From NCBI GenBank assembly GCA_902537235.1, contig CACBAO010000018.1, forward strand, positions 1 to 35,241: a DNA stretch of 35,241 nucleotides, in the 5' to 3' direction. The notes beneath the pieces were generated by a model. It was not told where the DNA came from and did not search any database. It saw only the letters and a program-made list of their open reading frames with translations. Within the stretch, counting starts at the first letter, position 1. Each line of letters opens with the position of its first letter. A program made the translations under genes and the position numbers. This DNA comes from an uncultured Alphaproteobacteria bacterium. GTDB taxonomy: Bacteria > Pseudomonadota > Alphaproteobacteria > Rhodobacterales > Rhodobacteraceae. Shown here piece by piece: positions 1-35,241 of the stretch.

Positions 1-558
1 AATCTTGCTTTGCAAGGAAAAAAGGTAGTTGTTGTTTCTTCGGGAGATCCTGGAGTTTTTGCAATGGCCTCGGCAATATTTGAAGTTGTAGATAAAAAAA
101 GCATTTCTATAGATGACTTATCAATTGTAGTTCTGCCAGGGATTACTGCTCTTTTAGCAGCATCCGCCAGATTGGGCGCTCCTATAGGACATGATTTCTG
201 TGTTATTAATTTGTCTGATAATCTTAAATCTTGGGATATTTTGAAATCAAGAGTTATTGCAGCCGCAAAGGCGGACTTTGTAATAGCGTTTTACAACCCA
301 AGATCGAAATCTCGTAAAAATCAGCTTTCAGAAATTTATGATGTTTTAAGAAAAAATTGTAAAAGTGATCGGATTGTTATTTATGCAAATTCAATTTCTA
401 CTGAAGCTGAGGCTGTTTTTGAGACTACATTGTCAGAAGCTGATGCTTCTTCTGTGTCAATGAAGACTCTAGTAATTATTGGATCATCACGCACTAAAAA
501 GATTAGAAACACAGGTTATATATATACGCCACGTTATTCAGGGGTAGAAAAAAATTGA
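1..558 (+). CDS. cobJ: Precorrin-3B C17-methyltransferase CobJ, 5' end cut off by the window
   Basis: CobJ uses S-adenosylmethionine (SAM) to methylate C17 and contract the corrin ring in aerobic cobalamin synthesis. The frame is open from the first base with no start in view, so about 185 C-terminal residues are seen of a protein usually near 250. Visible family marks are the motif SSGDPGVFAMA near the start, then GITALLAASARLGAP, a typical methyltransferase loop, and FYNPRSKSR, a signature of this enzyme. The TTG at position 10 lies inside a conserved stretch and is not taken as a start. The gene is the first of the cob operon in view, and its last 25 bases overlap the tail of cobK on the other strand. 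Identification is firm; whether the protein is fused to another domain upstream cannot be seen. Confidence 0.93.
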   Translation, partial: NLALQGKKVVVVSSGDPGVFAMASAIFEVVDKKSISIDDLSIVVLPGITALLAASARLGAPIGHDFCVINLSDNLKSWDILKSRVIAAAKADFVIAFYNPRSKSRKNQLSEIYDVLRKNCKSDRIVIYANSISTEAEAVFETTLSEADASSVSMKTLVIIGSSRTKKIRNTGYIYTPRYSGVEKN

Positions 559-1268
559 ACTACTTGATTTTCATCAGTAAAAAGCTTTCTTTTCGGCAAC
601 GTAGGTCTTTCAATCATTATGACTTCAACGCCAAGTCCCCTAGCTGCATGTATTTTCTCAACTACAGCATTGGAGCCAGAATTCTTTGTTATAAGTTTAT
701 TTATAGAAAACTCTTTCATAATTTCCAGCTCTTGCTCGAAAGTAAATGGGCCTTGATCAAAAATAAGCTTAAATCTATCGAGAAGCATTTTGTTTTCTGG
801 TTCGTTAATCATTCTGATCAGATAAAATGGTTTGGGCTTCCTATTCAGAAAACGTATTTCTTTACTGCCGATTGTTACAAAAACCCTGTCAGTTTCGTCG
901 ATAAGCTTTATAGCTTTATTCATATCACTCACCAGCTTCCATTTGTCGCCATTTTGTCTCTGCCACTTTGGACGTTCAAAACCCAAATATTCAATTTTTG
1001 CGAGTTGCGCGGCGAGAAGAGAGTTTACTGTAATATTTTTAGAAAAAGGATGAGAGGCATCAAGGATATGCGTTATCCCTTCATCTTTGACAAACGCAGA
1101 CATTCCCGTCGCTCCGCCAAAGCCACCGACCCGAATATTTTTTACCTCCTTATCAATGCTTTCAGTAAGACCTGCATAAGAAAGTATTGTAAAAAGTTTC
1201 TTTTCTTGAAGTCTAAAATGCAGATTTTTTGCCTCGGCAGTGCCTCCTATTATAAGAATTTTTGTCAT
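534..1268 (-). CDS. cobK: Precorrin-6A reductase CobK, opposite in direction to the rest of the cob operon
   Basis: CobK reduces the corrin macrocycle of precorrin-6A with NADPH to give precorrin-6B. The 244-residue product is normal length. It shows the N-terminal nucleotide-binding loop ILIIGGTAEAKNL, the family motif DASHPFSKNIT near residue 70, ERPKWQR near residue 98, VTIGSKEI near residue 132, and the C-terminal KNSGSNAVVEK and IERPTLP motifs. It is the only gene of the operon on the minus strand. Its 3' end overlaps cobJ by 25 bases and its ATG (1266-1268) overlaps the cobL ATG (1267-1269) within one CATG. Its promoter and ribosome site must therefore lie inside cobL. A long plus-strand frame over the same bases has no family marks and is taken as a shadow. 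Confidence 0.95.
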   Translation of the reverse strand: MTKILIIGGTAEAKNLHFRLQEKKLFTILSYAGLTESIDKEVKNIRVGGFGGATGMSAFVKDEGITHILDASHPFSKNITVNSLLAAQLAKIEYLGFERPKWQRQNGDKWKLVSDMNKAIKLIDETDRVFVTIGSKEIRFLNRKPKPFYLIRMINEPENKMLLDRFKLIFDQGPFTFEQELEIMKEFSINKLITKNSGSNAVVEKIHAARGLGVEVIMIERPTLPKRKLFTDENQVVQFFSTPE

Positions 1269-2469
1269 GACTAAAACCTGGCTTCATATTATTGGTATAG
1301 GTGAGAATGGACTAAATGGCCTCGATAAATCAAGCACTGATTTATTGAACAGGGCGAGCGTCGTTTTTGGTAGTGCTCGCCAGTTGGCTCTTGCAGAGGT
1401 TAAATCAAAAGGTAAATCATGGCCTATACCATTTAGCATTGATGAAGTATTCAGTTATAAATATAAACTGGCTGTCGTACTGGCTTCAGGTGATCCTTTT
1501 TGGTTTGGTGTAGGACCTCTCCTTACTAAAAGCTTAAAGAAAAATGAATGGCGCTCTTACCCTGTGCCATCTACTTTTTCTCTAGCTGCCAATAAAATAG
1601 GCTGGCCTATAAACGCTGTTGACTGCTTAGCCTTCCATGCAAAACCAGTAGAAACCCTTCCTGCAAAACTGTCGGAATTTGGGAAAGCAATAATTCTCCT
1701 TAGAGAGTTTAGGCAAATAGAGCAGATTCTTTCTGTATTAGAGAAACATAATTACAATGTCATAGAACGTTTTTTGTTGTCGAGACTTGGCTGCCCAGCG
1801 GAAAAAGTAGTAAAACTTACAGACTCAAAACTATCTGATTTTAAACAAGCATCCAACTCTTTAAAACCACTAGCATTGGGCATAACATATAAAAAACCTC
1901 CGTCAGACATCAGTTATTTTCAAGGGCAGGATGATGATTCTTTCAAAACTGATGGGAATATAACTAAAAAAGACATAAGAGCTCTGACCCTCTCAGAATT
2001 AAAATCTTTTGGAAGTGAAGTGTTATGGGATATAGGAGCTGGTTCAGGCTCAATCTCAATTGAATGGTGTTTGGGGCATCCTAAAAACGTAGCCTTTGCC
2101 ATTGAACGGAGAAGAGATCGTATTTCTTTGATCAAAGCTAATAGAAAAAAATTTGGCTTACAAGAAAGATTAACTGTAAAACATGGTAATATTGAAACGA
2201 TAGCCAAAGATTTACCAACGCCAAATGCTGTTTTTATAGGTGGGGGAGTAACTTCAGATTTAATTTACCAAGTGATTAAAGCCCTTGGTAAAAATAGTCG
2301 ACTTGTAATAAATGCCGTCACTCTTGAATCCCAGGCTCTTTTGTTAAAAAAATACAAGCAGTTTGGCGGTAATTTGAAAAAGATTAATATATCCAAGCCA
2401 AAGCCTATTGGGGAAAAAACAATTTGGTCAGCTCAATATAATATAATCCAATGGAGCTTTAAAACATGA
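1267..2469 (+). CDS. cobL: Bifunctional precorrin-6Y C5,15-methyltransferase (decarboxylating) CobL
   Basis: CobL methylates C5 and C15 and decarboxylates the acetate side chain of ring C. At about 400 residues it is a normal full-length fusion of two enzymes that are separate (CbiE and CbiT) in anaerobic organisms. The N-terminal CbiE part (about 1-200) carries IIGIGENGLNGL and the loop LASGDPFWFGVG. The C-terminal CbiT part (about 235-400) carries the SAM-binding motif LWDIGAGSGSISIEW and VFIGGGVTSDLI. The ATG at 1267 is chosen because the protein then begins MTKTWLHIIGIG, as in the family; an upstream in-frame start would add nine residues lying within cobK. The stop overlaps the next start as ATGA (2466-2469), so translation of cobE is probably coupled. 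Confidence 0.95.
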   Translation: MTKTWLHIIGIGENGLNGLDKSSTDLLNRASVVFGSARQLALAEVKSKGKSWPIPFSIDEVFSYKYKLAVVLASGDPFWFGVGPLLTKSLKKNEWRSYPVPSTFSLAANKIGWPINAVDCLAFHAKPVETLPAKLSEFGKAIILLREFRQIEQILSVLEKHNYNVIERFLLSRLGCPAEKVVKLTDSKLSDFKQASNSLKPLALGITYKKPPSDISYFQGQDDDSFKTDGNITKKDIRALTLSELKSFGSEVLWDIGAGSGSISIEWCLGHPKNVAFAIERRRDRISLIKANRKKFGLQERLTVKHGNIETIAKDLPTPNAVFIGGGVTSDLIYQVIKALGKNSRLVINAVTLESQALLLKKYKQFGGNLKKINISKPKPIGEKTIWSAQYNIIQWSFKT

Positions 2470-2831
2470 TTGCAGGAATTGGCTTTAAATCTACAGTTAC
2501 TATTATTTCATTTAACGAGTTATTTGAAAGTTATATTAAAAGGTATAGTGCTTTTACAGTTGCTACCTCAAAGGAAAAAGCAACGAATGCAGTCTTTTTA
2601 AAATTTGTCAGTACAAACGACTTAAAATTGATCCAGATTGAGGAAGACGCTATATATAATGTTATCACACCTACTGTTTCCCATTTGAGTAAGAAGTTTA
2701 AAAATGTTGGTAGTTTTTGTGAAGCTGCAGCACTTGCTGCTGGAGGTACCGGATCCAAAATTATTTGTGAGCGGAAAATCTCTTCTGATAGGCTTGCTAC
2801 CATCGCAATCGCAGAAATGGATGGAGATTAA
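2466..2831 (+). CDS. cobE: CobE / CbiG C-terminal domain protein of cobalamin synthesis
   Basis: This 121-residue protein matches the C-terminal domain of CbiG, which in the aerobic pathway occurs as the free-standing protein CobE. In the anaerobic pathway CbiG opens the delta-lactone ring; the exact role of CobE is less certain. Visible marks are the start IAGIGFKS, the segment VGSFCEAAALAAGG that resembles the family's conserved (S/C)EAAAL patch, and the ending RLATIAIAEM. The start ATG overlaps the cobL stop by four bases. Its own final codons, GGA GAT TAA, supply a strong ribosome site (GGAG, 2823-2826) for cobM. Identification is based on motif and position between cobL and cobM. Confidence 0.85.
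   Translation: MIAGIGFKSTVTIISFNELFESYIKRYSAFTVATSKEKATNAVFLKFVSTNDLKLIQIEEDAIYNVITPTVSHLSKKFKNVGSFCEAAALAAGGTGSKIICERKISSDRLATIAIAEMDGD
2823..2826 (+). promoter_or_regulatory. Ribosome binding site that sets the TTG start of cobM
   Basis: GGAG lies six bases before the TTG at 2833 and is formed by the last sense codons of cobE. An in-frame ATG at 2821 would overlap the site itself and add four residues not usual at the N-terminus of this family, so TTG is preferred. Confidence 0.65.
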
Positions 2832-2832
2832 G

Positions 2833-3609
2833 TTGACAGTACACTTCATAGGCGCAGGTCCTGGTGATCCCGAGCTCATAACGATTAAAGGAAAAAAACT
2901 TTTGGAAAAATGCTCTATCTGTTTTTTTGCAGGATCGATCATTCCAGAAGAAATGTTATCCCATTGCGGCCCTTCAACAAAAAAAATAAATACAGCACCC
3001 CTATCACTTTCTCAAATTATTAAAAAAATAGAAAAATTTCATAATGATGGTCATGAAATTGCCCGGCTTCACTCTGGTGATCTGTCTATATGGTCGGCAG
3101 TGAATGAACAAATACGTGAATTAATAAAATTAGAAATCCCTTTTAGCATGACGCCAGGAGTAACTTCTTTTTCAGCTGCCGCTTCAAGTTTAAAACAGGA
3201 ACTAACCAAGCCCCAAATAGCCCAATCGATAGTTCTCACTAGAACCGAAGGTAGGGCATCAAAGATGCCTGAAAATGAAACTTTGGAAAATTTTGCTAAA
3301 AGTGGAGCTATTCTTGCGATACATCTATCAATTCATGATATTGCAAAAGTGGTCAAAAAAGTGAAGCCTTTCTATAACGGTTCTTGCCCAGTAAAAGTTG
3401 TGTGGAAAGCATCTTGGCCAGAGGAACAAATTATTCATTCCGATTTAAATAATATAGAAAAAGCGATACCCGAATATATGGATAGAACAGCTTTGATACT
3501 TATTGGTCCGCATTTAAACACTGCTAATTTTACAGCAAGCAAATTGTATGATGAAACCTATGATAGGAGATTTAGAGAAATAGATGCCACTGGAAGAAAT
3601 CATAAATAG
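2833..3609 (+). CDS. cobM: Precorrin-4 C11-methyltransferase CobM
   Basis: CobM transfers a methyl group from SAM to C11 of precorrin-4. The protein, about 258 residues, begins TVHFIGAGPGDPELIT, which is the classic start of this family, and continues with CFFAGSIIPEEML, HSGDLSIWSAVNEQ and TPGVTSFSAAAS, all typical of CobM/CbiF. The start is TTG at 2833, one base after the cobE stop, supported by a GGAG six bases upstream. The open frame extends further back (to 2704), but that part overlaps cobE and carries no family sequence. The 3' end overlaps cobB by 26 bases. Confidence 0.95.
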   Translation: MTVHFIGAGPGDPELITIKGKKLLEKCSICFFAGSIIPEEMLSHCGPSTKKINTAPLSLSQIIKKIEKFHNDGHEIARLHSGDLSIWSAVNEQIRELIKLEIPFSMTPGVTSFSAAASSLKQELTKPQIAQSIVLTRTEGRASKMPENETLENFAKSGAILAIHLSIHDIAKVVKKVKPFYNGSCPVKVVWKASWPEEQIIHSDLNNIEKAIPEYMDRTALILIGPHLNTANFTASKLYDETYDRRFREIDATGRNHK

Positions 3610-4909
3610 GCAAGGTATAATTATTTCGGCTCCGGCGTCGGGAGCTGGAAAAACGACTGTAACTCTTGGGCTTATTAACGCTTTCGCCCGTAAAGGATCT
3701 GTACAACCTTTCAAGAATGGTCCTGACTATATAGACTCAAAATTTCAAAGTATTGCGGCAGATCGTCCTTCATATAACTTAGATACATGGGCAATGTCAT
3801 CTAGCGATATCCTTAATATGATAGGCATGGTAGGCCCTTCGGATATCTGTATTGCTGAAGGGTCAATGGGATTATTTGATGGAGTAATAAGCAAGGGTGC
3901 AGGTGGAAATGGTTCCACCGCAGATCTAGCAAGTATAACGAATTGGCCAGTAATTTTAGTAGTCGACTGCGCAAAGCAGGCTCAATCTGTAGCTGCTTTG
4001 ATTGCCGGTTTCAACTCATTTAGACATGACATAAAAATCGGTGGAATAATTCTAAATAATATATCAAGCAAAAGGCACGAAGCTTTAGTAGTCAGTGAAG
4101 TTTCAAAAACAAAAGTTCCAATCCTAGGTGTTATCCCTAGATCTAACGAACTAACTATCCCAGAAAGGCACTTAGGTCTAGTCCAAGCAGAAGATTTATC
4201 TGACTTGGAGCAACTAATTTTTAAGCTTGGAACACTCATTGAAGAAAATTGTGACCTGAAAGCAATAGCTTGTACTGCAAGAAATAGCTTTCCTCCAATA
4301 ACAACGTTACAAAAAATTACTCCTCCCGCGCAGAGAATAGCTATTGCGAGAGATAATGCATTTACCTTTACTTATTCCCATTTGATAGAGGGATGGAAGA
4401 AGCAAGGTGCTGAGATCTCCTTTTTCTCTCCGCTAAACGATGAGCCCCCTTCAAATAGCGATGACATGGTCTGGTTGCCAGGAGGATACCCCGAACTTTA
4501 CCTCGGTCGCTTATCTGAATGCAAAAATTTTAAGAATGGACTTATTGATTTTAGTAAGAAAAGACCAGTGCACGGAGAGTGTGGTGGCTATATGGTTTTG
4601 GGAAGAAAAATTATTGGAAAAAGTGGTCAGGCATATGACATGGTTGGTATGTTTGATTTGGTTACTTCTTTTGAAAAACGCAAGCTCAATCTAGGATATC
4701 GAAAAGCCAAGGCTATGGAGCCTTTTTTTGGAATCAAAAAGGGTTCCACCGTTCTTGGACATGAGTTTCACTATACGACAGTTGTCGAAATAAATGATGC
4801 TCCTATTGTCTTTGTAGAAGACGCTTACCAAAATGAGTTAGGTCAGTTAGGCTCCAAAAACTCTAATGCTACTGGAACATTTTTTCATCTCATTGGGAGC
4901 GAACAATGA
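3584..4909 (+). CDS. cobB: Hydrogenobyrinic/cobyrinic acid a,c-diamide synthase CobB
   Basis: CobB amidates the a and c side chains of the corrin ring using ATP and glutamine. The 441-residue protein has the expected two parts. The N-terminal ATP-binding domain shows ISAPASGAGKTT (residues 14-25), PFKNGPDYID (42-51) and AEGSMGLFDG (91-100). The C-terminal class I glutamine amidotransferase-like domain shows LPGGYPELY (298-306), the nucleophile in HGECGGYM (Cys333), and LGHEFHYT with His393 and His396. The ATG at 3584 overlaps the end of cobM by 26 bases, and the stop overlaps cobA as ATGA (4906-4909). Presence of hydrogenobyrinic acid rather than cobyrinic acid as substrate is inferred from cobF, which marks the aerobic route. 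Confidence 0.94.
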   Translation: MPLEEIINRQGIIISAPASGAGKTTVTLGLINAFARKGSVQPFKNGPDYIDSKFQSIAADRPSYNLDTWAMSSSDILNMIGMVGPSDICIAEGSMGLFDGVISKGAGGNGSTADLASITNWPVILVVDCAKQAQSVAALIAGFNSFRHDIKIGGIILNNISSKRHEALVVSEVSKTKVPILGVIPRSNELTIPERHLGLVQAEDLSDLEQLIFKLGTLIEENCDLKAIACTARNSFPPITTLQKITPPAQRIAIARDNAFTFTYSHLIEGWKKQGAEISFFSPLNDEPPSNSDDMVWLPGGYPELYLGRLSECKNFKNGLIDFSKKRPVHGECGGYMVLGRKIIGKSGQAYDMVGMFDLVTSFEKRKLNLGYRKAKAMEPFFGIKKGSTVLGHEFHYTTVVEINDAPIVFVEDAYQNELGQLGSKNSNATGTFFHLIGSEQ

Positions 4910-5613
4910 CTATAAGCTTTGTCAGTTCTGGTCCCGGCAATCCAGACCTGCTTACTGTACAGGCGGTAAAAAGAATTAGTGATGCGGATATTATTTTCTA
5001 TGATGATTTATCCGCAGGTGAAATACTGAATCTTGCAAAAAAAAGCGCCACACTTTTGAGTGTGGGGAAAAGAGCAGGGCTTGCATCACCAAAGCAAAAT
5101 CAAGTATCTAGATTACTCGTAGAATATGGTAGAACAGGAAAAAAAATTGTTCGGCTGAAGTCAGGTGATAGTAGTATTTTTTCAAGATTAGAGGAAGAGA
5201 TTACAGCATTAAATGAGAATGGGTTAGAGTTTGAAATAATCCCAGGAGTCTCTTCAGCAATGGCTGCGGCTGCGGCTGCAAGAATCCCATTAACCCGAAG
5301 AGTTATGTCGAGACGTGTACAGTTTATCACTGGACATGATTTCAATGGTGAACTTCCCGATGACTTAAATATTGCATCCTTAATTGATCCAAATTGTACA
5401 ACCGTAATCTTCATGGGAAAAAAAACTTTCCCTAATCTCGCTCAGATTCTTTTAGAAAATGGTCTTGATATCAAAACAAAAGTTCTTGTGGCGGAAGACA
5501 TTTCAAGAAAAGAGGAAAATATTAAAAAGGGTACGATTGAGGAGATATTAATCTATCTAAAGGATATTAAAAGCAATCATCCTGCAGTTATAATTTTTGG
5601 ACCGTTACTTTGA
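4906..5613 (+). CDS. cobA: Uroporphyrinogen-III C-methyltransferase CobA
   Basis: CobA adds two methyl groups (C2 and C7) to uroporphyrinogen III to make precorrin-2, the branch point to siroheme and cobalamin. The 235-residue protein is a stand-alone methyltransferase without the dehydrogenase/chelatase domain of CysG. It shows SSGPGNPDLLT at the start, DADIIFYDDL near residue 27, VGKRAG near residue 52, IPGVSSAMAAAAAARIPLT near residue 117, and TVIFMGKK near residue 166. One oddity is RLKSGDSSIFSRLEEE where many relatives read RLKGGDPFVFGRGGEE. The gene overlaps cobB by four bases and cobF as TTGA, so it sits firmly within the operon. Confidence 0.93.
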   Translation: MTISFVSSGPGNPDLLTVQAVKRISDADIIFYDDLSAGEILNLAKKSATLLSVGKRAGLASPKQNQVSRLLVEYGRTGKKIVRLKSGDSSIFSRLEEEITALNENGLEFEIIPGVSSAMAAAAAARIPLTRRVMSRRVQFITGHDFNGELPDDLNIASLIDPNCTTVIFMGKKTFPNLAQILLENGLDIKTKVLVAEDISRKEENIKKGTIEEILIYLKDIKSNHPAVIIFGPLL

Positions 5614-6389
5614 GTATTAACTTATATCTAATAGGACTAGGTTTCGGAGATGCAAAGCATGTAACAGAAGAAGCATCTAAGACAATCAAGAGTTGTAATT
5701 TGATACTAATCGGAAAGAAAAAAGACGAAAAATCCGAGATTGCTGACCTTAAAAAGAATATTTGTCAATCTTTCATAAAAATAAATAGTGTGAAGTTTAA
5801 GGAATTTATTATACCGGAGCGACAATTGCCCAATAAAAAATATATCAATTCAGTTATAGACTGGCATGATGATATCGCGAAAACATGGGTCGACATAATT
5901 AAGAAATATACTTCCAGTACTGCAAGAAGAAACATAAACGTAGGAATTCCCATATGGGGGGACCCTTCATTGTACGATAGTAGCCAGAGAATTGCTTCAC
6001 GAGTTAAAAACACTTTACACCATACTTCCATCAAACTGATTCCTGGACTCTCTTCAATACAGTTGCTTGTTTCTGCGTTTGGAATCCCCTTTAACGAAAT
6101 CGGGCAATCGGTCTTGATTACTACAGGTCGGCTTCTAAAGGAAAGAGGATGGCCAGATGGAACGGAAACAATTTACGTTGTTTTAGATGGAGAGTGCTCA
6201 TTCACATTTTTAAAAGACAATAATATCTATATCTGGTGGGCTGCATATCTCGGAATGAAAGAGCAAACTCTTATTAAAGGCGAGGTTCCAAAAATTGGAA
6301 AAGAAATTATTAAGACAAGAAATACGTTGCGTTCTGATAAAGGATGGATTTTAGATGTCTATAAACTACAACGACAAATAAGGAACTGA
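5610..6389 (+). CDS. cobF: Precorrin-6A synthase (deacetylating) CobF
   Basis: CobF methylates C1 of precorrin-5 and releases the two-carbon unit extruded during ring contraction. It is known from the aerobic cobalamin route, so it identifies the pathway. The 259-residue protein begins with the loop LYLIGLGFGDAKHVTEEA and shows IPIWGDPSLYDSSQRI near residue 112, IPGLSSIQLLVSAFGIPFN near residue 145, ERGWPDGTETIYVVLDGECSF, and IWWAAYLGMKEQ near residue 208, all typical of CobF. The start is TTG at 5610 within a TTGA overlap with the cobA stop; the ribosome site is weak, so coupled translation is likely. The next gene follows after five bases. Confidence 0.95.
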   Translation: MSINLYLIGLGFGDAKHVTEEASKTIKSCNLILIGKKKDEKSEIADLKKNICQSFIKINSVKFKEFIIPERQLPNKKYINSVIDWHDDIAKTWVDIIKKYTSSTARRNINVGIPIWGDPSLYDSSQRIASRVKNTLHHTSIKLIPGLSSIQLLVSAFGIPFNEIGQSVLITTGRLLKERGWPDGTETIYVVLDGECSFTFLKDNNIYIWWAAYLGMKEQTLIKGEVPKIGKEIIKTRNTLRSDKGWILDVYKLQRQIRN

Positions 6390-6394
6390 GATTT

Positions 6395-6913
6395 ATGTCT
6401 GAAACATATCTGATACTTGGGGGAAGCAACTCCGGAAAATCTAGGTTTGCAGAACAATCAGCGCTAAGCTTACAAAAAAACTTCGATGGTAAATTGTATT
6501 ACATAGCTACCGGCCTCGCATATGACTCTGAAATGCAAGAAAAAATTAGTGAACATAAGAGGAAAAGAAACCAGAAATTTGAAACCATAGATTCTCCTGA
6601 CCTGAGTGCAGATATACTCAAAAGCTCGAAACCGCAGGACATAATTTTGATTGATTGTATATCAATGTCTGTATCGAATATTTTAACACTGGATCAGTTT
6701 AGAGATCGCCGCATTGATGATATTAGAGATGATCTAAAAAAGTGTAAATCCACCTTGGTTATAGTCGGGCAGGAAACCAGCCTTGGCATCTTACCAGCTA
6801 ACGAACTATCAAGGAAATTTCTAAAAGTATCGGGAAAATTGAATCAAGATATAGGTCGTTTTGCAAATAGCGTAACTTTAGTCGTCGCAGGAAATTCTAT
6901 AAAGATTAAATAA
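6395..6913 (+). CDS. cobU: Adenosylcobinamide kinase / adenosylcobinamide-phosphate guanylyltransferase CobU (CobP)
   Basis: This bifunctional enzyme phosphorylates adenosylcobinamide and then transfers GMP to it, preparing attachment of the lower ligand. The 172-residue length is normal. The nucleotide loop LGGSNSGKS (residues 8-16) replaces the more common GGARSGKS. EHKRKR contains His54, the likely counterpart of the guanylylated histidine. DCISMSVSNIL and the C-terminal segment SGKLNQDIGRFANSVTLVVAG match the family, although several positions are more divergent than usual. The ATG at 6395 has an AAGGA upstream at a loose distance. It is the last cob gene in view; 41 bases then separate it from a convergent gene, and I see no clear hairpin terminator there. 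Confidence 0.92.
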   Translation: MSETYLILGGSNSGKSRFAEQSALSLQKNFDGKLYYIATGLAYDSEMQEKISEHKRKRNQKFETIDSPDLSADILKSSKPQDIILIDCISMSVSNILTLDQFRDRRIDDIRDDLKKCKSTLVIVGQETSLGILPANELSRKFLKVSGKLNQDIGRFANSVTLVVAGNSIKIK

Positions 6914-6954
6914 ATGCAATAGCTTTTTGTAATATCTACCTCCTTTTAGTCGGT

Positions 6955-7509
6955 TCAGTTAACTTTCCACTTTATAGAACAACCCATTGAGGCAATTTGG
7001 TCACTTGGTCCCTTTCCAGTTTGAGCTACACCTTTCATAGCTTCGAAGAGATCTCTTTTTAAATCAACTGGACCAGCCTCTTTCCTAGATGCGTCTAATC
7101 TTCCTCTGTACTGTAGTTTGTGATCCTTGTTAAATCCAAAAAAATCTGGAGTACATACAGCATTGTATAGCTTCGCCACTTCTTGGGTCTCATCATACAT
7201 ATATGGAAAAGTAAAATTATGATTTGCAGCCAGTTTTTTCATGTTATCGAAGGAATCCTCTGGGTAACTTATTACATCGTTTGAACTAATGGCCGCTATA
7301 CCAACCCCAAGCTTTTGTAAATCACCGGCGTCTCGAACAATTCGATCCAAAATGGCCAGCACATAGGGACAATGATTGCATATAAACATAATCAATAAAC
7401 CATTAGCCCCGCTAACTTCTTCTAGAGTATATTTTTTCCCATCAACAGATGGCAAGTTAAACTCTTTTGCTCGCCAACCAAAATCACAAACTGGAGGAAT
7501 TTCTGCCAT
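6955..7509 (-). CDS. Thioredoxin-fold protein of the AhpC/TSA type with a CNHCPY motif
   Basis: The 184-residue protein belongs to a peroxiredoxin-like subgroup with a CxxC motif. It starts with PPVCDFGWRAKEFNLPSVDG and carries MFICNHCPYV with Cys44 and Cys47, then AISSNDVISYPEDSFDNM, the strand and loop TPDFFGF, and YRGRLDAS. Relatives are annotated as thioredoxin family or redoxin-domain proteins and are presumed to be cytoplasmic reductases or peroxidases; no substrate is established. No signal peptide is visible. It lies four bases downstream of rpe on the same strand, so the two are probably co-transcribed, and its 3' end faces cobU. Confidence 0.9.
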   Translation of the reverse strand: MAEIPPVCDFGWRAKEFNLPSVDGKKYTLEEVSGANGLLIMFICNHCPYVLAILDRIVRDAGDLQKLGVGIAAISSNDVISYPEDSFDNMKKLAANHNFTFPYMYDETQEVAKLYNAVCTPDFFGFNKDHKLQYRGRLDASRKEAGPVDLKRDLFEAMKGVAQTGKGPSDQIASMGCSIKWKVN

Positions 7510-7513
7510 TTTT

Positions 7514-8224
7514 TTATCCTTCTATTTTTAGGGAGCTTTCAGCAGCTTCCCTTATTCTCTTTATATTTTGTCCATATACTATTGGGTTATTGACGCTACC
7601 ATTTGAAAAAACAGCCGATCCAGCTACCAAAATATCCGCTCCTGCTGAAACTACACTAGGTGCAGTATCGGCAGTTATGCCCCCATCAACCTCAATTAAA
7701 AAATCTTTATATTTTTTTAGATTAGCTAATCTTTCAATTTTTCTAAGTTGAGACGTAATAAACTTCTGACCTCCAAAACCTGGGTTAACCGTCATTACAC
7801 AAATTAAGTCTACCAAATCTACTAACTGTTCAGCCACTTCGTATGAGGTGCCTGGGTTTAAAGCTAATCCCGCCTTTACACCAAGACTATTTATTGCCTG
7901 CAGAGACCTATGAATATGTTGCCCTGCTTCGAAATGAACTGTTATCATATCCGAACCTGCTTCAGCAAAAGCTTCAAGATATTGATCTACTGGAGAAATC
8001 ATCAGATGAACATCCATAAATGTTTTGATATGGGGCCTAATTGCCTTGCAGGTTTCTGGTCCAAAAGTAATATTCGGCACAAAATGACCATCCATAACAT
8101 CAATGTGAACCCAATCACAGCCCTGCTCTTCTAAAGCTTCAATTTCTTTGCCAAAATTTGCAAAATCAGCAGACAGTATGGATGGTGCAATTTTTATTGA
8201 CTCTCTGGACAATAGTGGTTCCAT
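7514..8224 (-). CDS. rpe: Ribulose-phosphate 3-epimerase
   Basis: This enzyme interconverts ribulose 5-phosphate and xylulose 5-phosphate in the pentose phosphate and Calvin cycles. The 236-residue protein has the expected TIM-barrel motifs: IAPSILSADFANFG near the start, CDWVHIDVMDGHFVPNITFG with metal ligands, DVHLMI, TVHFEAGQH, ALNPGTS, VMTVNPGFGGQKF, and the phosphate-binding IEVDGGIT and AGADILVAGSAVF. The length is slightly above the usual 220 because of about ten extra N-terminal residues (MEPLLSRESI). It is divergent from the quinone oxidoreductase gene with only about 43 bases between them, so the two promoters must be close or overlapping. Confidence 0.96.
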   Translation of the reverse strand: MEPLLSRESIKIAPSILSADFANFGKEIEALEEQGCDWVHIDVMDGHFVPNITFGPETCKAIRPHIKTFMDVHLMISPVDQYLEAFAEAGSDMITVHFEAGQHIHRSLQAINSLGVKAGLALNPGTSYEVAEQLVDLVDLICVMTVNPGFGGQKFITSQLRKIERLANLKKYKDFLIEVDGGITADTAPSVVSAGADILVAGSAVFSNGSVNNPIVYGQNIKRIREAAESSLKIEG

Positions 8225-8267
8225 TTATAATAAAAACATATTTTGATTACTATGGGAGATAATGCAA

Positions 8268-9260
8268 ATGTCAACTCAAAATGTAAAGGCAGCAATAATA
8301 GATGAAAATGGTGGAAGTGAGAAATTTAAGATAATTACACAAGAGGTTGGCTCTCCAGGAAGTGATGAAATACTTATTAAACATAAGGCTATAGGGCTAA
8401 ATTTTATTGACGTATATCACAGAACGCGAATCTCAGATAATTACGCCGTCGCACTACCTGCAGTGCTCGGCATGGAGGCTTCGGGAATAGTTGAATCAGT
8501 GGGAGATGGTGTTACTCACCTAGTTTCTGGCGATCGCGTTGCATATGCTGCTACACCGCCAGGCGCCTATTGTGAGGCCAGGGTTATGCCCGCTAAACAA
8601 GTTTGTAAGCTTCCTGATGAAATATCATTTGAGGAAGGTGCAGCGATGATGCTAAAGGGGTTAACTGTCAAATATCTTTTTCACGATACGACAGAATTGA
8701 AAAGTGGAGACCAGATTTTATTCCATGCAGCTGCAGGCGGTGTCGGATTGATTGCCTGTCAGTGGGCTAGAAGTGAAGGTTTAGAGTTGATAGGCACTGC
8801 CGGTTCTGATGAAAAGTGTAAGTTGGCAAAAAAATTTGGTGCATCTCAAACTATAAACTATTCTACGAATAACTTTTCCGAAGAAGTTATGAAACTAACG
8901 AATGGTATTGGCGTTCCGGTTGTAATGGATTCTGTTGGTAAAACGACCTTCGACGATTCTTTAAGTTGTTTAAAAGACTTTGGAATTTTTATCTCATTTG
9001 GAAATGCATCCGGAAATATTAATCCTATCGATATTGGTATCTTAGCAAAAAAATCACTCAAAATAACTAGAACTGGTCTCTTTACACATATAGGTGACTT
9101 TACCCGCTGCCAAGAGATGGCAAAGGTTCTTTTCGGAAAAGTAGTTTCTGGTGATGTCAAAATACAAATAGATCAAACCTTCTCATTGAACGATGTTGCT
9201 TCAGCTCACGACTCACTAGAAGCGCGAAAAACAACGGGTTCAACAGTTATAACGATATAG
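8268..9260 (+). CDS. NADPH:quinone oxidoreductase (zeta-crystallin type, zinc-free medium-chain reductase)
   Basis: Members of this family reduce quinones or other electrophilic carbonyls with NADPH. The 330-residue protein shows GLNFIDVYHR near residue 43, LGMEASGIVESVG near residue 68, GDRVAYA, GAYCEARVMPA, and the cofactor loop FHAAAGGVGLIACQWA near residue 154, followed by a long Rossmann domain. No zinc-binding cysteines of alcohol dehydrogenases are visible. Two in-frame ATGs exist; the second (8268) is preferred because GGGAG at 8254-8258 is nine bases before it but only three before the first. The 3' end is just two bases from the tail of the convergent TIGR03084 gene. Confidence 0.92.
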   Translation: MSTQNVKAAIIDENGGSEKFKIITQEVGSPGSDEILIKHKAIGLNFIDVYHRTRISDNYAVALPAVLGMEASGIVESVGDGVTHLVSGDRVAYAATPPGAYCEARVMPAKQVCKLPDEISFEEGAAMMLKGLTVKYLFHDTTELKSGDQILFHAAAGGVGLIACQWARSEGLELIGTAGSDEKCKLAKKFGASQTINYSTNNFSEEVMKLTNGIGVPVVMDSVGKTTFDDSLSCLKDFGIFISFGNASGNINPIDIGILAKKSLKITRTGLFTHIGDFTRCQEMAKVLFGKVVSGDVKIQIDQTFSLNDVASAHDSLEARKTTGSTVITI

Positions 9261-9262
9261 CT

Positions 9263-10063
9263 CTAATTACCGACTTTATATCTAGTCCCTTTTGCTGGAG
9301 GGTCCTCTGGAGGGCCAGCAAAACACTGAGCATATTTCATCCACTGAATTGCTGGCTCGCCAGTTATAGACAATTTTGTATCAGCAAAATTTCGTACCTG
9401 AGTCACCACTTGCGCAAATTCAACTGCTGTTCCTTCAATCTTTGAAGAACTCTCTTTATCATTCCACTGCCAGACTTCACCAGATGGTGCATTTAAAATC
9501 AGATAAGGTGTTGGCTCAGGGATTGCTAATTTCCTATTAACAAAAGTCCATCCGTAAGCAATAACGCCCATATGCACTATATTTTTTATTCTATCCTTTT
9601 CTTCTCTGTCTTTACCTAGCACATCGAAGACTTCCTGACCATGTGCCCAGGTTTCCATATGTCGTGCCGTTATCTTAGACCGAGCGCTCATTTCAGGACC
9701 AGCCCACTTTACCCTTTTTTTAGGATCAGCATCGCTGTAGCCATCGAAAACATCCTCAACACTTTTCCACCAATCATCTATTAATCGTTGACCAGTTACT
9801 CCGTCCAACCATGGGACTTGAGCCTGAACAAGTGATTTTCCTTTAATTAGTTCATCATTAATTGGTTTGTAAAAGTTTTCATAATGATCTCCCCCTTTAA
9901 GTGTTTCCACCGCGCCAACATTGAATAAATATAAATGTCCAATTACGTCTTCTATTGTCCAGTTTTTGAACAATGTCGTAGTCGACAAACAAGCCACACC
10001 CTCAGCATTGAGTAACTCATATAAGTCTTTACTCTCATCAAAAAAATCTTTTGCCTGTTCCAC
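9263..10063 (-). CDS. TIGR03084-family metal-binding protein (DinB / maleylpyruvate isomerase fold)
   Basis: The 266-residue protein resembles the TIGR03084 family, related to mycothiol-dependent maleylpyruvate isomerase. DVIGHL gives His43 and RHMETWAHGQEV gives Glu137 and His141, a spacing matching the metal triad of that fold. The N-terminal half is the helical bundle; the C-terminal half (about 165-266) contains LILNAPSGEVWQWN and TGEPAIQW, typical of the second domain. Function of the family is not established. It is the last gene of the atu-like operon, one base downstream of the nitronate monooxygenase-like gene, so a role in the same degradation pathway is inferred. Mycothiol is a compound of Actinobacteria, so a different thiol or none would be used here. 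Confidence 0.82.
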   Translation of the reverse strand: MEQAKDFFDESKDLYELLNAEGVACLSTTTLFKNWTIEDVIGHLYLFNVGAVETLKGGDHYENFYKPINDELIKGKSLVQAQVPWLDGVTGQRLIDDWWKSVEDVFDGYSDADPKKRVKWAGPEMSARSKITARHMETWAHGQEVFDVLGKDREEKDRIKNIVHMGVIAYGWTFVNRKLAIPEPTPYLILNAPSGEVWQWNDKESSSKIEGTAVEFAQVVTQVRNFADTKLSITGEPAIQWMKYAQCFAGPPEDPPAKGTRYKVGN

Positions 10064-10064
10064 C

Positions 10065-11213
10065 TTATGCCTCCTCTAGCGCACCATTTAGTCTCTCATA
10101 AGCTTCGATAAAATCTGTCTTAAAGTCTTGTACTACTTCCCCAGCAGACTTCGTTTCATTCATCAGACCAACTGCTTGGCCAACCCAATAGGTTGCAAGG
10201 TCAGCAGCTTGCTTATTCCCAGCTAATGATAGCTTATCAAGCTTTCGTAATGCTGGCTCAGCTACTAAAGGTTGCACTGGCGATGGAAGAGGCTGAACTT
10301 GGTCACTATTTTCCCATGCATCAGTCCAGGGCGATCTTAATTGTCTAGAGTGCTTCCCAGTTCTACTTTTTGATCTTACGGTGTCAGCAGAAGAAGCACT
10401 CAGCATTTTCTCTTTGACAATTGGATTCGTCTCGGCTTCCGTTGTTGTGAGCCAAACGGAGCCACACCATGCGCCAGATGCTCCCATAGCCATAGCGGCG
10501 GCCATCTGACTTCCAGAAGCTATACCTCCTGCTGCTAATATAGGGACATCCTTTATATCTTTTATGGCATTATATACTTCAGGAATGAGCACCATTGATG
10601 ACACTTCACCACAGTGCCCTCCGGCTTCTCCACCAGCTACTATTAAAATATCTACTCCCGCATTAATTTGGTTAATTGCATGTTTTTTTGCCCCAACTAA
10701 CGCACCAACTTTAACTCCTGCGTCTTTTGCCATATCAACCATTTGCTTTGGAGGCATGCCAAGTGCATTTACAATCATTTTAATTGGATGGTTAAAGGCA
10801 ACTGTTAGTGACTCATGAGCGCCCTCTGGAGTCATGTTTTTTCCAAATCGTAAATGATTTTTTCGGTCCTCTTCCAATTCATTCGGATCTACATCAATGC
10901 CATTATTCTCAAGTATGTTATGCGCAAAATCCTTATGGCTCTGAGGGATTTTTCCAAGCATATCCTCATCGGATAGATTTTCTCCCTTTCCCACAAAATT
11001 ATTTGGAACAATCAGATCAACCCCATAAGGCATTCCGTTAACTTGGGAGTCTATCCAATTTAACTCAATCTCTAATTCGGGTCCCGAAAGGTTAGTGGCC
11101 CCAAATACCCCGAAACCTCCAGCTTTCGTAACTGCAGCAACCACATCTCTGCAATGCGAAAAAGCAAATAGTGGAAATTCTATACCTAGTTCCTCACACA
11201 ATTTAGAATTCAT
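10065..11213 (-). CDS. Nitronate monooxygenase / 2-nitropropane dioxygenase family flavoprotein
   Basis: The 382-residue protein has the FMN-binding TIM barrel of this family. Marks include EFPLFAFSHCRDVVAAVTKAGG at the start (first 15 or so residues highly typical), VGALVGAKKHA, VAGGEAGGHCGEVSS with the conserved glycine-rich His loop, and VPILAAGGIASGSQMAAAMAMGA for phosphate binding of FMN. A C-terminal segment RTGKHSRQLRSPWTDAW is also typical of the subgroup found in catabolic clusters. True nitronate activity is unproven for such members; some act as enoyl or other flavin oxidoreductases. It overlaps the biotin-subunit gene by four bases (11210-11213), so translation is coupled and it belongs to the atu-like operon. 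Confidence 0.87.
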   Translation of the reverse strand: MNSKLCEELGIEFPLFAFSHCRDVVAAVTKAGGFGVFGATNLSGPELEIELNWIDSQVNGMPYGVDLIVPNNFVGKGENLSDEDMLGKIPQSHKDFAHNILENNGIDVDPNELEEDRKNHLRFGKNMTPEGAHESLTVAFNHPIKMIVNALGMPPKQMVDMAKDAGVKVGALVGAKKHAINQINAGVDILIVAGGEAGGHCGEVSSMVLIPEVYNAIKDIKDVPILAAGGIASGSQMAAAMAMGASGAWCGSVWLTTTEAETNPIVKEKMLSASSADTVRSKSRTGKHSRQLRSPWTDAWENSDQVQPLPSPVQPLVAEPALRKLDKLSLAGNKQAADLATYWVGQAVGLMNETKSAGEVVQDFKTDFIEAYERLNGALEEA

Positions 11214-13195
11214 TTTTCACCCTCCTTGTTAATATTTAGTAAATCCTCGTCTACGGAAACCTGATTACCTATATTAGTATAAATATCCGAGACTTCTCCA
11301 TCTATAGATGCTGTTATTTCATGCTGCATTTTCATTGCCTCTAAAATTAATATTACCTGATTCTTTTTCACCTTTTCTCCCACGGTCACAAATAGTTCAC
11401 GAATTACGCCATGCATAGGAGCTCTTATTTTCCCACCTTTATCTATATCCTCAATTTTTAAATCTTCTTTTATAATTTCGGCTTTAAATGATTTTCCCTG
11501 GTAGCTAGCGAATAATTTATTTTCCTTATACTCAATAAAATCGAGTTGTATTTTTTCATCATTCAATTCTATGTGATCTTCGTTTAGGGCTATTTGTATT
11601 TTTTCTGCTTCAAAGATAATCGTAATTAAATTAGGTTTTTTAAGCTCAATATGAACTGAGTAAATATCATCATTAGCTTTGAAAGAAAGAGGGTAATATA
11701 TTGTCTTTGAGTTGGACCAACCATAAAGCTCATCTTCAAAGCCAATAGCTTCATTGATAAGTCTTTCAGAGTACTTTGTCATCAAAAGAGCACCTAAAAC
11801 TGCTACCTCATCGAACTCCATATGTTTATTACCTGATGCACTAAAATCATGGGTCTCTAAAAAAGAAGTATTAACATCTTCATGTCTGAAGGCTTCACTC
11901 GAAAGAATAGCAATAAGAAAGTCTCGATTGTTTTTTACTCCATAGAGAGCCGTATTCTGCAAAGATTGCTTCAATGTATCGATAGCTTGCTCTCTGTTCT
12001 TTCCGTTAGATATTACTTTGGCTAACATTGGATCATAAAAAGGGCTTATAACCTGACCTTCGACAATCCCGTCGTCATAGCGAGTGTCAGGAGATTTATG
12101 TTTTCTCCAAACCTCTATCTTTCCTGTGCTTGGTAAAAAGTTTTTCCAAGGATCTTCGGCATACAGTCTAACTTCTAGAGAATGTCCACATAACTGAACT
12201 TGTTCCTGAGAAAGTGGTAGCTCCTGATCATCAGCAATATTCAGTTGTAACTCAACTAGATCAAGTCCAGTTACCATCTCAGTAACAGGATGCTCAACTT
12301 GAAGTCTCGTATTCATTTCAAGAAAATAAAAATTTTTGTCTTTATCTAGAAGAAACTCTATTGTGCCTGCTCCTGAATAGTTAATCACTTTTCCTGCAAG
12401 ACATGCAACTTCTCCCATTTTTGTCCTCAACTCAACATCAACAACAGGAGATGGGCTTTCCTCGATAATCTTCTGATGTCGTCTCTGCACTGAACAATCT
12501 CTCTCACCAAGTGAAATTATATTTCCGAAGTTATCAGCCATAATTTGAATTTCGATGTGCCGAGGTTCAACTATAGATTTTTCCAAAATTATCTCAGATG
12601 ACCCAAAAGCGCTCAAAGCTTCTGCTTTCGCAATTTCACAGCTTTTCTGCAGATCTGAAATATTATTAACGAGCCGCATTCCTCTTCCTCCTCCTCCCGC
12701 CGCAGCTTTGATCATTAAGGGAAATCCAACACTCTCGGCCGCCAATTGAAGTTCCCTATCGTTCTTATTTGCCACCTCAGCTCCTGGGATACAAGGAACC
12801 CCAGCTTCTTTCATAATCGCTTTTGCTTTTGCTTTATTTCCCATTGCCTCTATAGCTTTTGAAGAAGGTCCTACAAAAGTAACTTTTGCTTTTTCACACG
12901 CTTCCGCAAAATCGCTATTTTCGGAAAGGAATCCGTAGCCAGGATGTATTGCATCGCATCCGGTACTCAAAGCGACTTCCATGATTTTTTCTATTGAAAG
13001 ATAAGACTCAGCTATTGGACCTTTACCAATATTAACACTTTGATCCGCGAAATTTACGTGTGGTGATTGCTCATCAGCATCAGTATAGACAGCAACCGTT
13101 AAAAGCCCCATTTTTTTTGCTGTCCTCATTAATCGTAAAGCTATTTCACCCCGATTAGCTACAAGTAGTTTCCTTAATGAACGCAACTCACTCAA
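11210..13195 (-). CDS. Biotin-dependent acyl-CoA carboxylase alpha subunit (geranyl-/methylcrotonyl-CoA carboxylase type)
   Basis: This subunit carboxylates its own biotin with ATP and bicarbonate and passes the carboxyl group to the beta subunit. The 661-residue product contains a biotin carboxylase domain (about 8-450) with KLLVANRGEIALR, HPGYGFLSEN, AAAGGGGRGMR, ERDCSVQRRHQK and LEMNTRLQVEHPVTE, and a C-terminal biotin carrier domain with EAMKM, biotinylated at Lys622. The length and organisation fit AtuF or LiuD. The frame is open to a TTG at 13213, but TTG at 13195 is preferred: GGAG (13203-13206) sits seven bases before it, and the protein then starts near the usual point. It lies between a crotonase and a nitronate monooxygenase-like gene. 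Confidence 0.93.
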   Translation of the reverse strand: MSELRSLRKLLVANRGEIALRLMRTAKKMGLLTVAVYTDADEQSPHVNFADQSVNIGKGPIAESYLSIEKIMEVALSTGCDAIHPGYGFLSENSDFAEACEKAKVTFVGPSSKAIEAMGNKAKAKAIMKEAGVPCIPGAEVANKNDRELQLAAESVGFPLMIKAAAGGGGRGMRLVNNISDLQKSCEIAKAEALSAFGSSEIILEKSIVEPRHIEIQIMADNFGNIISLGERDCSVQRRHQKIIEESPSPVVDVELRTKMGEVACLAGKVINYSGAGTIEFLLDKDKNFYFLEMNTRLQVEHPVTEMVTGLDLVELQLNIADDQELPLSQEQVQLCGHSLEVRLYAEDPWKNFLPSTGKIEVWRKHKSPDTRYDDGIVEGQVISPFYDPMLAKVISNGKNREQAIDTLKQSLQNTALYGVKNNRDFLIAILSSEAFRHEDVNTSFLETHDFSASGNKHMEFDEVAVLGALLMTKYSERLINEAIGFEDELYGWSNSKTIYYPLSFKANDDIYSVHIELKKPNLITIIFEAEKIQIALNEDHIELNDEKIQLDFIEYKENKLFASYQGKSFKAEIIKEDLKIEDIDKGGKIRAPMHGVIRELFVTVGEKVKKNQVILILEAMKMQHEITASIDGEVSDIYTNIGNQVSVDEDLLNINKEGEK

Positions 13196-13197
13196 AG

Positions 13198-14001
13198 CTA
13201 ATCTCCATACCAATAGGGTTTTCTCTTTTCTGCAAAGGCGGCTAAGCCCTCCTTTGCTTCTTCACCCAGCATACACTCTGCGAACTTACCGGAGGCAAAT
13301 TCAGAAAGCTCCTGCAAGCTTGAGTCTCTTGAATAGCTCAGTATTTCTTTTGTAGCAGCGGTAGCCATTGGAGCACACTTTTTTGTTGCTTTATCAAAAC
13401 TTATAAAAAAATCATCTAGTGCATCTTTATTTTCGACCAAATTATCCGCAAGCCCGAACTCTACAGCATCCCTTGCATTAAATTCCATACCAGTTAACAT
13501 CAGCTTACTAGCTACTCTCAAGCCTAACCTTTTTATCAAAAATGGCGATATTTGAGCAGGAGTAAGTCCAATTGCTGTTTCTGAAAGTGAAAAACGCGCC
13601 TCTTTTGTTACGGCCACAATGTCTGCACAGGCAACCATTCCTAATCCTCCAGCAAACGCTGGTCCGTGTACCAGAGCAACAACTATTTTGGGAAGCTGTG
13701 ATAGTATCTTAAACAACTTTCCTGCTTCTAAATTCATTGTTCGTACTTGATCAAAGTCAGGAGTTTGCAAAACAAAATTCTTTCTAAAGTCTTTAAGGTC
13801 TGCTCCTGCACAAAATGCGTCACCAGAACCTTCAATACTCACTCCCCTAATATTTTTATCTTCCTTTACCTTTTCAAGAACAGATAATAATTCAGTAGTC
13901 ATTTTTTCCGATAAAGCATTTTTTACATCTGGTCTATTTAATATTAGACGTACCCACCTATCGTGATCCTTAACCAGAATTGTCTCAAACTGAGTTTTCA
14001 C
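13198..14001 (-). CDS. Enoyl-CoA hydratase, similar to AtuE (isohexenylglutaconyl-CoA) or LiuC (methylglutaconyl-CoA) hydratases
   Basis: The 267-residue crotonase-fold protein would hydrate the carboxylated product of the neighbouring acyl-CoA carboxylase. It shows LNRPDVKNALS near residue 22, the first oxyanion-hole segment CAGADLKDF near residue 64, the second GPAFAGGLGMVACADI near residue 113, and SETAIGLTPAQISPFL near residue 139. The LTPAQISPF segment is one I associate with AtuE-type proteins, by memory rather than alignment. The C-terminus ends KRKPYWYGD, and its last codons provide the ribosome site of the next gene. It starts two bases after the carboxyltransferase stop. Assignment to hydration is firm at family level; the substrate is inferred from neighbours. 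Confidence 0.88.
   Translation of the reverse strand: MKTQFETILVKDHDRWVRLILNRPDVKNALSEKMTTELLSVLEKVKEDKNIRGVSIEGSGDAFCAGADLKDFRKNFVLQTPDFDQVRTMNLEAGKLFKILSQLPKIVVALVHGPAFAGGLGMVACADIVAVTKEARFSLSETAIGLTPAQISPFLIKRLGLRVASKLMLTGMEFNARDAVEFGLADNLVENKDALDDFFISFDKATKKCAPMATAATKEILSYSRDSSLQELSEFASGKFAECMLGEEAKEGLAAFAEKRKPYWYGD
13203..13206 (-). promoter_or_regulatory. Ribosome binding site that sets a TTG start for the biotin subunit
   Basis: Read on the minus strand, GGAG is formed by the last codons of the crotonase gene (GGA GAT TAG) and stands seven bases before TTG at 13195. The same arrangement occurs at the cobE-cobM junction. Confidence 0.6.
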
Positions 14002-14003
14002 TT

Positions 14004-15620
14004 TTACATCCTCGCTATTCCAAAATTATTCGGCCTTAATTTTCTTATTTTTGATTCTAGGCAAGTTATTAGGCAGAAACCTAACACTTTTCTTGTATCT
14101 CTAGGATCAATCATTCCATGATCAATTAACCTACCTGAAGTTATAAAGGCGTCGGACTGGCTGTCAAAGTGCTCTTGGATTCCCTTAATTTTAGTACTAA
14201 AACTATCTTCATCAATTTCTTTGCCTTTCCGAGCGGCTGAATTTCTAAGCACATGCTCCATTGTTTTTGCGGCCTGCTGACCTCCCATCACGCCTGTTTG
14301 TGCATTGGGCCAAGTCAGGAGAAAGTCTGGATTGTATGAATATCCGCACATACCGTAGTTTCCCGCGCCAAAGCTAGCACCGATATAAAGAGCTATTTTG
14401 GGAACATTAACATTCATAACGGCCTGGATCATTTTAGCACCATGCTTAATCATTCCAGCGTGCTCGTATTGAGTTCCAACCATATATCCTGTGGTATTAT
14501 GTAAAAAAATTATTGGTCTGTTTACTTGATCGCATAATTGAAAAAAGTGAGCAGCTTTTGTTGCACCGTTTGGATCAATTGGACCATTATTACCTATTAG
14601 CGCACACGGTATTCCAAAAATATTTGCTTGAATACATACAGTTGAAACTCCGTAATCTGGTTTAAACTCAATAAAATCCGAATTATCAACGACCCTGCAT
14701 ACCAACTCTCTAACATCATAGGGCTTTCTGTAATCAGTAGGAACTATGCCTATGATTTCGTCCGACGAATACTTTGGGGGCAAAAAATTCCTTGCACTTA
14801 CGCCAGTAAAATCTCTGTCCCAACCCAATGACTTGACCACCTCTCTTGCAATTTCTATGGCGTGCTTATCATCTTCTGCCAGGTACTCAACTAACCCTGT
14901 AATTTTTGAATGAACTTCCGCTCCTCCAAGATCTTTATCAGAGGACTCTTCTCCCGTAGCAGCCCTCAACAGGTTAGCTCCTGCTAGTGCCGCCATACCA
15001 TTTTCTTTTACACCAATTACGTAATCACTCATACCTGGCATGTATGCACCGCCTGCAGTTGACAGGCCATGGAGCACGGTAATTATTGGAATACCCATTG
15101 CACTCATTTCCGCCAGACCTGCAAAAGCTCCTCCACCCAATGCCCATAATTCAACTTTATATTGCATCAGATTTGCACCCGCGCTTTCTACCAAATGAAC
15201 AAGAGGCAACTTATGTTTTTTCGCCATCTCCAAAAGTAACAGCCCTTTTTCTATAGTTTTAATAGTAGTTGCTCCCGCATTTATTCCACTATCGTCTATG
15301 TAGATTAAACACTTGACTCCTGAAACGTATCCAATACCTCCAATCAGACTAGACCCAGGAATACTAGTTTCGGGGTCTGGGTCATCTACACAATACCCTG
15401 CCATATTAAAAAGTTCTAAAAACGGAAGACCTGGATCTAACAACGCACCTAATCTTTCTCTGGGAGATAATTGGTTTCTTTTCTCAAATATATCTCTGCG
15501 TTTTTCTGAGGTTTGAGCTGCTCTTTCGAGAAGTAAATTCATTTTGTCTAAAAGGGCCGTATTCTCTTTTGTATTAGTTTCAAAAGAAGGAGAGGAAATA
15601 TCAATTTTACTTAAGAACAC
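14004..15620 (-). CDS. Acyl-CoA carboxylase beta subunit (carboxyltransferase), AtuC/LiuB type
   Basis: The beta subunit moves the carboxyl group from biotin to the gamma carbon of an alpha,beta-unsaturated acyl-CoA. The 538-residue protein starts with GTG, giving FLSKIDISSPSFETN, the usual start of this family. It contains RERLGALLDPG near residue 51, GLSTAGGAYMPGMSDYV in the N-half, and HNTTGYMVGTQYEHAG and YIGASFGAGNYGMCG in the C-half, which form the active-site loops. Such order and length fit MCC/GCC beta subunits rather than the propionyl-CoA lineage. The TTGYMVG and KHGAKMI segments look closer to geranyl-CoA carboxylase than to methylcrotonyl-CoA carboxylase in my recollection; a Gly/Phe switch known to separate the two needs alignment to place. 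It is followed after two bases by the crotonase gene. Confidence 0.92.
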   Translation of the reverse strand: MFLSKIDISSPSFETNTKENTALLDKMNLLLERAAQTSEKRRDIFEKRNQLSPRERLGALLDPGLPFLELFNMAGYCVDDPDPETSIPGSSLIGGIGYVSGVKCLIYIDDSGINAGATTIKTIEKGLLLLEMAKKHKLPLVHLVESAGANLMQYKVELWALGGGAFAGLAEMSAMGIPIITVLHGLSTAGGAYMPGMSDYVIGVKENGMAALAGANLLRAATGEESSDKDLGGAEVHSKITGLVEYLAEDDKHAIEIAREVVKSLGWDRDFTGVSARNFLPPKYSSDEIIGIVPTDYRKPYDVRELVCRVVDNSDFIEFKPDYGVSTVCIQANIFGIPCALIGNNGPIDPNGATKAAHFFQLCDQVNRPIIFLHNTTGYMVGTQYEHAGMIKHGAKMIQAVMNVNVPKIALYIGASFGAGNYGMCGYSYNPDFLLTWPNAQTGVMGGQQAAKTMEHVLRNSAARKGKEIDEDSFSTKIKGIQEHFDSQSDAFITSGRLIDHGMIDPRDTRKVLGFCLITCLESKIRKLRPNNFGIARM

Positions 15621-15667
15621 TTAACACCTATTTTAGTATATTTTTAATTTATTCAATTCCTTCGAAT

Positions 15668-17323
15668 TTAAGTCAAAACATTTAGCAAGCCATCCGAGAG
15701 TTGTTCACGGAGAGCGTATTTCTTAATTTTCCCTGATCCGGTGAGCGGCCATTCATCAACCTCGATCCAGACCGCTGGAGTTTTTTGTGGTGATATCTTC
15801 TTTCTAATAAAAGACTTGAGATCTGTAGATGTAAGCTTCTGCCCTTTTTCAAACTTTAAAAAACACCCAACTATTTCCCCGAACTTTTCATCATGCAGTC
15901 CTACAATCGCCACCTCAGAAATATCATTATGCTCAAGCAAACTATTTTCAATCTCTTTGGGATAAATGTTCTCTCCACCCCTTATGATCATCTCCTTAAC
16001 TCTACCAGCTATGCGAACATAGCCCTCTGCATCCATTGTTCCTAAGTCACCGGTGTGCAGCCATTGCTCATCATCAATAGTCTCAGATGTTGCACCAGGG
16101 TTTTGATGATATTCGAGCATAGTGTTATCACCTCGGTTACAAATTTCACCGACTTCATTTAGGCCCTTCACCTTATTTGTCTGAGGATCACGTATTGAAA
16201 CATCCAAGTTTGGCAGGGGTTGCCCCAATGAGTTAGTCAAGTTTTCAAGACTGTCATCCGCCCAAGCTAGTGTAATCACTGGGCTACTTTCAGTCTGACC
16301 GTATACGATCTGGAGCCACACTCCAAATGTTTGATGAAGTTCTTTTACAAGGGTAGGCGGAACACTCGTACCTCCAGAGGTCATACCCTTTAGTTTAGAT
16401 TCTTGATAATTACCCTTTTTCCACTCTTCCAATATCTCCACAAACATAGTTGGAACTGCGGTTAGAAAATTAATTTTTTCCTTCTCAACTACCTCACACC
16501 AGTTCTTGGCATCGAATCTTTCCATTATATAATGTGTCGCTCTCATGGCTAGGCAACCTAGTGTAGCCATCCCTGCACCAGACGTATGAAACATTGGCAT
16601 GCAATTTAACCAACGATCGCCCTTTTCCAAACCCATTCTAGTTTGAAAACTTTTTGCATTATTAAATAGACCCATATGGTGCAATTTTGCGCCCTTGGGA
16701 AATCCAGTTGTACCAGACGTAAATTGTATTTGAACAGGATCTCTAGAAGTGACCTCTGGGAGAGAATTAGTAAGTGACTCAGTCCCTCTGTCATTTAAAC
16801 CAAAGAGCTCATCCCAATCTTGAATATCTACCATCCTCTTTACAGACGGCATTTTTTCCGTAACTTTCTTTGCGATATCCCACATTGGATTGCCGCGAAA
16901 GCTCTTTGCTACATATAACTCTTCACTCTGCGATTTCTCAAGAACATACTTAAGTTCATCCTCTTGAAAAGATGGGTTAACTGTTACTAAGACCAGTCCA
17001 GCAATAGATGCTGCAAACTCAATTATTACCCATTCAGGGTAATTAGGGGCCCAAACTGCAACTCTTGTTCCTTTTTTGTGCCGTGAAGACATTCGCTTTG
17101 CCAACTCAAGACAATCTTTGTAGAGCTCCTCATATGTCCATGATCTTCCTAAAGAGCCATCATCTTGCACTTGAACCAAAGCCATCATACTTCCAGAATC
17201 GATTGAGGCCTTTCTAAGTTCTTCTCCTATCGTAGTGTTCAATATCTCCTCAGTCTTAACCGCAGGGAAATATGCTTCTTTTAAATCACAATGAAACTCT
17301 TTTGACCTCTTATTTGAATCCAT
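15668..17323 (-). CDS. AMP-forming acyl-CoA synthetase
   Basis: This adenylate-forming enzyme would activate a free acid with ATP and CoA for the operon's pathway. The 551-residue protein has the AMP-binding signature QFTSGTTGFPKGA near residue 200, the substrate-site strands GMTSGGTSVPPTL and VYGQTESSP, the hinge motif LHTGDLGTMDAEGYVRIAGR, RGGENIYPKEIE, and the C-terminal catalytic lysine region LTGSGKIKKY. No signal or membrane segment is visible. It stands second in the minus-strand operon, 11 bases downstream of the AtuA-like gene and 47 bases before the carboxyltransferase. Medium-chain or branched substrates are suggested by context, not by sequence. Confidence 0.92.
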   Translation of the reverse strand: MDSNKRSKEFHCDLKEAYFPAVKTEEILNTTIGEELRKASIDSGSMMALVQVQDDGSLGRSWTYEELYKDCLELAKRMSSRHKKGTRVAVWAPNYPEWVIIEFAASIAGLVLVTVNPSFQEDELKYVLEKSQSEELYVAKSFRGNPMWDIAKKVTEKMPSVKRMVDIQDWDELFGLNDRGTESLTNSLPEVTSRDPVQIQFTSGTTGFPKGAKLHHMGLFNNAKSFQTRMGLEKGDRWLNCMPMFHTSGAGMATLGCLAMRATHYIMERFDAKNWCEVVEKEKINFLTAVPTMFVEILEEWKKGNYQESKLKGMTSGGTSVPPTLVKELHQTFGVWLQIVYGQTESSPVITLAWADDSLENLTNSLGQPLPNLDVSIRDPQTNKVKGLNEVGEICNRGDNTMLEYHQNPGATSETIDDEQWLHTGDLGTMDAEGYVRIAGRVKEMIIRGGENIYPKEIENSLLEHNDISEVAIVGLHDEKFGEIVGCFLKFEKGQKLTSTDLKSFIRKKISPQKTPAVWIEVDEWPLTGSGKIKKYALREQLSDGLLNVLT

Positions 17324-17334
17324 CTTCTCGACCT

Positions 17335-19155
17335 TTACACTAACAAATTCTTTGGGACTTTAATTTTACAAGACAATAAAACCTGTGCATACCCTTTTCC
17401 TTGAGGGTCATTTCTTAAACTAGTAGTACCTCCACCACCAAGCACATCGTGTAGCACAAAATTTACTCCCGAAATTCCAGGAAGATAATGGCGATCAATA
17501 TTATCATTTTCCAAGAAATGAGAAAAAATTTCTACTATTTTTTCTTCAGAAAAAGTATCCCAGATATAGGGTAGTAGATTTGGGTGTCTCGCTATAATAC
17601 CAATATTTGCCTTGTTACCCTTATCTCCAGACCTACCCCAAGCGATCTCTTCTAGGGAAACTTCTATTAATTGAAATCCCTTATATAAATTAGAGATATT
17701 AGGTTCAGATACATTTATATTGGCAAAGGAAGACGGAACACTTACCGCATGAACAATTTCAATTGGCTCGCTTGGTGCATTATCAAATTGCAAGGTAAAC
17801 CCAACATTTTCTTTTTTATATAAAAAGGAAAACAATGAAAGGATCGGAGATGGCTTAGGTCGTGCTCCAGCGAAACCACTCAGCCCTGGAGGTGATGACA
17901 AACCGAGACCAGTCGCGTCTTTTAAAAAAACTCCAACTCCTTTTGGGTTTTCGTGTTTAACAGCAATTTTTGCAAACACCTCACTAGAATTCTGTGAATT
18001 CTTTCGTGGTCCAAATTGACTGCCTGACCCTATTATCTCAACGCTCTCTTCAATAAAAGGCTCTAATTTTTTTCTCTGCAATGAGTTTCTCGATCTTGAT
18101 AGTGCTGCCTTTGCAAAAGCATTAGCCTTATCTGTAGCGTCTGATCCATAGAAACCAAATAAGTGCCCCCCTCGAAATCCTGCCTCATAAGTGAGGCAAA
18201 CCTTGTAACTTTCACTCGGTGGTTTTCCCTTTGCTCCACTTACAAGAACTCGATCCTTTTCTATTTTGGTAATTTCAACATGTGAAAAATCACAGTTAAC
18301 GTCCGGAAGCAGATAATTTTTCGGGTCACCTATTTCATACAACATCTGCTCAGCGACAGTGCCAAAGCTTACAACTCCACCAGTATCTTTTGCTTTTGTG
18401 ATAACAGCTTTTCCATCTTTTTCTATCTCTGCTATTGGATAACCGATCTGATCAAAAGTTCCTTTAATAGATTTCCAATCAGTAAAATTGCCTCCCGTAA
18501 TTTGAGTTCCACACTCAAGAAGATGCCCAATAAGACTGCCCGAAGATAAAAGATCAAAATCTTCCGCGCCCCAACCAAAGTTATACATACATGCAGCTAA
18601 CGTCACTGCACTATCCACACATCTTCCGGTTATCACTATGTCAGCGCCTTTTTCTAATGCTCTTACAATAGGCTGAGCCCCAAAATATGCGTTGATGCTG
18701 CCAATTTTTTCCTTTTCTGGGAATTCATTGCCTGAGAACATTTCGGTTGGGTTCAAGCTTTTTATGTTATCTATTCCTGGAAGTAGATTATCCCCTTCGA
18801 TTACTGCTACTCTAAGAGACAATCCCTGCTCCTCGATTTTCTCTCTTAGAATGATAGCACAAGCCGATGGGTTCACCCCTCCAGCGTTTGAAATTATCTT
18901 AGTGTTGGTTTCAGATATCCTTTTTAAATTTGGAACCATAGCCTCTGAAATAAAATCAGTAGCATATCCTACATTAGGGTCTTTTGCCTTTACCCGCGCC
19001 ATTATAGCCATAGTAATTTCGGCTAAATAATCATATACAATGAAATCAAGATCATCATGTCTAAGGAGTTGCTCGGTAGCTTGTAACGCATCTCCCCAAA
19101 AACCGGATGCACCCCCAATTTTCAATAAATCTTTTTTCAACGTTCGAGCCCTCAT
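17335..19155 (-). CDS. Acyclic terpene utilisation AtuA-family protein (DUF1446)
   Basis: The 606-residue protein matches the AtuA family, required for citronellol and geraniol breakdown in Pseudomonas but with no established reaction. The N-terminal domain (about 1-460) shows LKIGGASGFWGD, ISNAGGVNPSACA, VITGRCVDSAVTLAACM and LLECGTQITGGNFTDW. The C-terminal domain (about 500-606) shows the hallmark EIAWGRSGDKGNKANIGIIAR. It is the first gene of a seven-gene minus-strand operon and is divergent from an acyl-CoA dehydrogenase, with 82 bases between the two start codons. AtuA proteins in such clusters are not restricted to terpene degradation, so the substrate here stays open. Confidence 0.9.
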   Translation of the reverse strand: MRARTLKKDLLKIGGASGFWGDALQATEQLLRHDDLDFIVYDYLAEITMAIMARVKAKDPNVGYATDFISEAMVPNLKRISETNTKIISNAGGVNPSACAIILREKIEEQGLSLRVAVIEGDNLLPGIDNIKSLNPTEMFSGNEFPEKEKIGSINAYFGAQPIVRALEKGADIVITGRCVDSAVTLAACMYNFGWGAEDFDLLSSGSLIGHLLECGTQITGGNFTDWKSIKGTFDQIGYPIAEIEKDGKAVITKAKDTGGVVSFGTVAEQMLYEIGDPKNYLLPDVNCDFSHVEITKIEKDRVLVSGAKGKPPSESYKVCLTYEAGFRGGHLFGFYGSDATDKANAFAKAALSRSRNSLQRKKLEPFIEESVEIIGSGSQFGPRKNSQNSSEVFAKIAVKHENPKGVGVFLKDATGLGLSSPPGLSGFAGARPKPSPILSLFSFLYKKENVGFTLQFDNAPSEPIEIVHAVSVPSSFANINVSEPNISNLYKGFQLIEVSLEEIAWGRSGDKGNKANIGIIARHPNLLPYIWDTFSEEKIVEIFSHFLENDNIDRHYLPGISGVNFVLHDVLGGGGTTSLRNDPQGKGYAQVLLSCKIKVPKNLLV

Positions 19156-19173
19156 TTGTGTCTTTTTAAGTCT

Positions 19174-19185
19174 ACATAAATATGT
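19174..19185. promoter_or_regulatory. Short perfect inverted repeat, possible operator
   Basis: ACATA-AA-TATGT lies in the 82-base gap between the divergent AtuA-like and acyl-CoA dehydrogenase genes. A 5-2-5 palindrome in such a gap is the kind of site a dimeric repressor binds, but in AT-rich DNA this length arises by chance fairly easily. No regulator gene is adjacent. No clear -35/-10 pair was recognised in this gap. Confidence 0.2.
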
Positions 19186-19237
19186 GATACTAATAAAAGT
19201 CCTTTTTTAGAATTTTGATAACAGATTAGGAAAATTT

Positions 19238-20380
19238 ATGAAGAACCCATTTGATACACCAGAGAGAGAAGAATTCAGAGCCCAGCTAAAAGCGTTTGTT
19301 GATAAAGAAATCAAACCCTATGTCAACGATTGGGATGAAGAAGGAAAGATACCTTGGGATCTTCATCAGAAAGCTGGAGCGCTAGGTGTCTGGGGTTTTG
19401 GAATTGATGAAAAGTATGGTGGATTAGGAGAAGACGATAATTTCCTAAGAGCAATATACAACGAAGAATTCGCGAAATGCGGAGCCGGAGGTGTTGGCGC
19501 AGCCATGGGTGGGCGAATGATTTCCCTTGAGCCGATACAAAGACTGTGTTCATCGGAAATAAAAGATAGGGTTCTTAAAGATATAGTCACTGGGAAAAAA
19601 GGCTCAAGCTTGGGAATAACTGAGCCAGGTGGGGGCTCAGATGTAGCAAATATGAAAACGTCAGCAAAAAGAGATGGGAACCATTTTGTTATTAATGGCA
19701 GCAAGACTTTTATTACGGGAGCAATGACATCCGACTATTTTGTTGTCGGAGCTAGAACTGGTGGATCGGGATTGAAAGGAATTTCTCTATTTTTCGTGGA
19801 GGCCGACAGGGATGGCTTTTCACGGGTACCACTTGATAAAAAAATGGGTTGGTGGTGCTCTGATCAGGCAACCTTGTACTTTGATAATGTTAGAGTGCCT
19901 GCTGAGAATATGATGGGGGAAGAGGACAAGGGCTTCATACAAATAATGGAGAATTTCAATATAGAGAGAATGTGCATGTGTGCTAGCTCTTTAGGGATGA
20001 TGAAAGTCTGCCTTGAGGAAAGCATAGAATGGGCAAAGACTAGAGAGACTTTTGGAAAACCCCTTATTCAGCATCAAGTTATACGTCATAAGCTAGCAAA
20101 CATGTCCTCAAAAATTGATGCTCTTGAAGCGTTAGTAAATAATATTTGCTGGAATATGAATAATGGAGAAGTTCCAGTTGCAGAAATCTCAAAGGCAAAG
20201 TTTTTTGCTACTAAAGAGCTTGAGTATTGCTCAAGTGAGGCAATGCAAATAATGGGTGGAGCTGGATATCTGAGAGGAAATCCAGTAGAAAGGATTTACC
20301 GTGAGGTAAAGGTCATGGCTATCGGAGGTGGTTCCGAGGAAATCATGAGAGATTTAGCGGTGCGACAGATGGGTTACTAA
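19238..20380 (+). CDS. Acyl-CoA dehydrogenase of the branched-chain (citronellyl-/isovaleryl-CoA) type
   Basis: This flavoenzyme introduces an alpha,beta double bond and is expected to feed the carboxylase encoded opposite. The 380-residue protein shows GVWGFGIDEKYGGLG near residue 50, ITEPGGGSDVANMKT near residue 127, VINGSKTFITG near residue 151, TRETFGKPL, and IMGGAGY near the C-terminus. The usual catalytic glutamate of straight-chain enzymes (in YEGT) is absent; the site reads IGGGSEEI. Instead Glu243 in FNIERM lies where isovaleryl-CoA dehydrogenase has its base. This fits a 3-methyl-branched substrate, as in AtuD or LiuA. The gene is divergent from the operon and convergent with the next one, 22 bases away. 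Confidence 0.92.
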   Translation: MKNPFDTPEREEFRAQLKAFVDKEIKPYVNDWDEEGKIPWDLHQKAGALGVWGFGIDEKYGGLGEDDNFLRAIYNEEFAKCGAGGVGAAMGGRMISLEPIQRLCSSEIKDRVLKDIVTGKKGSSLGITEPGGGSDVANMKTSAKRDGNHFVINGSKTFITGAMTSDYFVVGARTGGSGLKGISLFFVEADRDGFSRVPLDKKMGWWCSDQATLYFDNVRVPAENMMGEEDKGFIQIMENFNIERMCMCASSLGMMKVCLEESIEWAKTRETFGKPLIQHQVIRHKLANMSSKIDALEALVNNICWNMNNGEVPVAEISKAKFFATKELEYCSSEAMQIMGGAGYLRGNPVERIYREVKVMAIGGGSEEIMRDLAVRQMGY

Positions 20381-20402
20381 AAGTTCTATAAGTTTGTTAA
20401 AA

Positions 20403-21389
20403 CTACTCAGTGGTTAAAACGATTTTTCCGACTGCTTGCCGGTTCATAAGTTTTCTAAGAGCAACAGCTGCTTCTTCTAATGGATATACGTCTGAAACTA
20501 AAGGATCAATATCACCGTTATTAAACCACTCAAATAGTTGCTGAAAGTTAGCAAGCTCCTCTATTGACTCTCTTACTCTAAAAGAACCCCAGAAAACCCC
20601 TACAATTGCACAACCTTTAAGTAGAGGTAAATTCATAGGAACTCTAGGTATCTTATCGTCTCCACCAGCAAAACCAATGACCAAAGCACGACCATTCCAC
20701 CTAATAGACCTAAGTGCTGGTTCGAATAGATCAGCTCCAACCGGATCATACAAAACATCATATGACTCCTTTTGCCCAGTTATTTCTTTGAGTCGTTCTC
20801 TCAGATCATCTTTTCCATAATTAATTAAATGATCCGCTCCAGCCTTCTTCACTACTTCTAGCTTTTCATCTGTACTTGCAGCCCCTATTACAGTAGCGCC
20901 CATTGCTTTTCCTATCTCTACTGCAGAGATGCCCACTCCTCCAGCTGCTCCGAGCACCAACAGAGTTTCGCCCTTCTGTAATGACGCTCTTTGTTTTAGC
21001 GCATGCATCGAAGTACCATAGGTAATCTGAATACCAGAGGCAACAACGCCGCTCATTTTTTCTGGCCTTTTCATTAACATCTCAGTACCCACAACAAGTT
21101 TTTCTGCAAAGCCCCCGTGTATAGTAGTCGTCATCACTTTGTCACCAACTGCAAAATTTTTTACCCCTTCTCCCACTTCCTCAACAATACCGGCGACCTC
21201 GCCACCTGGGGAGAAAGGGAGGTCCGGTTTAAATTGGTATTTATTGTTTATAATTAGAGTATCAGGAAAATTTACGCCGCACGCCTCTACTTTAAGCTTC
21301 ACCTGATTGGCTCCGGTAACTGGTTCCTCAACTTCTTTAACTTCCAAATCTTCTGGCGACCCAAACTTAGAACAAATTACCGCTCTCAT
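20403..21389 (-). CDS. NADPH:quinone oxidoreductase family protein (zinc-free medium-chain reductase)
   Basis: The protein of about 328 residues begins MRAVICSKFGSPEDLEV, the standard start of this family. It shows ACGVNFPDTLIINNKYQ near residue 37, FSPGGEVAGIVEEVGEGV near residue 60, GGFAEKLVV, the cofactor loop LVLGAAGGVGISAVEIGKAMGA near residue 142 (only the first half strictly conserved), and VYPLEEAAVALRKL near the end. The start at 21389 is chosen over an upstream in-frame one because GGGAG lies six or seven bases before it. It differs clearly from the other quinone oxidoreductase in this window and belongs to the subgroup often next to fatty-acid oxidation genes, here divergent from the bifunctional beta-oxidation gene. 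Confidence 0.92.
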   Translation of the reverse strand: MRAVICSKFGSPEDLEVKEVEEPVTGANQVKLKVEACGVNFPDTLIINNKYQFKPDLPFSPGGEVAGIVEEVGEGVKNFAVGDKVMTTTIHGGFAEKLVVGTEMLMKRPEKMSGVVASGIQITYGTSMHALKQRASLQKGETLLVLGAAGGVGISAVEIGKAMGATVIGAASTDEKLEVVKKAGADHLINYGKDDLRERLKEITGQKESYDVLYDPVGADLFEPALRSIRWNGRALVIGFAGGDDKIPRVPMNLPLLKGCAIVGVFWGSFRVRESIEELANFQQLFEWFNNGDIDPLVSDVYPLEEAAVALRKLMNRQAVGKIVLTTE

Positions 21390-21429
21390 AATACTCTCCC
21401 TAATTGACTTTAATAATTCTTCCAATCTC

Positions 21430-21457
21430 TTGACTAGAAACTTACCAGATGTATCAT
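21430..21457 (+). promoter_or_regulatory. Possible sigma-70 promoter for the beta-oxidation/tungstate operon
   Basis: TTGACT (21430-21435) and TATCAT (21452-21457) are separated by 16 bases in the divergent gap. A start of transcription would fall some 50-60 bases before the ATG at 21522. This is a visual match only; in AT-rich sequence such pairs are common. Confidence 0.3.
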
Positions 21458-21521
21458 TTCACTAGATTTCTTATTTTTCAACACTATTCTATATGTGTGT
21501 AAAATCTTTAGGGGGATAATA

Positions 21522-23618
21522 ATGACAAAAACAGCGCATTTATCAAAAGAAAATGAAATAGCTTTTATAGCTCTCTCTAATGCCCCTATGAACGCTTTAA
21601 GCCAAGGTGTAAGAGCTGGGTTAAGGAAAGGTGTTGAAGAAGCATTAAGCGATAATATGATAAAGGCGATTGTCATCCACGGTGATGGTAACGTATTTTC
21701 AGCAGGTGCTGATATTTCAGAATTTCATCTACCTGCCGTAGAGCCTCATTTACCTGATGTTTGCGATTTAATTGAACAAAGCGAGAAACCCGTAATTGCT
21801 GCGATACATGGGTTCGCTCTGGGCGGTGCTTTTGAGATAGCTTTGTCAACACACTTTAGAATAGCAACTAAAGATGCTTCAGTTGGACTTCCAGAAGTAC
21901 ATTTAGGCCTGCTACCAGGATCTGCTGGAACGCAAAGAACGCCTAGGTTAGTGGGAGTAAAAAGTGCAATAGATATAATGACAACAGGGAAACCTGTTAA
22001 AGCGGAAAAAGCACTAGCAATTGGTGCAATTGACGAAATCGTTGATGACCTCAAGAGCGGTGCTATTGCTTTTGCAAAAAAAGTCATTGAAAGTGCTACC
22101 CCTTTAAAAAGGGTTAGTAAAAGTGAAGAAAGAGTTGAGAACAATTCCGAGAACTTAGAAGTAATTGCACAAGAAAGGGCAAAGTGGAAAAAAAATAGTC
22201 CCCACCTAAATGCTCCACAGAAAATTATTGACTGCGTAGAGCAAGCAGTATTGCTCGATTATGCAGATGGTATGAACTTCGAGCAAAAAACCTTTCAGGA
22301 GTTAATGGATAGCAACCAGAGTAAAAGCCTTATCCACGCCTTTTTTGCTGAAAGAAAGAGCAACAAAATTCCTGAATTAGAACGAGGTGCAAAACCCCGA
22401 CCTATATCGAAACTAGGTGTCATTGGTGGGGGTACTATGGGATCAGGTATCACGATCGCTGCACTAAATGCTGGTCTACCTGTTACTATGGTAGAAAGAG
22501 ATCAAGAGAGTCTTGAGCGAGGCATTGAGAATGTAAAAAAAGTCTATAGGCGTGACGTAGAGAAAGGGAGATTGTCCCAAGAGAAAGCAGATAAGATTTT
22601 ATCTAACTACTCCACATCAACCCATCTTAAAGACCTCTCGGATAAGGACATGATAATTGAAGCTGTATTTGAAGAACTTGATGTTAAGAAAGGTGTCTTT
22701 TCACAACTTAATGATATTGCAAAAGAAGGAGCCGTGTTGGCATCAAATACCTCGTATCTAGATATCGACAAAATTGCTTCGGCAACAGATAGAGTTGGTG
22801 ATGTGATTGGTCTTCATTTCTTTTCTCCAGCAAACATTATGCGTCTGTTAGAGATAGTTGTTCCAACTAATGTGAAAGATGATGTTGTGGCTACAGGTTT
22901 TCAACTAGCAAAAATTCTTAAGAAGGTGCCAGTTCGGGCGGGGAATTGTGATGGGTTTATCGGGAACCGTGTGCTCGAAAATTACGCGAAGGCAGCAAAC
23001 TACATGATGGAAGATGGTACCTCACCATATGATATAGATAAAGCGATAGTAGAGTTTGGCTATCCTATGGGACCATTTCAAATGTTTGACCTGGCAGGTG
23101 GAGACATAGGATGGGCTGATCGAAAACGAAAAGCTGCATTTAGATCGAATGAGGAACGATATGTTTCTATTGCCGACCGTATTTGTGAAAAGGGTTGGTT
23201 TGGGCAAAAAACTGGGCGCGGTTACTATAAATACACTCCTGGGGCACGAAGAGGAGAAGAAGACCCTGAAGTTCTGTCGATTATCCAAGAAGAAAGAAAT
23301 GTTAAGGGCATAGAAGCTAAGAGCCTATCCTCGGATGAAATAAGAAGACGCTACTTTGCAGCCATGATTAATGAAAGTGCCAAGGTTTTAGAAGAGAAGA
23401 TGGCCTTGAGACCATCCGACATAGATGTAACAAAACTATTCGGTTATGGGTTCCCAAGACATATGGGAGGACCAATGAGGTACGCAGATGTTTATGGCAT
23501 TGAAAATATACTTAATGATTTAAAAGAACTTGAAAAAGAAGACCCTTACTTTTGGAAGCCAGCAGAACTAATTGTAAAGCTTGTAGAAGAAGGTAAGGAT
23601 TTTAACAGCTTAAATTAA
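21522..23618 (+). CDS. Bifunctional enoyl-CoA hydratase / 3-hydroxyacyl-CoA dehydrogenase (PimF- or FadJ-like)
   Basis: The 698-residue protein joins a crotonase domain (about 1-190) to a 3-hydroxyacyl-CoA dehydrogenase (about 290-690), covering two successive beta-oxidation steps. The first part shows FSAGADISEFH, AIHGFALGGAFEIAL and GLPEVHLGLLPGSAGTQR, with glutamates at the two usual catalytic positions. The second shows LGVIGGGTMGSGITIAAL for NAD, EAVFEELDVK, SNTSYLDID and GLHFFSPANIMRLLEIV. The ATG at 21522 is preceded by GGGGGATAAT; an upstream GTG in frame lacks such support. It is followed by two acyl-CoA dehydrogenase genes, the order seen in the pim operon of dicarboxylate degradation. 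No thiolase gene is present in this window. Confidence 0.93.
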   Translation: MTKTAHLSKENEIAFIALSNAPMNALSQGVRAGLRKGVEEALSDNMIKAIVIHGDGNVFSAGADISEFHLPAVEPHLPDVCDLIEQSEKPVIAAIHGFALGGAFEIALSTHFRIATKDASVGLPEVHLGLLPGSAGTQRTPRLVGVKSAIDIMTTGKPVKAEKALAIGAIDEIVDDLKSGAIAFAKKVIESATPLKRVSKSEERVENNSENLEVIAQERAKWKKNSPHLNAPQKIIDCVEQAVLLDYADGMNFEQKTFQELMDSNQSKSLIHAFFAERKSNKIPELERGAKPRPISKLGVIGGGTMGSGITIAALNAGLPVTMVERDQESLERGIENVKKVYRRDVEKGRLSQEKADKILSNYSTSTHLKDLSDKDMIIEAVFEELDVKKGVFSQLNDIAKEGAVLASNTSYLDIDKIASATDRVGDVIGLHFFSPANIMRLLEIVVPTNVKDDVVATGFQLAKILKKVPVRAGNCDGFIGNRVLENYAKAANYMMEDGTSPYDIDKAIVEFGYPMGPFQMFDLAGGDIGWADRKRKAAFRSNEERYVSIADRICEKGWFGQKTGRGYYKYTPGARRGEEDPEVLSIIQEERNVKGIEAKSLSSDEIRRRYFAAMINESAKVLEEKMALRPSDIDVTKLFGYGFPRHMGGPMRYADVYGIENILNDLKELEKEDPYFWKPAELIVKLVEEGKDFNSLN

Positions 23619-23630
23619 TTGGAGAAAAAA

Positions 23631-24827
23631 ATGGACTTAAATTTTACTAAAGAACAAGAAAATTTTCAAATTGAAGTACGTAGTTTTTTGAACGACACCT
23701 TAGAACCCCAAGTAGTTGAAAAGGTTAAAAATGGTATACCTATCACTAAAGAAGACTCCGAAAGATGGCATCAAAAGCTAAATGAGAAAGGTTGGCTAGC
23801 AGGCACATGGCCAAAACAGTATGGTGGACAAGAATGGGATGTTGTTGAAAAATTCATTTTTGAAGAAGAGTGTGGTTCTGCAGGAGCACCTCGAATTGTA
23901 CCATTTGGAGTTGGCATGCTCGCACCAGTTTTAATGAAATTTGGCTCGCAAGAACAAAGAGATTACTGGCTGCCTAGAATGCTCACCGGTGAGGACTGGT
24001 GGTGCCAAGGGTATTCTGAGCCTGGATCTGGTTCAGACTTAGCATCTTTAAAGACAAGTGCTGTGAGAGATGGTGACCATTACATCGTAAATGGTCAAAA
24101 AACTTGGACGACATTCGCACAACACGCCAACATGATCTTTTGCTTAGTAAGAACCTCAAACGAGGGAAAACCACAAGAGGGAATATCATTTATTCTGATT
24201 GACATGAACTCTCCCGGAATCGAAGTGAGACCTATTATTACATTAGATGGTAGTCATGAGGTTAACGAAATATTTTTTTCTGACGTAAAAGTTCCTGTGA
24301 AAAACCTTGTAGGGGAAGAAAATAAAGGGTGGACCTATGCCAAATATTTACTGACGCATGAACGGACTGGGAATGCAAATGTTGCAGTGTCAAAACGAAA
24401 AATCCAAAAGCTTAAGAAATTGGCAGATGATGCAAAAAAGAATGAGCAACCATTGTCTAACGACCCAATGTTCGCATCCAGATTAGCACAGATAGAAATT
24501 GATCTTCAAAATCTAGAAATAACAAATTTAAGGACACTGGCTTCTGTAGAAAATGGTGAGGCACCTGGGGCAGAGAGCTCCATAATAAAAATTTTAGGTT
24601 CTGAGATAGAGCAAGATATAGATAATCTAACAAGAAAATCACTTGGGAAACGGGCTTTTGTTAATGAACCAGATGCTCTTTCTACTGGTTACAACGGAGC
24701 AGAAGTTTTTCCTAAGGCTGCTGCATACGCATCGGGAAAGTATTTTAATCATCGAAAAAAATCAATCTATGCAGGGTCAAACGAAATCCAAAAAAATATA
24801 ATTTCAAAACTAATGCTCAATTTATAG
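23631..24827 (+). CDS. Acyl-CoA dehydrogenase, large subunit of a heteromeric pair (PimC-like)
   Basis: The 398-residue protein is similar to the larger subunit of pimeloyl-CoA dehydrogenase and to other paired enzymes. It shows GWLAGTWPKQYGGQEW near residue 54, YSEPGSGSDLASLKT near residue 128, VNGQKTWTTFAQHA near residue 153, and IYAGSNEIQKNII at the end. Glu244 in THERTG is the likely catalytic base, since the C-terminal position reads YAG instead of YEG. ATG at 23631 is chosen, with GGAG six bases upstream, over an in-frame TTG nearer the previous stop. The partner subunit follows after 13 bases. Substrate by analogy is a dicarboxylyl-CoA, which is inference. Confidence 0.92.
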   Translation: MDLNFTKEQENFQIEVRSFLNDTLEPQVVEKVKNGIPITKEDSERWHQKLNEKGWLAGTWPKQYGGQEWDVVEKFIFEEECGSAGAPRIVPFGVGMLAPVLMKFGSQEQRDYWLPRMLTGEDWWCQGYSEPGSGSDLASLKTSAVRDGDHYIVNGQKTWTTFAQHANMIFCLVRTSNEGKPQEGISFILIDMNSPGIEVRPIITLDGSHEVNEIFFSDVKVPVKNLVGEENKGWTYAKYLLTHERTGNANVAVSKRKIQKLKKLADDAKKNEQPLSNDPMFASRLAQIEIDLQNLEITNLRTLASVENGEAPGAESSIIKILGSEIEQDIDNLTRKSLGKRAFVNEPDALSTGYNGAEVFPKAAAYASGKYFNHRKKSIYAGSNEIQKNIISKLMLNL

Positions 24828-24840
24828 GAAAGAGAAACTA

Positions 24841-25962
24841 ATGGATTTCAAACCGAGTCCTGAGAGGCAAATTCTATTTGATACTCTTAAAAAATATTTT
24901 GAAAATGAATACAGTCTTTCTGATCGTAATATCGCAGCACATTCTCATCTTGGATATTCAAAAAAAGCTTGGGAAGCCATGAGAGACTTGGGGATTCTCG
25001 AATCTCTTATAGACCCAGAATTAGATGGGTTTGGCGGCACAGCACTAGATATTTCAACCGTTTTTGAAGCTTTAGGAAGAGGCCTCGTCGTAGAGCCTTT
25101 TCTAGAGGTCGGGATACTTGCTGCCAAAGTATTATCAAGAGGTAATGATGCTCAAAAATCGCTTGTTAAAAAGATTCTTGAAAACGAGTGTTTACCTATC
25201 TTAGCCCACAGCGAGACGGATACAGAGTACTTGAAAAGTTTTGTAGAAACGAAACTATCTGTAGAAGCTGATGAAAGTTATAAGATTTCAGGCACTAAGC
25301 GAATGATAAAACATGCATCTGAGGCAACACACTTTTTGGTAACCTGTAGAAATACCGGGGATGCTTCCAGCGAAGAAGGTATTTCAATTGCTTGTATTCC
25401 AACTGATCGAGAAGGTATAAAAATTGATAGCTTCGCAACTATAGATGGGGGAAGAGTGTCTGATTTGACTTTTACAAATGTAAGTATTTCTCCAGAAGAA
25501 CTCGTTGGTGAACTTGGAATGAGCTATTCAATAGTCTCCCATGCGATCGATACTGGTATTCTCGCAATTTGTTCCGAGGCCCTCGGTATTATGGAAAGAA
25601 TAAAGGAATTAACCCTTGAATATCTTAAAACTAGAAAGCAATTTGGCGTACCTATCGGTAAGTTCCAAGCTATTCAACATAGAATGGCACAGTTATTAGT
25701 TGAAATAGAGCAGGCTCGTTCCTCGGTTATTAATGCTACAATTTATTTTGACGACCAAACAGAAAGAGAAAAAACAATTTCTGCAGCGAAATTTTCAATT
25801 GGAAAAATAGGAACTTTGGTAGCAGAGGAAAGTATTCAATTGCATGGTGGAATGGGAATGACTTGGGAATATGATCTTGGTCATTACGCAAAGAGATTGG
25901 TTTTAATTGATCATGAATTTGGAGATGAAGACTTCCACTTACAAAAATACATATCGCTATAA
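24841..25962 (+). CDS. Acyl-CoA dehydrogenase, small subunit of a heteromeric pair (PimD-like), without obvious catalytic base
   Basis: The 373-residue protein has an acyl-CoA dehydrogenase fold with the usual helices, for example DLGILESLIDPELDGFGG near residue 49, EALGRGLVVEPF near residue 76, and QLHGGMGMTWEYDLGHYAKR near the end. Family landmarks are eroded: the flavin-site loop with TEP.GGSD is replaced by AHSETDTEY, and neither catalytic glutamate position is filled; HAIDTG (about 234-239) stands opposite the large subunit's HERTG, and the C-terminus reads HEFGDED. It should therefore act with the preceding subunit, as in the alpha2beta2 dehydrogenases of pimelate and steroid degradation. 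Tungstate transporter genes begin three bases after its stop. Confidence 0.9.
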   Translation: MDFKPSPERQILFDTLKKYFENEYSLSDRNIAAHSHLGYSKKAWEAMRDLGILESLIDPELDGFGGTALDISTVFEALGRGLVVEPFLEVGILAAKVLSRGNDAQKSLVKKILENECLPILAHSETDTEYLKSFVETKLSVEADESYKISGTKRMIKHASEATHFLVTCRNTGDASSEEGISIACIPTDREGIKIDSFATIDGGRVSDLTFTNVSISPEELVGELGMSYSIVSHAIDTGILAICSEALGIMERIKELTLEYLKTRKQFGVPIGKFQAIQHRMAQLLVEIEQARSSVINATIYFDDQTEREKTISAAKFSIGKIGTLVAEESIQLHGGMGMTWEYDLGHYAKRLVLIDHEFGDEDFHLQKYISL

Positions 25963-25965
25963 AAC

Positions 25966-26679
25966 GTGAATGATATATCAGAAGCGTTCGTTAGTTCTCT
26001 CGGTCTAATTTTATTTTTAGATGCTGAATTACTGGAAATTATACTTCTATCGTTCAGGATAACATTTTATGCCGTACTCATTTCAAGCATACTTGGAATA
26101 CCTCTTGGAGCATTTTTAGCAAGCACACATTTTAAATTCCGGAATACTGTTGTTTCCATCCTTTTTGGAATGATGGGCTTACCTCCAGTAGTTGTTGGCT
26201 TATTTGTATATTTACTATTTTCTCGTTCAGGGTCGTTAGGATGGATGGGGCTTCTCTACTCACCAACGGTAATGATAATTGCTCAGGTAATCCTTATTTT
26301 ACCCATAGTGTGTTGTCTAACGTTTCAAATAATTGAAAGCCTACATACCCGTTATCATGAGTTTTTCCGTTCATACAGGATAGCAAAATTAAAATCAGTG
26401 ATAGCTTATATTGTTGATAGCAGGTTTGAACTTACAACTGTGGTACTTGCTGGTATTGGCCGCTCTATTTCTGAGGTTGGCGCAATTATAATTGTAGGAG
26501 GAAACATAGATCATGTTACTCGGGTCATGACCACCGCTATTGCACTAGAAACCTCAAAGGGCAATCTTGATTTGGCTTTGGGCTTAGGAATTATTTTGTT
26601 AACCACCGCAATAGTACTCAATGGTTTCATTTTGTTTTTGCGAGGAAAATATCTTAAAACTTCTGGGAGCACTATTTGA
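25966..26679 (+). CDS. tupB: Tungstate ABC transporter permease TupB
   Basis: The 237-residue integral membrane protein would form the channel for tungstate uptake. Hydrophobic segments appear near residues 18-50, 56-85, 92-125, 150-180 and 200-228. The ABC-permease loop lies at LAGIGRSISEVGAIIIVGGNID, the region contacting the ATPase; the version with SEVGA and VGGNI is characteristic of the tungstate type. The start is GTG at 25966, only three bases after the acyl-CoA dehydrogenase stop, without a strong ribosome site. The gene touches tupC by one base. Substrate choice rests on the permease type and on the binding protein two genes on. Confidence 0.9.
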   Translation: MNDISEAFVSSLGLILFLDAELLEIILLSFRITFYAVLISSILGIPLGAFLASTHFKFRNTVVSILFGMMGLPPVVVGLFVYLLFSRSGSLGWMGLLYSPTVMIIAQVILILPIVCCLTFQIIESLHTRYHEFFRSYRIAKLKSVIAYIVDSRFELTTVVLAGIGRSISEVGAIIIVGGNIDHVTRVMTTAIALETSKGNLDLALGLGIILLTTAIVLNGFILFLRGKYLKTSGSTI

Positions 26680-27380
26680 TGACCTCCGAAGATACCCAAA
26701 TAAGCATAAATGACCTTTCTTTTGATATTGAAGGAAAGACCCTTTTACACAATACCAATCTTTCTTTAAATGGAGATGGGATAACAGTTTTTCTCGGAGC
26801 TAATGGAGCGGGTAAAACAATTTTTTTAAAGCTATTAACAGGACTTTTGACTCCATGTAGTGGATCCATAACTTTCCAGGGTGGGAGTCTGTCAGTTAAA
26901 ACATGCGCTTTCGTATCTCAAGAGCCAGTTATACTGCGGAGAACAGTTCTAAAAAACATGTTATTTGTTTTGGAAAAAATAACATCTGAAAAAAGTACCC
27001 TCGCAAAAGAATTACTTAGTTTGATGGGATTAGATAAAAAAGAGCATCAGAACGCAATAACTCTGTCAGCTGGTGAGAAACAGAGATTATGTCTCGCGCG
27101 GGCAATAATAACCAATCCTGAAATTTTACTATTAGATGAACCTACCGCCAATATTGAGCCAAACTCAACTACGTTAATTGAAAAATATCTTATTCAAAAA
27201 GTAAGATCATCACGGAAAATATTCTTTGTTACGCATGATATAAATCAAGCTCGGAGATTAGCAGACGAAATCGTTTTCATTCACACTGGTAGAGTAATTG
27301 AACATTCTTCAGCTGAAAATTTCTTTGAAAATCCAAAAACCAGAGAAGCAAGAAATTACATATCCGGAAAAATAAATTGA
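26679..27380 (+). CDS. tupC: Tungstate ABC transporter ATP-binding protein TupC
   Basis: The 233-residue ATPase would energise uptake through TupB. It shows Walker A GANGAGKT (residues 40-47), a Q-loop at FVSQEP, an ABC signature LSAGEKQR that departs slightly from LSGGQQQR, Walker B ILLLDEPTA, and the switch histidine FFVTHD. The ATG at 26679 overlaps the tupB stop as TGATG; a TTG codon directly before it is the other option. Its own stop overlaps tupA as TTGA. A molybdate or phosphate specificity is possible for the ATPase alone, but the neighbours argue for tungstate. Confidence 0.91.
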   Translation: MTSEDTQISINDLSFDIEGKTLLHNTNLSLNGDGITVFLGANGAGKTIFLKLLTGLLTPCSGSITFQGGSLSVKTCAFVSQEPVILRRTVLKNMLFVLEKITSEKSTLAKELLSLMGLDKKEHQNAITLSAGEKQRLCLARAIITNPEILLLDEPTANIEPNSTTLIEKYLIQKVRSSRKIFFVTHDINQARRLADEIVFIHTGRVIEHSSAENFFENPKTREARNYISGKIN

Positions 27381-28186
27381 AAAATATCCTCTCACGCATA
27401 CTTTTGCTCTCAGTTTTTGTAGCTTTATCAAGCGCTAATGTTTTGGCGGATAATATTATTATTCAATCGTCTACTTCATTAAAAAATTCTGGATTTTATG
27501 GTTACATTGCTCCTATCTTAAAACACTATACGGGTGTTGAAATTAGAGTTGTCGCTGTTGGTACAGGACAAGCAATTAAAAATATGAAAAATTGTGATGG
27601 AGACGTTCTTATAACGCATGCGAGAAACGCAGAACTTGAGTTTTTAAAAACCGGTTATGGATTAGAGAGGTTCGAGTTTATGTATAATAACTGGGTAATT
27701 GTTGGGCCCAGAAAATCTAAAATGAATAAAAATTTTGCAAGCCTTGAAATAAGAGACATAATGAAAATAATTTATGATAGGAAAGAGAAATTCATTTCTC
27801 GTGGCGATAATTCTGGGACTCATATGAAGGAGTTATCTCTTTGGAAACAGCTAGCTCTTGTGCCTGAGGAGTTCCCAAAAACTTGGTATCTAGAAACCGG
27901 CTCTGGGCAAGGTGCTACTCTGATAATTGCAAATGAACTTGAAGCATTTACTATAACTGACACAGCAACTTGGTATTCCTTTAAAAACAAAGGGAGCTCC
28001 GAAATAGTTGGGTATGATAATGAAGATTTAAATACTTACGCCATAACAACTGTAAACCCCGAGAAATGTAAAAACATTAAATCTAGTGCGGTTGAAAAAA
28101 TGGTTACCTTCTTGAAATCCGATAATGGAAGAAATACCATTTCAAAGTTTAAATTAAATAACGCTAATGCTTTTTTCCCTATATAA
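27377..28186 (+). CDS. tupA: Tungstate-binding periplasmic protein TupA
   Basis: The 269-residue protein binds the oxyanion outside the inner membrane. A signal peptide occupies about residues 1-24 (hydrophobic ILLLSVFVALSSA, with likely cleavage after VLA). The mature part shows the family's marks: IQSSTSLKNSGF near residue 29 (usually TTS), VVAVGTGQAI near residue 58, DVLITHARNAE, YNNWVIVGPR near residue 103, and SRGDNSGTHMKE near residue 141, which holds ligand residues. The start is TTG at 27377 in a TTGA overlap with tupC. It closes the transporter set; 13 bases separate it from the convergent amidase gene. Tungstate import suggests a W-dependent enzyme elsewhere in the genome. Confidence 0.93.
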   Translation: MKNILSRILLLSVFVALSSANVLADNIIIQSSTSLKNSGFYGYIAPILKHYTGVEIRVVAVGTGQAIKNMKNCDGDVLITHARNAELEFLKTGYGLERFEFMYNNWVIVGPRKSKMNKNFASLEIRDIMKIIYDRKEKFISRGDNSGTHMKELSLWKQLALVPEEFPKTWYLETGSGQGATLIIANELEAFTITDTATWYSFKNKGSSEIVGYDNEDLNTYAITTVNPEKCKNIKSSAVEKMVTFLKSDNGRNTISKFKLNNANAFFPI

Positions 28187-28199
28187 ATCTAAAAATTGT

Positions 28200-29600
28200 C
28201 TAAATAGGACTATTCTTATTTACGGAAACCTTTTCTTCCAAAACCTTTGCAAAGGCTAGGAGTTTGTCTTCCTGCCTTGGCTTACTCATTATTTGAATTC
28301 CAACAGGTAACCCATGACTAGAAAAGCCAACTGGAAGAGAAATAATCGGACACGAAGTAAGGGTCAACGCAAACGTAATTGCGAACCAATCAATATATGT
28401 TTTACATACGACCCCATCTATTTCTTTTACAAAGGGAGTTTCAATATCAAACGGTAAAACGGAACATGTTGGACAGATCAAAAAATCGTACTCTTCAAAA
28501 AATCTATCAACTTTTATAAAAAGGTCCTGCCTGATTTTCTCTGCGGTTATTATTTCATCATTCGACGCCTCAAAACCAACCTCTATATTTTTCACAATAT
28601 CCACCAGAATTTCATCTCTTTTGCTCTTATAGAGATCACCCAACATATAGGCCATTAATAAACCTCTTAGTGTATGAAAACTTTCTATCGCACCGTTAAA
28701 ATCGGGTATATCACTCCCTACCTCACAGCCAATAGTTTTTAAGTGTGGAAATACTTTTCTAAAGATACTTCTAACCTCTTGTTGAACAGGGACCAAACCT
28801 AAGTCTTCCGTAACGGCTACTTTTGCCGGTAAGTCAAAAGCATCAACGGCTTCAAGAAAAGAACTACATGTATGATCAAAAGATAATGGATCAGTTTTGC
28901 AATAGCCAGACATGGCATCAAGCATTAGACCGATATCTTTTACACATCTTGCCAGAGGACCTTCGACCCACAGTGGGTCAAATCTATTATAACGAAGACC
29001 TCTCGGAACAACTCCAATGCTAGGTCGTAAGCCAACAATATTATTGAAACTAGCAGGAGTTCTAAGACTTCCACCTAAGTCATTACCTGTGGCTAGCCAA
29101 ACCTGTTTTGTAGCTAAAGCAACTGAGGAACCTCCAGATGAACCACCGGCGATTTTATTATTGTTAAAGGGGTTTTTTGTAACCCCGTATACTGGATTAA
29201 AGGTGTGCCCCCCTGCCCATTCTGGAACATTTGATTTAGCCACAGGGAGTGCACCATTTTGTTCTAAGCGGGCAATTGTTGAGTCTGATTTTGGTGGAAT
29301 ATTATTACTAAATATTTTTGAGCCAAATGTAGTAGGAACTCCTGCTACATCATTATAATCCTTAACTGCTATTGGTAGTCCTAAAAGACTTTTTTTGTTT
29401 TGTCTCTCACTATCAATATTGATATTTTTTGCTTTTATGAGAGCCTTGTCATAAAAAGTGTAGGGTAGCGCATTAACTTGTTCATCCACTTCTATATGCC
29501 GTTCTTGTGAGGCTTTTATAAGCTCAGAACTACTTACTTCCCTTTTTCTAATTAAATCTACTGCTTCAAAAGCATACTTTTGTATTAACTCATTCCCCAT
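28200..29600 (-). CDS. Amidase signature family enzyme
   Basis: The 466-residue protein hydrolyses an amide, most likely in the cytoplasm. The amidase triad is complete: Lys80 in PIAVKD, Ser155 in AGGSSGGSS, and Ser178 in NDLGGSLRTPAS. The substrate is unknown; the family includes glutamyl-tRNA amidotransferase subunit A, but no gatB or gatC is near and the sequence around NDLGGSL departs from the usual TDTGGSIR, so a catabolic or detoxifying amidase is more likely. It follows the short-chain dehydrogenase gene by 10 bases on the same strand and may be the last gene of that operon. Confidence 0.9.
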   Translation of the reverse strand: MGNELIQKYAFEAVDLIRKREVSSSELIKASQERHIEVDEQVNALPYTFYDKALIKAKNINIDSERQNKKSLLGLPIAVKDYNDVAGVPTTFGSKIFSNNIPPKSDSTIARLEQNGALPVAKSNVPEWAGGHTFNPVYGVTKNPFNNNKIAGGSSGGSSVALATKQVWLATGNDLGGSLRTPASFNNIVGLRPSIGVVPRGLRYNRFDPLWVEGPLARCVKDIGLMLDAMSGYCKTDPLSFDHTCSSFLEAVDAFDLPAKVAVTEDLGLVPVQQEVRSIFRKVFPHLKTIGCEVGSDIPDFNGAIESFHTLRGLLMAYMLGDLYKSKRDEILVDIVKNIEVGFEASNDEIITAEKIRQDLFIKVDRFFEEYDFLICPTCSVLPFDIETPFVKEIDGVVCKTYIDWFAITFALTLTSCPIISLPVGFSSHGLPVGIQIMSKPRQEDKLLAFAKVLEEKVSVNKNSPI

Positions 29601-29610
29601 ATTTTGACCC

Positions 29611-30336
29611 CTAGCTATTGGTAAACTCTATAACTTTTTTCATTTGGGATACATTTATTTCGTCAAAAACCATGCCTTTCTCTTCATCTAGCAAATAATT
29701 TACTAATTTTGCTATATCATGTGGCTCAATAGCATTATCTTCACTTTTCCCAGGCCGAAAATTTTTATCATCAAAAAATTTTCCTCTTACCATACCTGGA
29801 TTTATTACTGTAACGAATATATTATTCTTTGCTGTTTCCTCTCTGATTGATTGAGCAAATCCACGCAAACCGAATTTTGTAGCCGAATAAACAGATCCTT
29901 TTTGCCCTCCCTTTAGGCCGGCTTCAGAACCAATTAATATTAATTTTCCATTATCTATTTTCTTTAAATGAGGTAACACGGCCTTCGCTGATACGATAAC
30001 CGAAAGTAAATTAACATCTAGCATGGCTTTTATTTTCGATAAAGGAAGGTTCTCTATATTGGAAAATTCTCCAACCCCGGCACAATGCACCAAACAAAAA
30101 ATCTCTTCATTATTCCTTACAATGTTTGACAGTGTCGCCTCTAGTAGTTCAGTATTTTGAAGGTCTAGAATATGATGAATATAGTTTTCCTTTTTTTCAT
30201 CCAAAGAAGGAACTTTTCTACCTATACCTATCACCGTAAAACCACTGTTAAGCAAAAGTGTTGATACAGCCTCCCCAATTGTGCCGGTCGATCCTATGAC
30301 AATGACTTTTTTAATACTATCTCCTAATTTTCTCAA
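29611..30336 (-). CDS. Short-chain dehydrogenase/reductase (SDR)
   Basis: This NAD(P)-dependent oxidoreductase of about 240 residues shows the cofactor loop VIGSTGTIGEAVS, HCAGVGEF in place of the usual NNAG region, and the active-site strand ILIGSEAGLKGG followed by YSATKFGLRGFAQS with the catalytic Tyr-x-x-x-Lys. VINPGMVRGKFF follows. No substrate can be named. The start is uncertain. TTG at 30336 overlaps the previous stop as TTGA, and another TTG lies at 30342, but neither has a ribosome site; an ideal AGGAG (30321-30325) instead precedes ATT at 30315, which would start the protein at KKVIVIGSTG. It belongs to the operon of the radical SAM protein upstream. Confidence 0.9.
   Translation of the reverse strand: MRKLGDSIKKVIVIGSTGTIGEAVSTLLLNSGFTVIGIGRKVPSLDEKKENYIHHILDLQNTELLEATLSNIVRNNEEIFCLVHCAGVGEFSNIENLPLSKIKAMLDVNLLSVIVSAKAVLPHLKKIDNGKLILIGSEAGLKGGQKGSVYSATKFGLRGFAQSIREETAKNNIFVTVINPGMVRGKFFDDKNFRPGKSEDNAIEPHDIAKLVNYLLDEEKGMVFDEINVSQMKKVIEFTNS
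30321..30325 (-). promoter_or_regulatory. Strong ribosome site in front of an ATT codon in the SDR gene
   Basis: On the minus strand AGGAG is followed by five bases and then ATT (30315-30313), with AAA AAA GTC after it. Translation from here would begin exactly where SDR proteins usually do. No ATG, GTG or TTG lies at a good distance from this site. Confidence 0.45.
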
Positions 30337-31322
30337 CCACAAGAAAAGAACTTTCTTGCGTCACAATACTTCATAAGCTCTAATCTACAAAATTCATTCA
30401 TCTCATTTTCTATCGACTGATCGTAAGAAATGATCCCTCTATCATTTGATCTTAAAAATGATAATTCTTCGCTATTTGGATAATATTGCAGTAATTTATT
30501 GAAAAAACTTGTAGGAAATCTTAGCGATCCAAAAGAAACCGAATGGATGTTTTCCTCTTTGATTTCTTTAAAGATATTTGCAAATAAGTCAGCGTATTGA
30601 GCCTTCCAATTATTACAATATATCAATGGATCAAACCTCAATCCAATCCTCCATCCTTTATCTTCTAGGTATTTCATGTTTTTTATCCGGGCAGACACTG
30701 AAGGAGCTTTTTTGTCCAAAATCTTTGCTAAGGCCTCCGGCATGAGACTATACGCTACAATACAATTTGCTAGTGGATTATGCTTTCTAAATACAGTGTT
30801 ATTGATACTTTTTGTCCTTATTTCGAATAGGACCTTTTTATACCGACTAAAAAAGGGAACAAAATCATTTATGAAATTAGTTATTGGCTCCATAGCCAAA
30901 GAGTCGCAATCATAGCCCGTAAAAAACGTCATTTTTTTCTCTTTATGTTTTTTTATAGTCTTTTCGATTTCATTCTGATAGTCATCAAAATTTACAAAGA
31001 CTAGATAATTTGCTGAATTATACATGCCTTGTAAAAAACAATAAGAGCAATCGTATAAGCAATTGTACATGTGAGAGAAATAATAATTGTTTTGATCTCC
31101 AATACCAAATCCCTCGGGTGCATCAAGAACAAATCCTTTTTGTTTTTTTGCAAGAATTAAAGCAGGGTTAGTTTTCTGAATCCTGAAATTCTGGTTTGAA
31201 GGATTAAATACCTCTCCAAATCTTTTGATAGTTGTGACTTTTGCATGTCTAAACTTTGAAATAATTTCTTGCGCTTTTTTAGTACCGATAATTTCATCTT
31301 CTGCGTAAATAGTATCAACCAT
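30333..31322 (-). CDS. Radical SAM protein of the spore photoproduct lyase (SPL) family
   Basis: The 329-residue protein has a CxxxCxxC iron-sulfur motif in YNCLYDCSYCFLQGMY (Cys88, Cys92, Cys95), the spacing and flanks found in the SPL family, and a following TIM-barrel-like region with TGYDCDSLAMEP and LFEIRTKS and LRFDPLIY. B. subtilis SplB repairs spore photoproduct in DNA, but many proteins of this family occur in organisms that make no spores and have no known function. Whether the hydrogen-donor cysteine of SplB (Cys141) has an equivalent is unclear by eye; Cys139 lies near but perhaps out of register. It sits 3 bases downstream of a nucleosidase gene and overlaps the SDR gene. Confidence 0.85.
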   Translation of the reverse strand: MVDTIYAEDEIIGTKKAQEIISKFRHAKVTTIKRFGEVFNPSNQNFRIQKTNPALILAKKQKGFVLDAPEGFGIGDQNNYYFSHMYNCLYDCSYCFLQGMYNSANYLVFVNFDDYQNEIEKTIKKHKEKKMTFFTGYDCDSLAMEPITNFINDFVPFFSRYKKVLFEIRTKSINNTVFRKHNPLANCIVAYSLMPEALAKILDKKAPSVSARIKNMKYLEDKGWRIGLRFDPLIYCNNWKAQYADLFANIFKEIKEENIHSVSFGSLRFPTSFFNKLLQYYPNSEELSFLRSNDRGIISYDQSIENEMNEFCRLELMKYCDARKFFSCG

Positions 31323-31325
31323 GTT

Positions 31326-32156
31326 TCATCTCATAAGATTATCTGAAAATTTCTTTAAAATTTGAGAAGCTGTCATTCTTTGTCCAATCTCCTCTAAAGG
31401 ATTTCTCTGTGGAAATCTAGCTTGCCATTGAGTCAAGTATTTTCGCAGAGTTACCTTTTGACTAAATGTAAATTTTTTCTGCAAACATATTTCATCAAAA
31501 TATTTGGGATCTCTTAGTTGTAGAAAGAGAATTTTCTGTAAATCGAGTAAATTTTCCAAAACTTTTTCTATAAATTGAATTTTTTTGGAAATTAGTATTT
31601 CTACCCTATTTTTGTCGATTTTAGATAAGTCTGTTCCAGGTATATCTGAAATTATTTTCAAAACAGATACGAGCTCATAGGGTGCAATTTTTTTTGCGAA
31701 GCTAAAGAAACCATAACCCTCCATATCGTAAACGGCATCATTTTCAAAAAGTTTTTCAGGTTTGTTGACCGTTATCAAATTACAGCGTTCAATATTATTA
31801 TTCTTAAAAGTGGACGGTGACGGATAATAGTTATCTTGAAAATCACTTGATGTTATTTTATCTATTTGGATCAGCTCTCCAACCTTAAAGTTTCGGCTCC
31901 CAACTATTCCAAAATTTATCCATATAGTATTATATGAGGCATCGCTTTTTACATATAAGTAACTTGTAGCTGCAACCGCATTTAATTGTCCGATCCCTGA
32001 AAGAATAAGCCACATATCTAAATCTTTATTTTTATAAACCGGGAAAGGCGTAGTCGCTACCCTCTTCATAGCATAGTTTTTAATTATTTCCTCAGCTTCT
32101 CCTTTTAATGCAATCACCCACCTAACCGATAATCCTTCAAAATTTTTTTCAATCAC
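31326..32156 (-). CDS. MTA/SAH nucleosidase-like protein (phosphorylase superfamily) with a C-terminal extension
   Basis: The first 200 or so residues resemble 5'-methylthioadenosine/S-adenosylhomocysteine nucleosidase, which cleaves adenine from such nucleosides and from 5'-deoxyadenosine. Candidate active-site residues are in place: Glu20 in ALKGEAEEI, Glu146 in VYDMEGYG for ribose binding, and Asp171 in LKIISD for proton donation; INFGIVGSRNFKVGEL is a family loop. The total of 276 residues exceeds the usual 230, and the tail beyond about 205 is basic and shows no known domain. The start is GTG at 32156 sharing one base with the glycosyltransferase stop (TAGTG). A full-length metabolic MTAN is only one option; the adjacent radical SAM gene suggests a linked role. 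Confidence 0.8.
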   Translation of the reverse strand: MIEKNFEGLSVRWVIALKGEAEEIIKNYAMKRVATTPFPVYKNKDLDMWLILSGIGQLNAVAATSYLYVKSDASYNTIWINFGIVGSRNFKVGELIQIDKITSSDFQDNYYPSPSTFKNNNIERCNLITVNKPEKLFENDAVYDMEGYGFFSFAKKIAPYELVSVLKIISDIPGTDLSKIDKNRVEILISKKIQFIEKVLENLLDLQKILFLQLRDPKYFDEICLQKKFTFSQKVTLRKYLTQWQARFPQRNPLEEIGQRMTASQILKKFSDNLMR

Positions 32157-32992
32157 TAGTCTGCTTCCCAGTACTTTTGTTTTTCTAAATACTTATTGTA
32201 AGTAGATGTATTTGATCTCTTCTTCGCTCCTTGTATTAATATTTTAATTTTCTTTAGTAGCATACTCTTTGTTAACTGTCGCTGCCATTCATCCAAAACT
32301 GACGACCTTAACAAGTTTTCTAACGCTTGAACTCTAAACCTATCCATGCCCCAGTACTTTTTTGATAATTGATCATTATGCCCACCATTTTTAATCGTAA
32401 GTTTTTGATCAACAAAATTTACTGGATATTTACAACAAAAACGCAACCAAAAATCATAATCTTCGCAAACGTCTAAAGACTCGTCGAAAAGGCCAATATC
32501 ATCAAAAACCTTTTTTTTAATAAGTACACTACTTGGGGAAATACAACAGCGTGGTAAGCAATTTTCAAAAATAAAACCCCCTCGTTTTTTATGAATTTCC
32601 TTCTGATTTAAAAAAATCTTATTTCTGTACCATATTTCGTCGGTGTGGGATAAATTCACAGATAATTTATCTCTAGAAATACTCTTAACTTGTTCCTCAA
32701 GCTTGCGTTTGTGCCATCGATCGTCTGAGTCTAAAAAAGCGATCCAATTACCTGATGCCTCTCGTATTCCAAAATTTCTAGCTGCACTTACGCCCTGCTT
32801 TTTCTGGATTAAAATCTTTACAAACTTAAAGTGCTTAGCAACCATTTCCGTGGTGTTATCCTCAGAGTTATTATCTACCAGAATGATTTCTAACGGTTGA
32901 AAAGTCTGAATTGAAATAGATTTAATTGCCTTTAGTACAAAATCTACTCTATTGAATGTAGGAACTACTACCGAAACGTTAAAGCCTTCCAT
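32156..32992 (-). CDS. Family 2 glycosyltransferase
   Basis: The protein of about 278 residues has the GT-A fold of family 2: VSVVVPTFNR at residues 6-15, IILVDNNSEDNT near 37, GVSAARNFGI near 67, the nucleotide-sugar/metal motif FLDSDDRW (residues 87-93), and CEDYDFWLRFCCKYP as the probable catalytic-base region. HTDEIW and GGHNDQLSKKYWGMDRFR are distinctive and I associate them with a tightly conserved subgroup. No membrane segment remains with this start. The frame continues open to an ATG at 33079, but the extra stretch is not typical and the ATG at 32992 places the first strand as usual. It heads a minus-strand operon; the 118-base gap to the divergent TVP38-like gene shows no convincing promoter. 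Confidence 0.85.
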   Translation of the reverse strand: MEGFNVSVVVPTFNRVDFVLKAIKSISIQTFQPLEIILVDNNSEDNTTEMVAKHFKFVKILIQKKQGVSAARNFGIREASGNWIAFLDSDDRWHKRKLEEQVKSISRDKLSVNLSHTDEIWYRNKIFLNQKEIHKKRGGFIFENCLPRCCISPSSVLIKKKVFDDIGLFDESLDVCEDYDFWLRFCCKYPVNFVDQKLTIKNGGHNDQLSKKYWGMDRFRVQALENLLRSSVLDEWQRQLTKSMLLKKIKILIQGAKKRSNTSTYNKYLEKQKYWEAD

Positions 32993-33110
32993 GAGTCCAG
33001 ATACCTCTTTACAGGAGTACAATATACCGTATCTACTAAACCATATTATTTTAATTAAAAGTAGTATTGCAATAGGCATGCTTACTGTATCCCTTCAGGA
33101 TGAGTGAAAT

Positions 33111-33773
33111 TTGAGACGATTTTTGGGTTATATATCGCTAGCTTTAACTTTTTCATTGGTTCTTTATGCTCTTGACGGATTATCACTAAAAAAGTTTTTA
33201 GATGCGAAACTGGAAATTGAACAAACATGCTCCTCATATCCAGTTATATGCAGAGGTTTCTTTTGTATTCTTTACGTAATTATAGTCTCTGCTTCCATAC
33301 CATTAGCAACAATTCTTTCCATATTTTCAGGAATACTATTCGGCGTTTTTCAGGGAACTTTATTATCAACTTTATCTGCCACGTTTGGAGCGCTATTCAG
33401 TTTTATCTTGGTACGCTACTTCCTAAAAAGTTTTTTGCATAATCAAAGGACAGCTTCTTTTGATGCGTTTCAGAAAATGTTTATCAAAAATGGTATATTC
33501 TATTTGTTTGCGATTAGAATGATACCGGCGTTTCCATTTTATCTAGTTAATATCTTTATGGCCTTTACCCCAATAAAGCTCGTTCCATATAGCATTGTAA
33601 CTTTGATAGGTATCACTCCGATGACTATAATCTATGTATACTTTGGCTCTCAAATTAACAAAATAAATCATATTGCTGAAATATTATCTCCAAAAATATT
33701 GATCATTTTTTGCCTCATAGGCCTGACCCCTCTTATTTTGCGTTATGTCTTTAACTATTTTTTTAGGAAGTAA
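33111..33773 (+). CDS. TVP38/TMEM64 family membrane protein (VTT/DedA-like domain)
   Basis: The 220-residue protein has hydrophobic segments near residues 4-22, 45-75, 80-105, 130-150, 155-178 and 195-215 and the family's re-entrant motif FAIRMIPAFPFYLVN near residue 137, with GILFGVFQGTLLS earlier. Bacterial members lie in the inner membrane; lipid scrambling or transport is proposed for relatives, but no role is established for this branch. The start is TTG at 33111 with AGGA ten bases before it. It is divergent from the glycosyltransferase and followed by a small hairpin. Function in concert with the glycosyltransferase operon is possible but not shown. Confidence 0.88.
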   Translation: MRRFLGYISLALTFSLVLYALDGLSLKKFLDAKLEIEQTCSSYPVICRGFFCILYVIIVSASIPLATILSIFSGILFGVFQGTLLSTLSATFGALFSFILVRYFLKSFLHNQRTASFDAFQKMFIKNGIFYLFAIRMIPAFPFYLVNIFMAFTPIKLVPYSIVTLIGITPMTIIYVYFGSQINKINHIAEILSPKILIIFCLIGLTPLILRYVFNYFFRK

Positions 33774-33780
33774 AAATTAC

Positions 33781-33800
33781 TTTGCTTAGCAAATCTTTTT
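33781..33800 (+). terminator. Weak rho-independent terminator after the TVP38-like gene
   Basis: TTTGC-TTA-GCAAA forms a 5-base-pair stem with a 3-base loop, followed by TCTTTTT. The stem is short and has only two G-C pairs, so efficiency would be low. It starts eight bases after the stop codon. Confidence 0.4.
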
Positions 33801-33834
33801 ATTGGACAATGCTGTATGAGTAAGTTGTGCTGCG

Positions 33835-35193
33835 ATGGAAATTAGAGAACCTGAGAGATTAACCCCTGTTGTGGGTGAAGCAGATGTGATCGTTGTTGGT
33901 TCTGGCCCAGGGGGACTATCCGCAGCAATTGCGGCGGCTAGAGCTGGTGTGAGCGTCATACTTATCGAGCGTTTTGGATGCTTTGGGGGCAATATAACAT
34001 CCGTTGGCGTGGAGGGCTTCGCTTGGTATCGCCATGAGAAAAGCATAGAAGCTGGTGGACTAGCTTTTGAATATGAACAAAGAGCGATAGAAAGTAATGC
34101 AGCAGTTCCTGAGTCGCAATCGAAAAGTTATGAACTTGATAGTGAGGGATTTAAGGTGGTAGCAGATAACCTTGTTTTAAAAGCAGGTATTAGGCCAATG
34201 CTACATCGCGCCTTTTGTGCTCCTATTTTAGATGGTGACGAGATAAAAGGAGTGATTACGGAGTCTAAAGCCGGCAGGGAAGCAATTATTGGCAAAATTA
34301 TTATTGACGCAACTGGTGATGCCGACGTAGCTAGGCGTAGTGGAGTAAAAGTCTTCAAAAATAAAAAAGAGGACATGATATCTGCCTCCGTTATGTTTCA
34401 TATGTCTGGTGTAAATAAAGAAGAGTTTATGAATGAAATAGAGCGTGATCCACAAAAATATAGCGACTGGAGTGACAAGAATTGGCAGGTGCAAACATCT
34501 GGGAAAGAAGATGACATGTTTTCACCTTTTCTTCGCAAACCATTTGAAAAGGCAAAAGATTCTGGCTTGATTGATAGTGACTTGCAAACAATTTCCGGAA
34601 CATGGGGAGCAATACATGATACGGGCGAACTAACTTATCTAAACCTGGTTCATCTTAATGGGATAGATGGCACTGATCCCGAAAGTTTAACTAAGGGTGA
34701 AATAGAGGGGAGAAAAGCAGCTCTAGAAGCTATAGCTGCTTTGAAGGAATATATGCCTGGATGTTCGGCTGGCAAGTTACGAAACTTTGGAATGACAATT
34801 GGTATTAGAGATACGTATAAAATAGATTCTGTATACAACCTCTCAGATGAAGATGTCAAAAATGAGTGCAGGTTTGAAGACAGTGTTGGAATATACCCTG
34901 AGTTCATAGACGGTTTCGGAGTTCTAGTGCTGCCCACCACGGGTAGGTATATGCATATTCCATATCGATCTTTGCTTCCCAAAAATATAAAAGGGTTACT
35001 GGTTGTTGGAAGAGCTATAGGGGGAAGTAATATCGCACATGCTGCAACTAGAAATATGGCCTGCTGCACAGTTACCGGTCAAGGGGCAGGAGTAGCCGCT
35101 GCCGAGACGATAAAGAATAAAACATCCCTGAATAGCGTGAATATTTCAAATGTTCAAAAACTTCTTAGAAAACAGAATGTAAGAGTCTTTTAA
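33835..35193 (+). CDS. FAD-dependent oxidoreductase (FAD_oxidored-like family)
   Basis: The 452-residue protein begins EIREPERLTPVVGEADVIVVGSGPGGLSAAIA (first part a family lead, second part the dinucleotide loop VGSGPGGLSAA near residues 21-31) and continues with LIERFGCFGGN near residue 44, IDATGDADVARRSG near residue 158 and VGRAIGGSNIAHAATRNM near residue 397, all features of the FAD-dependent oxidoreductase family. The two large domains are complete and the protein ends with TAA at 35191. The ATG at 33835 has no strong ribosome site but fits the family's N-terminus. The natural substrate is unknown. It is preceded by a weak terminator, so it probably has its own promoter. Confidence 0.88.
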   Translation: MEIREPERLTPVVGEADVIVVGSGPGGLSAAIAAARAGVSVILIERFGCFGGNITSVGVEGFAWYRHEKSIEAGGLAFEYEQRAIESNAAVPESQSKSYELDSEGFKVVADNLVLKAGIRPMLHRAFCAPILDGDEIKGVITESKAGREAIIGKIIIDATGDADVARRSGVKVFKNKKEDMISASVMFHMSGVNKEEFMNEIERDPQKYSDWSDKNWQVQTSGKEDDMFSPFLRKPFEKAKDSGLIDSDLQTISGTWGAIHDTGELTYLNLVHLNGIDGTDPESLTKGEIEGRKAALEAIAALKEYMPGCSAGKLRNFGMTIGIRDTYKIDSVYNLSDEDVKNECRFEDSVGIYPEFIDGFGVLVLPTTGRYMHIPYRSLLPKNIKGLLVVGRAIGGSNIAHAATRNMACCTVTGQGAGVAAAETIKNKTSLNSVNISNVQKLLRKQNVRVF

Positions 35194-35241
35194 TTGGGAA
35201 AAGTATCAATAGAAAAAAAGCTCTTTAAAGTTGAGGAGATT
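35194..35241 (+). CDS. Possible start of another gene, cut by the window end
   Basis: A TTG directly after the stop of the FAD oxidoreductase opens 16 codons to the end (MGKVSIEKKLFKVEEI). The upstream ribosome site is poor. The stretch is too short to assign; it may equally be non-coding. Confidence 0.25.
   Translation, partial: MGKVSIEKKLFKVEEI

What the first reader, a model, noticed from the sequence alone, without database searches (positions are those of the whole stretch)
29611..32992. Unassigned four-gene set: glycosyltransferase, nucleosidase, SPL-family radical SAM protein and SDR
Four minus-strand genes are packed with 1-base overlap, a 3-base gap and a 4-base overlap, a strong sign of one transcript. 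A radical SAM enzyme beside an MTA/SAH-type nucleosidase has two sensible readings. The radical SAM protein may attach a 5'-deoxyadenosyl group that the nucleosidase then cleaves to leave a ribosyl unit, as in HpnH/HpnG of hopanoid synthesis. Or the nucleosidase may clear 5'-deoxyadenosine or MTA to relieve product inhibition. The glycosyltransferase and SDR would then modify a small molecule or lipid. SPL-family proteins outside spore formers have no settled role, and I know of no published pathway with this set. I recall the glycosyltransferase's HTDEIW and GGHNDQLSKKY segments from a narrow conserved subgroup, which would fit a fixed function.
Basis: partly seen in the sequence, partly recalled or inferred. 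Interest (0 to 1): 0.72.

Follow-up and report, generated by a model that had tools for sequence, protein, structure and literature searches.

The report
Radical-SAM, nucleosidase, reductase, glycosyltransferase gene module
Four neighbouring genes in a marine bacterium form a conserved enzyme set built around a relative of a DNA-repair enzyme that lacks key repair residues, so it probably makes or modifies a small molecule, although what it acts on is still unknown.

Summary
The four-gene set is real and behaves as a module. In 80 loci (best 80 of 133 relatives found by a GTDB contig scan) GT-NUC-SPL-SDR is complete and contiguous in 64, with differing flanks. Gammaproteobacteria split it, yet 10 of 10 such genomes tested keep the nucleosidase elsewhere and 7 of 10 the glycosyltransferase. 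In 398 phylum genomes, cassette-level matches to SPL, NUC and GT appeared only in the window's genome (few candidates scored per genome). One Fusobacterium record has NUC and SPL in one 623-aa ORF, followed by an SDR. The SPL-like enzyme has the SPL fold (TM 0.83), but catalytic Cys141 is Tyr in 81 of 81 sequences, and seven residues around SplB R305/Y306 are missing in 29 of 29. Relatives also occur in records from human faeces. UV-lesion repair is therefore unlikely. Best reading: a SAM-consuming radical SAM enzyme with its own 5'-deoxyadenosine nucleosidase, a reductase and, in many lineages, a glycosyltransferase, acting on an unidentified substrate.

The parts
32156..32992 (-). GT: GT2-family glycosyltransferase, 278 aa
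   Evidence: PF00535; D86-S87-D88-D89, E175-D176 and GGH residues invariant in 17-row alignment A6
31326..32156 (-). NUC: MTAN-fold nucleosidase with C-terminal helical stretch, 276 aa
   Evidence: Foldseek to MTA/SAH nucleosidases, TM 0.48-0.70 in the 50 rows listed; E20, E146, D171 kept in 79, 78 and 78 of 80
32097..32099 (-). NUC E20 (aligns with the E. coli MTAN Glu12 position; numbering recalled)
31719..31721 (-). NUC E146 of the DME motif (ribose-binding position, recalled)
31644..31646 (-). NUC D171 (aligns with the MTAN Asp197 position; numbering recalled)
31326..31499 (-). NUC C-terminal helical stretch (about residues 220-276), kept in three loci where catalytic residues or most of the catalytic part are lost
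   Evidence: AlphaFold secondary structure; L099, L105 and L199
30333..31322 (-). SPL: SPL-fold radical SAM enzyme, 329 aa
   Evidence: PF20903; TM 0.83 to spore photoproduct lyase 4fhc
31038..31061 (-). CX3CX2C [4Fe-4S] motif (C88, C92, C95)
   Evidence: 81 of 81
31035..31037 (-). F96, at the position of B. subtilis SPL Tyr99
   Evidence: F in 81 of 81; Y in the three oral/gut relatives
30912..30914 (-). Y137, at the position of the catalytic Cys141 of B. subtilis SPL
   Evidence: Y in 81 of 81 and in 29 of 29 module rows of a second alignment
30906..30908 (-). C139, a cysteine two residues on, at SplB Ser143
   Evidence: C in 81 of 81; C in 25 and S in 1 of 26 cassette rows, T/T/A in the oral/gut relatives
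29611..30336 (-). SDR: short-chain dehydrogenase/reductase; start uncertain (30342, 30336 or 30315)
   Evidence: PF00106; N111, S139, Y152, K156 invariant, R42 nearly so, in 24-row alignment A7; start codons read
28200..29600 (-). Amidase, 10 bases downstream and co-directional; a local neighbour, probably not part of the module
   Evidence: PF01425; in 12 of 80 loci

Best explanation
The genes encode a self-contained modification module. Inferred steps: (1) the SPL-fold enzyme cleaves SAM to a 5'-deoxyadenosyl radical that attacks a small, polar, non-DNA substrate. (2) The dedicated nucleosidase, joined to SPL by fusion or held by its C-terminal helical stretch, cuts 5'-dAdo to adenine and 5-deoxyribose, removing an inhibitor. 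(3) The SDR, probably NADPH-dependent, reduces the product. (4) In many Proteobacteria and one Myxococcota record the GT2 enzyme then glycosylates it. Shown here: the module, its conservation, one NUC-SPL fused ORF, predicted folds and residue changes. Not shown: substrate, order of steps, chemistry, binding of NUC to SPL.
For: GT-NUC-SPL-SDR complete and contiguous in 64 of 80 loci; NUC-SPL adjacent in 68, SPL-SDR in 78; at 60% SPL identity 9 of 12 clusters hold a complete block. Flanks differ between lineages. Split loci keep the partners: NUC elsewhere in 10 of 10 and GT (over 340 bits) in 7 of 10 gammaproteobacterial genomes tested, NUC and GT next to each other in 4 of those 7. In 398 phylum genomes cassette-level matches appeared only in the window's genome. 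NUC-SPL in one ORF, then SDR, in Fusobacterium. Cys141 to Tyr and Tyr99 to Phe; in B. subtilis the C141A and Y99F mutants give about one 5'-dAdo per repair, read there as no SAM regeneration (PMC3742179, passages). Gap at SplB G304-K310 in 29 of 29 rows; a beta-hairpin near the pocket helps flip the lesion out of DNA (PMC6268316, passage). MTAN catalytic residues kept in 78 of 80 or more; two are lost in L099 and L105, and most of the catalytic part in L199, while SPL and SDR stay, as expected if another nucleosidase can clear 5'-dAdo. 5'-dAdo inhibits radical SAM enzymes (PMC8102628, abstract start in the listing).
Against: No substrate evidence. A general nucleosidase could do the clearing: PF01048 proteins were found in 18 of 21 genomes, the window's own included. 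NUC is very divergent from MTANs, which could mean a larger substrate than 5'-dAdo. In the oral/gut relatives Tyr99 is kept, so loss of SAM recycling there rests on Cys141 alone. PMC3742179 itself says SAM recycling by SPL is not firmly established. Some NUCs lack the C-terminal stretch (L015; L115). A cassette-level SDR was not found in 3 of 8 genomes, so the reductase step is not universal. The fusion was seen in one record only.
Confidence: 0.5

Rival explanations
1. HpnH/HpnG-like: the SPL-fold enzyme adds the 5'-deoxyadenosyl radical to an unsaturated acceptor, NUC removes adenine from the adduct, SDR reduces the ribosyl group to an open polyol, and GT glycosylates it.
For: Same set of chemistries as the hopanoid side-chain pathway (radical SAM, nucleosidase, reduction, glycosylation; recalled). 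NUC diverges from known MTANs and shares an ORF with SPL in one record. SDR keeps its active-site residues and an Arg that suggests NADPH use (inference).
Against: No SPL-fold enzyme is known to me to add the adenosyl group. The model is closer to SPL (TM 0.83) than to the adenosylating MqnE (0.46-0.48 by query length). NUC catalytic residues are lost in L099 and L105 although the other three genes remain, which should break an obligatory step.
Confidence: 0.2
2. A DNA or RNA photolesion repair enzyme, with NUC clearing 5'-dAdo; GT and SDR incidental or protective.
For: SPL family and predicted fold; many carriers are marine bacteria (record titles; habitat partly inferred).
Against: Cys141 replaced, hairpin region shortened; relatives in a Fusobacterium record and in human-faecal records (that these hosts are oral and gut anaerobes away from UV is recalled or inferred); GT is kept in 7 of 10 genomes where the genes are split; photolyase-family matches are already in the genome (2 for PF03441).
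Confidence: 0.1
3. A nucleic-acid modification module (for example a hypermodified tRNA or DNA base, with a radical step, reduction and glycosylation).
For: Spore photoproduct lyase acts on thymine dinucleotides; GT plus radical SAM would fit a hypermodified base (inference only).
Against: Shortened hairpin; net charge of SPL runs from -7 to +8 in the 8 module sequences computed, no shared positive charge; PHROGs gives only weak or generic matches, and no viral-contig relative of SPL was found, although 2 of 50,697 phage-collection records hold one, which I take for bacterial DNA.
Confidence: 0.1
4. A disposal pathway: SDR and GT deal with the 5-deoxyribose made by NUC rather than with an SPL product.
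For: 5-deoxyribose is formed from toxic 5'-dAdo and is salvaged in bacteria (PMC6079011, abstract start in the listing); SDR could reduce an aldose (inference).
Against: SDR and GT stay where NUC has lost catalytic residues (L099, L105).
Confidence: 0.1

Closest known systems
Spore photoproduct lyase (SplB; TIGR04070, PF20903)
   Same: Predicted fold over the full length (TM 0.83), CX3CX2C motif, Tyr97 and Lys175 positions
   Different: Cys141 is Tyr, Tyr99 is Phe (in the 26 cassette rows), 7-residue gap at SplB G304-K310; 81.8 bits against a 400-bit cut-off; separate clade, 100/99 support, with one canonical SplB in the tree
Spore photoproduct lyase family protein (TIGR03886; Deinococcus, Aureimonas, Roseomonas records so annotated)
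   Same: SPL superfamily outside spore formers
   Different: Glu at the Cys141 position in 4 of the 5 plasmid-record relatives aligned (the fifth, a second Roseomonas protein, has Cys) and in 4 of 4 unnamed relatives; the window protein scores 81 bits against 437.55; separate clade
MTA/SAH nucleosidase (Pfs/MTAN) and futalosine hydrolase
   Same: Predicted fold and catalytic residues
   Different: 30.4 bits against 161 for the only NCBIfam hit at E<=0.001; extra C-terminal helical stretch
HpnH/HpnG (hopanoid side chain)
   Same: Pairing of a radical SAM enzyme and a nucleosidase, with GT and reduction steps (recalled)
   Different: No HpnH or HpnG model among the NCBIfam hits of SPL and NUC at E<=0.001
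Arsenosugar pathway (ArsS; TIGR04283 glycosyltransferase)
   Same: Radical SAM plus glycosyltransferase set (recalled)
   Different: GT scores 63.4 against 182; the only NCBIfam hits of the radical SAM protein are the two SPL models

Membership tests
Spore photoproduct lyase | Radical SAM CX3CX2C motif | tested here: met
   81 of 81
Spore photoproduct lyase | SPL fold and Pfam PF20903 | tested here: met
   59.7 bits, cut-off 27; model TM 0.83
Spore photoproduct lyase | Equivalog score TIGR04070 | tested here: not met
   81.8 against 400
Spore photoproduct lyase | H-donor Cys141 | tested here: not met
   Tyr in 81 of 81 and 29 of 29
Spore photoproduct lyase | Tyr99 of the radical transfer chain | tested here: not met
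   Phe in 81 of 81; Tyr kept in the 3 oral/gut relatives
Spore photoproduct lyase | Lesion-flipping beta-hairpin (that it holds SplB R305 and Y306 is recalled) | tested here: not met
   G304-K310 gapped in 29 of 29 rows, by sequence alignment only
Spore photoproduct lyase | Repair of spore photoproduct in DNA | not testable with these tools
   needs an assay
TIGR03886 SPL family protein | Curated score | tested here: not met
   81 against 437.55
MTA/SAH nucleosidase | Fold | tested here: met
   Foldseek on the model
MTA/SAH nucleosidase | Catalytic Glu, Glu, Asp | tested here: met
   79, 78 and 78 of 80; L099 and L105 lack the last two, L077 is truncated before the first
MTA/SAH nucleosidase | Equivalog score | tested here: not met
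   NF005522 30.4 against 161
HpnH/HpnG hopanoid pathway | HpnH-type radical SAM and HpnG | tested here: not met
   no such model among the NCBIfam hits of SPL or NUC at E<=0.001
HpnH/HpnG hopanoid pathway | Squalene-hopene cyclase in the genome | not tested
Arsenosugar pathway | TIGR04283 glycosyltransferase score | tested here: not met
   63.4 against 182
Arsenosugar pathway | ArsS radical SAM protein | tested here: not met
   only SPL models hit at E<=0.001
Anti-phage defence systems | PADLOC models | tested here: not met
   0 hits for four proteins at E<=0.01

The most novel reading that the evidence does not exclude
A new class of radical-SAM machine: an SPL-fold enzyme turned from DNA repair into a C-C bond forming adenosyltransferase, fused or docked to its own nucleosidase, so that SAM's ribose is built into a metabolite or lipid that is then reduced and glycosylated, in marine bacteria, methanotrophs and human-associated anaerobes.
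Probability: 0.17. Interest if true: 0.9.

Novelty: new variant of a known kind. Interest (0 to 1): 0.68.

Why it matters
It sets apart a clade of SPL-fold enzymes that lack the known catalytic Cys of spore photoproduct lyase, gives it a recurring set of partners in records from Proteobacteria, Myxococcota, Chlamydiota, Planctomycetota and Fusobacteriota, and makes the open question of what SPL relatives do outside spores testable with three or four purified proteins. It also warns that naming these genes spore photoproduct lyase would mislead.

Tried and rejected
Rejected: UV repair (catalytic Cys lost, hairpin region shortened, relatives in human-associated bacteria). Rejected: hopanoid or arsenosugar membership (NCBIfam scores). 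Rejected: a phage-borne or defence role (no viral-contig relative; no PADLOC hit; weak or generic PHROGs hits). Against that: 2 of 50,697 phage-collection records hold an SPL relative. Both are marked UNVERIFIED and I take them for bacterial DNA, because L199 has neighbours that look like glycerol kinase and GreA (my reading, not a database result). Plasmid records: 7 and 10 of 72,556 matched, all distant except the Fusobacterium one. Neighbour genes were read for added pathway steps; I saw none shared across lineages. Net charge as a DNA-binding hint gave nothing. The promoter scan found fewer sites than shuffles (15 against a mean of 19.1). Literature: nine searches showed no paper on this set in the rows listed; (the lyase with SAR116) found 0 papers. 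Only open-licence PubMed Central papers were searched and for the broad queries only the top rows were seen, so this is not proof of absence.

Limits: one search returned the best 80 of 133 relatives found through two short peptide patterns, so distant relatives are under-sampled; many loci come from incomplete single-cell or metagenome genomes. Searches scored at most 6 candidates per genome in the rows I could see, so a GT or NUC in other genomes could have been missed, GT above all. The tree used 35 rows and one canonical SplB, with long branches to the outside rows, and its bootstrap had not settled. Gene-distance correlations (0.87-0.94 over 32 representatives) are not corrected for the species tree. 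Of 12 gammaproteobacterial loci 10 were tested for unlinked partners (L101 and L114 were not). The SDR was sought in 8 genomes only. NUC counts cover 80 sequences: the window, 68 of 80 loci, 9 unlinked gammaproteobacterial copies and 2 oral/gut ones; L199's remnant was left out of that count and is told apart. The fusion rests on one record.


Full report
What is there. Four minus-strand ORFs lie at 29611-32992: GT (32156-32992), NUC (31326-32156), SPL (30333-31322) and SDR (29611-30336). Pfam and NCBIfam place them as GT2, a very divergent nucleosidase, an SPL-superfamily radical SAM protein far below the equivalog cut-offs, and a classical SDR. An amidase follows 10 bases after the SDR but was found only in the 12 loci nearest the window.

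Genome. The window is contig C18 of a 1.92-Mb, 59-contig assembly, 80.55% complete. The nearest named relatives are uncultured Alphaproteobacteria (one titled Rhodobacteraceae-MED-G56); the wider set includes many SAR116 records.

Conservation. A scan of GTDB contigs gave 133 relatives, of which 80 were kept. Scripts called ORFs and classified them with profiles grown from the window proteins. Complete contiguous GT-NUC-SPL-SDR: 64 of 80; NUC next to SPL: 68; SPL next to SDR: 78. At 90, 80, 70 and 60% SPL identity there are 44, 30, 20 and 12 clusters, with complete blocks in 33, 19, 15 and 9. The 16 incomplete loci are 12 gammaproteobacterial ones (most titled as Methylococcales or its genera) with SPL-SDR only, a truncated contig (L077), Chlamydiae (L092, no GT beside it), Candidatus Uabimicrobium (L109, SDR about 2.8 kb upstream of NUC-SPL) and Rickettsiales MED657 (L115, no SDR beside SPL). 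Two unnamed relatives (L015: GT-NUC-SPL; L016: NUC-SPL) lack the adjacent SDR. Flanking genes differ between lineages.

Co-retention when unlinked. In 13 genomes searched, 13 have a NUC; three of these were already adjacent to SPL, so 10 of 10 gammaproteobacterial genomes keep NUC away from the SPL locus. GT at over 340 bits is in 7 of those 10 and in Uabimicrobium, 8 of 13 in all. NUC and GT are next to each other in four (G460, G463, G464, G465), on one contig about 4 and 10 kb apart in two more (G461, G457), and on separate contigs in G459. In 398 genomes drawn across the phylum, cassette-level matches to SPL, NUC and GT appeared only in the window's genome; four others have distant SPL relatives (48-59 bits) and two have GTs at 175-177 bits. 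Searches scored at most 6 candidates per genome in the rows shown, so this is weaker for GT. In 61 relatives SPL was found in 17 (one a contig-edge fragment) and NUC in 18, with none in the 15 genomes of other genera of the family. The SDR was sought in 8 genomes: 249.6-360.8 bits in five, at most 154.4 in G044, G058 and G469.

Fusion. In a 2.1-Mb Fusobacterium vincentii record, listed as a plasmid but chromosome-sized, one 623-aa ORF carries NUC then SPL, followed by an SDR. I saw this in one record only. Two records from human faecal samples, labelled bacteriophage, hold NUC-SPL-SDR (L200) and SDR, a 160-aa NUC remnant, SPL (L199). Their SPLs fall in the same group as the window's, split from SplB and annotated SPL-family proteins with 100/99 support.

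SPL active site. Against a full-length Bacillus velezensis SplB, C91, C95, C98 and Tyr97 are kept. Cys141 is Tyr in all 29 module rows aligned; Tyr99 is Phe in 26 and Tyr in the 3 oral/gut rows; Ser143 is Cys in 25 of 26 cassette rows, Ser in one and T/T/A in oral/gut; Ala235 is Asp in all 29; G304-K310 is a gap in all 29. The larger set agrees: Y137, C139 and F96 in 81 of 81. Passages of PMC3742179 give Cys141 as the likely H donor with Tyr99 next in the chain, and about one 5'-dAdo per repair in C141A and Y99F mutants; the same paper says SAM recycling still needs firm proof. A passage of PMC6268316 states that a beta-hairpin helps flip the lesion out of DNA; that the gap falls on that hairpin (R304/Y305 in the Geobacillus numbering) is my recollection of the structure paper, which was not held. 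The AlphaFold model (pLDDT 88.3) has TM 0.81-0.84 to six SPL entries and 0.50 or less, by query length, to the other chains listed.

NUC. The model (pLDDT 91.9) matches MTANs and futalosine hydrolase. E20, E146 and D171 are kept in 79, 78 and 78 of 80 sequences; L099 and L105 have lost the last two while SPL, SDR and GT motifs are present (in L099 my text search did not find the GT ED motif). In L199 most of the catalytic domain is gone but the C-terminal stretch remains. I read this as: the C-terminal stretch serves SPL, and the nucleosidase activity can be supplied by another enzyme. It is three loci, so it is a hint and not proof; L015 and L115 lack the stretch.

SDR and GT. The SDR has an invariant N-S-Y-K set and a nearly invariant Arg that suggests NADPH use (inference). 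The GT keeps DSDD, ED and GGH residues; its best solved-structure match is chondroitin synthase. The acceptor is unknown.

Reading. The set is a functional module; NUC-SPL is its core, usually with SDR. A role in UV repair is unlikely. The product-clearing reading of the nucleosidase is favoured over an adenosyl-transfer pathway, at about 0.5 against 0.2, mainly because residues tied to SAM recycling are gone and NUC catalysis can be lost. The substrate remains open.

Noticed in passing
G012:C2, G006:C6, G005:C13, G008:C1: A second short nucleosidase-like ORF (181-208 aa) lies about 4-6 kb from a 396-405 aa protein with a partial photolyase/cryptochrome match.
   Followed up: no
window:30313-30342 -: The SDR may start at an ATT codon (30315) behind AGGAG, which would give an MKKVIVIG start; two upstream TTG codons compete.
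   Followed up: partly
L201:2299-4420 +: A Roseomonas plasmid carries two adjacent SPL-family genes next to repAB; the first has Glu, the second Cys, at the Cys141 position.
   Followed up: partly
L198, L199, L200: A Fusobacterium record of 2.1 Mb is labelled a plasmid, and two faecal records labelled bacteriophage look like bacterial DNA.
   Followed up: partly
L099, L105: Nucleosidases in two SAR116 loci have lost two catalytic residues but stay in the block.
   Followed up: yes
window:28200-29600 -: An amidase is 10 bases downstream of the SDR, found only in the 12 loci nearest the window.
   Followed up: partly
window:33111-33773 +: A VTT-domain membrane protein is divergently transcribed from GT, in 12 of 80 loci.
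   Followed up: no
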